From a virus, in the IMG/VR virus record IMGVR_UViG_3300008113_005797, positions 1-64,000 of that record: DNA of 64,000 nt. The stretch is one strand, 5' to 3'. Each line of letters starts with the position of its first letter. Position 1 is the stretch's first letter. Under the pieces are notes generated by a model. That model worked only from the letters and a program-made list of their open reading frames with translations. It ran no database searches and was not told the origin of the DNA. The position numbers and the translations under genes were made by a program. Positions 1-64,000 of this stretch are shown here, one piece after another.

Positions 1-2180
1 TTGAACTGGTCAAACTCTTTTGCATCTTTTTTCTTTCCAATAATCTTGCGGACCTTATCAGCCTCTGCCCAAGTCATACCGCCCAAGTGTACGCATGCCT
101 GCATAACTTGCTCTTGATATATAATAACACCATATGTATTCTCGGTAAAAGGCTTCATAATTGTGTGCATATAATCTACAGCCTCATTGCCATTCTTACG
201 ATTGATGTAAGCAGCACCCACTGTATTCATGGCGCCAGGACGAACAAGAGCATTAGAAGCAGCAAGATCTTCAAATTTATCTACGCCCATTTTAATTAAA
301 AGGTTTGTGTATGGAGTTGCTTCTGCCTGGAATACGCCTTTTGTATACCCATCGTTTAGCATCTTGTAAACATTAACATCGTCCATTGCCATCTCAGAAA
401 GATTAATTGTCTTTCCGTGCCTATCCTTAATAGACTTTAATGTATCAGATATTACGGAAAGTGTCTTGAGGCCCAGCGCATCCAGCTTAATAAGGCCTAT
501 GTCTGCAACCGTATCCATATCGTATGCAACTACTGGAATTCGACCAGAAACTTTATCCTGTGCATCTTCACGAGATTCAACTGGCGCAAACTTTCTTAAA
601 TCATCTTTTGCAACAACGACACCAGCAGCATGAACTCCTACTGACCTGATTCTTCCACGAAGCCTATCCGCAAGCCAAACAACTTCTGGGTACCGCATTC
701 TAAATTCTTTTGTATTTGGAGAATCTATAAAGTCTTCAAATGTATCTACAGATTTTAGTGCACGATTAACCTCTTGCAGTGGAACCATAAATACACGAGC
801 AGCGTCTCTAACAACACCCTTGTCTTTAAAATAAGTGTATGTAGAAATAGAAGCAACGTGTTTAAACTTTTTCTTTAAATAATCTTTAACTTCTTTTCTA
901 CGACGGTCTTCAAAATCTGTATCGATATCTGGAAAGTCGTTTCGCTCTTCATTAATAAACCTAAAGAAAAGCAAATCATATTTAATGGGATCTACATCCG
1001 TAATTCCTAATGTATAACAAACTAAAGATCCAGCAGCCGATCCTCTGCCTGGGCCAACGGTAATATTATTTTCTTTAGCCCAATTAATCATGTCCCCAAC
1101 AACAAGAAAATACGAAGCAAAATTTTTCTTAGCAATAATGCCAAGCTCTTCGTTAAGCCTGTCTATATAAATAGGGTCTGAGGCCTTCTGTAGCCTCTCT
1201 AAGCCTCTTTCAGCCAACTTCCTTAGTCTTTCATCGGCATCCGTCTTTGGCACTGGCAGGAGGTCTAATCCTTGAGAAAACTCATAATCTCCAATCTTAT
1301 TGGCAATTTCCATTGTATTTTCGTATATGTCTTTACGTGATATTCCAGCCTTATTAAAGTCAGACTCAATCTCTGAGCGTGACTGTATAAACAAATTCAT
1401 GTCTTGAAATGAGATTCTACGATCAGGATAAAGATAGTTAAATCTATCTAACATGTCCTTCATGTTTCTAGACATATCAAAATCCATATCCTTGTCCGCT
1501 TTTGGAGATGTAGATAGAATTAGTAGTGCTTCTTCTAGGATTCTGTCTTCTTCTTTAGCAAAGTGAGCATCTCCTGTTGCTACCGCCTTAATGCCAAGCT
1601 CATCTGCAAGCTCCAATAGCTTTGAGTTTATTTCTTGCGGATTGTGAGATTGAACCTCCACATAAAAATCATCGTGAAAAGTTTTTTTAAAATCTTGAAG
1701 TATAAGCTTGGCTTCTGAAAATTCGCCTTTTTCGATGCACTTACTAATAAGTCCATTAAGGCATCCGCTAAGTACAATAATGCCTTCTGCATATTCTTTT
1801 AGTATCTCTCTATCAATACGTGGCTTATGGTAGAAGCCTTCGTTCCATGCAAGTTCTTGCAAAGTATTAATATTCTCCAACCCCTTTTTATTTTTCGCTA
1901 GTAAAATAATATGGTTATAGGCCTGAATAGACTTATCTGTTTTAGATGATCTATCAAACCTATCGGTTGGAGAAATATACGCCTCAACACCAAGAATTGG
2001 CTTAATGCCAGTTTCCTTTGCGGCAATTTGCATATCTCTGTGTGACGAGAGAGTACCATGGTCTGTAATTGCAATCGCAGTTTGCCCAGCATCTAACGCT
2101 GCTTGGCATAATTCTTTAGGTGAATTTAGTCCATCCATTAATGAATAGTAGGAGTGAACATGTAGGTGTGTAAAGCTCAT
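1..2180 (-). CDS. dnaE: DNA polymerase III alpha subunit (DnaE-type), C-terminal part cut by window edge
   Basis: Replicative DNA polymerase, family C. The protein begins MSFTHLHVHSYYSLMDG, which carries the HxH of the N-terminal PHP domain. Around residue 375 it has the PGRGSAAGS motif and around residue 418 the catalytic acidic motif PDIDTDF. About 726 residues lie in the window and the reading frame is open to position 1, so the C-terminal part (fingers end, OB fold) is outside. The ATG overlaps the stop of the preceding 71-aa gene (TAATG), so it is the last visible gene of the early operon. Family assignment is secure. That it replicates the phage genome is inference from the neighbouring helicase, primase and SSB. 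Confidence 0.96.
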   Translation of the reverse strand, partial: MSFTHLHVHSYYSLMDGLNSPKELCQAALDAGQTAIAITDHGTLSSHRDMQIAAKETGIKPILGVEAYISPTDRFDRSSKTDKSIQAYNHIILLAKNKKGLENINTLQELAWNEGFYHKPRIDREILKEYAEGIIVLSGCLNGLISKCIEKGEFSEAKLILQDFKKTFHDDFYVEVQSHNPQEINSKLLELADELGIKAVATGDAHFAKEEDRILEEALLILSTSPKADKDMDFDMSRNMKDMLDRFNYLYPDRRISFQDMNLFIQSRSEIESDFNKAGISRKDIYENTMEIANKIGDYEFSQGLDLLPVPKTDADERLRKLAERGLERLQKASDPIYIDRLNEELGIIAKKNFASYFLVVGDMINWAKENNITVGPGRGSAAGSLVCYTLGITDVDPIKYDLLFFRFINEERNDFPDIDTDFEDRRRKEVKDYLKKKFKHVASISTYTYFKDKGVVRDAARVFMVPLQEVNRALKSVDTFEDFIDSPNTKEFRMRYPEVVWLADRLRGRIRSVGVHAAGVVVAKDDLRKFAPVESREDAQDKVSGRIPVVAYDMDTVADIGLIKLDALGLKTLSVISDTLKSIKDRHGKTINLSEMAMDDVNVYKMLNDGYTKGVFQAEATPYTNLLIKMGVDKFEDLAASNALVRPGAMNTVGAAYINRKNGNEAVDYMHTIMKPFTENTYGVIIYQEQVMQACVHLGGMTWAEADKVRKIIGKKKDAKEFDQF

Positions 2181-2395
2181 TAATATCCGCCTAAGCATTC
2201 GTTTCGAGTATGATAAAGTCTAATCTTAGTCATTGTCTTTTTGTTTGGTGCATATAAATCTTCTTTACAGCATCCACATTTCATATGCCATTCTCTAGCA
2301 AAGAAATCGTATACTGCACCTATATAATTTTTATACTTATTTGAAACAAATGTCTCAAATGGATCTGGTATCTCTAAGTTAATCATTTCCGCCAT
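2180..2395 (-). CDS. Small Cys-rich protein of unknown function, 71 aa
   Basis: Unrecognised protein. It contains CGCC followed about 25 residues later by HTRNEC, which could bind one zinc ion. I place the start at MAEMINLE (ATG at 2393-2395), because a longer frame starting at 2431 would run into the tRNA. The ribosome site is weak (AGAAA). Its stop overlaps the dnaE start, so the two are probably co-translated. A role in replication is only suggested by position. Confidence 0.7.
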   Translation of the reverse strand: MAEMINLEIPDPFETFVSNKYKNYIGAVYDFFAREWHMKCGCCKEDLYAPNKKTMTKIRLYHTRNECLGGY

Positions 2396-2406
2396 TTTCT
2401 GTTTTG

Positions 2407-2479
2407 TACCAAAGGTGGGATTCGAACCCACGCTTTATAGATTTTAAGTCTACCGCCTCTACCGCTGGGCTACTCTGGT
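2407..2479 (-). tRNA. tRNA with anticodon UAA (Leu codon UUA), short variable arm
   Basis: A full cloverleaf folds on the minus strand. The acceptor stem is ACCAGAG/CTTTGGT, the D arm contains AGCGGTA, and the anticodon stem is GTAGA/TCTAT with loop CTTAAAA, giving anticodon TAA. The T arm is GTGGG-TTCGAAT-CCCAC and the discriminator base is A73. No CCA is encoded. The variable region is only 5 nt (AAAGC), giving a 73-nt class I tRNA, whereas bacterial tRNA-Leu normally has a long variable arm. The gene lies inside the early operon between the SSB and dnaE genes. The amino acid actually charged is therefore less certain than the anticodon. Confidence 0.93.
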
Positions 2480-2482
2480 AGA

Positions 2483-2504
2483 GTGGGGCGGATTCCCGCC
2501 CCAC
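2483..2504. other. Perfect GC-rich hairpin between SSB gene and tRNA
   Basis: GTGGGGCGG and CCGCCCCAC form a 9-bp perfect stem with an ATTC loop, 5 nt beyond the SSB stop codon and 3 nt from the tRNA 5' end. There is no T tract on either side, so it is not a classical terminator. It could mark an RNA-processing site or stabilise the mRNA end. Confidence 0.6.
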
Positions 2505-2509
2505 AACTA

Positions 2510-3181
2510 CTACCAGTCTAAATTACTACTAGTTGATGAAGACTCTTCTGCGTGAGTGCTATCTCCAGCAAAAAAGGACTCTTGCTCCGTATACGGCATA
2601 TCACGAACTGCGGTTGTCTCTAGATCAAAAAGCTCTAGAGCTGACGAGTCAAATGGAGTTTCGTCTTTTGCTAATGGAATTATTGTGTAGCTTGTATCTG
2701 TCTTAGTGCCAGAACGCTTTACACGCCACATTAAGTTTGTAATGCTCCCCATTTCACCAGCATATTCAATTAGGGTTGGTGTGATTGTCTTTCCACTTGA
2801 GCCCTGTGAAAGAATTGCAACGTATGGGTCTTCCTTGCCGTCATCTACAAGAACATTGATGTAAAGTCGTGAACGACCTTTCCATCCAGCCTTATAGTCT
2901 TTTCGGTGCTGCTCGCAACCATAACACTTGCCCTGATCGTCCATTGTACATAAGGCCTTGCGTCTGTAATCTTTTGGATTTGTATGCTCTACTGCAATAA
3001 ATCCAAGTCCAGATTTTTCGTTATATGTAGGTGAGTCTGGGTCTAGCTCCTGCAAGAAACGAATTTTAACGCTTTCTGCATCCTCTAGCTTTACCCAGCG
3101 TCCTTTTACGCCATCGCCACCGCTTGACTGCGGCTTATCCATAACCTTGTTAAGATCTTTTAAACCTTTTACTATTCCCAT
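2510..3181 (-). CDS. Single-stranded DNA-binding protein, T4 gp32-like
   Basis: A 223-aa protein that probably coats ssDNA at the replication fork. It has a candidate zinc site H66-x11-C78-x7-C86-x2-C89, close to the H64/C77/C87/C90 site of T4 gp32, inside a basic core (KDYRRK, HRKDYK). The C-terminus is acidic and Ser-rich and ends in NLDW, like the protein-interaction tails of SSBs. The start is supported by AGGAG a few bases upstream. It lies between the primase and the tRNA/polymerase genes, consistent with the role. Homology to gp32 is inferred from motif layout, not from an alignment. Confidence 0.88.
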   Translation of the reverse strand: MGIVKGLKDLNKVMDKPQSSGGDGVKGRWVKLEDAESVKIRFLQELDPDSPTYNEKSGLGFIAVEHTNPKDYRRKALCTMDDQGKCYGCEQHRKDYKAGWKGRSRLYINVLVDDGKEDPYVAILSQGSSGKTITPTLIEYAGEMGSITNLMWRVKRSGTKTDTSYTIIPLAKDETPFDSSALELFDLETTAVRDMPYTEQESFFAGDSTHAEESSSTSSNLDW

Positions 3182-3223
3182 ATATTTCTCCTTTGTAGTT
3201 GATGGTGTAAATCCATCTGTTTA

Positions 3224-4228
3224 TTATTTCTCATGGGTCCAAGATTGATACTCAATATTGGAAACTGCGTTCTTAATACAGGCTTTAATTTCCTCTTCGG
3301 TCATGTCGCCAGCATCTTTTGCATCATGTGGATATATCTTACCATATTCATAAGAAGCCCACAAGAGGTCTTTATTTTTTAATCTGGAGGCTATGCTGCT
3401 TGCAAGCTCACGACCAGCGTGATCAGAATCAGTCATTAGCGTTACCTTATTAAAATATCTATTTATCAGAGATACATTCTCTGTCGATATGTGGCCTCCT
3501 AAAGTTGCAATAACATTGGGGAACCCAGCTTGATGCACACGGATTGCATCAAAACTAGATTCCACAATAATAACGTTATCTCCTATTTTTTTAGCACGAT
3601 GAATATTAAACATAGTTTTACTTCTAGGCAGGTTGGTGCTATTTTTAAATTTCTTTTCTGATATAGATCTACCAACTAGTCCGACTGGCAATCCGTCTGG
3701 GCTATGGACTGGAACAGACACCATGTTTGTCGGGGAAGAGTATCCCAGCCAAAAATAATTTATGGACTCTTCATTGATCCCACGAGACTTAAAATACTCT
3801 CTTGCGCTTAGGTTTCCTGCTAAGTCTGCATGTAGTCTATCTAATATTTCTTGTGGGAATTCTTCAAATTCAGGCTTTTCTTCAAGAGCATCATTAAGAA
3901 GATCATCAAAATTTTCTAGTGTTTCTGCTTCTTTTGAGTAGACGTATCTCATTGCTTCAAAATCATTTTTATGTAAAACTTTTTTAACCAACTCAATTAT
4001 CGATCCAGTTTCGCCACACGAAGGATTAAAGCATAGCCACGCACCAGTCGTCTTACTGATACTGCAGCTTGCGCTATGTCTATTAGAATGAAATGGGCAG
4101 TAAAAAGATATCTCTATATCTGTCTCACCAGCAAACTGCAAGCCAAGGCTTTTTACGATTGCCTTTATATGCTGCTTAGAGTACTGCGTGGTATCAGCTT
4201 TCCTTGCGTAATTGCTTCGTGCTGCCAT
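3224..4228 (-). CDS. DNA primase, DnaG-type (CHC2 zinc finger plus TOPRIM)
   Basis: A 334-aa primase. The N-terminal zinc finger is C44-x2-H47 followed by C66-x4-C71. A central region is followed by a TOPRIM domain with VIIVESSFDAI (metal-binding Glu) and LMTDSDHAGRE (DxD). It lacks the long C-terminal helicase-interaction domain of cellular DnaG. I start it at MAARSN because AGGAAAGAAGAAGG lies directly upstream. A frame from 4279 would overlap the preceding gene further. It makes RNA primers for the phage fork together with the helicase just upstream. Confidence 0.94.
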   Translation of the reverse strand: MAARSNYARKADTTQYSKQHIKAIVKSLGLQFAGETDIEISFYCPFHSNRHSASCSISKTTGAWLCFNPSCGETGSIIELVKKVLHKNDFEAMRYVYSKEAETLENFDDLLNDALEEKPEFEEFPQEILDRLHADLAGNLSAREYFKSRGINEESINYFWLGYSSPTNMVSVPVHSPDGLPVGLVGRSISEKKFKNSTNLPRSKTMFNIHRAKKIGDNVIIVESSFDAIRVHQAGFPNVIATLGGHISTENVSLINRYFNKVTLMTDSDHAGRELASSIASRLKNKDLLWASYEYGKIYPHDAKDAGDMTEEEIKACIKNAVSNIEYQSWTHEK

Positions 4229-4455
4229 GCCTTCTTCTTTCCTACGTATGTTCCATAGAGTGTCATTAAAAACATCCATGTTGTGCCGTCAAATTCTACC
4301 GAAAAGTTGGTGTCTATGTCAAGTACCCTAAGATACCCTTTGTCTCTCATTTGATGGGTTAGCATGCTTTCGTATTGATGCTTTACCCTAACCATATCAG
4401 AGTCATCTAGAAATTCAACTTTAACTTGAAATCTTTTTATCGGTTTGTGATTCAT
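4165..4455 (-). CDS. Conserved-position hypothetical protein between helicase and primase, 96 aa
   Basis: Unrecognised 96-aa protein. It has a charged N-terminal half with a β-strand-like pattern (RFQVKVEFLDDSDMVRVKH) and a C-terminus rich in Lys. It overlaps the helicase end by 35 nt and the primase start by 64 nt, so it is translationally tied to both. I chose MNHKPIKR as start to reduce the overlap with the helicase. An accessory role at the primosome is possible but unproven. Confidence 0.68.
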   Translation of the reverse strand: MNHKPIKRFQVKVEFLDDSDMVRVKHQYESMLTHQMRDKGYLRVLDIDTNFSVEFDGTTWMFLMTLYGTYVGKKKAWQHEAITQGKLIPRSTLSSI

Positions 4456-5683
4456 TGTTTTGGAATGGATTCTCATAAATTTCTTTGACGATACCCCTGT
4501 TGATATCCCAGTCTAAGTATAAACCAAATTCATGCCCGTGCCTATTTTTTCGTGAAACGACCTCAATCATATTTGTTCCTGGGTATCTATGCACCGCCAT
4601 AGCCATATCTGCATCATACTCAATAGCTTTTGACCAGGCAACTTGTGACATCATTGGTGGATTGTCTTGATCAGATACATCGTCTGCAGTGGCTGCTGTG
4701 ATGTCAATGATAGGAATATTGTTAGATACCGCCAACATTTTAAATTCACGAGAAACGTTTCGATTTCTTTCAACTTCAGAATTACTTCTTTTATTGTCAT
4801 TAAATAATTGATGATAATCAAGAATAACTAAATCTGGTTTGTGCTGATCGATCTTACCCTGAATGGTGGCGGGAGTGACCTCAACATTTCCTTCGTTAGA
4901 AATAAGAATAAAGCTATTTTTATCTGCAAACTTTTTAGAGCTCCATGCTCTAAAGCTATCTATATTAATATCTCCTTTTGAGAAATCTGAGGCCTTAAAT
5001 AGTCCAGAGCCAAGCATTGTGTATATGCGGTCACGCATATTTTCTGGGGACATTTCAAGGGATACGATCATAGGCTTAAAGCCTTGTTCCCAAGCCTTGC
5101 AGGCCAAATATGATGTAAACCAGGTCTTACCACGCCCTGGCCAGCCGATAGCAACGATAAGGTGCCCTGGAGCCATACCTGTTGGGTATGCAAGATCTAT
5201 GGCCTCAAAACCAGTTTTAATGCCTGGAGAACCACCCATCTCGCTAGACCTTACCTTTAACAATTCCATATATCTAATTGCTGATTCTGAGTCTGTTACA
5301 TCTAGGTCTCTTACATTATTAGTAAATCTGCTAAGACCAGCCAATTGAGATTGCATGTTTTCAAGAACTCTAGATGCAGCATCTTCTTTAAGAGATGATC
5401 CTGCTCTAAGAATAATTGTTTTTAGTTTGTTTGATATAAACTCATTCTTAAGCGTATCTAAATAATATCCAGTCTGTCCCTTTACGTCTAGAGGCTCAAA
5501 GTCCTTAAACTTTTCTTGCAGGATTCCCGCCTCTGGAACAGCCTTAAATTTGTAATAATAAGCTTTTAGCCCGTCCCAAATATCTTTATGCGAAGTAAAT
5601 AGATCGTCTACATTGTCTGCAAGAAGTGTGCTTATGTCTTTATTTTTGCATACCGCCGAGATTAGCTCTGCTTCTGTATTCAT
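4421..5683 (-). CDS. Replicative DNA helicase, DnaB-type (RecA fold)
   Basis: A 420-aa helicase. Residues 1-120 form the DnaB-like N-terminal helical domain. The RecA core has Walker A GWPGRGKT at about 180-187 and Walker B LVILDYHQLF near 283. It also has the GIKTGFEAIDLAYPTG lead-in typical of the family and a SKAIEYDADMAMAVHR segment near the C-terminus. Start and stop overlap the neighbouring genes. It unwinds DNA as a hexameric ring ahead of the polymerase, and the adjacent primase completes a primosome. Confidence 0.95.
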   Translation of the reverse strand: MNTEAELISAVCKNKDISTLLADNVDDLFTSHKDIWDGLKAYYYKFKAVPEAGILQEKFKDFEPLDVKGQTGYYLDTLKNEFISNKLKTIILRAGSSLKEDAASRVLENMQSQLAGLSRFTNNVRDLDVTDSESAIRYMELLKVRSSEMGGSPGIKTGFEAIDLAYPTGMAPGHLIVAIGWPGRGKTWFTSYLACKAWEQGFKPMIVSLEMSPENMRDRIYTMLGSGLFKASDFSKGDINIDSFRAWSSKKFADKNSFILISNEGNVEVTPATIQGKIDQHKPDLVILDYHQLFNDNKRSNSEVERNRNVSREFKMLAVSNNIPIIDITAATADDVSDQDNPPMMSQVAWSKAIEYDADMAMAVHRYPGTNMIEVVSRKNRHGHEFGLYLDWDINRGIVKEIYENPFQNNESQTDKKISS

Positions 5684-6003
5684 TCTATTCCGCCTTGTTC
5701 TACCATCTTCTTCGTTTCTTCTAATAACAAACGACGCTTTTCTTTATCTTTTTCAATCTCTAATTTTAGCATATCCATTTTATCAAAATTATAAAAAAAG
5801 AACTGCAGTGGGTGTCCGTTTTTAGACAATCCAAAATAATATTCTAACAAATCTTTTGCACGGTCAAAACCAACACTATCAATTACATCCTGCATAGCCC
5901 ACTTTTCACGAAACTTGTTTATTGTAATTGTGCGTCCATATTTATCTTTGTATAAGTTTTGATACATTGTAAGTAAAATATAAGGCTCTCTGTTATTTGC
6001 CAC
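5680..6003 (-). CDS. Hypothetical protein upstream of the helicase, 107 aa
   Basis: Unrecognised. The sequence is predicted mostly α-helical, with aromatic clusters (FFFYNFDKMD) and a charged C-terminal helix (LEIEKDKEKRRLLLEETKK). Its stop overlaps the helicase start (ATGA type), so stoichiometric co-production is likely. Small helical proteins encoded directly before a replicative helicase are often loaders, but no loader motif is visible here, so this remains a guess. Confidence 0.7.
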   Translation of the reverse strand: MANNREPYILLTMYQNLYKDKYGRTITINKFREKWAMQDVIDSVGFDRAKDLLEYYFGLSKNGHPLQFFFYNFDKMDMLKLEIEKDKEKRRLLLEETKKMVEQGGIE

Positions 6004-6196
6004 GCTTCAACTCTTCCTCTACTTCTTCTGTTTTTTGAATTAGCTTGTTTTCAACAAAAGCATATACTCTTTCTGTGGCAGCATCAACAGTTTCTCCTTG
6101 ACGAACATCGTCTTCAATACCAACGCCTATTTTAATGCTTTCGTAATTTCCAAGGTTTCTTGTAAATGAAAGGTCTACCTTAACTCTTGTTGTCAC
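5993..6196 (-). CDS. Hypothetical acidic protein, 67 aa, GTG start
   Basis: Unrecognised small protein with a β-rich N-terminus (TTRVKVDLSFTRNLGNYESI) and a helical acidic tail (TEEVEEELKRGK). It starts with GTG at 6194-6196, which overlaps the stop of the 36-aa gene before it (GTGA), and it ends inside the next gene. The tight coupling argues that it is real. Confidence 0.65.
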   Translation of the reverse strand: MTTRVKVDLSFTRNLGNYESIKIGVGIEDDVRQGETVDAATERVYAFVENKLIQKTEEVEEELKRGK

Positions 6197-6303
6197 TTGT
6201 GCTCCTTTTTAATATGGTTAAACAATGTTATGTGTGCAAAATCAGATCTTACCTCAAGCTCTTTATTACATGTTGGGCAAATAACAATACGGCTACTTGC
6301 CAT
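6193..6303 (-). CDS. Miniature C2H2-like zinc-finger protein, 36 aa
   Basis: Short gene encoding a single finger: C9-x2-C12 (CPTC), then a basic and hydrophobic stretch and a terminal H-x4-H (NHIKKEH). The spacing resembles a classical C2H2 finger. The ATG at 6301-6303 lies inside the end of the preceding 45-aa gene, and the TGA overlaps the next GTG start. A nucleic-acid-binding function is inferred from the motif. Confidence 0.62.
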   Translation of the reverse strand: MASSRIVICPTCNKELEVRSDFAHITLFNHIKKEHK

Positions 6304-6430
6304 CAGACTCATCCTTAGAACTCTTTATTACCACTGGACCGTTTAACGAGTTCCAGTATGCAACCTCTTGCTCTCTTTTACGCTTCTTTTCTGCTCCAGA
6401 TTCAATCTTATACCAAGCATTAAATGTCAT
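6293..6430 (-). CDS. Hypothetical basic protein, 45 aa
   Basis: Unrecognised protein beginning MTFNAWYKIESG with a Lys/Arg-rich middle (AEKKRKREQE). The ATG overlaps the stop of the preceding HTH gene (TAATG), and its end overlaps the zinc-finger gene, so it fits the operon's packing. Support is positional only. Confidence 0.55.
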   Translation of the reverse strand: MTFNAWYKIESGAEKKRKREQEVAYWNSLNGPVVIKSSKDESDGK

Positions 6431-6915
6431 TATTCCGCCTTCCAAACTGGTACAAACTTGCCTTCTTCTGTCTTAGTATACAATACTAAATTGTTTTTGA
6501 GAAGAGCTTGCACCTCTGCTTTTGATGGAATTTCTTTTGAGTGTCCTGAATCTAATATATGTTGGTGTATGTCTAATATGTTTTTTTGGTTAAACATATA
6601 CTGTGACCAGTTTTCGCTGTCTGGCTGTCCTATTGGATATATCTTTTGAGGAGTGGCCACTTTTTCATTTAATATATATTCTTGTATAGTTACCCTATGC
6701 TTGTTTAGCATAGAAGCAACTTCTACAACAGTATATGCAGTTTCCATATTTTTTTTAACCTGGGAATATGAGTACATGACTCTTTTCTTCTCTGGGTAGC
6801 ACCAAGCAATTATTTCGTCTTTAGATCTTGATGATTTTAAAACTTTATGTATTTTATCGTTTAAGAAGAAATACCGTAAGCTTTTTGATTTGCCGTTTCT
6901 TTTAGCTCCAGCCAT
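6430..6915 (-). CDS. Helix-turn-helix DNA-binding protein (MerR/excisionase-like)
   Basis: A 161-aa protein with a basic N-terminus (KRNGKSKSLRYF). A central winged-HTH signature, TVVEVASMLNKHRVTIQEYI, is followed by KVATPQKIYPIGQ, like the recognition helix and wing of MerR/excisionase-type domains. The C-terminal third is unassigned. It may regulate early genes or act at the replication origin, and the sequence does not decide between these. The start overlaps the end of the preceding zinc-ribbon gene. Confidence 0.72.
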   Translation of the reverse strand: MAGAKRNGKSKSLRYFFLNDKIHKVLKSSRSKDEIIAWCYPEKKRVMYSYSQVKKNMETAYTVVEVASMLNKHRVTIQEYILNEKVATPQKIYPIGQPDSENWSQYMFNQKNILDIHQHILDSGHSKEIPSKAEVQALLKNNLVLYTKTEEGKFVPVWKAE

Positions 6916-7046
6916 TTTCCAAAACCACTCGTTTCTTTATTAACCATCCATCGCTTACCACACATAATGCAAAACAGCTCCATGTGCAGCTTTTGAGAAA
7001 AAACTCTGTCTACAAAAACTCTGCCTCTACATTTTCCGCACCACAT
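6861..7046 (-). CDS. Zinc-ribbon protein, 61 aa
   Basis: The two knuckles are CGKC near the N-terminus and CIMCGKRW about 20 residues later, a standard four-Cys zinc ribbon. The start overlaps the stop of the phosphoesterase gene (TAATG) and the end overlaps the HTH gene by 55 nt. Nucleic-acid or protein binding is likely, but the partner is unknown. Confidence 0.72.
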   Translation of the reverse strand: MWCGKCRGRVFVDRVFSQKLHMELFCIMCGKRWMVNKETSGFGKWLELKETANQKAYGISS

Positions 7047-7846
7047 TATAAGGTAAATGTCTTCCCGTCAACAACGCATGAATAATCAGGTGCAACATGA
7101 ATCATCTGAATATGCGGGTAGTCATTAACAATATGAGCAATGGCAAATCCTTTTTGCCAATCATGATGTTGCATATACTTCATTCCAGGACCCTTTTCAT
7201 CACACATGTGACCCAGTTCATATCCACGAAGAGTTTCTCCCTGACCTTCATTTCTTAGCTCATAAGTAACTAGGTGGGCTGCCAATCTGTGTGAGTGTCC
7301 ACGAATCAAAGACACCTGAAGGTCTTCCATGTCTTTACGAACAGATCCAGTTGCTGCAATTGAAATTCCATGGTGGACGTGGATGTCTCCAAATCTACGC
7401 TTAGGTAGTTCATTGTAATGAATGTACTCGTATCCCAGCGAGTCTAGTCCCCATAGCGCTTCTGGGGTTACTTCGTTAATATAATCTGGGAGCTTTGCAT
7501 CTACGTAATTAAAGATTCTAACGTCGTGATTTCCAAGAGCTGAAAATAGTTGTGCGTCTGGCAACATTTCTCTTGTCTTTGTATAAAAATCTCTTGCGCC
7601 TTTTGCTTCATGCCGCATCATAGGAACAATGAGATCACGACTATCGGTCTTGTGTAAATTTAAAAACTCTGCCGATCTTCCCTCAGTGTATTTACTATAG
7701 CAAGCTTGATCGTCTGTGTCGCCTAAGTAATCTACTACATCTGGCTTAAACCACTTCATTACCTTAAACCAAAGCGCAATCATCTTATCGTCTTGATACG
7801 GGAACTGCTGGTCGGATGACAGCATCCATTTTAAATCGTTACTCAT
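7046..7846 (-). CDS. Calcineurin-like metallophosphoesterase
   Basis: A 266-aa phosphoesterase and the first gene of the early operon. The metal-binding motifs occur in the usual order: SSDQQFP (D12, with Gln14 where most members have His), GDTDD near 42-46, GNHD near 113, HVHHG, and GHSHR. The family hydrolyses phosphomono- or diesters using two metals. Nuclease (SbcD/Mre11-like) or nucleotide-repair roles are both possible, and the sequence does not choose. The ribosome site AAGGGA stands 6 nt before the ATG. Confidence 0.85.
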   Translation of the reverse strand: MSNDLKWMLSSDQQFPYQDDKMIALWFKVMKWFKPDVVDYLGDTDDQACYSKYTEGRSAEFLNLHKTDSRDLIVPMMRHEAKGARDFYTKTREMLPDAQLFSALGNHDVRIFNYVDAKLPDYINEVTPEALWGLDSLGYEYIHYNELPKRRFGDIHVHHGISIAATGSVRKDMEDLQVSLIRGHSHRLAAHLVTYELRNEGQGETLRGYELGHMCDEKGPGMKYMQHHDWQKGFAIAHIVNDYPHIQMIHVAPDYSCVVDGKTFTL

Positions 7847-7860
7847 TGAATCCCTTAATA

Positions 7861-7888
7861 TATAAAAAAGTCACGTAGACGTGACTTT
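7861..7888 (-). terminator. Strong intrinsic terminator
   Basis: AAAGTCACGT-AG-ACGTGACTTT is a perfect 10-bp stem. Read on the minus strand it runs straight into TTTTTTATA. It lies between the last virion gene and the first early gene and should stop late transcription. It also lies downstream of the early promoter (see that entry). Confidence 0.88.
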
Positions 7889-7891
7889 GAT

Positions 7892-7928
7892 GTTACAGTA
7901 ATTGTAACATATTGATACATATTGTCAA
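7892..7928 (-). promoter_or_regulatory. Early promoter with -10 inside an inverted repeat
   Basis: On the minus strand, TTGACA (7923-7928), a 16-nt spacer and TACAAT (7901-7906) form a near-consensus σ70-type promoter facing the replication operon. The inverted repeat GTTACA-GTAAT-TGTAAC (7892-7908) covers the -10 and predicted start, as an operator would. The terminator hairpin begins a few bases after the predicted start. Confidence 0.7.
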
Positions 7929-7932
7929 TAGC

Positions 7933-8379
7933 TTATTTTGCTACTAATGTTCCAGCTGCAAATAAGGTAAATTTAACAGTAGTGCTTGCAGTATTTGTTC
8001 TAAATCTAATGTTTGCTTCAGTTGCGGTTACACTCTCAACTTGTATAAAAATTTGTGAATTTGGCCAAGATGGAGATGTTTGTCCAATTGTATTAATTTG
8101 AACCCATACGTCTGGTGTTCCGTTAAATGTTTGGCCAAACTTTACTTTAGCTGGTGTTCCATTTTTATCAGAAGACTTTACTGATTTACTTGATGGAACA
8201 GCAACAACCGTAGATGAAACGGAAGCCACTGGAGTATTAGCTCCTGCATTTTGAATATTAATTACAGTTGGAGTTGCTGGCGCAGCCAATTTATTAATAT
8301 TCTGAATCATTGCGGCAATAAGGTCAGAAGTTACTGGGTCTCCTGCCGAAATTTTTGTTGGTATAAGCTGCTCTGCCAT
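7933..8379 (-). CDS. Virion-associated protein with possible H-type lectin-like C-terminus
   Basis: A 148-aa protein. Residues 1-75 are low-complexity (Ala, Thr, Ser, Val). Residues 80-148 contain VKFGQTFNGTPDVWVQI and FIQVESVTATEANIRFRT, a pattern resembling the H-type lectin fold often found on phage tail tips. It is the last gene of the virion operon, downstream of the main tip fibre. Carbohydrate binding is inferred from that resemblance. A simple capping β-sandwich is an alternative. Confidence 0.55.
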   Translation of the reverse strand: MAEQLIPTKISAGDPVTSDLIAAMIQNINKLAAPATPTVINIQNAGANTPVASVSSTVVAVPSSKSVKSSDKNGTPAKVKFGQTFNGTPDVWVQINTIGQTSPSWPNSQIFIQVESVTATEANIRFRTNTASTTVKFTLFAAGTLVAK

Positions 8380-8382
8380 TTT

Positions 8383-8544
8383 TTACTCCTTTGGTTGTTC
8401 TGATGGAACTTCCTGTAATTTATTTTGTTCTGCTAATTGTGTGATCTCGGCACGAAGCAATGCAATATGTGTCTCATATTGTGAGACCAATTCTCCAATG
8501 CGTTGCTGTAGGGCTTGAACTACTAGCTCTAATTTATTATCCAT
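8383..8544 (-). CDS. Short coiled-coil protein, 53 aa
   Basis: The protein reads MDNKLELVVQALQQRIGELV and continues as one amphipathic helix to a short Pro/Glu tail. AAGGAGATAAA directly before the ATG supports translation. It sits just before the lectin-like gene in the same direction. It could be a trimerisation or assembly helper, and its function is unknown. Confidence 0.65.
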   Translation of the reverse strand: MDNKLELVVQALQQRIGELVSQYETHIALLRAEITQLAEQNKLQEVPSEQPKE

Positions 8545-8575
8545 TTTATCTCCTTGATAGATTTAAAGTATACCA

Positions 8576-8779
8576 TTATGGGGTATTGTTGTCTAGCCCA
8601 TGTAGGGCTCTGTAGGATTCCGTTGTCATTTCTTCATCGGTAATTCCCCTATGTCTTGAAAACGGTTCTTTTAAATTTGAACCGCAGTCTGGGCATGTGG
8701 CATAGCCCCACCCATTATCTACTGAGTCTGCGTAGAGTTCTTTATCGTCTATGCATATTGAGCACCAAAATTTAAACAT
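8576..8779 (-). CDS. Zinc-ribbon protein, 67 aa
   Basis: Two Cys pairs, CSIC near residue 6 and CPDCGSN near residue 29, form a zinc ribbon. The protein is otherwise acidic and unrecognised. The start at 8779 abuts the stop of the tip fibre gene, so it belongs to the virion operon even though it does not look structural. Confidence 0.68.
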   Translation of the reverse strand: MFKFWCSICIDDKELYADSVDNGWGYATCPDCGSNLKEPFSRHRGITDEEMTTESYRALHGLDNNTP

Positions 8780-11691
8780 TAACTATTCTCCAGTTCTAAT
8801 ATTCTAGCTTCCATCTCTTCTACCTTTAGCTTAAGATCACGGACAATTGGTATTAATAAATAAGGATATTTCTGCTCATTTCTAAACGAAGTTATCTGGC
8901 CAGTAAGATCTCTTTGAACAAAGTATCCAAGACCAGATGCATCTATATCTTCGGCAATTGGTCCGAAACTATGTGTGCCCTTCATTTCGTGAGCAATTTC
9001 ATCTGTATCTGTTTTATATGTATAAAAGTTTATTGGAACATCTAGGATTCTTTCATAGTAATGCTTTGGGACCTCTGTTATATTTTCCTTATATCTCCTA
9101 GATGAGTCTGATACGAATCCGTCGCCCATGTGTCTAAATCCTACAGCCCTTACAATATTTCTAATTTCTGCTGCATAATCAAGATCGCTTGCATTTGCAA
9201 CATCTACTGCAATTCTATTTACATTTGTTATGGTCTGGATTCTAAAAGATCTAACTCTCTCTGAATAAGGATTTCCTATTCTAAATACATAGTTGTCACC
9301 AGAGACCCATCCAAGGTACACCTTGTCTCCAAATATTATTCTAGGCAAAACTCCAGTATCTGGATTTGTTGACGCTCTTAGATCTCCTTCAATTGCTCCA
9401 ATTGAAAAACCACCAATTGTTCCAGACTTTGCGGCTATGTTTCCAGAAAATGACGCCGACCCCGTTCCAGTTAATATGCTTACTGTAGGGTTTCCGCTTG
9501 TGTCGTATGCCTGAAATCCTTGAGAGTTCAATGTGATTCTTGATCCAGATGTCGCTGGGCCAGTGTTGCTTGCATTTGATGCACCGCTCCAAATGTTTAT
9601 TCCGTTACCGCTTATACCAGTTATTTCATTAGAAGCATTTGCAATTACATATGCGCTTGCTTTAAGCTTCGTGCTAAGAGAAGTATTTATTGTTGCAATT
9701 GATGAGTCTTGATAAGCATTCCATGAAGATCCATTCCATGCTTTTAATATATTTCCGTTTGCTGTATCTATCCACATGTCACCAGTTCTTAATGCATTAG
9801 CACCAGTTCCATTTGTTGGAGCCGTTCCAGAAACAAAAGTTTTATTTTTTCCTGTTGCTGTTGTTAAAGCTGTTGCTGCATCATTTACTGCTGTTGTGAT
9901 TCCAGAATCTCTATAGTCAACCCATGATGCGCCATTCCAAACCTTTGGCCTATTATTATTAGCTGTATCAAACCATAGATCTCCAACTGCTGTTGCTGTT
10001 GCTGAAGTTCCAGTGAAGATTGATTTTTTTGCATTGATTGCAGTCAAGGTTGATCCACCAGTAATAACTACGTTTCCAGATATATCTGCTCCCGTGGCAT
10101 ACATCTTTCCAGTTTTATCTACTCTAAATGCAGCGTTAGATCCTGTTTGGGAGCCCACCCACAATCTCCAGGTTGCATCATTTGAACTTAGACGAACAAT
10201 AGAAGCAAGGGTTCCCGTAGTATCTCCTAAAGTAATATTTCCATTGCTGTCTAATATAGTTCCGCTTTTAGAAATTGAGCCTACTGTTTGTGAGGTTCCG
10301 CTAATTGTCCAGCCACCTATAAAACCTTTACGAGCATCAAGAAGTCCAGCAGTTGTAATGGCCACGGTTGCATCTGTTGCAATTCCGTCATACGCAAAAA
10401 TACCAGAATCATTAAATCTTACTCTAGCCCCGCTTGTTGGCGAAGATCCAGCGTACAAAGTTCCACTTGACGTTCCTCCTGAAGGTACGGCTAGCTGAAC
10501 ATTGCCAGTAAATTTTCCTCCCGTTGCATCAACGTTACCAGTTAAATATAAATCTGTTCCGTTCCAATATAAAAACTCTGTTGGGTTTCCAACCCTAAAT
10601 TGTCCAGTCGTAAGCCAAAAATTATTGCCAACGTTTGTTGTAGATTTGTTTAAAATTATGCCATGATATGTTCCAGAAGTTAAAGATGGATTTGTTAAAG
10701 GTACTGTATTTAAATTAATACTTTGTGAAATACCAGTACCTATTTTAAACAAGTCCTGGGAGGCTCCGCCTATTGCTATAAAAGATTTAAGTCTTGCAAG
10801 AGCTCCAGCTGCTGTGCCGTCGGCATCTTGTGCTTGAAAGGTTCCAGATGCAGCACCAGTCCAATTTACAACATCATACGGTGTAACGGCTGCTACCTGG
10901 TAATAATATAATGTGTTAGGTATTAATCCAGTAGCAACAAAAGTATTATTTGTTCTTCCATCTACAGAAGCATATTCCCAAAGCGGAGTTCCAGTATTTG
11001 GATTTGTTGTTGACCATCTGATTGCGTAACCAGCAGTTTTGGTATTAGTTGAAACAGCCCAAGTCAATGAAGAAACTACGCTAAATCCACTTAAATCTTT
11101 TGGATCAATCGATGCTGTGGCTGTGGTTGAAGCTGGATTTTCAACTGTAAAAGTTGTGTCTGGGTCTGGGTTTAGTGGAGTAACAGGCCCCGCTGTAACG
11201 CTAGATCTATTAGAGTCGTCCCACTTATCTCTTACAGTAACCTTTACCCACCTAGGAGCTGTGCTTCCAGTTTGTATTGTAACATTAGTTGATGTGCCTA
11301 CATAAACTATATACTCTTCTCCAGTGAATGTGCCAGTTAAACTTTCAAATATAACAATATCTTCTTGTACGCTTAATGGGTCAATATCAAACTTTACTCC
11401 ATAGGCCCTGTAAGATGGGGTCAACGTTAAGTTTAAAACTGGCTTGGTTAAATTTGGAATATCAAAGGTATGCTGTACTGATGCTGACCTAGGGCCTTCT
11501 GTGATTTCTTTAGTTTCTGCATCTTCAAACAAATATGTAAACCAAAATGTATACTTTTTATTTTTTACTAATGGAAGTCTTATAATTTTATCGTATGACT
11601 CACTGGATGAATTTGAGGCAGCGTTAGCAGCATCGGAATTATTTTTATTTAAGTCTGGTGGGGTGTATCCCTTATAAGATCCATCTGCCAT
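8779..11691 (-). CDS. Tail-tip fibre with fibronectin-like region and S74-type C-terminal chaperone
   Basis: A 970-aa fibre. The first ~290 residues have fibronectin-III-like patterns (Trp/Tyr-spaced β-sandwich, IPNTLYYYQVAAVTPYD). The middle has repeated blocks such as GDLWFDTANNNRPKVWNGAS and GDMWIDTANGNILKAWNGSS. The C-terminal ~115 residues match the intramolecular chaperone of endosialidase/S74 fibres (SSRRYKENITEVP, HSFGPIAEDIDA, a coiled coil at the end), which trimerises the fibre and then cleaves itself off. It is the distal host-recognition candidate of the conserved tail module. Confidence 0.85.
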   Translation of the reverse strand: MADGSYKGYTPPDLNKNNSDAANAASNSSSESYDKIIRLPLVKNKKYTFWFTYLFEDAETKEITEGPRSASVQHTFDIPNLTKPVLNLTLTPSYRAYGVKFDIDPLSVQEDIVIFESLTGTFTGEEYIVYVGTSTNVTIQTGSTAPRWVKVTVRDKWDDSNRSSVTAGPVTPLNPDPDTTFTVENPASTTATASIDPKDLSGFSVVSSLTWAVSTNTKTAGYAIRWSTTNPNTGTPLWEYASVDGRTNNTFVATGLIPNTLYYYQVAAVTPYDVVNWTGAASGTFQAQDADGTAAGALARLKSFIAIGGASQDLFKIGTGISQSINLNTVPLTNPSLTSGTYHGIILNKSTTNVGNNFWLTTGQFRVGNPTEFLYWNGTDLYLTGNVDATGGKFTGNVQLAVPSGGTSSGTLYAGSSPTSGARVRFNDSGIFAYDGIATDATVAITTAGLLDARKGFIGGWTISGTSQTVGSISKSGTILDSNGNITLGDTTGTLASIVRLSSNDATWRLWVGSQTGSNAAFRVDKTGKMYATGADISGNVVITGGSTLTAINAKKSIFTGTSATATAVGDLWFDTANNNRPKVWNGASWVDYRDSGITTAVNDAATALTTATGKNKTFVSGTAPTNGTGANALRTGDMWIDTANGNILKAWNGSSWNAYQDSSIATINTSLSTKLKASAYVIANASNEITGISGNGINIWSGASNASNTGPATSGSRITLNSQGFQAYDTSGNPTVSILTGTGSASFSGNIAAKSGTIGGFSIGAIEGDLRASTNPDTGVLPRIIFGDKVYLGWVSGDNYVFRIGNPYSERVRSFRIQTITNVNRIAVDVANASDLDYAAEIRNIVRAVGFRHMGDGFVSDSSRRYKENITEVPKHYYERILDVPINFYTYKTDTDEIAHEMKGTHSFGPIAEDIDASGLGYFVQRDLTGQITSFRNEQKYPYLLIPIVRDLKLKVEEMEARILELENS

Positions 11692-11692
11692 T

Positions 11693-12649
11693 TTAGAATG
11701 CTATTCCTAATCTATATTCAATATCCATCTGTCTGCCGATTGATTTAGTAATTGGATTTGCAATTACAGATCTACTAATTAATCCATAATCTGATCTGAA
11801 TGAATCTTCGTCATTAAGCCTTACGCCATCAAATAAAACATTGCATGCGCCAGACGACTTTGCTTTAACCCCAACCGATATCTTTATTATCGATGAGCTA
11901 TCTGGGGAACCAGATTCAAATCCGCTAGAGTACAGGTTGTTTAGTGTTAATGACTTTAACTTGTTTCCAATAGACAAATCTCCAGAATATCTAATCTCAT
12001 AATAGTCTGTAGACGAACTGTACAGTCTAACAAAAACATAGTCTAAGTTTAAATCGTTTTGCACGTAAGCAAATGTTAAGCTGTCATTTTGACTATATCC
12101 AGTAATATCTAAACTTATGTTAGCGGAATATTGATTTGTGGTAGAGGGAGTTGCAGAGATTGATAAGTTATTAGAGCCAAACCTTGGTGTTGGAGATATA
12201 ACTGCAGTTGAGTATGATCCGTCATCTAAAGTCCACTGTTGGTAGTCAGAAAAATTAGTAATAGATCTACTTGAATAATCGGTTGCTCCCAAAGTAACAC
12301 TTGGATAAAGGCCAACTTCAGATATAATTCCAGAAACATCTACGGGCAAAGTTGCTCTATAAACAACGCCATAAGTGCTAAGTCCAGTAGTTGCACTTGT
12401 CTGTATGTCTACGCTTGAAAGATTTACCTGTGCTCTATAAAATTCAAAATCTAGGCCAGTGTTGTTTTCGGATGCGGTACTTGAACCTATTCCAATTGCT
12501 ATGTCTTTATCTTTTACAAAAGACTGGCCAGCTAGATATTGTGTTAAGTATCTTTTCCCAAATTTAGTTAAAATATTTTTAGATTTATATATTTCTTTTC
12601 CATCTTGGATAAAAACATAGTGTCCTGATAAACAAATATTAGATTCCAT
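11693..12649 (-). CDS. Tail-tip/minor tail structural protein, 318 aa
   Basis: β-rich protein whose N-terminus (LSGHYVFIQDGKEIYKSKNI, then KFGKRYLTQYLAG) resembles tail proteins that join fibre to tip. The central part looks like a carbohydrate-binding β-sandwich (NLSISATPSTTNQYSANISL), but no catalytic residues are obvious. It sits between the small 116-aa gene and the S74 fibre. The specific role is inferred from order. Confidence 0.6.
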   Translation of the reverse strand: MESNICLSGHYVFIQDGKEIYKSKNILTKFGKRYLTQYLAGQSFVKDKDIAIGIGSSTASENNTGLDFEFYRAQVNLSSVDIQTSATTGLSTYGVVYRATLPVDVSGIISEVGLYPSVTLGATDYSSRSITNFSDYQQWTLDDGSYSTAVISPTPRFGSNNLSISATPSTTNQYSANISLDITGYSQNDSLTFAYVQNDLNLDYVFVRLYSSSTDYYEIRYSGDLSIGNKLKSLTLNNLYSSGFESGSPDSSSIIKISVGVKAKSSGACNVLFDGVRLNDEDSFRSDYGLISRSVIANPITKSIGRQMDIEYRLGIAF

Positions 12650-12989
12650 ATCCCATAACTCCTATCACTTCTGATCCAACATGATTTTTAACATTAAATT
12701 TAAATTCAACAAATTGATTTTTATTTCCGTCCGTTATCAAAGTCTTGCTTATCAGCTTAATATCTTCTAAGTTGGGGGCCTCTAGCCCTTCTTCTGTTTC
12801 TACAACAACCTCTACGTCAGAGTCCGACTCTTCTCCTGATATAGAACTTATTTCAGATTGCGTAAGTGTAGAGGGGTCTACAATTATATACAAGTCTGGG
12901 TTGAGCACATCTATGAGCTTGTCTCCTGGAAAAAGCAAAAGCTTTTTTGATTTAGGGGCTCTTGAGGCTGGTTGTTTTTGATTACTCAT
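12639..12989 (-). CDS. Hypothetical tail-region protein, 116 aa
   Basis: Unrecognised protein. A basic N-terminus (QKQPASRAPKSKK) is followed by an acidic Ser/Glu stretch and a β-rich end (FVEFKFNVKNHVGSEVIG). No Shine-Dalgarno is visible. Instead an extended -10 box ends 6 nt before the ATG, suggesting a leaderless transcript. Its stop overlaps the next gene by 11 nt. Confidence 0.6.
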   Translation of the reverse strand: MSNQKQPASRAPKSKKLLLFPGDKLIDVLNPDLYIIVDPSTLTQSEISSISGEESDSDVEVVVETEEGLEAPNLEDIKLISKTLITDGNKNQFVEFKFNVKNHVGSEVIGVMGYGI

Positions 12990-12995
12990 ATTAAC

Positions 12996-13004
12996 ATTCT
13001 ACCA
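12996..13004 (-). promoter_or_regulatory. Extended -10 element for a leaderless transcript
   Basis: On the minus strand, TGG-TAGAAT is followed by GTTAAT and then ATG. The six-base gap puts the predicted transcription start at or next to the start codon. The same layout recurs before three other genes in this window. Confidence 0.5.
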
Positions 13005-13006
13005 TT

Positions 13007-16000
13007 TCATCCAGTATAAATCGATCTACAGGTCAGTCTTGTTACTGGGGGGCTAATATCGTCGTAGTTATTTTCTACCTCTAATACCACATACTTTCCT
13101 GCTGAATATGGCGGGGTTACGTCTTCAGAAGAATATAGCTGATTTGCTGGGTAAGATATTTCAACCACATCTCCAATTTGAATTAAAGGGTTTATAAATG
13201 TTTCTAGGCTTACAACTCTTTGTTGTTTTGACCACTGTTCCGTAATCCATTTAGAAAGAGCAATTGCTTCCGATTCTTTTTGTATCCAAAGTGAATCAAA
13301 GGCTATTTCTTCAGATCGATCTTCGTCTGTTAAACTAGGGTCAATATATTCAAATGCGTCTGAGGGGGTTATTTGATTTCCAACTATTACAAAAGATTTT
13401 TCTTGACCATTAGATAGGCTAGTAAAAGTTCCAGTATTGTTCATAACAAAAACGTCCATTGTAAATGGGTCTAACGAAGACCCCACAAGAGTGACATCAT
13501 TATTTTGTACAATGACGGGATAAAGGGGGTAGCCTGGGGAGTTTGTATATCTTCCAGTAATTCTTTTTAATTCTCTTGCTACTGGACCAAACTCTCTAAG
13601 CCACACATCTGTAACAGCTTTGTCATTTTTATTAAATATAAAATCACTAAATGTTTTTACCATCGCAGAGTTAGTTGAAAGAAATCCAGCGTATGCATCA
13701 AAAGAAGATGTTGATCCAAATTCTTCTTTTGTAAGACTAGCTGTGTAGACATAGTCGAACGATGTTACTCCCTGCAAAGAAGCTATGCCAATTTTATTTG
13801 TTAGCGGTATTGGTGATGTATCCGTAATTCCAACTATTTTTCCGTTTAAAGATATTTTAAAAACTCTATTTTCTTCAGAACCATTCATTATTGTAAGACC
13901 TTTAATTTCAACTTTATACAAGTCTCCACCATTGATATTTGTAACTATGCTTCCATCTTCATCTTTTTGGCTTGTTGTCATTGCAACTGGCTTGCCGTCT
14001 ACAATTTTATAAAAATTTACATCCCTATATGTCTTATCCCCATTACTATTTTGAGTGGTAGATATAGAAAGCAGATATCCGCTTGTATTGTTTGCATTTA
14101 ATGAAAAAGCTATTCCAGCGGTTGTCATTTGATTTCCAGTAACCTGTTTTGTTGTTTTATCTACTATGAGTGGAAAGTACATGTTGGTTCCTATAACAAA
14201 CGCTTTATCAGAGCTTGAATTATATTGAGCCTCTGTAGTTGCTATTTTATATAAAGTGTTTGGAACATATTTATCTGTGGCTGGGTCGTTGGGGTCGCTT
14301 GGAGGAACGTATGTCACATCGTTGGCAAATATTGTTGCCATTGATCTAGAAACTCCCTCGTATAACATTTTTTGACCGTCTGAGCCTTTTGGGTCATAGG
14401 CTGGAATACTTGTAGTTAGCATTGAACCTGGACTTGATGTAAAATTACCTGTTGCAGAATTCCATTCAAGCTGGGTCCACCCGTCTTGTGAATTTCCAAG
14501 AATGTGTGTCATGTCTTTATCTAGCATAGATTGAGTGTAGGAGGAGCTAATCGGACCCAATACGTTGAATGCATTTCTAGTTTTAATTCTATAGTTGTTA
14601 GTTGCTTTAAATGAAGATGGCTTAGAGAGCCCTTGGTATTTTGCAACATCAGAATCAGAAGTCATCCATTTATATTTTATTGTTCCAGTATCTACTTCAG
14701 AATAGCTATACTCTATTGCATCATATTCTATAATTTCTTTTTCAATTACAAGATATCCGCTAAAACTGTACTGAACAGTATTATACCCGCTTGTAATAAC
14801 TGGTTCGCAGGACACAACTCCTTTTGCCGCAACCTCACCAGAATTATTTGTATATGATGGCTGTACGGGCAATACATCATTAACCAATGCCGATGCCCCA
14901 AGCGTAATGACTGGTGCGTCGTAAAGATTTTCTCCAGTACCTCTATAAGAGCTGACAAGCTGAGGAGTATATATTATTTTTACAGCTTTTACTGATGGTA
15001 CATTTTCAATAGACAGGCTAGATATGTTTGCAAGTTTTGTGCCAATATTTCTGTCTCTAAGCTTTATGTTTGTAACCTTATCTTTTTTAAATATGTAGTC
15101 TCTTGGATAAAACTGTAGAGTATCGTGCTCATCAAAAGTAGCTATCATTTGTGTGTCTTTGCATAAATCTTGTATGTGATCCCACACTGTTTTAGTCTGA
15201 TCAGTGTACCAATGATATGGAGATATTACTGTTGTGTCTGAAGTTGTAAGATTAAAGTTATAGTTGGTAAATCCAACAGAGTCTAGCAGCCTTCTAATAA
15301 TAGCAACCGAAGTCATGTTATCACAAACAATATCTGGTGGCTTTATGTACTGCAGCTCTTTTGCTCCATCTAATGCGGTTATACTAACTTCACCAAATTC
15401 ACTTACAGAAAAAGATTCAACATAAAACTTTCCTAGTTTTATTTTTTCTGTTCCTATTACCACGAATGGATTTAATACGGAATCTTTGTATAAGTTTATT
15501 TTATTTTTATTAAAAGGAGCTGTTTTGTCATAATATTCATATGCCCTATCATATCCATTCATTTCTAAGTAAACAGAGTTTGACGTAACATTTCCTACAG
15601 GAACTATACCAGAAATATCATCTGAGGCTGATTTGTTTACTGTCATTGATACTAGCCTATTAGTAATATCAATTACATACCTTGGAGATATTTCTATTAC
15701 ACCTACATATCCGCCAGATGTATCTAAAGACGAGATTTCAATTTTTACTGCGCTAATATTAATACCTGCTGAAGGTTCTGTAAATTCGGTTGTACTCCAG
15801 GAGCTTCCATTGTAATATAAATTAACAACACCATTGTCTGGGACAGGAATATTTGTAGCAATTGTGGTTTCTGTTCCAGTAAGTCCTATTGTTTTTACTG
15901 TCCAATTTACTGGCTTTGAGTGTGATGTTTCAAATTTAACAACTATTTTATTTGTTACTGCAGTTTTTGCAGCAGGATATGAAGCTGTCAATATACAATT

Positions 16001-16405
16001 AGATAAAGATGTTCCAGTTGCCACTGGGGTGACCCAGTACTTATAAATCATTTTTGAACCTGAAAAATATAATCTAGATGTAAAGTTGGCGGCTGTTTTA
16101 TATTTATCAATAACTCCAGACGCTGCATCTTTGGTTAGACTTGGATCTCCTGCAATCATATATTTAATGCCTGCAAGTTTTGGGCGACGTGGATCAATAA
16201 TAGATGTTATTGGGAATAGTTTTTCAAATGGCTTATAGGTATATCCGTCAACTGTTTTTGTTGCAGTCTTGACTCCTTCAGGGGCGTCTATACTAACGCC
16301 AGAAATTAAAGAGTTCATGTTATATTCAATCCAGCATCCATTTGTAATAGGCAAGGATTGTGCTTGTTCTAGTAAGTTAATTGTACTTTGTGTGGCAGAT
16401 AACAT
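13007..16405 (-). CDS. Large minor tail protein (baseplate/tip hub-like)
   Basis: A 1132-aa protein directly downstream (in transcription) of the tape measure and distal-tail genes, where the siphovirus tip hub lies. The N-terminal third contains tail-protein-like motifs (TSNSVYLEMNGYD, GKFYVESFSVSEFGEVSITA, LLDSVGFTNYN). The middle and end contain LamG-like and β-sandwich stretches. I start it at MLSATQ, whose ATG overlaps the stop of the preceding gene. No protease or muralytic motif was recognised. Confidence 0.7.
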   Translation of the reverse strand: MLSATQSTINLLEQAQSLPITNGCWIEYNMNSLISGVSIDAPEGVKTATKTVDGYTYKPFEKLFPITSIIDPRRPKLAGIKYMIAGDPSLTKDAASGVIDKYKTAANFTSRLYFSGSKMIYKYWVTPVATGTSLSNCILTASYPAAKTAVTNKIVVKFETSHSKPVNWTVKTIGLTGTETTIATNIPVPDNGVVNLYYNGSSWSTTEFTEPSAGINISAVKIEISSLDTSGGYVGVIEISPRYVIDITNRLVSMTVNKSASDDISGIVPVGNVTSNSVYLEMNGYDRAYEYYDKTAPFNKNKINLYKDSVLNPFVVIGTEKIKLGKFYVESFSVSEFGEVSITALDGAKELQYIKPPDIVCDNMTSVAIIRRLLDSVGFTNYNFNLTTSDTTVISPYHWYTDQTKTVWDHIQDLCKDTQMIATFDEHDTLQFYPRDYIFKKDKVTNIKLRDRNIGTKLANISSLSIENVPSVKAVKIIYTPQLVSSYRGTGENLYDAPVITLGASALVNDVLPVQPSYTNNSGEVAAKGVVSCEPVITSGYNTVQYSFSGYLVIEKEIIEYDAIEYSYSEVDTGTIKYKWMTSDSDVAKYQGLSKPSSFKATNNYRIKTRNAFNVLGPISSSYTQSMLDKDMTHILGNSQDGWTQLEWNSATGNFTSSPGSMLTTSIPAYDPKGSDGQKMLYEGVSRSMATIFANDVTYVPPSDPNDPATDKYVPNTLYKIATTEAQYNSSSDKAFVIGTNMYFPLIVDKTTKQVTGNQMTTAGIAFSLNANNTSGYLLSISTTQNSNGDKTYRDVNFYKIVDGKPVAMTTSQKDEDGSIVTNINGGDLYKVEIKGLTIMNGSEENRVFKISLNGKIVGITDTSPIPLTNKIGIASLQGVTSFDYVYTASLTKEEFGSTSSFDAYAGFLSTNSAMVKTFSDFIFNKNDKAVTDVWLREFGPVARELKRITGRYTNSPGYPLYPVIVQNNDVTLVGSSLDPFTMDVFVMNNTGTFTSLSNGQEKSFVIVGNQITPSDAFEYIDPSLTDEDRSEEIAFDSLWIQKESEAIALSKWITEQWSKQQRVVSLETFINPLIQIGDVVEISYPANQLYSSEDVTPPYSAGKYVVLEVENNYDDISPPVTRLTCRSIYTG

Positions 16406-16866
16406 TATACTTCTTCCAGGCCTATAGATACATCCCAAAACTCTTGTGGTGCGTCAGCAGAATTTTCTTTTACATTTCTTTTGATAATAGTAAATGAACA
16501 TGAAGTAAAAGACATTAAAAGGATTTCGTCTCTAGCTACATTATTATTATATGATATTTTTACCTTAAATGTGTTTTTACCTTTTTCTCCAGAATAAAAA
16601 TCTTTAATTGATTTTGCTCCGTATCCCCCGTCTACCGTAGATGCATCATTTGTTGGCAACATGCTCCAGCTAGTGCTAATAGATCTTTTATCAGCAATGT
16701 GCACTTTCCTTAAGGCTCCACCAGACATTCTTTGTGTCTTTTCAATTCTTTCAATATTTATAGAAATAGGAGACCTGTTGTGTTCAGATAGTTTTTGCCA
16801 TGAAGGAGTGTCCGTGCTAGAGATATCTAAATACAGGGCTGAGCCTACTGGTAAAGTTAATGTCAT
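16405..16866 (-). CDS. Distal-tail/minor tail protein, 153 aa
   Basis: β-rich protein right after the tape measure gene. Segments such as SISINIERIEKTQRMSGG, STSWSMLPTNDAS and FYSGEKGKNTFKVKI resemble the small minor tail proteins that link tube and tip. The start overlaps the tape-measure stop (ATGA type). Assignment rests mainly on position. Confidence 0.62.
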   Translation of the reverse strand: MTLTLPVGSALYLDISSTDTPSWQKLSEHNRSPISINIERIEKTQRMSGGALRKVHIADKRSISTSWSMLPTNDASTVDGGYGAKSIKDFYSGEKGKNTFKVKISYNNNVARDEILLMSFTSCSFTIIKRNVKENSADAPQEFWDVSIGLEEV

Positions 16867-19800
16867 GTTTTAATACTCACATTCATTGGGTTTCCTACTA
16901 TTTTAGCATTTAGCTTAGCATCTTGTCCAATAGCTTGCTTAGTCATCGACACCACTTGTCTAACAAAGGCATCAGTGTTCATTCCTTCAGATGGATAAAT
17001 GTTTTGTGTCAAATTTATAACACCAGTTGCAGAAGATTGATGTACTGGTTCCAGCATCTTAGATGCCTGCTTGACATCATATCTAGGTGTGGAGTATGGT
17101 ATTTTAGCCATGTTAGGAATAATCATTCCTCCAAATGCCATTTCTGGTCCACGATCTCCAACGATTGTAGGAACCTTTGGATTAAGCTTCATTGTTCCGT
17201 ACCCAGCTTTTTCAACTCTCATTGTTCTAAGGTATGCGTTATCCACTCCAGTAATTCTATACTTTTGATTACCTTGTGTAAATACACTTCCGACTGAAGA
17301 ATCGATACCTTGTGCTAGCAAAGACATTGAATCTATTGTCATTATTTGTTTTGCTGTGGAGCCTTTGCCAACCGTAACACTTTTAACTCCAGGGTTTGAT
17401 GCTGTAGCTTTAAATACTGTATTTGCCGTTCCCTTTACATCCATCTTTTTATTATTAATGTAAATGTCTCCAGTCATAGACTTTACCTCAATACCCTTTG
17501 CAGACAACCCTTTTGTAACCGCATCGTTTACTCCACCTAATAATCCAAGAGCTTGATCAGTTACATCTACTGGAGTAAGTCTGGCCTTAGGGTGTGTTGG
17601 CTGCTTAACCTTAGGTATAAATCCAGGACGTGCTGTTTCTGCAACACCGACTAGCCCTGCTGCGTCTTGTCTTCCAGCATTAGGGTTTTCGTCAGTTCCA
17701 GTTTTTAAATAATCTTTAAGCTCTTTACCTGCAGCAATTGCATTTATTGCTAGAGTGGTCATTGCCTTGTTGACATCATCAATCTTTTGTCTTTCTGTTG
17801 CAATTTTTTTATTTAGCTTGTCTAACTCTACTGCAGCAAGGGCGGCGTTGTCGCTAAGTTTTTGCTGTCCGTCATTAATTGATTGTATTCTAGCTTCTAG
17901 GGGAGCATTTGTGCGCTTAAGCGCATCTTCAATTGCTTTCTTTTGAGCATTGTACTGCATTGTAGACTCTAGCTGCTTAACATCTAAACCAGCTTGCTGT
18001 GCGGTTGCTGTATCGCCTCTTGCTATAGCAGCATCGTATTCTATTTTCTTTTTAGCAATTTCATTAGCTAGATCGGATTCTTGTTTCGCTGCGTCAAGCG
18101 CTCTCAACCTTGAATCTGCAAGCTTATTGTTAGCATCTATTTGCTTTTGTAAATTCTTAAGTTGCTCTCTAGTATTTATTTGCGCCTTAACGCTTTGACC
18201 TTTAGCTGCATTTTCTAAAACCTTTTGTTGATCTGTTAACCTCTTTAAATTTGCATAATTTTCTTTTAAGAACCCACCCTTGTTTGCTGCGGTTATAGAT
18301 TGAGATACGGCATCTGCTACTTTTGAAAGAGTGCTTACAGCCTCTGCTCCTAGTTTTGAAAGGTCTCCAGTAAAACCCTTAGCAGCAAGATTCATTTTTT
18401 CAAATAAGCTGACAACTGTGTCTGCAGGGTTTATAATCTTTTTTAGCTCTGGATTTTGCTTAATCATTTCTTCTCTAGTTTTTGCAGTTAAAACAGCTCT
18501 AGAGGATTCTAGTTTATTTAGTTTATTAAGCATAGCTTCTTGCGCTTGATATTGAGTTAATGCTTTTGTATTGCCAGTTTTATCTGCTTTAGCAGCTTTT
18601 TTACTTTGCTCAACCATATCTAAAATTCCAGCATCTATAGCATTTAGACCTGTACTTACTGCTTGAGCCCCTTCACGACCACCTTCTGCTGAGGCAGGGA
18701 CGTAGTTGTCTATTGCGGCAACTGCTGCGTCTTGTCCAGTTTTAATATTTCTAAATGCACGATTGCCTACAGTAAAAGCTCCAGCTTTTTCTGCTTGATC
18801 TGACATCTTAAACATTGCAAATATTTTTTTACTTGCTTCATCTGCTGACAATCCAGCAGCCATTAATGCAGTTTTTATATCTATTGCTACTTGTGGAAGA
18901 TCGGACGCTTTAGATTGATTAATTAATTTAATCTGATCAGAGTATACTTCGGTAACCTCTTTTTTAAGTTTCTTATACTCTTGAATTGTCATAGATATTG
19001 GCATACCAGAATCTTGCATGCTTTCGTAAAGCAACTGATTTCTTTCTCTTATTGCCTCTATGTTTTTAACTGTGTCTGCAAGTTTTGAATTGTAATCAGT
19101 AAACTTAAGTCCTGCTTTTTTGGCAGCTTCTTCTGTTAATCCGTATTGGGTTATTCCGACTCTTAAGTGTTCATTATGATCTTTTATTCTTCTATTAATA
19201 ATAGCAAATGTTGTAGCAGCTATTGCAACTCCAACATTTAATCTAGTAACAGCCATTCTTGCCATTGCGCCAAATCTAGCAAGTTTACTTGTGCTATTGG
19301 CAGCAGCTTCAAGTTTTGCTCCGTAAGCAGTTAAAGCTCTTGAATTACCTGGGTGTGCACCGACGATAGGAAGCTGTTCTACTGCTCTAGTTGCTCCCAT
19401 TGGTGCTCTCATCTTGCTCATAGAAGCTATTGGAGTCTTTGCTCCACCGCCACCCATGCCCATAGCACCCATACCAAGCATTGAGCCTAGCATTCCGCCC
19501 ATCATGTCTCCTCCAGGAAGTCCTGTCATCTTACCTAATGCTGAGCCACCTTGGAATCCGAGTAGCTGCATAATCATCATCTTAATGAATCCACCAGCGT
19601 TATATCCTTGAGGTATAGGGGTTTGATTAGGAACAATTCCACCAGCATTCTTTGGAACAAATATTTCTGGTCCCTTTTCTCCTACAAGATATGGCTTGCC
19701 AGCGTTTACTGGTCCACCCATTTCTCTTGGCTGTATTTCAAATATTAATTTCTTTAATGCTTCTGTCATTGGAGTATCTTTTTTAGAATCCCAATTCATA

Positions 19801-22800
19801 TATTTCTTTCTTAATATATCTTTATCAATAGGAGAAAGCTGTTTAACTATGCTTCTGTCTGATATTAGATTGCTTGCAGCCATTCTAATAACAGCATCAA
19901 GTGAGTCTGGCTCTAGGCCATTCTTTAATGTGCCATCAGGCATCTTAACATATCCATATGGCTTTTCTTTTGCTAATTCTGCAGCAAACTTATCATACAA
20001 ATGTTTTTGTGTATTTTTTCTTAATCCGCTATTTGCAAAAAGCTTTTCTGCCATTTCAATTGAAAGAGAGTTTACTCCCCAAGGAGCTGACTCATACATG
20101 CTTGGCTTCGGTGCACCAGTTGGACCAAAGCCTGCCCCAATTCTGTGCATCGCTTTACCCTTAAGTACATTTCCAATCATTCCGCCAATATTAAATCCAT
20201 TTGCCTGAGTTTTAAAATCGTTGTCAGAAAGACTTGCTGATAATCCTTTTTGTCTACGCTTTAGTTCATCAGCTGCAATCATCTTAGCAATAGCGGCAGG
20301 TGTCATTGTTTTTTCTGGCGCTATCTTTAATGAAGAATGAACTCCATGAAGATCTTGATAAGTTTGTCTTCTGGCTTCATCTAATCTATCAATCATTTTA
20401 TTATAAACAATTTTTTCTTCTGAGTTTAAGGTGAATGTTGATATGGTTTTCTTTAGCTGAGGAAGAGCCCTATTAATTTCTTCAAGCATGCGATCATTAT
20501 ATTGATCTGCTGTCATTCCTTGTGGAATATCTGCAGTAGACTCCGCAAAGAATTTCTTTGCGCCGCTTCCCTTTACACCCATTAAATTAACTAATGCTTG
20601 GTGTTTAAACGAAGGAATGGTTGCAGAGTAATCTCTTGGACCTGACGCTGTTGCAAAAACTCCAGCGGGCCCAACGTCTGCAAGAATATTTCCAGAAAGA
20701 TTGCCTCTTCCTAAATCTTTATCTCCACGTAATGCTGATGCAACTAATTGTCTAAAATATTGATCTTCGTCAAACTTACCATCTTGATTAGCTATAGCAG
20801 GATTGTATTTAGACTCAAGAGCAAGTAATTTTCTTTTACCTGTTGGATCTGTTGGGTCTCTCATAACAACAACCTTTTGATTAGGGGTCTGTAGTCCATG
20901 CACTTCACGGGCGATTTGTGTTGCTCTTATTTCAGCAAGAGCAGCCTTTTCATCTAGGACTGGCTTAACAAAAACCTTATCGCCACCCTTAGAATACAGC
21001 CCTCCAATTCCAGCAACTGGGAAACTTCTACCAGAGGTTGGCTCTATCAGTTCATCATAACTAGTTACTGGAGATTTGCTAAATCTTGAATTTGATACTG
21101 CTTGGCTAGCTTTTTCCATTGCAGTTTTTGCTGCTCTTTGTGCCTCTACCTGTTTAATTGTTCTAGGCATTCCTAAGAACAGTCTACCGCCGCCAAATAA
21201 TTTTTGTGCAAACTGGCCTGAGATTTGCCCGCCTTCATTTGCCGCAATTTCCTGTTTGATGGGAAGCTTTTGTCCTTTTGTTAAAAGCATTCTGAGCATC
21301 TTAGTAATCATATGACCACGCTCAATAACTGGCATACGCTTTATAAGGTTTGATGCATTTCCGTAATTTAGTTGTTTTGCTAATACGTCTGAGATTCTTT
21401 GAGCTGATTGTTGATACAGAGGAACTCTATCTACAAATTTACCAGCTGTCATTCTAGATAAATGATTAGTAAAGGTGTTAATTGTGCTTGATCCAGCTTG
21501 AGCTAGGTACGCATTACCTCTAGTTCTATTGCTCCTTATTTTTCCGTCTTCTTCTGTAAAGAAATTTCTATCTTTGTCTAAATGCTCTGATGCATAATCA
21601 AAAGTTTTATCTGGTCTAGTAAATGAGTTAATAACTTTTTGCATAGATACTTGATCTATGTCTGGTCTGGACATAAATGTAGAAATTAAACTCCTGGTCG
21701 GAAGAACTGCTCCAATTTGTGGTCTTCCCCCAGGCTTTAACTCAGAAGGCTTGTCTTTCCAAAGCAAATCTTTATATTTTGCCTTAGATACACTTCCATC
21801 TTTATTTGTTATACTTCTTCCCATGCCCTGCATGTCAATGAAGTCTTGCATTTTTCTTGCCTGTTCAATTCTTATTGAATTAAATAATTGTCTGTTTACT
21901 CTTCCAGTTTTTAAATCTTTTGATTTAGACAAAGCCTCTTCATAATCTCTTTTAGCCATTGAGATTGCTTCGTCTTCAGAAAAACCAATGTTATTAAGTA
22001 CAGCTGAGTCATGTAAGATAACTCTATTCTTTAATGTTGAATCGTAGTTGCTATCGGCATTTCTTTCAAGCCATGCCTTTAAGCCTTCCATGAAATTTTG
22101 AGAAATTCCTCCGCCAATATTTCTACCCATTCCAGATGTATTTCCTGGTCCGCCATTCAAAGCATACATTAATGGCATATTGTTCTGTGCAATATTTGGT
22201 GGTATGACTGCCTCACCAGGAGTAAGAACTACAGGAACTTGTCCCCCAGTATTTCTAAATACTGGTCTTCCTCCAAGAAGGTTTTCAATTACTGGCATGT
22301 TTGCTTCTGTTCCAGCTTTGTTAATTACAAATGCTCCAGCCTCGGCTGTTGTGTGGTATGTATCAGTGTTTCCAGTTCCTGGTACTATTCCACCCTTTGC
22401 AAACTTTGGCTTTGTTGTTTGAATGTTATACCCTGCACCTGATGTTCTTACTCCGCCAAGTGCTCTTGCAATTCTATCTGCTATTTCTTTTGTAGATCCT
22501 TTATGAAACATCTCTTTCATATTTGATTTTCCAGTTGCTGGGTCTACTACAGGCTGTGATGTTAGTGGGACAGTTGTTAGATTTATAGTTCTGCCTTGAC
22601 CAGCCGCTATTTTTTGAGAAGTTTCGGCAAGCATTGCTTCAACTGTTGCATTTAATTGAATTACTTTTAATCTTGCCTCATCGGCTGTTATCTTACTTTG
22701 CTGAAGCTGTCTGACAATTAATGCCGTTTCTTGTGCAGCAAGTTCTGTAATTTCTGAAAATTCTGGTAGCAGGGCTTGATAAGAATCAGATAAGCTTGAT

Positions 22801-25106
22801 GTAATTGTTCCTGTTGCCATAACTTCTTTTTTCAACAAAGTTATTTCTGCTTCTGATTGCATTGCAATTGCTGCTGTCATTGCATGCCATTTTGCAGCTT
22901 CTTGAGAAACTATACCCGTAGATATACCGTTAACAGAAGTTACTCCTGGAATCTTTGGCAAATCTTGATTCATATAAGCTTGAGGATTTTTTCCAATTCT
23001 AACGTTTACTGGACCTGCGCCTGGGACTGTGCCAAATATAGTTCCCATCTGAGGGCTTCCAGCAGGAATCATGTGGGACATATCTCTTGAATACGGCTGT
23101 CCAATTAATGGATTATTTTTATCAACCATTCTTCCACTTGGATTACCTGCGGCAATTACATTACCAGCAATGGTAGAAATTCCTGGCTGTACCGCAACCT
23201 TAGCGGCGTTTGCTTTCATCTCAAGACTATCAAAAGATGCTGCAAGAGTATTTACTGCATTTGTTAAAACAACAGTAGCTTCTGCGTCGCTGTAGAATGT
23301 TGTACTTAAACCTTGTGCCGCAGCATTAGCTGCTATTATTTCTGGAGTAAGTAGCTTAAATCCCTTTCCTCCTGAAGCCATCTGCCTTAATGAGAATATT
23401 CCCTTTGTGACATAACCAATAAAGTTTGCCATAACACCAGTTAACATAATAAGTGGTCCAGCAAATGCAGTTAATCCACCAAGTGCGTTTAAAAATGTTT
23501 TTACTGGTCCTGGTAATCCTCGGAAGAATTTAATTATTCCGTCTACTACTTCTAAAACCTTTGTGCTAATTTTTAAGAATTGCTCTCCAACGCTTGCAAG
23601 ATCTGCTTGAACTGAAGCAAGTGCTCTTTTAAATTTTCCAGAAGCGGATTCGGTTATCATTCCTAATTCTCGTTCTGCAATACCTGCAAGCTCTGCAGTG
23701 CTAGCGCCCATTAGCTCCATAACCTGAACGGTTTGAGATCCTTCTCTTCCTATATTTTCAAAAAGTGCTGAGAGTCTTGCGTACTGGAATTTACCAAAAA
23801 GTTGTTCTATGGCTCTTGATTTACTTAAAGGGTCTAGCGTGTCTAGGGCTGCCTGAAGATCTAAGATGGTATCCGTTAGGTTTCCAGCATTGGAAGTCAC
23901 AATACTATCTAGATCAATTCCAAATCCAGTAAATAATTCTTTTGCAACTTTTGTTGGGTTAATAAGAGATGCCATTGCTGACTTAATTGCATTAGCACCT
24001 TCAGATGCATTTACTCCGCCTTCTTTCATTGCTGTTAGATACAGAGCTAAATCTTGAACGTCTCCTCCTAGAGACTTTACAACTGGCCCAGCTTTAGGGA
24101 TTGCTTCAACTAAATCTTGTAGAGAAGTAGAGGTTTGGTTTTCAACTGCGTTAAGGAAGTTAATTGATTCGGATAGCTCTTCTGTATTTTGTTTAAATGC
24201 ATTTTGAATAGCAAGGGTTGCTTTCATAGCTTCTTGTCTATCAATTTCTCCAAGCACTGCAAGTCTCGATGTTTCTCTTGTTGCTTCTAGAAGCTCTGTT
24301 CCTTGCTGTCCTGTTGCAGCTAAATCCGCAGCCAGTGCAATTGTATCTTTAAAAGCAAGACCATACGAACCTGCAAGTTCTCTTGCTGTATCTGAAACAT
24401 CTTTTCTTACTTGAGCTAGCTCTGCAGATGATACTGCAGCTAGTCCGCCATAAACTTTTGTTAATCTAACTAATTCTTCGTCTGCAGCTCTAAATGCTTT
24501 TTGTGCAGCAGCACCAAATGCCATAAGCGGAACAGTTAGTCCTACGGTTAACTGACGACCAGCCCATTGCGTATTTTTACCCCAGTTGATAAGCTGGTTA
24601 GATCCGTCAAGCATAACCTTGTTCATGATGGCTAGCTCTTGTCTTGCAATTGCTGTCTTATTTTTTACTTCATCTAATCCCTTTGCAACCATTACGTTGT
24701 ATTGCATTAGGCCCTGTGCGTTTTTGCCGACTGGTTGAACTATAGCATTCTGAAGCATTACCTGCTGCTTAGCTAGGTCACGAATTAGTGTGCTTGTTTT
24801 CTTTGTGTGTCCATTCCAAGCATTGTAGTATTGACCTAGCTTTAGCCTGCCTGAGTCTAAATTTTTACCAAATTTTTCTACATCTGAGGTAAGGGAAACA
24901 AAGTGCGATGAAAACTGTCCTGTTGAACGCATTGTTTCTGCGAAGGACTTGTTCATTACTGCAATTTGATTTGCAAGTTTTGCGTTTGTTCCTGCTGTTG
25001 TTTCTTGCAGTTTTACGAGTTGGGAAGTAACCGCAGCTAGCTGAGTTCTTAAACTCGTAAAGTCTGCGTTGGCGGTAATATTGGTAGTTATTATATTATC
25101 TGCCAT
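16863..25106 (-). CDS. Tape measure protein, 2747 aa, with inserted kinase-like region
   Basis: Sets tail length and is ejected during infection. The N-terminal ~550 residues carry the TP901-type core (FRAADEELVRLTKVYGG, LALYLTAMKEGGVNASEG). Short hydrophobic segments occur near 555-590 (FLNALGGLTAFAGPLIMLTG) and around residue 1840. VGEKGPEIFVPKNAGG-type elements recur, as in other tape measures, and the last third is coiled-coil rich. Residues ~1345-1560 look like an inserted globular domain with kinase-like motifs (GGLYSKGGDKVFVKP; GDKDLGRGNLSGNILAD). At roughly 0.15 nm per residue the length would predict a tail near 400 nm. Confidence 0.93.
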   Translation of the reverse strand: MADNIITTNITANADFTSLRTQLAAVTSQLVKLQETTAGTNAKLANQIAVMNKSFAETMRSTGQFSSHFVSLTSDVEKFGKNLDSGRLKLGQYYNAWNGHTKKTSTLIRDLAKQQVMLQNAIVQPVGKNAQGLMQYNVMVAKGLDEVKNKTAIARQELAIMNKVMLDGSNQLINWGKNTQWAGRQLTVGLTVPLMAFGAAAQKAFRAADEELVRLTKVYGGLAAVSSAELAQVRKDVSDTARELAGSYGLAFKDTIALAADLAATGQQGTELLEATRETSRLAVLGEIDRQEAMKATLAIQNAFKQNTEELSESINFLNAVENQTSTSLQDLVEAIPKAGPVVKSLGGDVQDLALYLTAMKEGGVNASEGANAIKSAMASLINPTKVAKELFTGFGIDLDSIVTSNAGNLTDTILDLQAALDTLDPLSKSRAIEQLFGKFQYARLSALFENIGREGSQTVQVMELMGASTAELAGIAERELGMITESASGKFKRALASVQADLASVGEQFLKISTKVLEVVDGIIKFFRGLPGPVKTFLNALGGLTAFAGPLIMLTGVMANFIGYVTKGIFSLRQMASGGKGFKLLTPEIIAANAAAQGLSTTFYSDAEATVVLTNAVNTLAASFDSLEMKANAAKVAVQPGISTIAGNVIAAGNPSGRMVDKNNPLIGQPYSRDMSHMIPAGSPQMGTIFGTVPGAGPVNVRIGKNPQAYMNQDLPKIPGVTSVNGISTGIVSQEAAKWHAMTAAIAMQSEAEITLLKKEVMATGTITSSLSDSYQALLPEFSEITELAAQETALIVRQLQQSKITADEARLKVIQLNATVEAMLAETSQKIAAGQGRTINLTTVPLTSQPVVDPATGKSNMKEMFHKGSTKEIADRIARALGGVRTSGAGYNIQTTKPKFAKGGIVPGTGNTDTYHTTAEAGAFVINKAGTEANMPVIENLLGGRPVFRNTGGQVPVVLTPGEAVIPPNIAQNNMPLMYALNGGPGNTSGMGRNIGGGISQNFMEGLKAWLERNADSNYDSTLKNRVILHDSAVLNNIGFSEDEAISMAKRDYEEALSKSKDLKTGRVNRQLFNSIRIEQARKMQDFIDMQGMGRSITNKDGSVSKAKYKDLLWKDKPSELKPGGRPQIGAVLPTRSLISTFMSRPDIDQVSMQKVINSFTRPDKTFDYASEHLDKDRNFFTEEDGKIRSNRTRGNAYLAQAGSSTINTFTNHLSRMTAGKFVDRVPLYQQSAQRISDVLAKQLNYGNASNLIKRMPVIERGHMITKMLRMLLTKGQKLPIKQEIAANEGGQISGQFAQKLFGGGRLFLGMPRTIKQVEAQRAAKTAMEKASQAVSNSRFSKSPVTSYDELIEPTSGRSFPVAGIGGLYSKGGDKVFVKPVLDEKAALAEIRATQIAREVHGLQTPNQKVVVMRDPTDPTGKRKLLALESKYNPAIANQDGKFDEDQYFRQLVASALRGDKDLGRGNLSGNILADVGPAGVFATASGPRDYSATIPSFKHQALVNLMGVKGSGAKKFFAESTADIPQGMTADQYNDRMLEEINRALPQLKKTISTFTLNSEEKIVYNKMIDRLDEARRQTYQDLHGVHSSLKIAPEKTMTPAAIAKMIAADELKRRQKGLSASLSDNDFKTQANGFNIGGMIGNVLKGKAMHRIGAGFGPTGAPKPSMYESAPWGVNSLSIEMAEKLFANSGLRKNTQKHLYDKFAAELAKEKPYGYVKMPDGTLKNGLEPDSLDAVIRMAASNLISDRSIVKQLSPIDKDILRKKYMNWDSKKDTPMTEALKKLIFEIQPREMGGPVNAGKPYLVGEKGPEIFVPKNAGGIVPNQTPIPQGYNAGGFIKMMIMQLLGFQGGSALGKMTGLPGGDMMGGMLGSMLGMGAMGMGGGGAKTPIASMSKMRAPMGATRAVEQLPIVGAHPGNSRALTAYGAKLEAAANSTSKLARFGAMARMAVTRLNVGVAIAATTFAIINRRIKDHNEHLRVGITQYGLTEEAAKKAGLKFTDYNSKLADTVKNIEAIRERNQLLYESMQDSGMPISMTIQEYKKLKKEVTEVYSDQIKLINQSKASDLPQVAIDIKTALMAAGLSADEASKKIFAMFKMSDQAEKAGAFTVGNRAFRNIKTGQDAAVAAIDNYVPASAEGGREGAQAVSTGLNAIDAGILDMVEQSKKAAKADKTGNTKALTQYQAQEAMLNKLNKLESSRAVLTAKTREEMIKQNPELKKIINPADTVVSLFEKMNLAAKGFTGDLSKLGAEAVSTLSKVADAVSQSITAANKGGFLKENYANLKRLTDQQKVLENAAKGQSVKAQINTREQLKNLQKQIDANNKLADSRLRALDAAKQESDLANEIAKKKIEYDAAIARGDTATAQQAGLDVKQLESTMQYNAQKKAIEDALKRTNAPLEARIQSINDGQQKLSDNAALAAVELDKLNKKIATERQKIDDVNKAMTTLAINAIAAGKELKDYLKTGTDENPNAGRQDAAGLVGVAETARPGFIPKVKQPTHPKARLTPVDVTDQALGLLGGVNDAVTKGLSAKGIEVKSMTGDIYINNKKMDVKGTANTVFKATASNPGVKSVTVGKGSTAKQIMTIDSMSLLAQGIDSSVGSVFTQGNQKYRITGVDNAYLRTMRVEKAGYGTMKLNPKVPTIVGDRGPEMAFGGMIIPNMAKIPYSTPRYDVKQASKMLEPVHQSSATGVINLTQNIYPSEGMNTDAFVRQVVSMTKQAIGQDAKLNAKIVGNPMNVSIKT

Positions 25107-25115
25107 ATATATATG

Positions 25116-25780
25116 TTACTCTATTCGGTATCCTAATCCAGCCCCAATGCCAAAACCAGCTTCGCTAGCAAATGAGCCTTGTAACGAAACAACATCATCT
25201 GCTGATGCGTTTATGCCAAGTGCTCGTCTTTTGACATCTTCGAAAGAAGACCCCTCCTCATTTTTACTGCTATTATCATTTAGCTCAATGCCTTGAATTG
25301 AAGCCAAGAATGTTCTTTTCTCTAATTCAGTTTTTTGCATTGACTTAAAAGTCTGGACCATCTCTGGCATTGAAAGACTATCTTCTAGTTCTTCGTAATT
25401 TTTCCAATTACCTAAAAGAAATACTTCCCCTTCTAAAGCGGCTAGATCTAGTTCTGTCCAGCCAGTACTGCTGCCGCTAGTTGGTTTGGGTCGTCCATCT
25501 TAATTCCTCCGCAAATTTCAAGAATGCGGTTAATAGTTGGTACGTCAAGCGTGTCTTCAAAAGCATCTATATCTTTAACTAACTCAGGCAATTGCTTTTC
25601 TAGGGCCACTGCACATGCCTCGATAAGTATGCTAAGAGTTTCGTCTTCTGTTGTTACTTCTTGTGTTCTTGCAATGACTTTCATAAACTTACGTAGCTCT
25701 TTAATTGTTAAAGGCTTAAGTTTAACTGTTGCGCCATTTTGTAGCTGAATTTCTTCAACATCGTATACTGTTGTTGCCAT
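25116..25780 (-). CDS. Tail assembly chaperone, long form made by -1 frameshift (G-T), 221 aa
   Basis: The first 99 residues are shared with the short chaperone. At CCCAAAC the ribosome slips back one base, continues PTSGSSTGWTELDLAALEGE and reads through to 25116. The downstream frame is open from just before the slip site to its stop and adds 122 residues, including a charged helix (SMQKTELEKRT). Without slippage the only ATG in that frame is at 25370. Position directly before the tape measure and the two-product layout match the λ G/GT arrangement. Confidence 0.85.
25448..25780 (-). CDS. Tail assembly chaperone, short form (G), 110 aa
   Basis: Helical protein (LKPLTIKELRKFMKVIARTQ, LSILIEACAVALEKQLPELV) that terminates at 25448. 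In siphoviruses the short form is made in excess over the frameshifted form, and both coat the tape measure during tail assembly. Good ribosome site (AGGAGGATTAA) before the ATG. Confidence 0.85.
   Translation of the reverse strand: MATTVYDVEEIQLQNGATVKLKPLTIKELRKFMKVIARTQEVTTEDETLSILIEACAVALEKQLPELVKDIDAFEDTLDVPTINRILEICGGIKMDDPNQLAAAVLAGQN
25484..25490 (-). other. -1 ribosomal slippery heptamer CCCAAAC
   Basis: In the reading frame of the short chaperone the bases fall as C CCA AAC, the X XXY YYZ pattern. The -1 frame has a stop four codons upstream and is open from there, so slippage here is the natural way to enter it. Confidence 0.82.
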
Positions 25781-25808
25781 TTAATCCTCCTAGGATCTAG
25801 TCTTAATT

Positions 25809-25837
25809 ATTGTATCATATTCAAAATACCAGAGCAA
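25809..25837 (-). promoter_or_regulatory. σ70-like promoter for tail assembly genes
   Basis: Minus strand: TTGCTC (25832-25837), 17-nt spacer, TACAAT (25809-25814). It follows immediately after the terminator of the tail-tube gene and leads into the chaperone, tape-measure and tip genes. Confidence 0.6.
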
Positions 25838-25840
25838 TAG

Positions 25841-25864
25841 AAAACCCCCCAATTTCTTGGGGGG
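25841..25864 (-). terminator. Intrinsic terminator after major tail protein gene
   Basis: CCCCCCAA-gaaa-TTGGGGGG read on the minus strand, followed by TTTT. It probably limits how much transcription passes from the highly expressed tail-tube gene into the chaperone gene. Confidence 0.87.
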
Positions 25865-25888
25865 CATCTATTAATTAAATTGATTTAA

Positions 25889-26575
25889 TTATACTGTTAG
25901 AACACGGTCTACAATAAATCCGTATTCCTGACCAACGTTTGCAGAAGAACCGTCTGGAAGCAAACGGAATGTTACTGGGAATGTTGATGCTGCGTTACGA
26001 GCCAAAGAGAACTGTGACTGTTGTACAGAAAGAACACGACGTGCATAATATACACGCTCAGTTGCTGTTGCCTCTGATGTTGGTGCCTGACCTACTGCAA
26101 TAAGCTGACGCTCTGTTGGAGCCTCACCTAGTGCACCACCAGCGATACCGAGTTTGTCGGTTGCTGTTGCGCCAGTTCCTGCGGAAGTAAGTGTAGTTGT
26201 GCGCTGACCGAATACTGTCAGAACGTTCTCAAGAGTACCTTCTGCCATTTCTGTTGCGATCATAACTTCCATTGACTCCTTGAAAAGCTTTGCTGTATCA
26301 AGAAGCTGATCTACTGTAACTGAACCGTATGATGGGTTGTATGTTACCTGAAGACCGTTGTTTGTAAAACCTACGTTGCGATATCCGAATGTTCCAGCTA
26401 CCTGGTCGATATCGTTAAGTGTTTTAGTAAAAGACTGTCCATCTATGAATGCATAGTCTCCTGTACCTGGTGCTGCATTTTCTTCATATCCTGCTGTTGT
26501 GATGTCAGTGTTCGAAAGGAACAATGGTGACGCACCAACAAGAATATTTTTAGCATTACCTGTATTTTGTGCCAT
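25889..26575 (-). CDS. Major tail (tube) protein
   Basis: A 228-aa β-rich protein (FGYRNVGFTNNGLQVTYNPS, ERVYYARRVLSVQQSQFSLA). Its position between the tail-terminator-like gene and the assembly chaperones is that of the siphovirus tube subunit. It has its own strong ribosome site (CAGGAGG), an upstream promoter-like region and a downstream terminator, as expected for an abundant structural protein. Confidence 0.85.
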   Translation of the reverse strand: MAQNTGNAKNILVGASPLFLSNTDITTAGYEENAAPGTGDYAFIDGQSFTKTLNDIDQVAGTFGYRNVGFTNNGLQVTYNPSYGSVTVDQLLDTAKLFKESMEVMIATEMAEGTLENVLTVFGQRTTTLTSAGTGATATDKLGIAGGALGEAPTERQLIAVGQAPTSEATATERVYYARRVLSVQQSQFSLARNAASTFPVTFRLLPDGSSANVGQEYGFIVDRVLTV

Positions 26576-26601
26576 TTGTAAAACCTCCTGTTAAATAAAC
26601 A

Positions 26602-26630
26602 TATATATATATTGATTTAATCTAAATCAA
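26602..26630 (-). promoter_or_regulatory. Promoter and operator-like inverted repeat before the tail-tube gene
   Basis: TTGATTTA-GAT-TAAATCAA forms a perfect 8-bp inverted repeat (26612-26630), followed on the minus strand by TATATATATA. TTGATT within the repeat can serve as a -35 and one TATATA register as a -10 with about 16-18 nt between them. The roughly 110-nt gap around it holds no gene. Confidence 0.5.
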
Positions 26631-26688
26631 AGCTGGCTAGGCTTTTTCCTCTTGACTAATTTTACTGGACAACTAGACTTAACGCAAC

Positions 26689-27198
26689 CTAGTCAAATCT
26701 GCCGTCTTGTCCAACCGTCCTTGAATACTTGACCTCTAAAATTATGTCGGCTGACATGTAGCCCTGGAGCTCCATGGATGGCTCAATGGGTGAGGTTTCA
26801 ACCACATGAATGCTATGAAATATTATTTTTCCTGTACTCCTGGACAAATTGGCATCTCTGGCAGACTCATCCATTCTACGGAATAGGTCCATGATAAGGT
26901 TTCTTATTTCGTACACCTCTGTGATGTCTGTAGAGTAAATTGTAAATAGGACCTTTTCGCAGGCTATTAACCAGATGTCCTCAAATGACATTCCGATCTT
27001 GTCATAAACTATATGCTTTTTCCCATTTAAAAATTGGTCTATTTCTGGAGACTGTTGCACTGGTATTATGGGGATAATTTCTGTGTCTGAGGAATCTGAG
27101 TAGTAGTCGCTTGCTTCAAATATCTTAGCTTCTTTTAATTCATTCCACAAAAATTTACGAAGCTCGAACATAGCGTCTATTTTATAATCTACTGTCAT
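26689..27198 (-). CDS. Tail terminator-like / tail completion protein, 169 aa
   Basis: Located immediately before the tail-tube gene, the usual slot of the tail terminator. Long N-terminal helix (FELRKFLWNELKEAKIF), then β-strands and a second helix (EVYEIRNLIMDLFRRMDES). No decisive motif is seen, so the call rests on order and size. The start overlaps the previous stop. Confidence 0.6.
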   Translation of the reverse strand: MTVDYKIDAMFELRKFLWNELKEAKIFEASDYYSDSSDTEIIPIIPVQQSPEIDQFLNGKKHIVYDKIGMSFEDIWLIACEKVLFTIYSTDITEVYEIRNLIMDLFRRMDESARDANLSRSTGKIIFHSIHVVETSPIEPSMELQGYMSADIILEVKYSRTVGQDGRFD

Positions 27199-28037
27199 AG
27201 TGAGCCTCCAAATGATGCGTGTAATGCTGCATCTGCCTGTGTTCTTATTTTACCAGCACTAAAGCTATATTGCACCTTTTTAATATTCATTGGGACACCC
27301 ATTGCTTTTTTTATTCTAGATCCAAATATTTGCTGTAAACCAGAAGATTTAATTGAATTATTTACCAGCTGTCCGCCAAAGAATCTTCCGTATGATAAAG
27401 AAAACTGATTAGTAGCCTGTGTTCCTCCAGGCCTTTTAACGACCACTGAGGTACCTTTAGGCATAAAGACTGTTGCACCATCAATTTCAAATACAAGCCT
27501 CTCAGCTGACCTAGGACGGATTATTACGGGCATTCCAGACTCCATCACAGAAGCTTTATTTGCAAATACATATCCTTTTTTCTGTTTTTTATTTTTAGAC
27601 GGCACAGAAGATTTAGATATCTTAAAATCATAATTTATTCTAAACGAAAGCCCCTCTGTATCAATTCTTGAAAGGGTAAATAATCTTGATGTAGGGGATC
27701 CAGCTTTATTCCATTCATAAACATGGTGTAAAGATCTTGGCTTAACTCTTGCTTGTGAGTCTATATATAAACCAAAATCCTTTTCTATTTGATTAAATAT
27801 AGTAGTTTTAAATAAATTTTTAAATGCAGAGTGAGTGGTTAGTTTAGACATAACGGCAGCCTCATAATAAAGAAATGCTGATATCTGAGCAACCGTACTG
27901 TCTTTAATTATTCCTGGTACGGATCCCGCCATCAACCTTTCAAGCCCGCTGGCAGTTTGAAGTAAAGCTACGCTAGAGTCCAATTTCTTGATTCTCAGAT
28001 CTCTTTGCAATTGAATTATATGCAATGACGTTGCCAA
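27195..28037 (-). CDS. Neck/head-tail connector protein, 280 aa
   Basis: Basic protein in the connector region. It has a helical N-terminus (LHIIQLQRDLRIKKLDSSVA) and a later β-rich part (RLVFEIDGATVFMPKGTSV). Position matches the HK97 gp10-like adaptor slot, although it is longer than usual. The start overlaps the preceding gene by 65 nt. The next in-frame Met is at residue 36, so the true start could be later. Confidence 0.58.
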   Translation of the reverse strand: MATSLHIIQLQRDLRIKKLDSSVALLQTASGLERLMAGSVPGIIKDSTVAQISAFLYYEAAVMSKLTTHSAFKNLFKTTIFNQIEKDFGLYIDSQARVKPRSLHHVYEWNKAGSPTSRLFTLSRIDTEGLSFRINYDFKISKSSVPSKNKKQKKGYVFANKASVMESGMPVIIRPRSAERLVFEIDGATVFMPKGTSVVVKRPGGTQATNQFSLSYGRFFGGQLVNNSIKSSGLQQIFGSRIKKAMGVPMNIKKVQYSFSAGKIRTQADAALHASFGGSL

Positions 28038-28401
28038 ATGGATCTGTTACTGGAGTAGAGCTTATTACTTCAAAAACAGTTGGGGTTTCAGTTGGATAGT
28101 TCAACTCTTTCCAAATAACATTGCCTGCTGAGTCCCTAATATTATTAATTTTTTCTCGATAGTTAATTTGAGTTTTGCTTCTAATTTCTACAATTTGTTG
28201 GTTTTCATATTTATTTGAAAATGATTGCTTGTCGTTTGAGCTTGAAGTTCCAGATCTAGTTATGTTTCCTTTTGCAGCACAGTCTATTGTTCTTACATAA
28301 GACCAAACCTTTTTAATAGAACCAGTATTAGGGTCTTGTTGGCTTGCCTGTGTATATATGTCTGCCTGCATAGGCATCAGAGAACCTATTAGCTCGCTCA
28401 T
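27973..28401 (-). CDS. Head closure / head-tail joining protein, 142 aa
   Basis: Mostly β-strands (QADIYTQASQQDP, TETPTVFEVISSTPV), typical of small head-closure (stopper) proteins. It lies between the adaptor-like gene and the neck protein in a portal-protease-capsid-connector order. Assignment is by context. Confidence 0.58.
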   Translation of the reverse strand: MSELIGSLMPMQADIYTQASQQDPNTGSIKKVWSYVRTIDCAAKGNITRSGTSSSNDKQSFSNKYENQQIVEIRSKTQINYREKINNIRDSAGNVIWKELNYPTETPTVFEVISSTPVTDPFGNVIAYNSIAKRSENQEIGL

Positions 28402-28402
28402 T

Positions 28403-29386
28403 TTAAATCACTACCATTTGAGTTATAACATAATCTGATAGTATCTGGTCTACGTAATTATTGCCCGTACCAGAAAATGTTGCTGAGTCGTATTCAAATT
28501 TCCAGTCAAACGTAGATATGTTTTTAATATACTTGTTTCTCCAAACCTTATCTTTAGAGAAATAGTCTTTCATAAGTTCTAAGCATGCCATACTGATTTC
28601 ATCTGGCACGTCTTCCCAACCAAATCTTCCTTCTAGTATATAAGTAATATGATTACTAAAAACTCCAGAAGTGTCTGTAATAGATGGAGGAACCATTCCG
28701 TTTGCAGTATATACTGTATTGTCTAGCATATTGGCACGATTAATTCTAACCCCAAAACCACTTTCTGAAATTTGAAGAGAGTATCCCCAGTTGTTTACTG
28801 GTGGTTGAGCCAAGTTGTCTACAAGAAGAATATCGTTGCTGTAAATTTTATGTATTTTATTTATTTTTCTTGGTAGAGGTAGCGTGTCTGTTTCATTTCC
28901 GTACAAAGTATGAGATGCGTCTTGCAAATAAAATCTTTGTCCAGTAAATGTTTCTATAAGCTTTCTTGCATATCGCTCTGCCTCTAACATCTCCTGATAT
29001 GTTTTTTTATTTGGATCGCTGTAGTCAGCCCCTACACCAAGAGCATTGGCTGCTTCTCCAAGATCAACATAAGGAGTTGAAACAAAAACTTTACTTTCTT
29101 GTGAGACTGGTGTTCCTTCTACTTCATATTCCCAAACCAGTTTTAAAGTTCTTGGTCTGTTAGTATATTGTAGTGGTGGATAAACTTCATAGACTCCATT
29201 GTCTGATTCAATTTTTGTAGCGGTTAATGTTGTGAGTAGTTGTGAAGGATTAACAGAAGGAGATATTTCTGGATCCTCTGTTATATCGTAAAGCTTTACT
29301 TGTGGAAGGTCGTCAGAATCTACAACCTCGCCTTTCCAAAAAACTCTATGTTTTATTGGTGAGTTTGTTCCTACTAGTATTTCCAT
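28403..29386 (-). CDS. Head-tail connector (adaptor) protein, 327 aa
   Basis: The N-terminal ~110 residues are β-rich. The C-terminal half has connector-type helices (YQEMLEAERYARKLIETFTG; ISMACLELMKDYFSKDKVWR) seen in gp6/gp15-like adaptors that dock on the portal. The position after the capsid genes supports this. The N-terminal β domain is an extension relative to classical adaptors. Confidence 0.65.
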   Translation of the reverse strand: MEILVGTNSPIKHRVFWKGEVVDSDDLPQVKLYDITEDPEISPSVNPSQLLTTLTATKIESDNGVYEVYPPLQYTNRPRTLKLVWEYEVEGTPVSQESKVFVSTPYVDLGEAANALGVGADYSDPNKKTYQEMLEAERYARKLIETFTGQRFYLQDASHTLYGNETDTLPLPRKINKIHKIYSNDILLVDNLAQPPVNNWGYSLQISESGFGVRINRANMLDNTVYTANGMVPPSITDTSGVFSNHITYILEGRFGWEDVPDEISMACLELMKDYFSKDKVWRNKYIKNISTFDWKFEYDSATFSGTGNNYVDQILSDYVITQMVVI

Positions 29387-29402
29387 TAACTTATGTTAAC
29401 GT

Positions 29403-29795
29403 TTAGTTATAGAAGTCTTGAACTTCCTTTGGTGTCGCTAAACGAAAACCCTCCTCTTTATCAAAGATTTTTTGAGCATCTTCTTCTGACATGGCTACAA
29501 ATGGGTGATTTTTTGTAAATGTCTTTCCATGAATATCGTATCTCATGTTGTCTCTTGTCATTCTTACAAGGATTGTATTCTCTGGCTGCGATTTAGGATC
29601 AAACTTTGGTAGAATTTCAATCTCCTCTGTATCCTTTTCAACTGCCTCTACTGTGCTTTGGTAAACACTCCATGTTACGCCTTCTTCTGCTAGAGCAGCA
29701 ATAATGTCTTTTTTGTTTTTTAGGCCTTCTGTATCTACTGCAAAATCTGTTGCAATTACCTTTAGGTCAGATACCTTTAATGTGTCAAACGACAT
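29403..29795 (-). CDS. SAP/LEM-like domain protein of the capsid region, 130 aa
   Basis: Residues 5-40 (LKVSDLKVIATDFAVD, then KNKKDIIAALAEEGV) fit a SAP/Rho-N-like helix-extended-helix motif, which usually binds nucleic acid. The second half is β-rich (RDNMRYDIHGKTFTKNHPFV). It has its own extended -10 promoter just after the capsid terminator. Possible roles are head decoration or DNA contact. Neither is proven. Confidence 0.6.
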   Translation of the reverse strand: MSFDTLKVSDLKVIATDFAVDTEGLKNKKDIIAALAEEGVTWSVYQSTVEAVEKDTEEIEILPKFDPKSQPENTILVRMTRDNMRYDIHGKTFTKNHPFVAMSEEDAQKIFDKEEGFRLATPKEVQDFYN

Positions 29796-29825
29796 ATTTT
29801 ATTTCTCCTTTTTCTAGGTCCTTTA

Positions 29826-29834
29826 ATTATAGCA
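29826..29834 (-). promoter_or_regulatory. Extended -10 promoter (TGC-TATAAT)
   Basis: Minus strand TGC-TATAAT lies between the capsid terminator and the SAP-like gene, 31 nt before its ATG, with AAGGAG as ribosome site in between. A -35 match is poor, as is common with extended -10 elements. Confidence 0.6.
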
Positions 29835-29850
29835 TTGTTAAATTAAAATG

Positions 29851-29876
29851 AAAAGCCCCCAAAATTAATTGGGGGC
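29851..29876 (-). terminator. Intrinsic terminator after the capsid gene
   Basis: GCCCCCAA paired with TTGGGGGC around a 6-nt loop, followed on the minus strand by TTTTCATTTTAA. It resembles the terminator after the tail-tube gene in layout, so the two most abundant virion proteins have their own transcript ends. Confidence 0.85.
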
Positions 29877-29901
29877 CTTTCGGTAGTTAATTCTTATTTA
29901 A

Positions 29902-30951
29902 TTAAGAAGCAACCTTAACGTTCTTTACTACTACCCAAGCGTCTGCCTGCTCGATCTGAACGCCAACACGAGTATACATTGTGTACTCGATTGAGTCCTT
30001 ACGTGGCCAGAAGAATCGGTAAACAGTAACATCACGCTTGATACCAATAACTACGTTATTTGGGAATGTCAAGTGGATATCTCCGTGTGATCCTGTTGGG
30101 GTGTCATAGTCACCAGTTTGTGTCTCAGGAAGAAGTGGAACTTCAACGATTGGAATACCAAATGCGTATGGAGCTACATAACCTGCTGGACCACCAAGAA
30201 CTGGAACATCTCCACGGATAATGCCTGAGGCAATATCTTGTGGGTTAACGTTTTGAATGTTCTGTGATGTTGAGTATAAGTAATCCTGGATCAAGTTTGA
30301 ACCTGATAGGAAGCGAAGGTCTGTACGACGTTGCTTGTACTTACGTGGAAGAGCCTTTAGTGCCTTGTTAAATACCTCACGGGAAATAACAGCACCTTCA
30401 GCGTCAACAACGTGACCTCCTGCTTTTGCTTTCTTAACTACACCGTCAAAAGACTTGTATAGTGCATCGCCTGTTAGTGATGAGTCACCATTTAGGATAA
30501 CATCTTCGATGTCATTTCCTGCCTGTGTTGCCATCAAACGTGCGATATGATCTTCGAGGTCTGCGCCTTCAATGTTGTCTTCTAGAGACTCAGTTGAAAG
30601 TTCCCAATCCATGCGAAGCTTCTTAGTTGTGAGAGAAATTTTTGAGAAAGTAACACCTGAGTTAGTTCCTGTGTTTTCGCCTTCAGATGCAAGCTTTACA
30701 AGCTTCTCTCCTACGGACATACGATCAATTTCTGTTGTATCAGCTTTCATTCGGACAGTACGTGCAACTTTACCAATTACGGTAGCATCGAACATATAGT
30801 CCAAGAATCGTGCTGATTGTTCTGGGTTTAGAAGTCCACCGTTGCCATTTTCTGAAGCAACATGAACGCCTGAACCACCTGTTGAAGAACCGAATCCAGT
30901 TGATACTGTTGTACCAGCTGCTGCGGCCTTTTCTAATAATTCATTACTCAT
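29902..30951 (-). CDS. Major capsid protein, HK97 fold
   Basis: A 349-aa capsid subunit. A Gly/Ser-rich start is followed by LLNPEQSARFLDYMFDATVI, the E-loop-like region (DRMSVGEKLVKLASEGENTG), the spine region (LEDNIEGADLEDHIARLMAT) and the conserved end with IPIVEVPLLPE and NVVIGIKRDVTVYRFFWPR. The layout is that of HK97-type capsids of actinobacteriophage type. It lies directly after the protease/scaffold gene. It has its own ribosome site and downstream terminator. Confidence 0.93.
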   Translation of the reverse strand: MSNELLEKAAAAGTTVSTGFGSSTGGSGVHVASENGNGGLLNPEQSARFLDYMFDATVIGKVARTVRMKADTTEIDRMSVGEKLVKLASEGENTGTNSGVTFSKISLTTKKLRMDWELSTESLEDNIEGADLEDHIARLMATQAGNDIEDVILNGDSSLTGDALYKSFDGVVKKAKAGGHVVDAEGAVISREVFNKALKALPRKYKQRRTDLRFLSGSNLIQDYLYSTSQNIQNVNPQDIASGIIRGDVPVLGGPAGYVAPYAFGIPIVEVPLLPETQTGDYDTPTGSHGDIHLTFPNNVVIGIKRDVTVYRFFWPRKDSIEYTMYTRVGVQIEQADAWVVVKNVKVAS

Positions 30952-30969
30952 TTTTATTTCACCTACCCT

Positions 30970-31566
30970 TTAATTGTTAAAGATTTCATTTGCGGAACCG
31001 AGGAAAGCTCCAGACCATTTTGATTTTGATTTGGTAAATACCTCAGACCCGCCAAGGTCAGAGGACTTCTTAATTGCAGTTTCGCCTTCTACAGCGTTAA
31101 CCTGCTTTTGAACACCTTCAATGGTGCCCTTTATTTCTGTAACAGCAGCGCTAAGTGCACTGTGTTTTTCTGCCAACTCAGAAATTCTATCATCTACGCT
31201 CTTGCTGAAAGCTTCAACAGATGTTTTAATTTCTGTTACTTGTGCAGCATTTGCTTCTGTAGCCTTTGTGAGTGTTTCTGCGAAAAAGCCTTTTAGATCG
31301 CCTAACATTTTTGCAAAATCAGGTTCATCAACCATAACTTCTACTGCTTCGGCTGCTTTTTCAACGTTTTCGGCAGAGGTATCTTCAGCTGCAGAATCTG
31401 CGGCTTCTGATGCTTTGTCAAAAAGATTGACATTTGATTCGTCTTTAGATTCAGCAACTGGTGCCTCTTCTGCAACTGCATCAACTTCTGGAGTAACTTC
31501 AGCTGGTGCTTCAACAATTGCTTCTGCAACTACTTCAGCATCTTTGCCTACATTAAGTTTTTCCAT
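30970..31566 (-). CDS. Nested scaffold protein from an internal in-frame start, 198 aa
   Basis: Within the protease gene, AAGGAGGT (31573-31580 in plus coordinates) stands exactly 6 nt before an in-frame ATG at 31564-31566, giving MEKLNVGKDAEVV and then the full acidic coiled-coil part. This is a better ribosome site than most genes here have. The arrangement mirrors λ C/Nu3, where the scaffold is made separately and in excess from within the protease gene. Confidence 0.75.
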   Translation of the reverse strand: MEKLNVGKDAEVVAEAIVEAPAEVTPEVDAVAEEAPVAESKDESNVNLFDKASEAADSAAEDTSAENVEKAAEAVEVMVDEPDFAKMLGDLKGFFAETLTKATEANAAQVTEIKTSVEAFSKSVDDRISELAEKHSALSAAVTEIKGTIEGVQKQVNAVEGETAIKKSSDLGGSEVFTKSKSKWSGAFLGSANEIFNN

Positions 31567-32352
31567 GTCATTACCTCCTTCTACGTTTGCCTGTTTTGCT
31601 GTTTGTGTTTCAGGCAACGGTAATCTTGACTTCTTAAATGAAGCAAGAATTCTATTTATTTCTTTTGATTTATTCATATCTGAACTCTCCACCCAACCTA
31701 TTAGTGTGGCTGGTTTTCCTGATACTGGCGATTCAAAAGTTTTTTCTGTTGACATAAATACAGAATCACTTTCTTCGCAGTAAAAAATATTTTCTGTTAC
31801 GACCTCTGTCGCAATACCCTTATAGATCATTTGACCATTAACTTTTTCAATTGATAGGATGTTGCACAATTCATTTGCTGGGGAGTCTACTATTGAAAGT
31901 TCTACTAGGTCGTAATCTTTAATAAATCTGACAGCTTCTCCTGTTGCTTTGTTAACTTCATTATCAGACTCTTTAATTTTTCCGCCAATTGAAAAACCAG
32001 AAAGAGTTCCATCAAGTACTTTTTCCCAAGTATCTTGTGCACCCTTTGAAATATATGATGTTACATAAACTCCATTATAAAAGGTTTGAGATTTTTGATC
32101 ATAATATGTTTCTGGCTTAAATGAAACAACTTTACCAACTGCAATTGACTGATGCATCTCACGAAGATTTCCTCTGAAATTTTCAAAAGCTTTTACGCTT
32201 GCTTCTGCTGTGACGACATCGCCTGTCTGGTCAACATTATCTAATGTTGCAAAACCAGATACGGTTCTATTTTCTCTGTTGACCTTAGTGAATGGGATCG
32301 ACAAATGTAATTTGTCGCCATTACTAGACCAATGGCCTTTTTCAATGTTCAT
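30970..32352 (-). CDS. Prohead protease fused to scaffold domain, 460 aa
   Basis: The N-terminal ~190 residues are an HK97-family serine protease: GNLREMHQ (catalytic His67), GTLSGFSIGG (Ser121 the likely nucleophile) and YDLVELSIVDSPAN. After a linker, residues ~265-460 are acidic, Ala/Glu-rich and coiled-coil (VEVMVDEPDFAKMLGDLKG; ISELAEKHSALSAAVTEI), the make-up of an internal scaffold. The enzyme would process capsid and scaffold during maturation. An internal start gives the scaffold alone. Confidence 0.88.
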   Translation of the reverse strand: MNIEKGHWSSNGDKLHLSIPFTKVNRENRTVSGFATLDNVDQTGDVVTAEASVKAFENFRGNLREMHQSIAVGKVVSFKPETYYDQKSQTFYNGVYVTSYISKGAQDTWEKVLDGTLSGFSIGGKIKESDNEVNKATGEAVRFIKDYDLVELSIVDSPANELCNILSIEKVNGQMIYKGIATEVVTENIFYCEESDSVFMSTEKTFESPVSGKPATLIGWVESSDMNKSKEINRILASFKKSRLPLPETQTAKQANVEGGNDMEKLNVGKDAEVVAEAIVEAPAEVTPEVDAVAEEAPVAESKDESNVNLFDKASEAADSAAEDTSAENVEKAAEAVEVMVDEPDFAKMLGDLKGFFAETLTKATEANAAQVTEIKTSVEAFSKSVDDRISELAEKHSALSAAVTEIKGTIEGVQKQVNAVEGETAIKKSSDLGGSEVFTKSKSKWSGAFLGSANEIFNN

Positions 32353-32405
32353 ATGCTTAATTTTATAGTGTTATCTACTATAACGCAAATAACAGTTGAT
32401 TAAAC

Positions 32406-33998
32406 TTATTTGACTTTTGGACCATCGCCTTTTGGATTCCTGGCTTCCCCGCTTTTATCAGGAGCATTGGCTGACCTCTGTTGATCCCTTTTCCTATTTC
32501 CAGTGGATTTTGCTCTTTGGTCGGCGGCCTGTTGTGGCTTCAAATCAACCATTTCGTCTCCACCCTCAATAGTAGTCATATTTTTTCGAATACGAACTTC
32601 GTTAGGGGTAATTACCTGCATTCTTAAATAGATTTCGTCAATACGGCTTTGTGTCTCTTCGTCAGTTAGGCTTAGCTCGTTAAACTTTAATTGAACAACA
32701 TCTGTTTTTTCTGCAATTAAATAATTTAATTTTTTCTCAAGTCGATCCTGTGCTGGACGGCAGACCTGCTCTTTAAATGTTTTATCTGCGTCTCTAGCAG
32801 CCGCTAGGTTAATTCCTTCTGGAATACCTATCTTGCTAATTGGAACACGGTGAGCTAAAAGAATTTCATCTCTATTAGATTTACGATATATATTAAATGA
32901 AGACTCTTGCTCTCCTGCTTCAATTGGCTCCATTTTAAATTCAGTTTTTGAGTCTGGTGTGTCTGCGGGAAGAGGGATGTAGAGTGATCTGTGATTTTTC
33001 CCCTTAAGTCCGACCTGGAAAAACTCTAAAAGCTTTCTTTCTGATTCTGGTGAAAGCTTTGCTCCTTTAACTGTAATAATATATCTTGGTACCGCTTTAT
33101 TTTCAAAGTAGTCAAGGTTATATCTTCCAGCAAATTCATTACCAGCTAGTGCTTGCTGTGCGGCAATAATATCTGGGACACCGTAATAATTGTTCATTGG
33201 TGTGTATTTCTTTAAATGAATAATTTCATTTGGTCGGTCTTCTTGTCCAGCAATAGGGCTTATAGTTTCCATATCGCCAAAATTTCTAAAGAAGACAGCC
33301 TTGCCGTATAGAAGTTGAATAAAGCCATCACGCAATCTTCTTACACGCATTGTTTTGGCTGGTATATGGCCGATATAGCCTATGTCTCCTGCTACTGTAC
33401 GTCCTACCTCTATGTACCCGTTTCCAGTCGCCTCAAGGTCTGTGTAGGCCTTTATAAGGGTCTCAGTAAATGACTCTTCTTCATTACAGTCATCAAGCCA
33501 TTTATCTAACTGTGTTTTAATTCTTTCAATTTTTGCACGAGCTCTATCAAGCTGCTTGTTGTCAGATATTTCATCCATTGCATCTTTTGCTTTATCTGTT
33601 TCTGTAAACATGTATCCTAGGCCAACTATGTTAGAAACCTTTGCATTAATTGCAGCATAATTATATGTTGAAACTTCGTATATCTTTGAAAGATACTCTA
33701 GGTTATAAGTTGGTTCCACCAAATCAAATAGCGCATATCCGCTAATTGCTTGCTGCATTAAATTTTGCTGTGTTGCTACTCCGCTTGTTCCTACAAATGC
33801 TTTTGAAAAATCACGATTAATTTTGCGTTTAAAGTTTGTGCCCAAGCCTCTTAGCTTTTTAATCTCGTCTAGCCCTACTTTAAAAGGGTCGTCATGCTCT
33901 TCTGCTTTTTGAAAATGAAACCAGTCGGCAGTATTTGAGATATTAATAGTATCTACACTATCAATTTCGTCTTCTAAAAACTCTACTTTTCTATTCAT
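32406..33998 (-). CDS. Portal protein
   Basis: A 530-aa portal. It has an N-terminal region with the portal-type opening (LVEPTYNLEYLSKIYEVSTY), the wing/stem motifs (GYIEVGRTVAGDIGYIGHIP; EIIHLKKYTPMNNYYGVPDI) and the SPESERKLLEFFQVGLKGKN segment typical of the family. The C-terminal tail is basic and Pro-rich. It forms the dodecameric DNA gate at one capsid vertex. It is followed in order by protease, capsid and connectors. Confidence 0.92.
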   Translation of the reverse strand: MNRKVEFLEDEIDSVDTINISNTADWFHFQKAEEHDDPFKVGLDEIKKLRGLGTNFKRKINRDFSKAFVGTSGVATQQNLMQQAISGYALFDLVEPTYNLEYLSKIYEVSTYNYAAINAKVSNIVGLGYMFTETDKAKDAMDEISDNKQLDRARAKIERIKTQLDKWLDDCNEEESFTETLIKAYTDLEATGNGYIEVGRTVAGDIGYIGHIPAKTMRVRRLRDGFIQLLYGKAVFFRNFGDMETISPIAGQEDRPNEIIHLKKYTPMNNYYGVPDIIAAQQALAGNEFAGRYNLDYFENKAVPRYIITVKGAKLSPESERKLLEFFQVGLKGKNHRSLYIPLPADTPDSKTEFKMEPIEAGEQESSFNIYRKSNRDEILLAHRVPISKIGIPEGINLAAARDADKTFKEQVCRPAQDRLEKKLNYLIAEKTDVVQLKFNELSLTDEETQSRIDEIYLRMQVITPNEVRIRKNMTTIEGGDEMVDLKPQQAADQRAKSTGNRKRDQQRSANAPDKSGEARNPKGDGPKVK

Positions 33999-34332
33999 GA
34001 ACTTTACCGCCTCTCAATACGGAGTCCTTATAAACTCCAATGTCATATGGATCTGGTGGGAGGCCCCATTTTAATCTCTGTTCTTGCTCTGCAAGTTCTT
34101 CGTCGTTAATTTTTCTACGTCCTGAAAGAAATTTAGGCCCGCCCTCATATATGCCGTACGAGCGAACTTCTCTAGCCAAAGCATCGATTCTGGATCTATT
34201 GCCTTTGATTGACGTGATCGAAAGAAAATTCCCATCGTCATCTCCAATCCATCTACCATCTGGCATTTCCCAGACATAGATTCCTAGGGTTGTCTCTTCA
34301 ACAATTCTCGTATTTTTCTTTAAGATATCCAT
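33991..34332 (-). CDS. Hypothetical protein upstream of portal, 113 aa
   Basis: Unrecognised protein with β-rich N-terminus (LGIYVWEMPDGRWIGDDDGN) and helical end (EELAEQEQRLKWGLPPDPYD). The stop overlaps the portal start. I prefer MDILKKN as start. An extended -10 (TGG-TATCAT) lies 8 nt before it and a TTGACA further upstream, hinting at a near-leaderless transcript for the head operon. Confidence 0.6.
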   Translation of the reverse strand: MDILKKNTRIVEETTLGIYVWEMPDGRWIGDDDGNFLSITSIKGNRSRIDALAREVRSYGIYEGGPKFLSGRRKINDEELAEQEQRLKWGLPPDPYDIGVYKDSVLRGGKVHE

Positions 34333-34394
34333 AGACAACAATGATACCATTATCTGGTGTCAAAGTCCATATTGTTGCATGGCCTTGTCAAATA

Positions 34395-36203
34395 TTATAC
34401 GCTTATGGAGTCTGCCTGTACAGAAAATATAACGAACGGGGTCGAATCGTTCCCCGTATTGCTTTCTTGTATAGAAAAAGAGGTGTCATCAATCAAATTA
34501 ACCAAATTTCCTGTGTAGAGCTTATAGTGCCTGTCTATTTGATGCTCTAGTAAGCTATAGTTATATATGGCAAGATTGCTGTACATCTGACCCAGGCCGT
34601 ATTTTGTATCTTCTTGATTTTGATTAATTTTTAAATTAGATCCAGGGCTATTTAATATCACTACAATATGGTGAGGAACACCATTTGATAAAAATTCATT
34701 TATATTAGTGCTGGATGTCCTATTTACCCCATTTACGTAGATTAATGCTATTCCGTTTTTAGATATCAATCCATTTGATGACCATTCATATTTAGCTAAA
34801 TTTGTTGATAGTAATACGTTTTCTCCATCTTGTGGCGTATAGACCATTTCTACTGTTTCAATATCTATGTCTGCATTAACGGTAAATCCATGTCCATCAT
34901 ACATTTTAATTCCATTGCATTTATTAGCAAGAAGAATCCTACTGTTATATTCAGGAATAGAGTAATCATAAGAAGATGTTATGCTGTATCCAAAATTATC
35001 TGCGTATACCACCTTGTCTTTAAAAAAGTTAATTGTTAATGATTTTAGCTGTGTGAGGTCTGACGTAGTGTCTGTTGATGACATTACTACTTTTATATAT
35101 ACCAAGTCGTTTCCTAAATTTTCATTTTTATTTATAAATGGTAGCGGAGATCCGTTTAAACACGGCTCCCAATTTTGATTGTCAACGCTAGCATAGACAT
35201 CAATGCCTGCGTAGTCCTCTTCCCAATAAATTTGCGATGTAGTGATTCCTAGGTGGCTTGGTATAAATATTTCTTCAATAAATTCAAACTCTCCTGTTTC
35301 AGCAACATCTGTTAATTTAAACTTTAAATACTTTTGATCCTCTGAAACCACTATGCCTTCATCTGCTACTTGATCCCAAGATTTTAATAAAGGATAAGAA
35401 TATACTAAAGCAGGTTTTATTCTTGAAGAGTTTATGCTAAACAGATAACCTCCATCTACGGAAACTATTTGAGAGTAATTAGTTTCTTTTGTTCCTTCAT
35501 TATAATGTTTTTTAATTTGATACGGGGACAAGTTGAATCTATAAAAAGCTATTGCATCAATAAAAATTTTATCTGGTACGGGGCCTATGTTAAAGTTCAT
35601 CAGTGTATTTGTAAATTTATATGAATCAAGCGTTTCGGAAGAAACTTCAACTCCATTAACATACATCCAAATTTTATTTGAAGAAAATTGTGCAACTACA
35701 TGTATGGCCTCTTTGTTTGAAACTTTATAAAAACATTCTTTATTGCCAACCTTAAATTTGATTTTTGAATTTTCATAAAATATGCCAAAGTCTTCTATTG
35801 TGTCCCCTAATATTATTTGACTAGCACTTTCATCTTCTGGTAGTTTGACCCAAATCTCTATTGCAAAAGAATCGTCTGAGTTAAACTTTGTGGCGATACC
35901 AGGTGCTTTAAGTGCAATTTGTGTTTCTGGTAAAACCTCTGTACCTCTTACCGTTCCGTGCACAATTGGCATCAGCTCTTTGTCTGATGCATTTATTGCG
36001 TATCCGTCATTAGAGTTTCCAGAATAATCATATATTGGAAGCCCGCTTATAGAAGAATATGATATTCCGTTGTCTTTTAAATCTTGATATGTTGCAAACC
36101 TGTCAAGTAGATTTAAATAACTACCTATCGTTCCAGATCTAATTTCATCAAGCATGTAGAACGACGTAGGCTTATCTTGTAAGACTGTGTATTTGTACGA
36201 CAT
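34395..36203 (-). CDS. LamG/concanavalin-like virion adhesin, 602 aa
   Basis: Contains two laminin-G-like β-sandwiches. The first is around residues 100-250 (DSFAIEIWVKLPEDESASQI; NKIWMYVNGVEVSSETL; DAIAFYRFNLSPYQIKKHYN). The second is near the C-terminus (IALIYVNGVNRTSSTNI; YSNLAIYNYSLLEHQIDRHY). Between them is a discoidin-like β part (IFIPSHLGITTSQIYWEEDY). LamG folds often bind glycans, so it is probably displayed on head or tail and touches the host or other surfaces. It lies between the collagen-like fibre and the portal operon. Confidence 0.72.
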   Translation of the reverse strand: MSYKYTVLQDKPTSFYMLDEIRSGTIGSYLNLLDRFATYQDLKDNGISYSSISGLPIYDYSGNSNDGYAINASDKELMPIVHGTVRGTEVLPETQIALKAPGIATKFNSDDSFAIEIWVKLPEDESASQIILGDTIEDFGIFYENSKIKFKVGNKECFYKVSNKEAIHVVAQFSSNKIWMYVNGVEVSSETLDSYKFTNTLMNFNIGPVPDKIFIDAIAFYRFNLSPYQIKKHYNEGTKETNYSQIVSVDGGYLFSINSSRIKPALVYSYPLLKSWDQVADEGIVVSEDQKYLKFKLTDVAETGEFEFIEEIFIPSHLGITTSQIYWEEDYAGIDVYASVDNQNWEPCLNGSPLPFINKNENLGNDLVYIKVVMSSTDTTSDLTQLKSLTINFFKDKVVYADNFGYSITSSYDYSIPEYNSRILLANKCNGIKMYDGHGFTVNADIDIETVEMVYTPQDGENVLLSTNLAKYEWSSNGLISKNGIALIYVNGVNRTSSTNINEFLSNGVPHHIVVILNSPGSNLKINQNQEDTKYGLGQMYSNLAIYNYSLLEHQIDRHYKLYTGNLVNLIDDTSFSIQESNTGNDSTPFVIFSVQADSISV

Positions 36204-36206
36204 GTC

Positions 36207-37358
36207 TTACTCTCCCTCTAAGGCTCTTACTCTCGCTGTAAGTTCTTGAACCGCCTTGATTAGAGGAGCAATTAGCTCTTCGTATCTTAAGCCCTGATCA
36301 GAATCTAAATTATTTTTATCTGTTAGAATCCATCCGCCAAAATCTACGCCAGCATCATCTATGGCTTCTTTTACTTCTTGTGCAATAAGACCCCAGTGGG
36401 TTCTTGTTCCAGGAATTACATTTCCAGACTCATCTCTGCCACCCTCAATAAAATTATAACTTACTGGCCTTAAATTGTTAATAAAGTTTAAGCCTAAAGA
36501 AGAATCCTGTATGTTTGTTTTAGATCTTAGGTCTGAAGTTGATATGGTGGATGTTGCTGCATATATTGTAGACCATCTTTTTGGAAACGTTACTCCATTT
36601 CCACTTGGGATTCCAATACTGTATTGGTTGTCTCCTTGAGGAAACCAGTTTGAAGAAACACCTGAAACAACTCCTGAAGTGGGGAGTACCATTGATATAA
36701 CGCCTTCAATAGGATTAAGTGCTGCGCTTAATCCATCTGCTCCAGCTGGACCCTCTGGTCCCTGTGGTCCAGTTGCTCCGTCTGCTCCATTTGCACCTCT
36801 TGGAATTGTAAAATTCAACACAACTGCACTAGATGTTCCAGAATTTGTAACTACTGCATTCGTTCCAGCGTTTCCAGTGTTTGTACTTCCAACAGATATT
36901 GTTGCAGCAGCAGGACCTTGTGGTCCTTGCTCGCCTTGTGGTCCTTGCTCTCCAGCATCACCTCTTGGTATTGTAAATGTAAGTGTTTGTGACGGAGCTG
37001 TTCCAGATATTACAACAGAAGCATTTGTGCCTGGATCTCCTGTAATTGTTGGATTTATAGATAGCTCATTTGCAGGACCAGGTCCACCAATAATTCCATC
37101 AACACCTCTTGGAATTGTAAAGTTAAATATTGCAGAACCAGAAGTTCCTGAATTAGTTACTGCGGCTGGCGTTGTAGAGTCTACGGTTGTTATAGATCCT
37201 ATTGAAATAGTTGCTGCTGGACCTTGTTCTCCTTGTGGTCCAGGGTTTGCTTCAATAAATGCAGATATGTCTTCGGCCAGTGCTCCTAGGTCTCTAGGAA
37301 CATCTGGTGAGTCTGAGTAGCTTGGAAATCTCCAGCCATTTATGCCTGTTGTGCTCAT
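36207..37358 (-). CDS. Collagen-like fibre with S74-type C-terminal chaperone
   Basis: A 383-aa fibre. It has three Gly-X-Y segments (GPQGEQGPA; GEQGPQGEQGPQGPA; GANGADGATGPQGPEGPAGA) alternating with short β blocks containing FTIPRG. The C-terminal ~115 residues are an intramolecular chaperone (STSDLRSKTNIQDSSLGL; THWGLIAQEVKEAIDDAG) ending in a coiled coil. The collagen-like parts should form triple helices. In other systems prolines in such repeats are hydroxylated, and seven hydroxylase-type genes begin next door. No ribosome site is seen. An extended -10 lies 6 nt before the ATG. Confidence 0.85.
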   Translation of the reverse strand: MSTTGINGWRFPSYSDSPDVPRDLGALAEDISAFIEANPGPQGEQGPAATISIGSITTVDSTTPAAVTNSGTSGSAIFNFTIPRGVDGIIGGPGPANELSINPTITGDPGTNASVVISGTAPSQTLTFTIPRGDAGEQGPQGEQGPQGPAAATISVGSTNTGNAGTNAVVTNSGTSSAVVLNFTIPRGANGADGATGPQGPEGPAGADGLSAALNPIEGVISMVLPTSGVVSGVSSNWFPQGDNQYSIGIPSGNGVTFPKRWSTIYAATSTISTSDLRSKTNIQDSSLGLNFINNLRPVSYNFIEGGRDESGNVIPGTRTHWGLIAQEVKEAIDDAGVDFGGWILTDKNNLDSDQGLRYEELIAPLIKAVQELTARVRALEGE

Positions 37359-37364
37359 TTTTTA

Positions 37365-37373
37365 ATTATACCA
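37365..37373 (-). promoter_or_regulatory. Extended -10 element for a leaderless transcript
   Basis: Minus strand TGG-TATAAT, then TAAAAA, then ATG of the collagen-like fibre gene. The consensus -10 and the six-base gap make a leaderless mRNA likely. Confidence 0.65.
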
Positions 37374-37971
37374 CCTTGTTGGTTTTCCGCCAAAATCCTG
37401 GAGACATGTATTTTGTTCCAGATATGACAGGAAGAGATTCATGATAATAGGGCTCGACAGATGGGAATATGACTATGCTTCCTGCTTCTGGCTTGATCTT
37501 TAATCCCTGTTCTTTAAAATATATCTCTCCGCCTTCATAATCGTCGTTTAAATAAAGAACTACCGATATGTTTGGATCGTCCCCATTGTTATAGTCATCT
37601 ACATGTGGCCCCATGGATTTTCCAGTAGAGTATTTGCTTATTGATAATGGCATCAAGGACCCAATATTTATGCCATGCACTTCCCCGTAGTTCTCTGATG
37701 CCCCTACAATTGCATGTTTTAATATATTGTTTATTCTTCTGATGTCTGGGTTGTTGTCTTTGTCTACGTCGTTGCTAAATCTTTTTTGGTATCCAAAAAC
37801 ATATTCTACATCGCCACTTGCAATCCATTTCGTCCACTTAGGAATCGATGTGCTTTCTGTCATGGTTTCATCGGACAGCTCAATTAGTTTAATTAAAGCT
37901 TTTGGGTCTTCAATAACATTTTTATAATAGTGTATTTTGTCGTAAGAAATAAGATCAAGCTTATAATCCAT
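37366..37971 (-). CDS. 2OG-Fe(II) oxygenase, prolyl 4-hydroxylase type (array member 7)
   Basis: A 201-aa enzyme that should couple 2-oxoglutarate decarboxylation to hydroxylation of a protein side chain, proline being the most common target of this subfamily. Iron ligands: H-V-D in MGPHVDDYNNG and the distal His in PYYHESLP. The YLNDDYEGGEIYF signature shared by the array lies between them, and SGTKYMSPGFW carries the 2OG-binding basic residue. I start it at MDYKLD (37971), since longer frames overlap the preceding gene deeply. It is last in the array and adjacent to the collagen-like fibre. Confidence 0.88.
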   Translation of the reverse strand: MDYKLDLISYDKIHYYKNVIEDPKALIKLIELSDETMTESTSIPKWTKWIASGDVEYVFGYQKRFSNDVDKDNNPDIRRINNILKHAIVGASENYGEVHGINIGSLMPLSISKYSTGKSMGPHVDDYNNGDDPNISVVLYLNDDYEGGEIYFKEQGLKIKPEAGSIVIFPSVEPYYHESLPVISGTKYMSPGFWRKTNKVV

Positions 37972-38803
37972 TATGCTCTCCATCACCATCATCTCTAGTA
38001 TTTTTACCAGACTGCATTTCAGCTTTTTCTCTTTCTCTTTCCATTTGATCCCAGATTTCTGCTCCATATTTTTTTTGATTTTCTAGCCATTCTGGGGACC
38101 CAGGGTAATCGTACATGTAAAAACTTCTGATAAAATATTTGATTCCATTGTGTACAGCTTTTACTCCATGATAATAAGGAGCTCTTGATGGAAATATCGT
38201 AACATCTCCAGCTTCAGGCTTATACAAATAGCTTACATATTCTGCGTTTGGATCATTAGACTCGTCTTGAAATATTTTAAAAGACACCTCTCCGCCGTCG
38301 TAATCATCATTTAAATACATGTTACAAGTTACAAAAAATTTTCTTCCTGGCCTATCTTTTTTTTCTTGCTGAAAATCGGTGTGGTGTCCCATTACAGAAT
38401 TTTTAAAGTCTGGGTTAGGAACATACTTCATCAGTGTTCCTGTTGAATGATTTTTTGGGGTTCCTTCTGGATTAGACTCTCCAGTTAGCTCAAGATAATG
38501 CTTTGTTGTTTTATAAAAAACATCTTCTATGTAATTACAAAAAAATCTTATTTTATCGTCTGGCTCGTCTTGAAAATTTATGTCTTCTTTAAATTCTTCA
38601 TAAGATATGACTCCAGGACCTACATGTGGCCTTGTAATTTTTATAGGCAAGTTGACTTGTTTGCCAAATGTGTACCAGTCTACCCATTTTGAATCAATTA
38701 ATTTTATATGCTCAAGACTGTCTCTAAACTCTTGGTTGTCAAACAGGTTTTTATAAACAATAATTTTAGGAGCTATTCTATAAAAATCTTGTCCCTCAAG
38801 CAT
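37961..38803 (-). CDS. 2OG-Fe(II) oxygenase (array member 6), 280 aa
   Basis: Iron ligands: HTD in GHHTDFQQ and His in APYYHGVKAV. The array signature is YLNDDYDGGEVSF and the 2OG-binding region is NGIKYFIRSFY. The ~120-residue N-terminal part contains FRDSLEHIKLIDSKWVDWYT, similar to member 4, suggesting these two are close duplicates. Start at MLEGQDF, overlapping the previous gene by 8 nt. The tail after the catalytic core is a charged helix. Confidence 0.88.
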   Translation of the reverse strand: MLEGQDFYRIAPKIIVYKNLFDNQEFRDSLEHIKLIDSKWVDWYTFGKQVNLPIKITRPHVGPGVISYEEFKEDINFQDEPDDKIRFFCNYIEDVFYKTTKHYLELTGESNPEGTPKNHSTGTLMKYVPNPDFKNSVMGHHTDFQQEKKDRPGRKFFVTCNMYLNDDYDGGEVSFKIFQDESNDPNAEYVSYLYKPEAGDVTIFPSRAPYYHGVKAVHNGIKYFIRSFYMYDYPGSPEWLENQKKYGAEIWDQMEREREKAEMQSGKNTRDDGDGEHNGL

Positions 38804-39560
38804 ATTTGTTGCCCTTGTTCCACTCTTCTTTTTGCTTTGCCTGCTCAATTCTGACTTGCTTTTCTTCTTCTTTCCATCTTTCTAAGGTTTCGTCACTATA
38901 TACTAATTCAGCAAAATCCCAAAAAGACACCATTGTATATCTAACGCCTTTAGTTATTTCTGAAACTCCATGAATATTTTCATACCCTCCTGGAAAAACA
39001 TAGTAGGAGTAAGCATTTGGCTTAAAGGATAAATATGTTTTCATCTCGTTATCTTTTTCACAAAAGTAAAGTTCTCCACCCTCATAATCATCGTTTAGGT
39101 AAAGAATGCCAACGTATTTATTAATCTCAAATGCATTTGGCACACCATCATTATCTGAATTGTCTGAGTGCGGAGAAGCAAATCCACCGACATCCCATTT
39201 TTGTGCATGAGATGTGTTTGGCCTAACTTTTCTGCCAAAAACAAGCTCGACAGCTTCTTGATATTTGTTCTTTAGTTTATCAAAAAATTCATCTGGTAAA
39301 TCAAACTTTTTCATTGTTTCAGAATCTGTTTTAATTCCTTTTCCAGAAGATCCATAAAAAGCAATGTCTCCCCAGTCTACATCACAATTTTCAAAAAAAT
39401 GAATCATTTTAGGAACAATTTCTTTGTCAATAAAATTTGGTATTTCTACAATTTTATTTGTGTCAATTCCAAGAGAACCCCTTTTATTTTCTGGGATAAT
39501 GTCGTCTTGTAATATTACAAAATCACTTGTATTTAAAACATCTATCATTCCATCTTTCAT
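38796..39560 (-). CDS. 2OG-Fe(II) oxygenase (array member 5), 254 aa
   Basis: Iron ligands: HSD in ASPHSDNSDND and His in GGYENIHGVSE. The signature is YLNDDYEGGELYF, and KGVRYTMVSFWDF holds the 2OG-binding Arg. The N-terminal region differs from the other members (EIPNFIDKEIVPKMIHFFEN is a typical P4H lead-in helix). The C-terminal helix is rich in Glu/Lys. A distinct substrate from the other copies is plausible, because only the core is conserved. Confidence 0.88.
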   Translation of the reverse strand: MKDGMIDVLNTSDFVILQDDIIPENKRGSLGIDTNKIVEIPNFIDKEIVPKMIHFFENCDVDWGDIAFYGSSGKGIKTDSETMKKFDLPDEFFDKLKNKYQEAVELVFGRKVRPNTSHAQKWDVGGFASPHSDNSDNDGVPNAFEINKYVGILYLNDDYEGGELYFCEKDNEMKTYLSFKPNAYSYYVFPGGYENIHGVSEITKGVRYTMVSFWDFAELVYSDETLERWKEEEKQVRIEQAKQKEEWNKGNKYA

Positions 39561-40438
39561 TTATATTTACCGTTGTCCCTTCCAAAAAATTCATGGATAG
39601 ACTCTCCGTCTACCTGTGCGCTAAAAATTTCTTTTTTATATCTTTCTTTTTCCATCTGTTCCCAGACTTCTTCTCCATACTTTTCTTTATTTGCATGCCA
39701 TTCTGGTGAGCCTGGGTCTTCAAACTCCCAGAAGCATCTAATCATATATCTTTCTGGGCCAAATGATTTTCTAACGCCATGCATATATGGATCCATTGAA
39801 GGAAAAACTATTACGTCTCCAGCCTGAGGCTTATGAGATATGTAATGATCGTTAATCTTAAAACATATTTCTCCACCTTCATAGTCGTCATTTAAATAAA
39901 ATGTGGTGGTGATGCCAAACTTAGTTCCAGGATTTTCTTTTAAAGGAACAACAAAATCAGTATGATAATTCATTGCGTAATGCTCAGATATTCCAGCGTC
40001 ATTTTGGTATATATTTATGGACGCTGAACCCTTGCTGTAGTTAGGAAGTGCGACATCTGGATTATTGTCTAGATAGTGCTTAGTTACTTTATAAAAAATT
40101 TCACCAACTTCTTCGGTAAGTTCAGATTGAGAGCTCAATGGACCCCAAGCTCTTTTTTCTCTATACTCTTCTATCGTTGGGAATTTATCAAAACTAATTC
40201 TTTGTTCCATTAAAGGAAGCATAGATCCGAAGGTGTACCATTTTTCCCATTTTTCTTTTTCTTGTCTTTTTGTAATATCCAAAAACCCATCAATGTCTTT
40301 AAATAAATTTCTATAAATATAAACCTTGGGGTAAATAACTTCAAACTTAATTTCTTCAGGTCTTTTTAACTTTATCTTATGACTATTATCACAATAGGGA
40401 TATCTTTTTGATCTGCCGCAAATACATTGCTTTGTCAT
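39557..40438 (-). CDS. CDGSH-type iron-sulfur motif fused to 2OG-Fe(II) oxygenase (array member 4)
   Basis: A 293-aa protein that opens MTKQ-CICGRSKRYPYCDNSH. This fits the CDGSH [2Fe-2S] ligand pattern C-x-C-x2-S-x3-P-x-C-D-G-S-H except for Gly to Asn. The oxygenase core follows: HTD in MNYHTDFV, signature YLNDDYEGGEICF, distal His in DPYMHGVRK and ERYMIRCFWEF. The ATG overlaps the previous stop (ATGA), which supports keeping the motif in the protein. CDGSH clusters transfer electrons or iron and could keep the Fe(II) site reduced. That link is inference. Confidence 0.82.
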   Translation of the reverse strand: MTKQCICGRSKRYPYCDNSHKIKLKRPEEIKFEVIYPKVYIYRNLFKDIDGFLDITKRQEKEKWEKWYTFGSMLPLMEQRISFDKFPTIEEYREKRAWGPLSSQSELTEEVGEIFYKVTKHYLDNNPDVALPNYSKGSASINIYQNDAGISEHYAMNYHTDFVVPLKENPGTKFGITTTFYLNDDYEGGEICFKINDHYISHKPQAGDVIVFPSMDPYMHGVRKSFGPERYMIRCFWEFEDPGSPEWHANKEKYGEEVWEQMEKERYKKEIFSAQVDGESIHEFFGRDNGKYK

Positions 40439-41115
40439 GGCTGCCTCTCTCCTGTGTGCTTTAATATAGTCCAAAAAAACGGAATAACGTATCTAATTCC
40501 ACTTGTTATTTCTTTGACTCCATGAATATAATTCATATCTCCTGGAAAGAAATATCCTGCTGCTGGTTTTGGCTTAAACTCTATTTTTTGATTTGGAAAA
40601 TAAAGCTCGCCTCCTTCGTAGTCATCATTAAGATAAAACAGTCCTGATAAATCGTAGTAAGGAAAATCATTTGGTTTTCCAGCATCTGGTCCCGTGTGTA
40701 GTTCTTTGTCAGCATGAGGCTCTTGTCTATATCCTGGAAGCCACCTAACAATTGCTGGGCTCGTTGGCAAAGCGTCAACCTGAAAATATTCATCTACTTC
40801 TTTTTTGAGTCTTTCAACTATTGTTTCAATAACTAATGATATCTGTGGGTCAATTCTATCTAAAATTGGCCTTGACGCAACACGGTTATCCCAATAGGTA
40901 GAGTCATATATAACTGTTCCGTTTTCATTATAGTGAGTTTCAGTTATGTCCCACTCCTGAATAGATCTAGCGGCATCTAATAAAAATTTATGTTCTTCTG
41001 GCGTCATTATGTTTTCTCTAGCTTGAATATGATCAGCCGAATTGCCAAAAAATCCTGAGGGGGTTATAGAAACTCTTTCGTCCCAGCCCCAATTATTAGT
41101 TGTTTTTTTATCCAT
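40435..41115 (-). CDS. 2OG-Fe(II) oxygenase (array member 3), 226 aa
   Basis: Iron ligands: HAD in QEPHADKELH and His in MNYIHGVKE. The signature is YLNDDYEGGELYF and the 2OG-binding region is SGIRYVIPFFW. The longer insertion after the first motif (GPDAGKPNDFPYYDLS) is also found in other phage P4H-like enzymes. Its ATG stands 6 nt after a perfect TATAAT with no ribosome site, so a sub-operon seems to start here. Confidence 0.88.
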   Translation of the reverse strand: MDKKTTNNWGWDERVSITPSGFFGNSADHIQARENIMTPEEHKFLLDAARSIQEWDITETHYNENGTVIYDSTYWDNRVASRPILDRIDPQISLVIETIVERLKKEVDEYFQVDALPTSPAIVRWLPGYRQEPHADKELHTGPDAGKPNDFPYYDLSGLFYLNDDYEGGELYFPNQKIEFKPKPAAGYFFPGDMNYIHGVKEITSGIRYVIPFFWTILKHTGERQP

Positions 41116-41121
41116 AAGTTT

Positions 41122-41130
41122 ATTATACCA
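41122..41130 (-). promoter_or_regulatory. Extended -10 element for a leaderless transcript inside the oxygenase array
   Basis: Minus strand TGG-TATAAT, then AAACTT, then ATG. There is no ribosome site and the -35 region is not recognisable. It would drive array members 3 to 7 separately from the first promoter. Confidence 0.65.
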
Positions 41131-41132
41131 TC

Positions 41133-41873
41133 CTAAGAGTAGGTCCTTTTAGACCAAACTTCATTTTTGTATATTCCGCCATCTGGCTTCCTATATTTTG
41201 CTGAATTGCTTTCGTTCTTTTTTTGCAACAAAGAGGATTTTTCAATAACAGACTCTGATTGCCAATCTTCTCTTTTAAATGGAAGCATTTGTGCATAGGG
41301 CGTTCCAGCAGGTAAAATTCCACTAAATCCTTTTACAAGAAAAAATGGCATTGACCCTGGCAGATTTACTTTGTCATTATCAATGATTCCAGATGTAGTT
41401 AGAAACGGCAACTCAAATCTATTAAATGGTTGAGAGTATAATACACTATAGCCCTCTGGAGTTTCTACTGCCCAGTCAGGGAACCACGCAAAATGATTTT
41501 CATGATATCCATCAGGATGTCTAAACTGAGGCATTGGTGGTCTTGGGGAGCAAAAGTCTTGATACTTTTTATCAGAAATTTTTACAGATATGGAACCAAA
41601 ATCACCTTGAACAAATTCAATATCACAAGGAGTTTTTAACATGTAGCCTGTTCCCATAATATCGAATATAGCTGGGCAAGCTTTCCATGTTGGCATTTTA
41701 CCTCCACCTGGATTTTCCCAATATTCTCCATCTGGTTTTTTTGCAAACCTGTCAGCTTTTCTATACCAGTCTGGTATTGATTTAATTATTGGCTCTGGCT
41801 TTGATATACTATCTTTATTAAGCCAAGGTCTATTTGATACAAATTTAATAGTCAATGCCACAAGGCTTACCAT
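41133..41873 (-). CDS. DUF6065-like protein, 246 aa
   Basis: Unknown-function protein embedded in the oxygenase array. Features recalled from the DUF6065 group are SIPDWYRKADRF, MPTWKACPAIFDIMGTGY, YSVLYSQPFNRFELPF and the end motif ILPAGTPYAQMLPFKRE. The β-rich pattern suggests a cupin-like jelly roll. It is related to the gene just before it. The start at MVSLVAL overlaps that gene by 29 nt, and GTG or TTG codons shortly downstream are alternatives. Family naming is from memory and should be checked. Confidence 0.6.
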   Translation of the reverse strand: MVSLVALTIKFVSNRPWLNKDSISKPEPIIKSIPDWYRKADRFAKKPDGEYWENPGGGKMPTWKACPAIFDIMGTGYMLKTPCDIEFVQGDFGSISVKISDKKYQDFCSPRPPMPQFRHPDGYHENHFAWFPDWAVETPEGYSVLYSQPFNRFELPFLTTSGIIDNDKVNLPGSMPFFLVKGFSGILPAGTPYAQMLPFKREDWQSESVIEKSSLLQKKNESNSAKYRKPDGGIYKNEVWSKRTYS

Positions 41874-42576
41874 CCTTTAAATAAACAGTTTTTAGCTTTA
41901 AAGCCTTTACTTCGTGTTCGCCAACAGACTCTCCTTTTTCATTAATTGCATCTCTATACCAGTCTGTCCATTGACCTTGAGAGGTTATAGCAGATGCTGC
42001 ATCTCCGTAAGACCTAGAAGCAGCTTCTTTTTCACGATCTTGCACATAGTCATCAACATTTATAACAGTATCTTTTAGTGCTCCTAAAGATATTGGTATT
42101 AGTGCAGCTATTGGTTCTCCTGCTTTTATAGTAATTTCTTTATTTGGAGTCTTTACCTTAATTGCAATTGGTATCGGGTGTGGATAAAAAGATGTAGAAA
42201 TAACAGAAGACATAACCTCAAAATCTTCATAAAAATAATTTGGAGGATTTACAGTTAAAAAGCTCAAATCTTTTTTAGTAGTAATTATAAGATTTGTATT
42301 AAAACTTACACTGGATTGCCCTCTTCCAGTATAAGCTAAATGCTCACCTTCTAAAATTTTTACATGGTCTGATGTGGTGTCATTAATTCCGTCCCAAATA
42401 AATTTTATATCAGATTTAGCAGAAATAGACCATCCTACTGTATTTGCTAGTGTTACTGGGAAACAGTGGTACGCATGCTTGTCTGGGGTATCATCCATCC
42501 ATTTTCTTACAACAGAAAGTGGCTCTATTAAAAAAGCTTCTGGTGAGGTCCTGTAAGCATTGATGTCGTTATGCAT
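41845..42576 (-). CDS. DUF6065-like protein, second copy, 243 aa
   Basis: Shares the plan of the neighbouring 246-aa protein: CFPVTLANTVGWSISAKSDI, a central FLTVNPPNYFYED and IKAGEPIAALIPISLG, which aligns with GTPYAQMLPF of the neighbour. No catalytic motif is recognised. Start overlaps the stop of array member 2 (TAATG), so it is co-expressed with the hydroxylases. It may bind the same substrates or deliver a co-substrate, but this is not shown by sequence. Confidence 0.6.
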   Translation of the reverse strand: MHNDINAYRTSPEAFLIEPLSVVRKWMDDTPDKHAYHCFPVTLANTVGWSISAKSDIKFIWDGINDTTSDHVKILEGEHLAYTGRGQSSVSFNTNLIITTKKDLSFLTVNPPNYFYEDFEVMSSVISTSFYPHPIPIAIKVKTPNKEITIKAGEPIAALIPISLGALKDTVINVDDYVQDREKEAASRSYGDAASAITSQGQWTDWYRDAINEKGESVGEHEVKALKLKTVYLKDGKPCGIDY

Positions 42577-43313
42577 TAGTTTCCAGTTTCAATAAACATT
42601 TCTGGTGTATGAAATTTTGCACTGTAGTCTAGCATTGTAACTATTGAATATTTAGTTCCTGAGAGAACCTTTTTGGCTTGATGTGGGTACATAAAGTTAG
42701 AAGGAAATATATACAAATCTCCTGCTTGTGGCTTAACATTAAGATTTTGTAATCTAAAATAAAGCTCTCCGCCCTCATAGTCATCATTAAAATACCCTAC
42801 AAGTGAGACTGTGCAGTTGTAAGAATATCCGTGATCATGATGTTCCATAAAGTGATTTCCTGGTGTATATCTAATAAAGTTAAAAGCTTCCCAATATCTT
42901 AAGTTATGAATATTATACATTCTGCAATAATCACGAACAGCCTGATACTGAGGATCGTAGCACTCTTGCCAGATATCTCTTAATTTATTGTCTGCTTCAC
43001 GGTCACCATAAATATCTGTTTTTTTATACTTAAAGTCAACGCAATCTCTGTATTCTGGCATTCTTTCTTGGTATCCGACATAAGCTGGCATCCAATCATA
43101 CTGATTGTCATTTGATTCAAGTATTTCTTCTAACCGCTTTGGAATGCCGTCACCTTTAGGCAAAACATTTCTGTAGCACCAAATTCCACTTCCCAGATCA
43201 ATTTTTTCTGTCCAAGTTGGTTTGATTGGTCTGCTCTGTTCTGCTTCCCACTCGCTAATATATTTTTGATCTTGTAGTTTTTTAATTTCTTGCGCTGGGT
43301 CCTGGATTTCCAT
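42576..43313 (-). CDS. 2OG-Fe(II) oxygenase (array member 2), 245 aa
   Basis: Iron ligands lie in HFMEHHDHGYS (HxD) and the distal His in FMYPHQAKK. The signature is YFNDDYEGGELYF and the 2OG-binding region is SGTKYSIVTML. The N-terminal part shares RDCVDFKYKK with member 1, as does the pre-motif segment (YWEAFNFIRYTPGNHFM versus YYEVFNFVKYEGEGKEF), so these two are the closest pair. AAGGAGT before the ATG is a good ribosome site. Confidence 0.88.
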   Translation of the reverse strand: MEIQDPAQEIKKLQDQKYISEWEAEQSRPIKPTWTEKIDLGSGIWCYRNVLPKGDGIPKRLEEILESNDNQYDWMPAYVGYQERMPEYRDCVDFKYKKTDIYGDREADNKLRDIWQECYDPQYQAVRDYCRMYNIHNLRYWEAFNFIRYTPGNHFMEHHDHGYSYNCTVSLVGYFNDDYEGGELYFRLQNLNVKPQAGDLYIFPSNFMYPHQAKKVLSGTKYSIVTMLDYSAKFHTPEMFIETGN

Positions 43314-43322
43314 TTTTACTCC

Positions 43323-44069
43323 TTAGTATGGTGATTTAGCTGCTGCAGCAGCATTTTGAATATGTCCCTGATGAGCCATATCATTTAAGTCCATCATAAT
43401 GACAACACAGTATTTAGTTCCTGATTTCATTGGAAGAGATGCGTGTTCATATATATAGTTTGATGGAAATATTGCGATGTCTCCAGACTTTGGCTTAATA
43501 ACCTTGTTGTCCATTCTTGGAAACCATATCTCTCCGCCTTCATAATCGTCGTTTAAATAAATTACTGCGGAGACCGCTGCTTTATACATAGGACCATCAT
43601 CTGCGTGGACTTTAAACTCTTTACCTTCGCCTTCATACTTTACAAAATTAAACACTTCGTAGTATGTAACATTAATTCCCCAATATCTACAATAGTCATC
43701 TACACAAGATTTAAGTTTTTTGTAGATTTCATCATAGACTTGCCAAAGCTCTCCATTGTCTTGCGTCTGCTGTCCGCCCAGTGTGCTGTAGTTCATCTTA
43801 AAGTCAACACAGTCTCTTGCTTTTTTAATTGGTGCGTCTGAGTTTGTAACTCTGGCCTCGCTCCAAGAATATTTAGAACCTGGCTTTAAGTTATTTTCTA
43901 ATGTTTGTATATACCAATTTATTTTATCAGGATCTAGTGCTTGTGTGTAAATATCTAAACCTAAGGCTTCGTTAACAACTTTTATGCTGCCAAACATTTT
44001 ATCTGGGTTTCTGTTGGAAGAAGTTTCGGACCTATCTTTATCAAACCAATCTGAATTTATATCGCTCAT
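43323..44069 (-). CDS. 2OG-Fe(II) oxygenase (array member 1), 248 aa
   Basis: First gene of the array. Iron ligands: HAD in KVHADDGPM and His in NYIYEHASLP. The signature is YLNDDYEGGEIWF and the 2OG-binding region is SGTKYCVVIMM. The C-terminus is Ala-rich. A full promoter (-35, 17-nt spacer, -10) ends 6 nt before the ATG, so translation is probably leaderless. Confidence 0.88.
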   Translation of the reverse strand: MSDINSDWFDKDRSETSSNRNPDKMFGSIKVVNEALGLDIYTQALDPDKINWYIQTLENNLKPGSKYSWSEARVTNSDAPIKKARDCVDFKMNYSTLGGQQTQDNGELWQVYDEIYKKLKSCVDDYCRYWGINVTYYEVFNFVKYEGEGKEFKVHADDGPMYKAAVSAVIYLNDDYEGGEIWFPRMDNKVIKPKSGDIAIFPSNYIYEHASLPMKSGTKYCVVIMMDLNDMAHQGHIQNAAAAAKSPY

Positions 44070-44075
44070 GCTTAC

Positions 44076-44104
44076 AGTATAGCATTTTACATTTATAGAT
44101 ACAA
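44076..44104 (-). promoter_or_regulatory. Promoter of the oxygenase array, leaderless
   Basis: Minus strand TTGTAT (44099-44104), 17-nt spacer ending TGC, TATACT (44076-44081), then GTAAGC and ATG. The predicted start point coincides with the start codon. Confidence 0.72.
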
Positions 44105-44112
44105 GGGGATAT

Positions 44113-44156
44113 ATAATAAAATAAGGGCCAGCTCTCGCAGACCCCTATTTTATTAT
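44113..44156. terminator. Long A/T-rich bidirectional terminator
   Basis: ATAATAAAATA-A-GGG pairs with CCC-C-TATTTTATTAT (one mismatch) around a 14-nt loop. T-rich arms on both strands fit termination of the Hint-gene transcript before the oxygenase array promoter. Confidence 0.78.
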
Positions 44157-44163
44157 ATTTATT

Positions 44164-44703
44164 TTAAGATATTACTATATTGTTTCCTGCTATGAACCAT
44201 TGCGATGGCTCGCATCGTATGTCGTAAACATTTTTTGCTGGAAGCTCTTCTATGGTCTCAACTGTTTCAAATGTTATTTCGCAAGACTCTATTCTCAATG
44301 TTACAAGTATGTCTCCAACTTGAACTTGCCCAGCCTCTTTATGTTTAACAACATTTCCATCTTTTACAAATATGAGCTGATTTTCTGAGAACAGCGTGTC
44401 TGATTCATTAAACCTCACTATACTCTTTTGAGCAATTTCATGCTTGACAACTGTTGTTTCGGCAAGGACTACTTTTTCTCTAATCTGTATTCCAGCCCCA
44501 GATGCTAGATCTGCAATGTTTATTTCTGAAGGATCAACTGTTAAAAGAACGTCTCCTATGTTTACATTTTTTGCCAACAGGTATCCATTTGGCGTAAGCA
44601 CCTGTGAGTCTTCTTCAATGCAGGCCTTTCCAGCCTTAAAGCAGTGAGAATACATCCCAAGTTTTTCATGTAACTCTACAGAGTCATTTTTTTCTATATT
44701 CAT
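44164..44703 (-). CDS. Stand-alone Hint (hedgehog/intein-like) protein, 179 aa
   Basis: After 27 residues comes ACIEEDSQVLTPNGYLLAKN, the start of a Hint domain with Cys28 as the would-be nucleophile. NVNIGDVLL and VQVGDILVTL are the two GD turns, and NVYDIRCEPSQWFIAGNNIVIS resembles the last intein strands. The TxxH His of block B is replaced (FSENQLIF), and there is no C-terminal His-Asn. The start at 44703 is fixed by GGAGGAAAAG directly upstream. Its stop is followed by the bidirectional terminator. It lies downstream of the repeat-Hint protein. Confidence 0.75.
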   Translation of the reverse strand: MNIEKNDSVELHEKLGMYSHCFKAGKACIEEDSQVLTPNGYLLAKNVNIGDVLLTVDPSEINIADLASGAGIQIREKVVLAETTVVKHEIAQKSIVRFNESDTLFSENQLIFVKDGNVVKHKEAGQVQVGDILVTLRIESCEITFETVETIEELPAKNVYDIRCEPSQWFIAGNNIVIS

Positions 44704-44731
44704 CTTTTCCTCCGAATTTTTGTTTAGATTA

Positions 44732-46129
44732 TCAACCAAGAACAATGTAGTTTCCTAGAATGAACCACTTATTTGTATTAGTTCTAACGTCATACACGGT
44801 TCTTTCAGATTCTTCGAAAGTCTTAATTGTTTCGACAATCATTTCTGAAGTGTTGCCTTCTGGAGTTACAGTTACTACCTTATCTCCGACTACCACTTCG
44901 CCTGCTGCTACAGTTGTTAGTCCATGTTCTGCTGACTGTATAAATATTGGCTGAGTGATTGAAAGCTTGGTTTCATCATCGTTGAAGGATACTACTGGCT
45001 TCTGGTAAGTCCAGAGTCCACCTTCTGATTCTGATATTGCAAATGGTCCTTCACCTGGTGTGGTGACTTCTACTTCGCAAATCTCTACAGTTTCTGCAAG
45101 TGAATCTACAAAATTTTCACCTGACATAAAGTCTGACTCGTTTACTGAGTAAACCTTATCTCCAACTGCAAGATCCTTTACCATCTTTGGACCATTGGTT
45201 GTCTGAATAACAGTTTCACCATCTATACAATATCCCTTTGGAGCCTTAAAGTATGGGAAGTATGGCCCAAAGCTTGGTGGGAAGAACGGTCCAAACCCTG
45301 GTGGGAAGAACGGTCCAAACCCTGGTGGGAAGAACGGTGGGAAGAATGGGAAGAACGGGAAGTATGGTGGGAAGTATGGTGGGAAGAATGGGAAGAATGG
45401 GAAGAACGGTGGGAAGTATGGTGGGAAGAATGGGAAGAACGGGAAGTATGGTGGGAAGTATGGTGGGAAGAATGGGAAGAATGGGAAGAACGGTGGGAAA
45501 AACGGGAAGAACGGTGGGAAGAATGGTGCTGTAGTGCTTACGCTATTTGATGAAGCAGAGTAAGGTCCACTTCCGTTAGCATTTTTTGCAAGAACCTGAT
45601 ATGTCTGAGATGTTCCAGCAGTTTCATTAATTGTTGCTGAAGTTACTCCTGCACCATAATCATATGTTGGTCCATCTGATGATTTAACAGTGTAACCAGT
45701 GTTTGCAGTGCCTCCTAAATCTGAAGGCGCTGACCAAGTAACTACATCTTGGTTAGCGTTTGGAGAAGATGCTGTTGGTGCTGAAGGCGCATTAGGTTTT
45801 GTTGTAGGAGTAGCAGAATTAGAAGTAGCTGGTTGGCTATTTCCAGCTGCATTTGATGCAACAACTGTAAAAGTATAAGAAACTCCACCAGCTAAACCAG
45901 GAAAACTAAAAGACGTTGAGGTTGTGCTTTGCTGTGTTGTTGCTGGTGTAGATGTTATTGCATACAGGGTTGCTGGCGGTGATGCGGCTGGCAGTGACCA
46001 TGTTAGGTTTACAGATCCATTTCCGCTGTCTCCTCCATTTACCGCTGTTGCCGTTAAACCTGTAACAGCACTTGGCTCTAGGAAGTTGTCCTGGGCTGAT
46101 GATTGAATACCTACTCTTTTATTTGCCAT
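44732..46129 (-). CDS. FN3-FN3-(Phe/Pro repeat)-Hint virion protein, 465 aa
   Basis: Domains in order: two fibronectin-III modules (about 18-110 and 112-200; TLYAITSTPATTQQ, GGVSYTFTVVASNAAGN), then residues 203-292 made almost only of Phe, Tyr and Pro (FFPPFFPFFPP, PPYFPPYFPFF), then FKAPKGY and a 165-residue Hint domain from Cys301 (CIDGETVIQTTNGPKMVKD to KWFILGNYIVLG). The Hint half is nearly identical to that of the 909-aa protein. The fold is that of self-cleaving domains, but no C-extein follows and the block-B His is missing. Location in a fibre block suggests a virion surface protein. Confidence 0.82.
   Translation of the reverse strand: MANKRVGIQSSAQDNFLEPSAVTGLTATAVNGGDSGNGSVNLTWSLPAASPPATLYAITSTPATTQQSTTSTSFSFPGLAGGVSYTFTVVASNAAGNSQPATSNSATPTTKPNAPSAPTASSPNANQDVVTWSAPSDLGGTANTGYTVKSSDGPTYDYGAGVTSATINETAGTSQTYQVLAKNANGSGPYSASSNSVSTTAPFFPPFFPFFPPFFPFFPFFPPYFPPYFPFFPFFPPYFPPFFPFFPFFPPYFPPYFPFFPFFPPFFPPGFGPFFPPGFGPFFPPSFGPYFPYFKAPKGYCIDGETVIQTTNGPKMVKDLAVGDKVYSVNESDFMSGENFVDSLAETVEICEVEVTTPGEGPFAISESEGGLWTYQKPVVSFNDDETKLSITQPIFIQSAEHGLTTVAAGEVVVGDKVVTVTPEGNTSEMIVETIKTFEESERTVYDVRTNTNKWFILGNYIVLG
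45254..45523 (-). repeat. Short coding repeats specifying Phe/Tyr-Phe-Pro units
   Basis: Direct repeats of 9- and 12-base units (TTCTTCCCA/TACTTCCCA variants on the minus strand) span about 270 bases and encode the Phe/Pro tract. The opposite strand also reads open as a Met/Gly/Arg repeat but has no other support. Confidence 0.8.
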
Positions 46130-46154
46130 TTCTGTCTCCTATTAATTTTATTTG

Positions 46155-48371
46155 TTAAGCTGTAAGGTCTCCGATAAGAACCCAGGTATTTGCTGCTCTC
46201 TTAAACAGTGTTGCTGAAGAGTAACGTGCTCTTAATTTTAATCCTGGGGTTCCATTTACAGTAGCTCCGCTACCAGAAATTATTACCTGTCCAGTATTAA
46301 CTCTGAATATATCAAAAGATGTTCCTATCGGATATGTTATAGAGTTTGTTCCATCGGCTGGGACTGTAATTGTTACGTCTCCAGTTGAGTCTACGTCTAA
46401 CCATCCATCGTGATAATCAGCATCATTTATTCCAAAGTTTGCTGTTTTTGATGTTACTGGTGTGTATGAAGCAACTTTACCAGCAAGAGATGTTGTTACT
46501 GTTGAAGCAAAGTTTGCATCATCTCCAAGTGCCGCTGCAAGCTCGTTAAGAGTATTTAGTGCATTTGGAGCACCATCAATAACTGCTGTAACTTCTGCAA
46601 CTGCTTCAGACTTTGCAGTAGCTATTGCTGCTGCTTGAGCTGTAGAAACTGGCTTATCTGAGTCTGAGGTATTGTCTACATTTCCAAGACCTACGTGAGC
46701 TTTTGTAACACCTGAAACAGTACCTGTAAATGTAGGATCTGCAAGCGGTGCTTTGAGCGCTACATTTGAAATTGTTTCATATGTAGACTCTGCTGTTGAT
46801 GTTGCAAGCTTAGTATCAATTTGTGCCTGAATTCCTGAAGTAACACCATTAACATAGCCTATCTCATCTGAGCTAACATTTCCAATTGATGTTGTGCTTG
46901 GAAGAACAACTGTTCCTGTAAATGTTGGGCTTTCTTTTGGAGCTAGATTTGTGTTAATTGATGATATTGCTGAGTTTGCTGCTGCTATGTCAGAAGTGTG
47001 TGTAGCATCTTGTGTTACAAGATCTGCAATATCTGTTGTGTGTGTTGCAAGTGTAGATGTGTGAGAATCAATTGTTACACCCTGTGCGGTAGTTAATGTT
47101 TCAAGAGCATCGATTTCTGATTGCTGTGTATCATTTACTGATACCGCTGCTGCTATATCTGCAGCTTGTGATACATTTACTGCTTCTATTGCTACAATAT
47201 CTGCTTCTGCTGTTGTTAATCTTGGGCCGTACAGCTCAACCGCTTCAATTCGGTCTACCGCTGCGTCTAAAGCTGTATCTACGTTAGATATTGTTGTATT
47301 TAAATTTTGAATGTCTGTATCATTTGAAGATATATATCCAGATAATTGCGTATTTGTTGCTGTTAATCCACTTGCGCTGGCAACTTCATTAAAGTCAACA
47401 GCAATTTGATCATTGGTTTTAACAAGACCATTTCCAATGTTTACTGGAATTGCTCCTGTGAACTGGCTAAAGTTTAAGGAGTCTGTTCCTAGCTGGAATA
47501 TCTCTCCTGCTCTTGATGCTTCCGCCAACAAAACAAAACCATCACGCTGATTTTCTGTTCCATTTTGTACGAATGCAAATAATCCTTCTCTAACTTCTCC
47601 ATCAACACTGTTGTCTGCGTCTGTTGCACGAGTTAAAACTGCTGCTGCTGAAGATCCTCCAGCATTGGTTACTACGTAAATACCATTTTGTGTTGCATCA
47701 GTTTGATTTTTAATAAGAACTCTATCGTTTGCAGAAAGAGATACACCATCAATAACAAGAGCACCGTTTGAAGAAGCTGTTAGAGTCTCCCCAATTCCAT
47801 TTCCTCCTGAGGCATCTGCTGATCCTGCTGAACGTGTGGATGCAAAGTTTGCTGTTGATGCAGCCTTTACTGCTGCTTTGATTTGAAGCCCACTTGCAAC
47901 TGAAGATACGTGTAATTTCGTAGCAAATGTGTCGCTATCTATTTGAGCATTTGGAACTTTTCCATCAGCATTAAGTGATGCAACCCCATTTGGTGCTCCA
48001 CGATCTTCTTGTAGTATATATGTAACATCTGCTGTATTTGCAAGATTTGATACTGCTGTATCAACATATGATTTAAGGGCAATGACGTCTGAATCAACGG
48101 CTATTGTAATAGTGTTAGCACCGTCATTATATGTCTTTGTAAGTCCTGCTCCTAATGATAAGGCGTTATTGATTGCATCTTGTGAAATTTCTGCAATTGC
48201 GACGTCTGAATTATTTGCATATGCAAGAGCTGTCCATGTTGAGGTACCGTTACCAAACTTAAATAAGTTTGTGTCTGACTCGACACCCATTTCTCCTGCT
48301 GCTAAAATTGGATTTACTGAGGTCCATTGTGAAGCGGTTCCTCTTCTTACTTGAATTCTTACTGTTGACAT
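46155..48371 (-). CDS. Tail fibre with RRGT-type N-terminal domain, 738 aa
   Basis: The N-terminus (IQVRRGTASQWTSVNPILAA; then GVESDTNLFKFGNGTSTW) is a conserved phage fibre anchoring module. Coiled-coil and Ala/Thr/Asp-rich repeats follow. HVGLGNVDNTSDSDKPVS marks a knob-like element, and the compact C-terminal domain ends RAANTWVLIGDLTA. It shares modules with the 610-aa fibre at 53.8 kb, so the two are paralogues. Confidence 0.75.
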   Translation of the reverse strand: MSTVRIQVRRGTASQWTSVNPILAAGEMGVESDTNLFKFGNGTSTWTALAYANNSDVAIAEISQDAINNALSLGAGLTKTYNDGANTITIAVDSDVIALKSYVDTAVSNLANTADVTYILQEDRGAPNGVASLNADGKVPNAQIDSDTFATKLHVSSVASGLQIKAAVKAASTANFASTRSAGSADASGGNGIGETLTASSNGALVIDGVSLSANDRVLIKNQTDATQNGIYVVTNAGGSSAAAVLTRATDADNSVDGEVREGLFAFVQNGTENQRDGFVLLAEASRAGEIFQLGTDSLNFSQFTGAIPVNIGNGLVKTNDQIAVDFNEVASASGLTATNTQLSGYISSNDTDIQNLNTTISNVDTALDAAVDRIEAVELYGPRLTTAEADIVAIEAVNVSQAADIAAAVSVNDTQQSEIDALETLTTAQGVTIDSHTSTLATHTTDIADLVTQDATHTSDIAAANSAISSINTNLAPKESPTFTGTVVLPSTTSIGNVSSDEIGYVNGVTSGIQAQIDTKLATSTAESTYETISNVALKAPLADPTFTGTVSGVTKAHVGLGNVDNTSDSDKPVSTAQAAAIATAKSEAVAEVTAVIDGAPNALNTLNELAAALGDDANFASTVTTSLAGKVASYTPVTSKTANFGINDADYHDGWLDVDSTGDVTITVPADGTNSITYPIGTSFDIFRVNTGQVIISGSGATVNGTPGLKLRARYSSATLFKRAANTWVLIGDLTA

Positions 48372-48433
48372 TTATGCCACCCCTATATTTAGACTTATTT
48401 AGTAATTATATCACTACAAAAATTCCAAAACAA

Positions 48434-48805
48434 TTAAGCAATTGCCCCAGAATCAAATGTCATGCTATATGTATCTGTAGAGTAGGCTCCACCGTCCGCA
48501 AATTTTGTGGCCGTTGTATTTACTCCGTTTGCAAAAACTGTATAAACAGGCTGTCCGTTATAGTCTATTGCTAGACCTATATCCATAAAGGTTATAGCAG
48601 TCAAATCTTCTGCCGCATCTTGAAGAAGGGCGATTTCTTTCCAAACTCCGTCAATCTGAAGCTTTAATCTTCCAGTTGATGAGTCAAAAGCTAGGGGGGT
48701 TGAATTTAAGACTAAGTTGTCTACATTGACTGCCGCATCAAAAGTTGCAGCTCCTGCTACGTTCAGGCCATTTTTAACCTTGAAGTTTTTATCTACTGTT
48801 GCCAT
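48434..48805 (-). CDS. Small fibre-like protein, 123 aa
   Basis: The N-terminus MATVDKNFKVKNGLNVAGA is nearly the same as that of the 504-aa fibre next to it (MAIVNKNFRVKNGLIVDGS), so both probably dock on the same site. The C-terminal part (FDSSTGRLKLQIDGVWKEIA) is a short β domain. It may be a shortened fibre, a competitor or a minor adhesin. Confidence 0.62.
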   Translation of the reverse strand: MATVDKNFKVKNGLNVAGAATFDAAVNVDNLVLNSTPLAFDSSTGRLKLQIDGVWKEIALLQDAAEDLTAITFMDIGLAIDYNGQPVYTVFANGVNTTATKFADGGAYSTDTYSMTFDSGAIA

Positions 48806-48872
48806 TTAAGTTCACATATCCCCTAATTGTTTTTGTGGGGAGATTCAGGCTCTCCCCCAGCCCTTTATTTAA

Positions 48873-50387
48873 TTAGTTAATTAATGTTGCGTAAACCATT
48901 ACATCTGTTGATGCATATATGGTTGTTACTGATATGGAAACATTTCCAGAAGCATAAGCTGCTGAAACAGTTCCTAGGTCTCCGTTTGTTCCAATTGATC
49001 CAAACTCTGTTATTGCAACATTGTTGTTGGTGTCAAGTGTAAGAAGAACTTCAGATACCTGAGTATTTACTCCATTTTTGAATTTAACTATAGCTTTTGC
49101 TGTACGATAATCAGATCCAGACCATGTTATTGCATTTACTGTACCTGCTGAAGCAACTGAAGTGGTTGTTGCCTTGACTGTTGCTACATCGTTCACATTT
49201 ACTGCTGTAAATGATGTTGTTCCATCCTTTACATCATCTAAAGCAGAGTTTGCTGCTGATGCTGCATCTGCGATGGCTTCTGATTTAGCAGTAGCAATTG
49301 CTGCATTTCTGTCTGTAACTTCTCCAGATATAGCTGTAGATATTGCTGAATTTCTAGCTGATGTCTCTGCTGACACCTTGGATGTTGCATCTGCTTCTGC
49401 TGACGCAAGCGCTGCATTTGCTTTAGATGTAGCGTCGGCTGCTGCTGCTGCTTCCGCTGCATCAACATATTGCTTTGTAGCTGCACCAAGTGCTTCTGCT
49501 GGATCTGCTGAAAGGACAAGAAGTCCAGTCATTGTATCTCCAGCCTTTGAAACCTTTTCTCCTACTGATGTGGCAAGATCTGCTGCGTAGTTTGGATTGT
49601 CTCCAATTGCTGCTGCTAATTCATTAAGTGTGTCAAGAAGCGCTGGAGCAGAATCTACAAGGTCTGCAACCTTTTCATCTGTGTAAGTATTTGATGAAGC
49701 TATTGCTGCTGCTTGAGCGGCGTTAGCTTTTGTAGTTGCATCTGCTGACGCAGTTGCTTCTGCTGCTGCTTGAGCGGCGTTAGCTTTTGTAGTTGCATCT
49801 GCTGACGCAGTTGCTTCTGCTGCTGCTTGAGCGGCGTTAGCTTTTGTAGTTGCATCTGCTGCTGCATCTGCGATGGCTTCTGATTTTGCTGTAGCAATTG
49901 CAGCATTTCTGTTCGTAACTTCTGTTGAGATTGCTGATGTAATTGCTGCATCACGGGCAGTTGCTTCTGCTGCTACTTTAGCTGTGGCATCTGTTGCTGC
50001 GTTGGCTTGTGCAGCAGATGCTGCTCCTGCTGCATCATAAGCTGATGCGGTAGCTGCAAGTGCACGAGCATTTGTAAAATAAAGGTTATTTGTTCCCTCA
50101 GATAAAACATCTGTTGTGTGGTTTAAAAGACTTGATACTGTTCCTGTTACATCGCCAGTTAAATTTCCTACGATGTTCGCTGTAATTGTTCCAGCTGCAA
50201 AGTTTCCTGATCCGTCTCTTTTTACGACAGTATTAGGAGTGTTTGCAGTGTCTGCTGATCCGCCAACTGTGCTAATAATAAAAGCGGTTGACGCTTCGGT
50301 TAATACATCATAGCCACCTACTGTTGCGACGGAACCGTCGACAATGAGGCCATTTTTTACTCTAAAGTTTTTATTTACTATTGCCAT
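48873..50387 (-). CDS. Ala-rich coiled-coil tail fibre, 504 aa
   Basis: N-terminal docking module (see 123-aa neighbour), then LYFTNARALAATASAYDAAG, three near-exact 19-residue Ala/Thr/Asp-rich repeats, LDTLNELAAAIGDNPNY, a second coiled coil and a β-rich C-terminal domain (RTAKAIVKFKNGVNTQVS). The repeat segment should form a long trimeric shaft. No chaperone domain is seen. Confidence 0.72.
   Translation of the reverse strand: MAIVNKNFRVKNGLIVDGSVATVGGYDVLTEASTAFIISTVGGSADTANTPNTVVKRDGSGNFAAGTITANIVGNLTGDVTGTVSSLLNHTTDVLSEGTNNLYFTNARALAATASAYDAAGAASAAQANAATDATAKVAAEATARDAAITSAISTEVTNRNAAIATAKSEAIADAAADATTKANAAQAAAEATASADATTKANAAQAAAEATASADATTKANAAQAAAIASSNTYTDEKVADLVDSAPALLDTLNELAAAIGDNPNYAADLATSVGEKVSKAGDTMTGLLVLSADPAEALGAATKQYVDAAEAAAAADATSKANAALASAEADATSKVSAETSARNSAISTAISGEVTDRNAAIATAKSEAIADAASAANSALDDVKDGTTSFTAVNVNDVATVKATTTSVASAGTVNAITWSGSDYRTAKAIVKFKNGVNTQVSEVLLTLDTNNNVAITEFGSIGTNGDLGTVSAAYASGNVSISVTTIYASTDVMVYATLIN
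49705..49861 (-). repeat. 57-bp tandem coding repeat, about 2.7 copies
   Basis: Copies start at 49705, 49762 and 49819. The first two units are identical and the third is truncated. Each codes for 19 residues (ATASADATTKANAAQAAAE register). Near-identity at DNA level points to recent unequal recombination that changes shaft length. Confidence 0.85.
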
Positions 50388-50414
50388 AATTTATGACTCC
50401 TCTTACTGCTTTAT

Positions 50415-50969
50415 TTACTTTAATGCCGTTCTAAAATATCTTACTGCTATTTCTCCTGATACTGGTGTTACCGTTAAACTAATTATACCAGAATTTATCT
50501 CAAATCCTATTGCTGCTATTGAAGAAGATGCGTTTGTGACTATGTTGGATTCTGAAACGTGTATGTCTCCACCACCTTGCATAGCGGTAATATTAGAAAA
50601 ATATGTTTCTCCAGTAGAAGACTTGCTTATTTGAACTGCGTAGCTAGCGGTTTTATAGTCTGATGCTGCATAAGAATCTAAGGTAGTTTTGTTTTCAATT
50701 CCGTTTACAACCAGGTCATTGTTTCCCTCTAAACCAAAAAGTGTAGCTATCTGGTCTGTAGAGTTTCCTATTGTGTTTAGCGTATCGTTAAGTAGGCCAA
50801 CCTTGTACGTTAAAGATTCTGGGTCGCTGGATCCAGTAATTCCTACTACTGTTTCTAATGCTTCAATGGCATCGTTGGCATTTGCATGTTGATCTGCGTG
50901 ACCAGTTAATTCATCTGTTGCCGATGGGTTTGAAAAATTGTCTTTACTTGTTGGAAAGCTTGTTGCCAT
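50415..50969 (-). CDS. Fibre/adhesin-associated protein, 184 aa
   Basis: The opening SKDNFSNPSATDELTGHADQ and then HANANDAIEALETVVG form a conserved small phage structural motif with a His/Asn-rich helix. The C-terminal half is a β domain (ISLTVTPVSGEIAVRYFRTA). It lies between two fibre genes, with GGAGG before the start and TATAAT (51000-51005 in plus coordinates) a little further upstream. The exact role is unknown. Confidence 0.6.
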   Translation of the reverse strand: MATSFPTSKDNFSNPSATDELTGHADQHANANDAIEALETVVGITGSSDPESLTYKVGLLNDTLNTIGNSTDQIATLFGLEGNNDLVVNGIENKTTLDSYAASDYKTASYAVQISKSSTGETYFSNITAMQGGGDIHVSESNIVTNASSSIAAIGFEINSGIISLTVTPVSGEIAVRYFRTALK

Positions 50970-51024
50970 TTGTTCCTCCGCATTTTATTGCATAGTATTA
51001 TTATACATCAATATTTCTTTAGGA

Positions 51025-53754
51025 TTACCCAAGAACAATATATTGACCTACAATAAACCACTTATTAGGTGTTGTTCTAACGTCATAAACTACCCTATCA
51101 GAACCGTCAAATGTGTTGATAGCTTCTACAGTTATTTGTGAAGTTTGTCCATCAGGGTTTACGGTAACAATACTATCTCCGACTACCACTTCGCCTGCTG
51201 CTACAGTTGTTAGTCCATGTTCTGCTGACTGTATAAATATTGGCTGAGTAACGGATAGTTTTATAGGGTCATCGTTAAATGAAACTACTGGCTTTGAGTA
51301 TGTCCACAATCCACCATTTGATTGAGATACTGCAAAGTCTCCTGCTCCTGGTGAGGATACGTCAACTTCACAAATCTCTACAGTTTCTGCGAGTGAGTCT
51401 ACGAAGCTTTCTCCTTCAATAAAGTTTTCCATATTAAATGAGTAAATTCTATCTCCTACAGAAAGATCTTTAACCATCTTTAAGCCATCTGTTGTTTGTA
51501 TTAGCGTTTCACCATCTATACAATATCCTTTTGGCGCTTTAAAGTATGGGAACGTTGGGAACGTTGGGAATGTTGGGAACGTTGGGAACGTTGGGAATGT
51601 AGGTGAAGGGGAAAACGTTGGGAATGTTGGGAACGTTGGGAACGTTGGTGAAACAGGGTAGCCCTTAGGTGTAAACGTTGGGAACGTTGGGAACGTTGGG
51701 AATGTTGGGAACGTTGGGAACGTAGGGAACGTAGGGAACGTTGGTGAAACAGGGTATCCCTTAGGTGTAAACGTTGGGAACGTAGGGAACGTTGGTGAAA
51801 CAGGTTGAGTATATTTATAAACATAAATTGTAATTGTTGAACCAATTGAAGCGGTTGTGCCTGAAGAGGGGCTTTGTGAATAAACTAGTCCGTCATTTCC
51901 AATGTCGCTGGTTGATATGTCTCCAGCATTATAAATTGTGTATTGAGAAGTGCTTGATGGGACAGATCCACCAATAAATTGAGGAACAGTAAAGGTTCCT
52001 TGAGTTGCTGCAATTGAGCTAGAATAAACAGCTGCAGAAGTTCCAGCAGAGTTATATGCACTAGCTTTTGCTCTAAAGTATTGTGGAGTAGTTCCTCCAC
52101 CTTTTGCTACATAGTGTTCCATATCTGACTGTTGAACAACATAAGAGGTTACATTCATGTCAATATAGTCAGCATTTCCGTCTAATTTTTGTAAAGTGGT
52201 ATTGTATCCAGTAGGGGTAGCAGTTCCTCCAGCCCAACCAGTAGTACTCATTGATATTGTAGTGCCTACTTGTCCGCTACCAAATATATTAGCAACTCCT
52301 CCATTTGGAATTGTGCTTGCGGTAAAGCATCTTGTTGTAGTTGTAGACTCTGCTGTTAAGCTTGTACCAGCACCATTTGTTGCAGTAGCATATGCCTTAA
52401 ACTGTGCTTGGTCTGTAAGATCTTGTTGGGTTGTTGTATATGTAGCACTTGTTGTACCGCTTGCTACAATTGTTAGTGGGCTAAGCTTTATAATATTTAT
52501 ATTGTAAGAGGTTGGAGTGTTTGTCCATTCTCCTTGATTTGCAGTTATAGTTACTCCAGAACCCACATCTCCAGTAGGAGTTAGTGTTGGTGGAGTGCTA
52601 GAAACTGGTTTTACAGAAGAAGACACAAATGAGCCAGAATTTGATTCCCAATAATATTCTTGTGTTGGATTAAAGAAATCTACAACTGTAGGGGTTCCAC
52701 GATATCCTCGTGATGTTCCATATACACGAACTTTCCATGGTCCAGACGTTGAGCCTGGCGTATAATTTGTTATAAAGCTTGATGTGGCATCTCTAGTTGC
52801 CATGGTAAATGGACCAAACAGACTTCCATCTGGATACTCTGAGTAAATTTCATATCTCGTCTGTGTTATATTAATTAAAGACCAATCAATAATTCCAGCC
52901 TGCTCATCCACTCCTCCAGGATTTTGATAAACAGTTGCAGTTAATGATGGCAATAAGGGATTTAAATTATTAATGCTTGCGCTTTGGTAAAGCTTTAAGG
53001 TTTCAGTGTCGTTGCTTCCAACTGCTGCTCTGTATGCCGCAGCGGCAGAAGATGTGTTGTTATATGGAGCTATAGATATCCCAACAGTCGTTAATCCAAT
53101 AAGATCGTCTAAATTATTAGCTCCGAAATCAAAGTCCCAAAGGTTATTTCCTTTGCCTGAGACTCTGACTACATTTCTTGCAATTCCTGGACCCTGATAA
53201 ATTATTTCATATCCATCTGCTCCTGCAGAGACATCCCAAAATACTCTAATTTTTCCATTTATATATCCGCCTCCATCTTGTTGTACAAAAGCTGTTATTG
53301 TTTGGATAAACTGAGGAAGCATAATAGATGAGCTAGTTGCATATGCCTTTTCGCTATCCCCAGCAGCGTTTGTAGCAATTACCGAACATCTAATTTGATA
53401 TCCAACTAAATCTTCTGTAAGAACTAGACTGGTAGATGTTTGACCTTCTATTGATGACCAATTAATTTGTGATCCAGAATATATTCCTTTTTCCCATTGA
53501 TATTTATATGAAGATGGATTTGCATCCCAGGTTCCATTTGTTGAAGTAACTGTTTGTCCAACTCCATAAAGTTCTTGCCCTCTAGAATACGACAAGGTTG
53601 GAAGAGTTAAATTTAAAGGTTTGTCAACAACTTGTATCCAAGAGGATCCGTCAAAAATAAATGCCTTTTCTTGACTACGCCAAGATTCATCAACGTAGAC
53701 TTTAATTTTTTTAAGAGGCTGCCAAGAGGAGCCATCAAAAATTTTAAAAGGCAC
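51025..53754 (-). CDS. Multi-domain (FN3/Ig-like)-(Thr-Phe-Pro repeat)-Hint virion protein, 909 aa
   Basis: Starts with two copies of FDGSSWQPLKKI/FDGSSWIQVV. Several Ig/FN3-like β-sandwiches follow (PSYKYQWEKGIYSG; YQIRCSVIATNAAGD; TPTSYNINIIKLSP), then a PASTA-like segment (SQSPSSGTTASIGSTITIYV). Residues ~645-744 carry Thr-Phe-Pro repeats interrupted twice by TPKGYPVSP. The last 165 residues (from Cys745, CIDGETLIQTT to KWFIVGQYIVLG) form a Hint domain. In this paralogue of the 465-aa protein the same join, FKAPKGY-C, precedes the Hint Cys. It is probably an extended surface fibre matured or anchored through its Hint end. Confidence 0.82.
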   Translation of the reverse strand: MPFKIFDGSSWQPLKKIKVYVDESWRSQEKAFIFDGSSWIQVVDKPLNLTLPTLSYSRGQELYGVGQTVTSTNGTWDANPSSYKYQWEKGIYSGSQINWSSIEGQTSTSLVLTEDLVGYQIRCSVIATNAAGDSEKAYATSSSIMLPQFIQTITAFVQQDGGGYINGKIRVFWDVSAGADGYEIIYQGPGIARNVVRVSGKGNNLWDFDFGANNLDDLIGLTTVGISIAPYNNTSSAAAAYRAAVGSNDTETLKLYQSASINNLNPLLPSLTATVYQNPGGVDEQAGIIDWSLINITQTRYEIYSEYPDGSLFGPFTMATRDATSSFITNYTPGSTSGPWKVRVYGTSRGYRGTPTVVDFFNPTQEYYWESNSGSFVSSSVKPVSSTPPTLTPTGDVGSGVTITANQGEWTNTPTSYNINIIKLSPLTIVASGTTSATYTTTQQDLTDQAQFKAYATATNGAGTSLTAESTTTTRCFTASTIPNGGVANIFGSGQVGTTISMSTTGWAGGTATPTGYNTTLQKLDGNADYIDMNVTSYVVQQSDMEHYVAKGGGTTPQYFRAKASAYNSAGTSAAVYSSSIAATQGTFTVPQFIGGSVPSSTSQYTIYNAGDISTSDIGNDGLVYSQSPSSGTTASIGSTITIYVYKYTQPVSPTFPTFPTFTPKGYPVSPTFPTFPTFPTFPTFPTFPTFPTFTPKGYPVSPTFPTFPTFPTFSPSPTFPTFPTFPTFPTFPTFPYFKAPKGYCIDGETLIQTTDGLKMVKDLSVGDRIYSFNMENFIEGESFVDSLAETVEICEVDVSSPGAGDFAVSQSNGGLWTYSKPVVSFNDDPIKLSVTQPIFIQSAEHGLTTVAAGEVVVGDSIVTVNPDGQTSQITVEAINTFDGSDRVVYDVRTTPNKWFIVGQYIVLG
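51541..51804 (-). repeat. 9-bp coding repeats specifying Thr-Phe-Pro
   Basis: ACGTTCCCA (minus strand) is repeated more than 20 times with silent changes, interrupted by two identical blocks coding TPKGYPVSP. It resembles the Phe/Pro tract at 45.3 kb in position relative to the Hint domain but uses a different unit. Confidence 0.85.
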
Positions 53755-53767
53755 TTATTTCTCCGTT

Positions 53768-55600
53768 CTAATTACCGTATTGAATGTATATGTCTCCTGC
53801 TGAATACGATCCAGCTGGTGCGTCTACAGAGGTTCCATAAACTATTTTATTTCTTGTATTCTCACTAGACGGATTATAATATCCACCTAACGTTACTGTA
53901 GACCCTAAATCAATTACTGTGCCGTTTATATTTACAAATGAATTCTCTAGCTTATTGTTTTGAATTGTTCCAGCAAGCATTGAATTTGTAATAGCTGAGT
54001 CTGCAAATAAAACATTTGAGTTAGTAAAAGAAACTGTTCCTGTAAATTCTGGATTGGAAAGTGGTGCATATAGAGATAGGTCAAGAGCTTGCCAGCTTAA
54101 GCTTGATCCATCTGTAAATAAATACTTATTACCATTAAATAGTTGGTCTGGTAGTCCAGAAACTGCTGTCAGTCCAGAAACATTCACGCCAGTAAAGTCA
54201 ATAGATCCTGTAAACTGTGGGCTATTTAAAGGTGCTTTTAAGTCTAAAGCATTGCTTACAGAAGTAGATATTGGCTTATCTAAATCTGACGTATCGTCTA
54301 CATTTCCTAAACCTACGTGTGATTTTGTTACACCAGATACGGTTCCAGTAAATGTAGGATTTGAAATTGGTGCATATGTTGTAGAAGCAATAGATGAATC
54401 TAGTTTTGTTCCAACCAGAGTAGTTAGAGCAGATGCTGCTGATTCATCATTTGCTAGTTGAGCAGCTAATTCCCCAAGGGTGTCTAGTGATGAAGGTGCG
54501 GAATTAACAAGAGAAGCTACTGCTGAGGTTATGTCGGATGTTCTTGCAATGGAAGAAGATAGGAAAGAGTCTTCTATCTGTCCATTTACATTAAGTCCAG
54601 CAAACCCTCCAGCCACATTTCTGTCTGCCTCTAAAACGTAAGAATCGAGCTGGTTAGATAAACTTGAGCTTGAAATAAAATTCTCGGAAACTAATTGGTA
54701 TAGGGTTTCCATAGAGTTGTTAACAAAAGTGGTTTGCGATGTAAGTGATGGCTGCAATGCTGTAACAGCTCTGGCATTTGTAAAATAAAGATTTGTACCT
54801 TCTGCTAGATCACTAGTTGTTTTGTTAGAAAGAGATACAGAAGAAACTGCAGAGGCTATGTCAGAAGCTACTGCGTTTTTAGCCCTTAAATCTGTAAAAT
54901 AAAGATTTGTGCCTTCTGCAATCTGCGTCGTGGTGGTAGAATTAATAGCAGTATTTCTATTAACTACTTCATTTGAAATTGCAGTGTTTATTGCTGATTG
55001 CCTATCATCAGATTCTTGCTGTATTGCTAAAGATATCTCTGCGGATCTTGCGCTTGCCTCTTGAGTAACTAAAGATGCGGCAATATCTGTCGCCGTAGAT
55101 GAAGCCTCAGACAATATTTCTGATCTTGCCGCTGATACGACTGAGTCTGTATTAGAATTTGCGGAAGAAATGGCTTCTGATTTAGCGGTTGCAATAGCGG
55201 TATTTCTATTTGATACTTCTGAGGCTACAGCATTTAATATTTCAGAAGAAGTTGCGGATATTGCTCTAGCGTTTGTAAAATATAAATTTGTTCCTTCTGG
55301 CAAATTGTCAGTTGTTTGAGTGCTAAATTTTGCATCAACTAAAACCTGAACTTCTGCTGTTACTGACTCATAGTCTGGTACTTGAGATATAGGAATTTTT
55401 CCAGTGGAGCCAAGCTGGGCTACTCCATTTGGAGAACCTACTTTAAAAGCATAAAAAGACTGCTGGTTCCATCTAGAACCATTTCCTATTTTAAACTTAT
55501 AGGTGTCTGTTTCGATACCTATCTCACCAGGTAAAAGAACTGGATTTACTGATGCCCAATTTGCTGCTGTATCTCTTCTGAAAAGAATTTTTGTTGCCAT
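53768..55600 (-). CDS. Tail fibre with RRDT-type N-terminal domain, 610 aa
   Basis: N-terminus ILFRRDTAANWASVNPVLLP, then GIETDTYKFKIGNGSRW, paralogous to the 738-aa fibre. Long Ser/Ala coiled coils contain three LYFTNARA/LYFTDLRA elements. LDTLGELAAQLANDESA and HVGLGNVDDTSDLDKPIS are shared with the other fibres. The end is Gly/Tyr-rich (GTSVDAPAGSYSAGDIYIQY). Head-to-tail reuse of the same modules suggests duplication inside this block. Confidence 0.73.
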   Translation of the reverse strand: MATKILFRRDTAANWASVNPVLLPGEIGIETDTYKFKIGNGSRWNQQSFYAFKVGSPNGVAQLGSTGKIPISQVPDYESVTAEVQVLVDAKFSTQTTDNLPEGTNLYFTNARAISATSSEILNAVASEVSNRNTAIATAKSEAISSANSNTDSVVSAARSEILSEASSTATDIAASLVTQEASARSAEISLAIQQESDDRQSAINTAISNEVVNRNTAINSTTTTQIAEGTNLYFTDLRAKNAVASDIASAVSSVSLSNKTTSDLAEGTNLYFTNARAVTALQPSLTSQTTFVNNSMETLYQLVSENFISSSSLSNQLDSYVLEADRNVAGGFAGLNVNGQIEDSFLSSSIARTSDITSAVASLVNSAPSSLDTLGELAAQLANDESAASALTTLVGTKLDSSIASTTYAPISNPTFTGTVSGVTKSHVGLGNVDDTSDLDKPISTSVSNALDLKAPLNSPQFTGSIDFTGVNVSGLTAVSGLPDQLFNGNKYLFTDGSSLSWQALDLSLYAPLSNPEFTGTVSFTNSNVLFADSAITNSMLAGTIQNNKLENSFVNINGTVIDLGSTVTLGGYYNPSSENTRNKIVYGTSVDAPAGSYSAGDIYIQYGN

Positions 55601-55603
55601 TTG

Positions 55604-56065
55604 TTATGCTCCTCCGAAATCAATTGTTTCTGAATCTTCGTCTGAGGCGCCTCCTCCTTCTATTATTGTATAGTCTTCTTCTGGCTCTGGTATTGAATCT
55701 GGTGTTCCTCCGCTAAATAGTGTTAGCTGACTGTAGTCGGGATTAATGATATCGTCCTCTGGCCCTCCTCCAATTATACCTGCAACAATTGGCAAAGCCT
55801 CTTCTGGTCCAGAATTTTCGTTAAAGTTTTGAAAAGTAATTGGATTTCTAACGTCTACTGTATGTAGCCTTCCGTCAAATGCGTGTGTATGCTCATAAAA
55901 TGGTGTTGGGTCGTCGCTTGGGGGTGTAAGCTCTAGCCAAACCTCTCCATTATATATTCGTAAATTTTTAGTGATTATATTAAAATAAATATCACCTTCA
56001 CGAGCATTAGTTGGATCATCCTGTATTGTTAACAGGTTTAGGGCAACTTTCATTTGACGAGACAT
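55604..56065 (-). CDS. Acidic virion-block protein, 153 aa
   Basis: N-terminus KVALNLLTIQDDPTNAREGD, then IYFNIITKNLRIYNGEVWLE, a β module also present in the neighbouring 323-aa protein (VSGQVYYNTGDNIMYFWNGT). The rest is acidic and Gly-rich (IEGGGASDEDSETIDFGGA). It may be an assembly or linker protein among fibres. No enzymatic motif. Confidence 0.58.
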   Translation of the reverse strand: MSRQMKVALNLLTIQDDPTNAREGDIYFNIITKNLRIYNGEVWLELTPPSDDPTPFYEHTHAFDGRLHTVDVRNPITFQNFNENSGPEEALPIVAGIIGGGPEDDIINPDYSQLTLFSGGTPDSIPEPEEDYTIIEGGGASDEDSETIDFGGA

Positions 56066-56069
56066 TATA

Positions 56070-57041
56070 TTATCCTACTACTATTACCTTGTATTGACCT
56101 GCTGTTGGTGCAACTGCAAAATCAATGGTTACGGTGTTTTCATTTGTTATTTTTACGTCTGCCTCTACTTGTGCAAAAGGAGATGCAGCTTCAAATATTT
56201 GAACAGTTACATCTGTTGTTCCAAGTGAATGTGTGACTGGGTGTGTGGTTGATGAGGAAGAAAGGACCTCTGCATATTTTCTTGCAATTGAATGATAGTT
56301 TGTACCATTATTAGTTAGGGTCCACTTGTCGGATGTTTCGTTCCACAAAATTTCTACATCTGAAAGGTCTCCACGCTCAACCGTAATTCCAGCGTCAGTG
56401 GTTGGGACTCCTGTAAAATTGCTATTAAGTTTTACCTTATTGTCTTCAATATTAATCTGGGTTGTATTTACAGAATTAACAGTTCCAATAACATTTAGGT
56501 TTCCGCCAACTTGTAGGTTACCAGTAATTTCAACATTGTCTGGGAGCCCGATTGTAACTGCAGCATTGTGTCCGCTATTTGGACTTACTGTAATTTCATT
56601 TTCTGTTCCAGAAATTGTTGCTACATAGTCTCCAGTTGTTTGTGAATCAAGAGGAATTACTAGGTTTGTATCACTTGCTGAAGTAAGTCTTCCCTGTTGA
56701 TCTACGGTAAATGTTGGAACCTTTGTAATTGACCCATATGTTCCTGGGTTTACCGCTGTGTCGTCTAAATCAATTGTTGTGATGCCTGTAGAGTCGTCGT
56801 ATGATCTTGTTAGTCCAACTCCACCCGCTACATATGTTCCTATAGCGTCTTGAATTACCTCTAATGATCCAGAAGTAGAAATCCACTCCGTACCATTCCA
56901 GAAGTACATGATATTATCGCCAGTATTATAGTAAACCTGACCTGAAACTGGGTTACTTGGTGCTGACCCTAGATTTTGAATTCTAGCATTGAGTAGCTCA
57001 TTTTTGTTGAGATCAATACTAACTAAAAACTTTTTTGACAT
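56070..57041 (-). CDS. Tail fibre/adhesin, 323 aa
   Basis: N-terminal LVSIDLNKNELLNARIQNLG and NIMYFWNGTEWISTSG form a docking β module. A repeat-like middle (ITGNLQVGGNLNVIGTVNSV) is seen in many phage fibres. The C-terminal β domain (THPVTHSLGTTDVTVQIFEA) is related to that of the 146-aa neighbour (SLEINHNLGYHPNVTIKSSA). Confidence 0.68.
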   Translation of the reverse strand: MSKKFLVSIDLNKNELLNARIQNLGSAPSNPVSGQVYYNTGDNIMYFWNGTEWISTSGSLEVIQDAIGTYVAGGVGLTRSYDDSTGITTIDLDDTAVNPGTYGSITKVPTFTVDQQGRLTSASDTNLVIPLDSQTTGDYVATISGTENEITVSPNSGHNAAVTIGLPDNVEITGNLQVGGNLNVIGTVNSVNTTQINIEDNKVKLNSNFTGVPTTDAGITVERGDLSDVEILWNETSDKWTLTNNGTNYHSIARKYAEVLSSSSTTHPVTHSLGTTDVTVQIFEAASPFAQVEADVKITNENTVTIDFAVAPTAGQYKVIVVG

Positions 57042-57053
57042 TGTCTTTCCCCC

Positions 57054-57494
57054 TTATGACAGATATGCTGTCCCTGAAAATGGCTGTGCCATAGTCAGCG
57101 TTATTGTGTTTACATTGTTGTAGTCTATACCTGTTTCAAGTATATCCCCTGCACTCGATTTTATTGTTACATTTGGATGATACCCAAGGTTATGATTTAT
57201 TTCTAAAGAATATATTCCTGAAACTGGACCTGTAAGTTGAGCCAGCTCCCAAGAATAAGATAGTGTGTTTGCTGTTAAAGTTATAACCTTTGCATCTTGC
57301 CATGTTGTGTCTGAGAGTTTCGGTCCATAAAATTTAGACAAAATTGAGTCATAGTAAAAATCTCCTTCTAGTCCTAAATTATTTGAAGGAGCTCCAGTAC
57401 CACTTAAAATGCTTTTTCCCCTAGGGCCTTGCGGTCCTGGGGTTGATACTATTACATCATTTTTTACTTCGGTTACGACTACTGTTTGTGTCAT
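57054..57494 (-). CDS. Small virion protein with short collagen-like motif, 146 aa
   Basis: A short Gly-X-Y run (PGPQGPRGK) is followed by GLEGDFYYDSILSKFYGPKL and a β domain similar to the end of the 323-aa protein. It overlaps the start region of the next gene. A connector or tip protein is plausible. Confidence 0.6.
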   Translation of the reverse strand: MTQTVVVTEVKNDVIVSTPGPQGPRGKSILSGTGAPSNNLGLEGDFYYDSILSKFYGPKLSDTTWQDAKVITLTANTLSYSWELAQLTGPVSGIYSLEINHNLGYHPNVTIKSSAGDILETGIDYNNVNTITLTMAQPFSGTAYLS

Positions 57495-57841
57495 TATATG
57501 GTTACCGATCTATTGAGCGTCATAAAGCCCTCAAGGAGTTTTATTTTGTTCCCATTAGAATCGACAACCATAACGTCATAAGATGACTTAGGATAAAAAA
57601 GTTTGTTTGTTTGAGTTGGTGTCATTTTTATAGTTAATTTTCCATTTGGTTGGTCAATTACTATTCCACCAGAAGGTGATGTTAATGTTACGGCTAGTTT
57701 TGTGCCGCCCTTTGCATCACGAACTTGCATCTTTGCAGATGCTCCCGTTAAATCAATTGCGTTTCCATCATTATCCTTGTAATCTAATACAAAGGTAAAT
57801 GTTGCATTTTGATCTACTTCAAAGTTCTTTTGTCCTGCCAT
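57494..57841 (-). CDS. Baseplate upper-protein-like N-terminal domain protein, 115 aa
   Basis: Sequence VDQNATFTFVLDYKDNDGNA, then LTGASAKMQVRD and YDVMVVDSNGNKIKLLEG, matches the β-sandwich pattern found at the N-terminus of BppU-type proteins that anchor fibres. It is the first gene of the fibre block in transcription order. The stop overlaps the next ATG. Confidence 0.65.
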   Translation of the reverse strand: MAGQKNFEVDQNATFTFVLDYKDNDGNAIDLTGASAKMQVRDAKGGTKLAVTLTSPSGGIVIDQPNGKLTIKMTPTQTNKLFYPKSSYDVMVVDSNGNKIKLLEGFMTLNRSVTI

Positions 57842-57862
57842 TTGCCATAGTCTCCTAATTAG

Positions 57863-57898
57863 GAATACTCCTGTACTAATTTTAGCACAGGAGTATTC
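57863..57898. terminator. Hairpin, probable terminator
   Basis: GAATACTCCTGT and ACAGGAGTATTC form a perfect 12-bp stem with a 12-nt loop between the membrane-protein gene and the fibre block. T tracts are weak on both sides (TTAATTGACTATTTTATT on the plus strand), so efficiency and direction are unclear. Confidence 0.65.
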
Positions 57899-57919
57899 TT
57901 AATTGACTATTTTATTACT

Positions 57920-58144
57920 TTACTTAGTGGTGAATCCAAAAGACTTTTCGTTTGGATTTAGCGCCTTTAATATTACTGGTGCTGTTGCTGCAAATCCGCC
58001 CATCAATAGGTCTCTTGGGCTCGTATTTCCTGTCATATATAGGGCAATTGCTGCTCCTAGGAAGTGACGTCCGTAACTTGCTAACGCTGCTAGAATTTTT
58101 TCTTGCATTGTTACCTTTCCATCATTATTTAGATCTTGTTTCAT
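57920..58144 (-). CDS. Small membrane protein with EF-hand-like loop, holin candidate, 74 aa
   Basis: Starts at MKQDLNNDGKVT; AAGGAGGATCTT directly upstream fixes this start. DLNNDGKVT fits a DxNxDGxVT calcium-binding (dockerin/EF-hand) loop. Two hydrophobic segments follow (HFLGAAIALYMTG and LLMGGFAATAPVILKAL) and a short basic end. Size and two membrane segments fit a holin, but the lysis enzyme recognised here lies on the other strand past nrdJ, so the role is tentative. Confidence 0.6.
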   Translation of the reverse strand: MKQDLNNDGKVTMQEKILAALASYGRHFLGAAIALYMTGNTSPRDLLMGGFAATAPVILKALNPNEKSFGFTTK

Positions 58145-58214
58145 AAGATCCTCCTTTTCGCTAGGCACTCTGCCCAGGAATTTTGGGTTTTACCCCAATT
58201 CTATAATTGTACCA

Positions 58215-60149
58215 CTATGCACTAATATCTACCAGTTCGCAGTTTCCATCTGAGCTACAGGCGAGGGTAGCATTTGTAGAAGTTCCATCTTCTGTTTCGT
58301 AAAAAGAAAGATCTTCCCATCGAATGTTTTTAGGCATTTTTTCTACAAGAGCGTCATAGTCTTCTTTTGATACTTCTTGATATGGGGCCTGCTTGTATGT
58401 GTGTTCTGAGTGGGGAAGAAATGAAATTCCAGAAACTTCATCAAAGTTTTTGTATACCCAAGCTCCAACTTCCATCCATTCATCTTCTTTGACTGATACT
58501 GTAATTGATGGCTTATGCTCACACCAAGCACGTTGGTATACCAGCCAAATATTAAGGTGGTCAATAGCAGTAAGATCGTTTCTAACAATTGCACCTTCTG
58601 GTGCTTTTACTGGAAATGAAAACACATAGGTGTCATTTGGCTTCATGACATCATCTTCTACTGGGATTCCGACTTCCTTTAAAAATGTAGAAATTGGATC
58701 TCCTTTTGAGCCACGAACTGTACGAATGTAATATGGTGAATGCCATGGATGCATTCCTGAAGATACCCCGACCAATTGAGACACTGTTCCAGAAGGCTTT
58801 ACACAAGTAATAGCTGCAGACTCAGGAATCCCAATTTTCCTAGCCTCTTCTTGATTAACTTCTCTTGCTTTTTCACGAAGAGTCATCAAAAAAGCCTCTA
58901 GTGCTACAAGATCTTCTTTGCCAGACATGAACTTGTGCCCAAACTGCCCAGTTAAGGAAACTCCAAGCAATCTTTCTTCTTCTGTGTTGTCTTTCCAAAT
59001 TTTACGAAGGTACTTAAAGTCTGTTAGTGTTGATTGCCACGTACCAAGAATTGTTGCAAGCTCAACTTTACGCTGAATATCTTTTTTTGTATCGTTTTCA
59101 CGTAATACGACTTCTGAAAGATTACAAAACTGGTAAGGACGTAAAATAATTTCTGAGCATGGGTTAGTTCCGTAGTGTATATCTGGATCTCTTCTACCAA
59201 ACTTGGCTGCTTGGGCTTGAGCTGCGGCCACATTGTATATACCTCGTTCTCCTGACTTCGAGTCATATAAAGATTTCCATTCTGCAATAAATTGCTCCAT
59301 CTCTGGTTTGCGTGAATAGGCAACAGAGTTATTAGATAAAGCACGTTGTGGACTTTGCTCCCACCAATTACCTGACTTTGCTTGTGCCATCTCAATATCA
59401 TTTATATTAGACAAAGAAATCATTGCGGAACGTCTGACTCCACCTACCACCACAACTTCACCAATCTTACACATAATGTCATGACATTCGATTGGCTTAA
59501 GATTTCTTCCAACGGCATTTTTAAATTTAGAAATAGTAAAATCAAAAAGATTTACCAATGGCTGTGGTCCAGATGATCTTCCACCCATTGTTTTAAGTCT
59601 TGCGCCCGCAGGGCGAACCTTTGAAACATCAATTGCTGGAATATGTCCAGTCCATAGAAGTGCAAGAAGTTCTCTGTATGCTTTTGCCCACCCTTGCTTT
59701 GAATCTTCTACTACAATAACTGTATCTGATTTTTCTAGTTTTTCTGGGACGGAGGGAAGCTTGTTAATATACTTATACTCTACTGAAAACCCAACACCTG
59801 TTCCGCACATAAGAACATACATTGTTTCATCAAATGATCTTGGTGAATCGACTGGAAGAAATGCACAATTGTATCCAGCTACGTTGTCTCTTTCAAGCGC
59901 CGCTCCAGAAGTCATAACAGATCTCATAGAAGGCATAACATTTCGTTTAAACACAAACTCTTTTAGTTCCGCAACTAGTTTTTCACTTGGAACATAATTG
60001 TGATTTTCTTTTAAATGATTAGTCATAAAAGAAAAATATCTATCTACTGTTTCTCCCCATGTTTCTCTGCGACCTTCTGCTTCTACCCATTTTGCATATC
60101 TAGATAAAGCAATAAAATTTTCATAAGGATTTTCAATAGTTTGTGACAT
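58215..60149 (-). CDS. nrdJ: Class II (adenosylcobalamin-dependent) ribonucleotide reductase, monomeric type
   Basis: A 644-aa enzyme that reduces ribonucleotides to deoxyribonucleotides for phage DNA synthesis. Motifs: AGYNCAFLPVDSPRSFDETM (first active-site Cys), LMCGTGVGFSVE, GTNPCSEIILRPYQFCNLSE (radical Cys region), AITCVKPSGTVSQLVG, and a C-terminal redox pair in ACSSDGNCELVDISA. Length and the absence of a separate small-subunit gene fit the monomeric B12-dependent type, which needs no oxygen. It sits between virion and lysis genes rather than with replication genes. Confidence 0.92.
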   Translation of the reverse strand: MSQTIENPYENFIALSRYAKWVEAEGRRETWGETVDRYFSFMTNHLKENHNYVPSEKLVAELKEFVFKRNVMPSMRSVMTSGAALERDNVAGYNCAFLPVDSPRSFDETMYVLMCGTGVGFSVEYKYINKLPSVPEKLEKSDTVIVVEDSKQGWAKAYRELLALLWTGHIPAIDVSKVRPAGARLKTMGGRSSGPQPLVNLFDFTISKFKNAVGRNLKPIECHDIMCKIGEVVVVGGVRRSAMISLSNINDIEMAQAKSGNWWEQSPQRALSNNSVAYSRKPEMEQFIAEWKSLYDSKSGERGIYNVAAAQAQAAKFGRRDPDIHYGTNPCSEIILRPYQFCNLSEVVLRENDTKKDIQRKVELATILGTWQSTLTDFKYLRKIWKDNTEEERLLGVSLTGQFGHKFMSGKEDLVALEAFLMTLREKAREVNQEEARKIGIPESAAITCVKPSGTVSQLVGVSSGMHPWHSPYYIRTVRGSKGDPISTFLKEVGIPVEDDVMKPNDTYVFSFPVKAPEGAIVRNDLTAIDHLNIWLVYQRAWCEHKPSITVSVKEDEWMEVGAWVYKNFDEVSGISFLPHSEHTYKQAPYQEVSKEDYDALVEKMPKNIRWEDLSFYETEDGTSTNATLACSSDGNCELVDISA

Positions 60150-60266
60150 TTGTTATACGACCTTTTCTCCGCCTTGCGGTGCTAATTTTGAATGAAGTCC
60201 AAGTGTATCAAACTTTTATTTAGCGGTCTACCCCTTAAAATATTTTATTTATTTTAGTTGACTGAC

Positions 60267-60296
60267 TTGACACATTTATGTAATTAATGCTATTCT
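60267..60296 (+). promoter_or_regulatory. σ70-like promoter for the plus-strand gene cluster
   Basis: TTGACA (60267-60272), 18-nt spacer, TATTCT (60291-60296), 33 nt before the lysozyme start. The rest of the ~180-nt gap between nrdJ and this gene holds only a small CCGC-CTT-GCGG hairpin (60176-60186 area). No cobalamin riboswitch signature is seen. Confidence 0.72.
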
Positions 60297-60329
60297 TGTA
60301 GTTCGTTATCTCTATAGGAGGAAATGCCA

Positions 60330-60875
60330 ATGGAGAATATAAAAACGCAGTTTAGCGATTTGGTTCGTGACTGGACAGTAATAGCAGTTACAACACTGTT
60401 TTTGTTCGGAGCTCAGCCAGCTAGTGCTTTAACTGTAGTAAAACCTTTAGTGAAAACTGAAGCCCAATTAAAGCAAGAAGTCTTAGATAGTTTTAGTAAA
60501 GAGATTTACAAGCCATCTGAGATGCTTACAGACGAAGAGTTGGTAACACTACTTAAGGCTGTAGGATTCGAAGGGCTAGGCCTTAAACAAGCTTGGTCAA
60601 TAGCAAAGCGTGAATCTAATGGAAGACCGCTTGCATATAACGGGAATAGGAATACAGGAGACAGTTCTTACGGATTGTTTCAAATAAATATGATTGGAAA
60701 TCTTGGTCCTGAAAGACTTGAGAAATTTGATCTAGAGAGTAACAAGGAGTTATTCGACCCAGTAACAAACGCAGAGATAACGTATTATATGACCAAGGGC
60801 GGAAGTGATTGGTCAGCTTGGAAGGGTATGACCCCAAGAGCTAAGGAATTTTTATTAAAATTTCCGACAGAGTAA
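60330..60875 (+). CDS. Secreted lytic transglycosylase (SLT-type endolysin)
   Basis: Cuts peptidoglycan glycan strands. A hydrophobic export signal (WTVIAVTTLFLFG) ends in AQPASA, a likely signal-peptidase site. The SLT core has AKRESNGRP (catalytic Glu), SSYGLFQINMIGNLG and YYMTKGGSDWSAW. AGGAGG stands 8 nt before this ATG and only 2 nt before an ATG two codons earlier, so MENIKTQ is the better start. Export by signal peptide would make holin-independent lysis possible. A virion-borne role is less likely given the signal. Confidence 0.86.
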   Translation: MENIKTQFSDLVRDWTVIAVTTLFLFGAQPASALTVVKPLVKTEAQLKQEVLDSFSKEIYKPSEMLTDEELVTLLKAVGFEGLGLKQAWSIAKRESNGRPLAYNGNRNTGDSSYGLFQINMIGNLGPERLEKFDLESNKELFDPVTNAEITYYMTKGGSDWSAWKGMTPRAKEFLLKFPTE

Positions 60876-60885
60876 AGGAGATGTA

Positions 60886-61116
60886 ATGAAGATACAGTAT
60901 GTATCGACTTACATCTCTATGTCAAAAGAGGGATTGGTTGAAAAGTTTTTATGCCCAGTAGACCAATCTCTTCTTTTTTCTAATCAAGATATAGAAGAAA
61001 ATATATTTTTATATTGCTTATCTTGTAAATATAAAAAAAACATTGGTTTTAATACTTACAAAGATATAGTAAAATTAGTAGAAGGGCAGTTAAAAAATGG
61101 CAGATTGTCAAAATAA
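60886..61116 (+). CDS. Hypothetical protein with possible zinc knuckle, 76 aa
   Basis: Unrecognised. FLCPVDQ and YCLSCKYKK supply Cys residues that could form a zinc site. The rest is helical and Lys-rich. AAAGGAGATGT precedes the ATG. It follows the transglycosylase in the same operon. Confidence 0.65.
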   Translation: MKIQYVSTYISMSKEGLVEKFLCPVDQSLLFSNQDIEENIFLYCLSCKYKKNIGFNTYKDIVKLVEGQLKNGRLSK

Positions 61117-61219
61117 TTGCACCTGCAAAGTAGAAACAGAATCTGCACCCGTAATAATTACAGATGCAATGGGCAGAGAGGTTTTTTGGCTAGATGCAGG
61201 AAGACCAGAACAACAATAA
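61097..61219 (+). CDS. Cys-rich mini-protein, 40 aa
   Basis: Short frame starting MADCQNNCTCKVETESAPVI, with three Cys near the N-terminus. It overlaps the preceding gene by 20 nt and the next by 26 nt, as elsewhere in this operon. No homologue recognised. Confidence 0.5.
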   Translation: MADCQNNCTCKVETESAPVIITDAMGREVFWLDAGRPEQQ

Positions 61220-61412
61220 CGATTCAACAAATTTAGAAGACAATCTTCCTATGGTAAGCTATATAATGCTTCACAGAATATATGATCTTCTAACTTTAAT
61301 TGCTAGCAAGGTTGCTGGCAGTGAGGATACTTCTAAAATGGTAGAGTATCATCAGGCGGGGTACTTGCTTGGACCAATGCCTTCATATAATCCAGGAGAA
61401 CAAAATGAATAG
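61194..61412 (+). CDS. Hypothetical protein, 72 aa
   Basis: Acidic, Asn-rich N-terminus (MQEDQNNNNDSTNLEDN), then a helix (VSYIMLHRIYDLLTLIASKV) and a Pro/Tyr-rich end. The stop overlaps the next start. Function unknown. Confidence 0.58.
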   Translation: MQEDQNNNNDSTNLEDNLPMVSYIMLHRIYDLLTLIASKVAGSEDTSKMVEYHQAGYLLGPMPSYNPGEQNE

Positions 61413-61596
61413 ACAAGAAACTCTAGACGTGTGCCTAAAAAGTGTGGTAGAGACAATGACAGACCTTTATTCTAGGGCTGGTGTTTCTGAAGCCGACAAA
61501 TCGTCTTATCTAGAACAGGGAAATGAATCATTTAAAATAATTGCAATCAATATTTATGAAAAACTTGTTGAGGTTGGTGTAATTACAAATGACTAA
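61405..61596 (+). CDS. Hypothetical helical protein, 63 aa
   Basis: Starts MNRQETLDVCLKSVVETMTD after AGGAG; fully helical pattern with an Asp/Glu-rich face. I chose this start because the ribosome site precedes it. The frame is open 36 nt further upstream. Function unknown. Confidence 0.6.
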   Translation: MNRQETLDVCLKSVVETMTDLYSRAGVSEADKSSYLEQGNESFKIIAINIYEKLVEVGVITND

Positions 61597-61795
61597 ATAT
61601 ATATATGAACCCATTACAGAAGTAGTTTTAGAAACCTTTAAATTAAATGCAAATGGTCTAGACAGATCAGAAGAATTTCCTAATGGCTTAACAGCAAAAC
61701 TTATTGTTACTGCAAACTCTGAAGAAGAGTGTCTTGCTATTAGAGGTATGGTTACACACCATCCAAGCTGGAGATTAATAGGGACAGAAGAATAA
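61589..61795 (+). CDS. Hypothetical α/β protein, 68 aa
   Basis: Pattern β-α-β (TAKLIVTANSEEECLAIRGM) suggests a small ferredoxin-like or ACT-like fold. It overlaps the previous stop and ends just before the methyltransferase-like gene. Not recognised further. Confidence 0.58.
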   Translation: MTKYIYEPITEVVLETFKLNANGLDRSEEFPNGLTAKLIVTANSEEECLAIRGMVTHHPSWRLIGTEE

Positions 61796-61796
61796 A

Positions 61797-62420
61797 TTGG
61801 AGTCTTCCGTTTCAAGATGGGTCGATGATTTAAAGTTTGTAGAGTTAAACGACGAATTAAACAAAAAAGCTCAAATGCAAAATGATGTCAAAGACCCATA
61901 CTTTGCCAGACTATATGTACTTAGACAGTTAGCAGAGCAACAATCTCATTTAAATGAAAATTTTGCTGAGTGCGGTGTTTATGCTGGAATGTCTATGTAT
62001 TTTGTTGAAGATTTATGTACAAAAAGATTTATTGGAATAGATTCCTTTGAAGGTGTTTCTGAACCTGGTGAATTTGATACCGATTATTTTAAAAAAGTTA
62101 AACTAGATATACCGATTGATAGAGCTAACTTAATTTTAAAAGGAATGAGGTCTCCAGAGCTATACAAAGGGTGGGTTCCAGAAATATTTAAAGAAATTGA
62201 TGAAATGAAATATTCTTATGTTCATATTGATGTTGATTTATATGAGCCAACAAAAGAATCTATTGACTACTTTTGGCCTAAGATGGTTTATGGTGGAGTG
62301 CTAATTTGTGACGACTATGGATCCTATAAAACTATAGGGGCAAGAAAAGCAATGGATGATTTTTTTGGTAAAAAAAATATATTAGAGTTGCCTACTGGTC
62401 AAGGAATTATATGGAAATAG
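61797..62420 (+). CDS. SAM-dependent O-methyltransferase-like protein (TylF/macrocin family)
   Basis: A 207-aa class I methyltransferase fold. Motif I is NFAECGVYAGMSMYFVEDL, motif II is FIGIDSFEGVSEPGEFD, and YSYVHIDVDLYEPTKESIDY with LICDDYGSYKT forms the metal-binding Asp region of TylF-like enzymes. These methylate hydroxyl groups on sugars in known members. The start is a TTG directly after the previous stop. The next Met is at residue 27 and would remove part of the fold's N-terminal helix. The acceptor here is unknown. Confidence 0.78.
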   Translation: MESSVSRWVDDLKFVELNDELNKKAQMQNDVKDPYFARLYVLRQLAEQQSHLNENFAECGVYAGMSMYFVEDLCTKRFIGIDSFEGVSEPGEFDTDYFKKVKLDIPIDRANLILKGMRSPELYKGWVPEIFKEIDEMKYSYVHIDVDLYEPTKESIDYFWPKMVYGGVLICDDYGSYKTIGARKAMDDFFGKKNILELPTGQGIIWK

Positions 62421-62423
62421 TGC

Positions 62424-62452
62424 TTGACTTAAGAACCTATTAAATATACACT
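62424..62452 (+). promoter_or_regulatory. Promoter of a candidate small RNA
   Basis: TTGACT (62424-62429), 17-nt spacer, TACACT (62447-62452), just after the methyltransferase stop. No start codon with ribosome site follows before the terminator, so the expected product is a non-coding RNA of about 80 nt. Confidence 0.55.
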
Positions 62453-62459
62453 TAACTTT

Positions 62460-62537
62460 CAGGTTGAGTAGCAATACTCCCTGTTAGAGCGCAAGCTCTT
62501 AAACCCCCAATCGGATCCGCCTCCAATTGGGGGTTTT
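62460..62537 (+). ncRNA. Candidate small structured RNA with two GCAA-tetraloop hairpins
   Basis: Hairpin 1 is CAGG-(TT bulge)-GAGTA-GCAA-TACTC-CCTG. Hairpin 2 is AGAGC-GCAA-GCTCT. Hairpin 3 is the terminator. Both loops are GNRA tetraloops, three stems follow without gaps of more than a few bases, and a promoter stands in front. There is no open frame of note. It could also be just the 3' leader of the methyltransferase mRNA. Confidence 0.5.
62504..62537 (+). terminator. Intrinsic terminator
   Basis: CCCCCAAT and ATTGGGGG pair around a 14-nt loop and are followed by TTTTCTAATTTTT. It ends the lysis-methyltransferase operon and the candidate RNA. Confidence 0.88.
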
Positions 62538-62548
62538 CTAATTTTTAG

Positions 62549-62557
62549 TGGTATAAT
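62549..62557 (+). promoter_or_regulatory. Extended -10 promoter for the last plus-strand operon
   Basis: TGG-TATAAT just after the terminator, 32 nt before the ATG of the 53-aa gene, with GAGGAG as ribosome site between them. Confidence 0.62.
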
Positions 62558-62589
62558 TAATTATATAAATGTTATAAGAGGAGATCAAA

Positions 62590-62751
62590 ATGGCAAGAGA
62601 TCACTTTTCACAAATTATGAGAAGTCCTTATTTTCAATCTGATCACTATAGAAATGAGTTCCCAGCGGGAATAAAAGAAAGATTATTTTTTGAAAAAGTA
62701 GACAATTTTTTTGCAAGAATAAAGTTTTGGAAAAGGAAAAAAAATGTTTAA
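62590..62751 (+). CDS. Basic small protein, 53 aa
   Basis: Reads MARDHFSQIMRSPYFQSDHY and continues to a Lys/Arg-rich end (IKFWKRKKNV). A good ribosome site precedes it and the stop overlaps the oxygenase start (8 nt). Unrecognised; possibly a partner of the oxygenase. Confidence 0.62.
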   Translation: MARDHFSQIMRSPYFQSDHYRNEFPAGIKERLFFEKVDNFFARIKFWKRKKNV

Positions 62752-63556
62752 AGATCACCCACAGTGTGTTCAAATAGCTCCTAGAATATATAAGTTTGAG
62801 AATATTATTCCAAAAGAAATTTATGATCCCCTATATGGTGTAGCAAAGAATTTTGAAAGACATTCTAACCCAAATCTATGGAGCGTAAGAGACTGGTACG
62901 CAGATAAGTTTACTCCTCCATTTAAAGAAACATTTCCTCTTTGGAAGTTTATGTCAGAATTAATATACCCAGAAATTGTTATACATCCAGTACGTAATTT
63001 AATGGTAACTGGCCCTGGTGACGAAGGAATGTTTATTCACACAGATAGCCCTGGAAAAGGAAAGTGTGATTTGCTACTTGAAATAGATCAATGGTCCACT
63101 TGCTGCGATCTTGAATATGGAATGATTGCTTACTTAGGAGACTTTACTGGCGGAGAGCTTTACTATCCAAACATAAATCCAGATGGTACCGAAAAGGGAC
63201 CAGACTTAAGAATAGATGAGGCAAAGCTTGCAGAGCCTTGCTTAGTAGTTCCAGTAAAACCTGGGGATATAGTAATGCATGGGGCATGCGCTCCATATGA
63301 CCACGGAACCATGGAAACTCTTTCAGGAACAAGATATGCATTTTCAACATTTGCATTACTTGCAGAAGACAACCCTGGAACATTTTATAACTATAAAACC
63401 CCTGAATGGTATGAGCAAATAGGAAAATTTGATGATCCAGATGACCGACAGCTAAATGACTGGAACGCTCCATTTATCAAAAATCCTCAGTTTGCTGAGA
63501 TGATAGACGAAAGAGTGGCTGCTCAAAACGAGGCCCTTAAAAAATTAAAAAAATAA
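62744..63556 (+). CDS. 2OG-Fe(II) oxygenase, eighth copy, 270 aa
   Basis: Iron ligands: HTD in MFIHTDSPGKG and His in APYDHGTMETL. SGTRYAFSTFAL holds the 2OG-binding Arg. The shared signature is changed to YLGDFTGGELYYP, so this copy is the most divergent and probably not a recent duplicate of the minus-strand array. A 40-residue insertion follows the signature (NPDGTEKGPDLRIDEAKLAE). It lies next to the sulfotransferase-like gene rather than fibres. Confidence 0.86.
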   Translation: MFKDHPQCVQIAPRIYKFENIIPKEIYDPLYGVAKNFERHSNPNLWSVRDWYADKFTPPFKETFPLWKFMSELIYPEIVIHPVRNLMVTGPGDEGMFIHTDSPGKGKCDLLLEIDQWSTCCDLEYGMIAYLGDFTGGELYYPNINPDGTEKGPDLRIDEAKLAEPCLVVPVKPGDIVMHGACAPYDHGTMETLSGTRYAFSTFALLAEDNPGTFYNYKTPEWYEQIGKFDDPDDRQLNDWNAPFIKNPQFAEMIDERVAAQNEALKKLKK

Positions 63557-63560
63557 AAAA

Positions 63561-64000
63561 ATGAAAAATATATATGGTCTGCATATATGTAAGACTGGCG
63601 GTAGGTTTTATCACAGATCAGTATTAATTCCAACTATTCAGGCTGCTTATAAACAAATACCAGTAATACAGAATGGTCGTGCAGGTCATTACGGTTGGCA
63701 CGAGTCTATTGAAGACACAACATTTATTGTTTCTGGAATAAGGGATGTAGTTAAACAACAATGCAGTCTGTTTATTGATTTAAATCTTAGAGCCAAAAGT
63801 TTTGGAGAACCCTATTTTTTTTCAAAAAAAGATTTTTTAGAATGGACAACATCACCAATTTCTAAAAACAATATGAGTAAACATTTTTTTTATTCTACAC
63901 AAATATGGGATTTTGGAAAAGACCTAGAGCCTAGACAAATGGAAGATTTTAATCTTATAAAAGAAAGAGCTTCTAGAGTTAATTTATATTATGACATAGA
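63561..64000 (+). CDS. Sulfotransferase-like protein, cut by window end
   Basis: 146 residues are visible. The start MKNIYGLHICKTGGRFYHRS resembles the 5'-phosphosulfate-binding loop of sulfotransferases (HxPKTGG, with Cys for Pro). IVSGIRDVVKQQCSLFI matches the later R-D-P-x-x-R-x-x-S region only in part. The ATG follows the oxygenase stop by 4 nt. If active it would move a sulfuryl group from PAPS to a hydroxyl. The changed Pro and the missing C-terminus leave this uncertain. Confidence 0.6.
   Translation, partial: MKNIYGLHICKTGGRFYHRSVLIPTIQAAYKQIPVIQNGRAGHYGWHESIEDTTFIVSGIRDVVKQQCSLFIDLNLRAKSFGEPYFFSKKDFLEWTTSPISKNNMSKHFFYSTQIWDFGKDLEPRQMEDFNLIKERASRVNLYYDI

Follow-up and report, generated by a model that had tools for sequence, protein, structure and literature searches.

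The 64,000-nucleotide stretch of viral DNA analyzed here (the window), part of a 69.6-kb viral record, was found to carry a compact unit predicted to be transcribed into a small RNA (62460-62537) with a length of about 75-80 nt. Judged by sequence comparison, both the RNA and the covariation of its stems are well supported, and the RNA probably serves as a trans-acting antisense RNA that represses the phage's own replication genes. Among freshwater relatives of the Stanwilliamsviridae phages, this RNA would constitute a widespread and apparently uncatalogued family. The phage itself was classified as an actinophage, since its portal and protease share approximately 48-59% identity with their counterparts in Streptomyces phages of the Stanwilliamsviridae, and its G+C content of 38% suggests a low-GC freshwater actinobacterium as the host. 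Nanopelagicales phages are on record (PMC10202952).

The unit is situated on the plus strand. Its -35 box (TTGACT, 62424..62429), which has the same position in relatives, is followed after a 17-nt spacer by a -10 box (TACACT, 62447..62452), with transcription expected to start at about 62459. Hairpin 1 (62460..62483) consists of four base pairs (CAGG/CCUG), a 2-nt bulge (UU), another five base pairs (GAGUA/UACUC) and the loop GCAA, and hairpin 2 (62486..62499) has the structure AGAGC-GCAA-GCUCU. Hairpin 3 (62501..62536), with U's after it, is an intrinsic terminator, and its invariant apical loop UCCGCC (62516..62521, within AUCCGCCU at 62515-62522) is the proposed seed. No open reading frame of at least 40 aa was found between 62421 and 62589, including on the strand opposite the unit. 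An earlier, sequence-only reading of the window, which had proposed a possible phage small RNA at this position, described the promoter boxes, the 5-bp GCAA hairpin, the terminator and the lack of a reading frame just as they were found here. The 9-bp GCAA hairpin that it also named does have nine pairs and a GCAA loop, but the stem is interrupted by the bulge rather than continuous.

Compared with dinucleotide shuffles, the fold of the whole unit is exceptionally stable (z = -5.7, with 0 out of 200 shuffles as stable), and hairpins 1 and 2 without the terminator gave z = -3.0 (3 out of 200). The promoter match by itself is at chance level in the region, where 18 were found and 19 expected; in relatives, a matching box pair was kept upstream of 82 out of 105 distinct versions. 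In one near-identical contig, IMGVR_UViG_3300008262_004662, the methyltransferase gene is missing its end and the next gene its start, together with the entire small-RNA unit, through either a genuine deletion or a misassembly.

Viral contigs were collected independently of the loop by way of the flanking oxygenase and methyltransferase, the reductase and the polymerase, and by two further patterns that contained the loop; after structural filtering, the first sets comprised 108 distinct versions. The small RNA thus recurs in more than 100 distinct versions among environmental viral contigs. There is one true copy per genome in 28 out of 30 long contigs, most second matches being the palindromic terminator of that copy read on its other strand. 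All polymerase-bearing contigs longer than 82 kb carry the small RNA, while many shorter fragments show none and are uninformative in this respect. Upstream of the unit lies one of a few small conserved genes. Its downstream neighbor is variable and can be an oxygenase, a 50-aa gene, a methyltransferase, tail genes, or else a gene in the opposite orientation. In these shifting gene neighborhoods, the unit would behave as an independent transcription unit. Two contigs (L004 and L024) have an identical small RNA, while their promoter spacers differ and their neighboring methyltransferases are 77% and 61% identical to that of the window, pointing to either exchange or strong constraint.

Covariation was analyzed in a model-fitted alignment of 96 distinct versions with 31 base pairs. 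Paired cells made up 95.6%, as compared to 76.8% in shuffles and 34-47% for slid structures. Two-sided changes were seen at 24 of the 31 pairs, including every pair of hairpins 1 and 2, and amounted to 520 cells against 136 in shuffles, with a covariation score of 0.529 against 0.188. The same three hairpins were recovered by RNAalifold. Although the structure guided the fitting of the alignment, which includes one row that is an opposite-strand echo, and although the sample was partly selected by the loop and the terminator GGG, these circumstances cannot account for effects this large in hairpins 1 and 2. The covariance check that had been suggested for the proposed RNA thereby comes out in its favor, and conservation and covariation together strongly support it.

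The conserved part of the RNA is not the one first emphasized. Twin GNRA loops had been taken to indicate tertiary contacts or protein binding, a suggestion that is not borne out by the relatives, as both loops are GNRA solely in the window, i.e. in one of the 96 versions. In the closest relatives the loop of hairpin 1 is UUCG or some other sequence, and that of hairpin 2 is GNRA in 29 out of 96 versions. Hairpin 2 as a whole is nearly free in sequence with retained pairing, and is entirely absent from several versions. Hairpin 1 keeps the frame GG-UY-GAG ... CUC-CC with its 2-nt bulge in most versions, around a variable loop, although it is a plain stem in one group. In a large subgroup (e.g. 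L054, L067, L140 and L217), hairpin 1 carries a second C-rich loop, GCAUCCCAC, which resembles the terminator loop (AUCC..CC).

It is instead the apical loop of the terminator, absent from the sequence-only reading, that is conserved. Because two of the collection patterns had included this loop, its conservation was re-examined at reductase loci, in a loop-independent sample of 80 loci obtained through the reductase protein. The small RNA was present at 58 of these, and 20 of the 22 loci without it have at most 4.3 kb of upstream DNA. In all 58 RNAs the loop is AUCCGCCU, as would suit a conserved unpaired seed. Fifty-six of the loops are found within GAUCCGCCUC and the other two within GAAUCCGCCUUU, where the closing pair is changed on both sides.

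The loop sequence UCCGCC is the exact complement of GGCGGA, and AGGCGGA turned up repeatedly in a scan of start regions for duplex formation. Four such sites, all on the minus strand, were identified in the window as candidate targets. One belongs to the ribonucleotide reductase leader (gene at 58215-60149), at 60168..60174 inside a mini-hairpin (CCGC-AAG-GCGG). The others are at the ribosome-binding positions of DNA polymerase III alpha (2186..2192, start 2180), a DnaB-like helicase (5689..5695, start 5683) and, as a possible target, a small ORF (6434..6440, start 6430). The identities of the polymerase, the DnaB-like helicase and the ribonucleotide reductase are supported by PHROGs and Pfam. 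With all starts pooled, duplex energies were not significant, nor was AGGCGGA enriched at ribosome-binding sites near the RNA gene (13, against 14 for AGGTGGA), the latter likely because, apart from the reductase, the proposed targets are encoded in other parts of the genome.

By reading 13 phage genomes piecewise, 134 gene families, each in at least four phages, could be scanned separately. In four of these families, namely DNA polymerase III alpha, the DnaB-like helicase and two small unknown proteins, at least half of the phages have GGCGGA at ribosome-binding distance. Permuted hexamers, GGTGGA and GGGGGA reached this level in none of the 134, with the overlapping AGGCGG as the sole exception. 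At a stricter cut-off (60%, at least four phages), GGCGGA had two families, GGAGGA three, and GGGGGA and GGTGGA none. Counted as genes at ribosome-binding distance in the 134 families, there were 45 with GGCGGA, 59 with GGAGGA, 13 with GGGGGA and 4 with GGTGGA. The difference between GGCGGA and GGTGGA has no parallel in their overall frequency, which is similar in a sample of genome pieces (128 and 117, respectively). Conserved complementary sites are accordingly present at the starts of genes encoded elsewhere, with coding overlap in two of the families.

A scan made family by family had picked out the leaders of the reductase and the polymerase, and the leaders of the individual families were also inspected. 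In those of the polymerase (80 loci, 40 of them distinct), GGCGG occurs in 34 out of 40, in several unrelated contexts, GGTGG, which can still pair with the loop by G-U, in two, and GGAGG in none. GGCGGA or AGGCGG was found in 65 out of 74 reductase leaders, distributed over the main family (59 out of 68) and a second cluster (6 out of 6). For the family of about 120 aa with the N-terminus MGDRANF, GGCGGA was present in 8 out of 9 phages. The small family that begins with MAKK or MSKS has it in 7 out of 10, or in all 10 if a 2-nt spacing is allowed. Five phages have tandem copies in the latter family, often as GGCGGA-A-GGCGGA, and in two phages the site comes directly after a promoter -10 box. 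Tandem GGCGGA just before the start of a small unknown protein gene is found at L636:15159, L652:9573 and L675:8406. Predicted duplexes between the loop and its targets have energies of -12 to -17 kcal/mol, as compared to -6 to -11 for the 16S tail at the same sites.

These figures should be read with the coding sequences in mind. For the polymerase and the helicase, the hexamer often coincides with Gly-Gly codons at the end of the gene before it. Since these phages encode Gly-Gly most commonly as GGCGGA (25%), conservation of the hexamer there may be partly a matter of coding. Among 12 polymerase leaders free of such overlap, GGCGGA was kept in eight and not in four. The MAKK/MSKS and MGDRANF families are cleaner cases. 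On inspection, the MGDRANF leaders differ in the final residues encoded by the upstream gene (T, K, M, E), whereas the preceding base remains G and the Ala codon remains GCG. The reductase mini-hairpin (60160-60185 on the minus strand; CCGC-NNN-GCGG) is conserved before the start in reductase loci, with the compensatory variants CGAC/GUCG (L398) and CUGCC/GGGCAG (L410), and 5 out of 58 reductase leaders are without GGCGG while the RNA loop is unchanged. Both observations imply that the mini-hairpin has some role of its own. As the RNA loop is invariant, covariation between loop and target cannot be demonstrated, and as the phages are related, the leader counts are not independent events.

According to the proposed mechanism, the unit would yield a discrete RNA, about 75-80 nt long and acting in trans on the phage's own messages. 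The terminator hairpin would expose 5'-AUCCGCCU-3', which could pair with 5'-(A)GGCGGA(U)-3' located in, or a short way before, the ribosome-binding sites of DNA polymerase III alpha, the DnaB-like helicase, ribonucleotide reductase and the two small unknown proteins, one of them with tandem sites. Such pairing would block the 30S subunit and lead to a joint drop in translation of the replication set, e.g. late in infection. Repression is expected because the loop would cover the ribosome-binding site. We infer the expression of the RNA, its pairing in the cell, the timing, and repression rather than activation.

A different, though unlikely, explanation accepts the small RNA as real but assigns its invariant loop to a protein or host RNA partner and regards the agreement between a C-rich loop and G-rich phage sites as coincidental. 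Protein-binding sites, too, typically show an invariant hexaloop with fixed closing pairs, and the loop somewhat resembles the 3' end of 16S rRNA (GGAUCACCUCC). The latter likeness is nevertheless within chance, being seen in 4-10% of random loops, and anti-16S mimicry was rejected as not significant. The loop's exact complement is furthermore not a conserved start-site motif in the small-genome actinobacteria tried as possible hosts, where no conserved gene with this complement was found as a target, and the enrichment concerns GGCGGA instead of the ordinary GGAGGA. It also seems quite unlikely that the RNA constitutes a second, phage-specific anti-Shine-Dalgarno, for which the replication messages have left GGAGG in favor of GGCGGA so that their translation depends, positively or negatively, on the RNA and no longer on the 16S tail alone. 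If this were true, there would be a dedicated translation-control code common to a whole group of freshwater actinophages.

We consider it improbable that pairing is activating, whether by opening the reductase mini-hairpin, protecting the messages or recruiting ribosomes as a substitute anti-Shine-Dalgarno. The reductase site does form part of a hairpin, some 18 nt upstream of the start codon, and the 16S tail pairs weakly with GGCGGA sites, but in the other target families the site is exactly where the ribosome must bind, favoring repression. A cis-acting leader or attenuator of the downstream gene, operating with read-through, would be in keeping with a promoter and terminator that precede a same-strand gene in the window and many relatives. 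This is very improbable given that the identity of the downstream gene differs among phages, often with an opposite-strand location, in a manner not fitting a riboswitch or attenuator, that this gene has its own TGGTATAAT promoter past the terminator in the window and relatives, and that the terminator stem itself covaries with no alternative antiterminator fold predicted. Lastly, the idea that the unit does nothing but terminate the upstream operon, and owes its conservation to this boundary role, is scarcely credible, for although the unit comes after the end of an operon and terminators are frequently conserved, the promoter is conserved directly before hairpin 1, hairpins 1 and 2 covary strongly, and a plain terminator has no reason to preserve an 8-nt loop while the stem changes.

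Known RNA families offered no counterpart. For the unit, no Rfam 15 family came up to its gathering threshold, and the only family reported in the window was a tRNA. The plasmid antisense RNA ctRNA_pGA1 (RF00236) was rejected at 16.1 bits in the window and 30.9 bits in one relative, against a gathering score of 45; its weak score comes from the terminator shape, and unlike in that system there is no opposite-strand gene here. A cis-encoded antisense RNA of the OOP/ctRNA type was discarded likewise, as the window has no opposite-strand ORF of at least 40 aa at the unit and the neighbors differ between phages. No match was obtained with blastn against cultured-phage records, and only one, at chance level, against plasmids. 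Scanning a bacterial genome collection with a pattern gave 27 matches, and searching 395 actinobacterial genomes with the model gave six weak ones (one of which was inspected), and a host homologue was rejected since these look like chance or plain terminators. A literature search of incomplete coverage found no description of this RNA.

Streptomyces phages do have an element in the corresponding place. Homologues of the gene that precedes the RNA were found in 84 Streptomyces phage records, and this gene is followed by an unannotated gap that shows conservation in 87 records. The gap contains TTGAC, a long bulged hairpin, a small hairpin and a terminator-like stem, without the UCCGCC loop, and the four Streptomyces phage polymerase leaders that were read are without GGCGGA. 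The element is a positional counterpart, not a demonstrated homologue. In the Streptomyces Stanwilliamsviridae phages (L322-L336) this conserved noncoding element lies in the gap before the HNH endonuclease gene and occurs in two places in most records, apparently in terminal repeats.

If the antisense reading is correct, a single phage RNA would coordinate the polymerase, helicase and nucleotide-supply genes through a common ribosome-binding hexamer, and an intrinsic terminator can double as a recognition element. The closest functional parallel is RegA of phage T4, a protein that lowers the translation of several T4 replication genes by occupying their ribosome-binding sites. The job would be the same, i.e. 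one phage factor acting on the phage's own replication genes, whereas here it would be done by a base-pairing RNA, and probably in bacteria without Hfq. C-rich loops directed at G-rich ribosome-binding sites are known from the RsaE and RNAIII types of Staphylococcus aureus and the 6C RNA of Actinobacteria, which, like the present RNA, have an intrinsic terminator and are expected to be Hfq-independent. Those RNAs are host-encoded and differ in sequence and architecture, while the present one has UCCGCC inside the terminator itself and phage genes as its putative targets. Among phage regulatory RNAs, OOP, VpdS, PreS, aQ and 24B_1 regulate phage or host genes (PMC12197685). The RNAs reviewed there belong to temperate phages and act in cis, or via Hfq on host and phage genes, whereas in the present case a conserved hexamer would link several replication genes across a group of freshwater actinophages.
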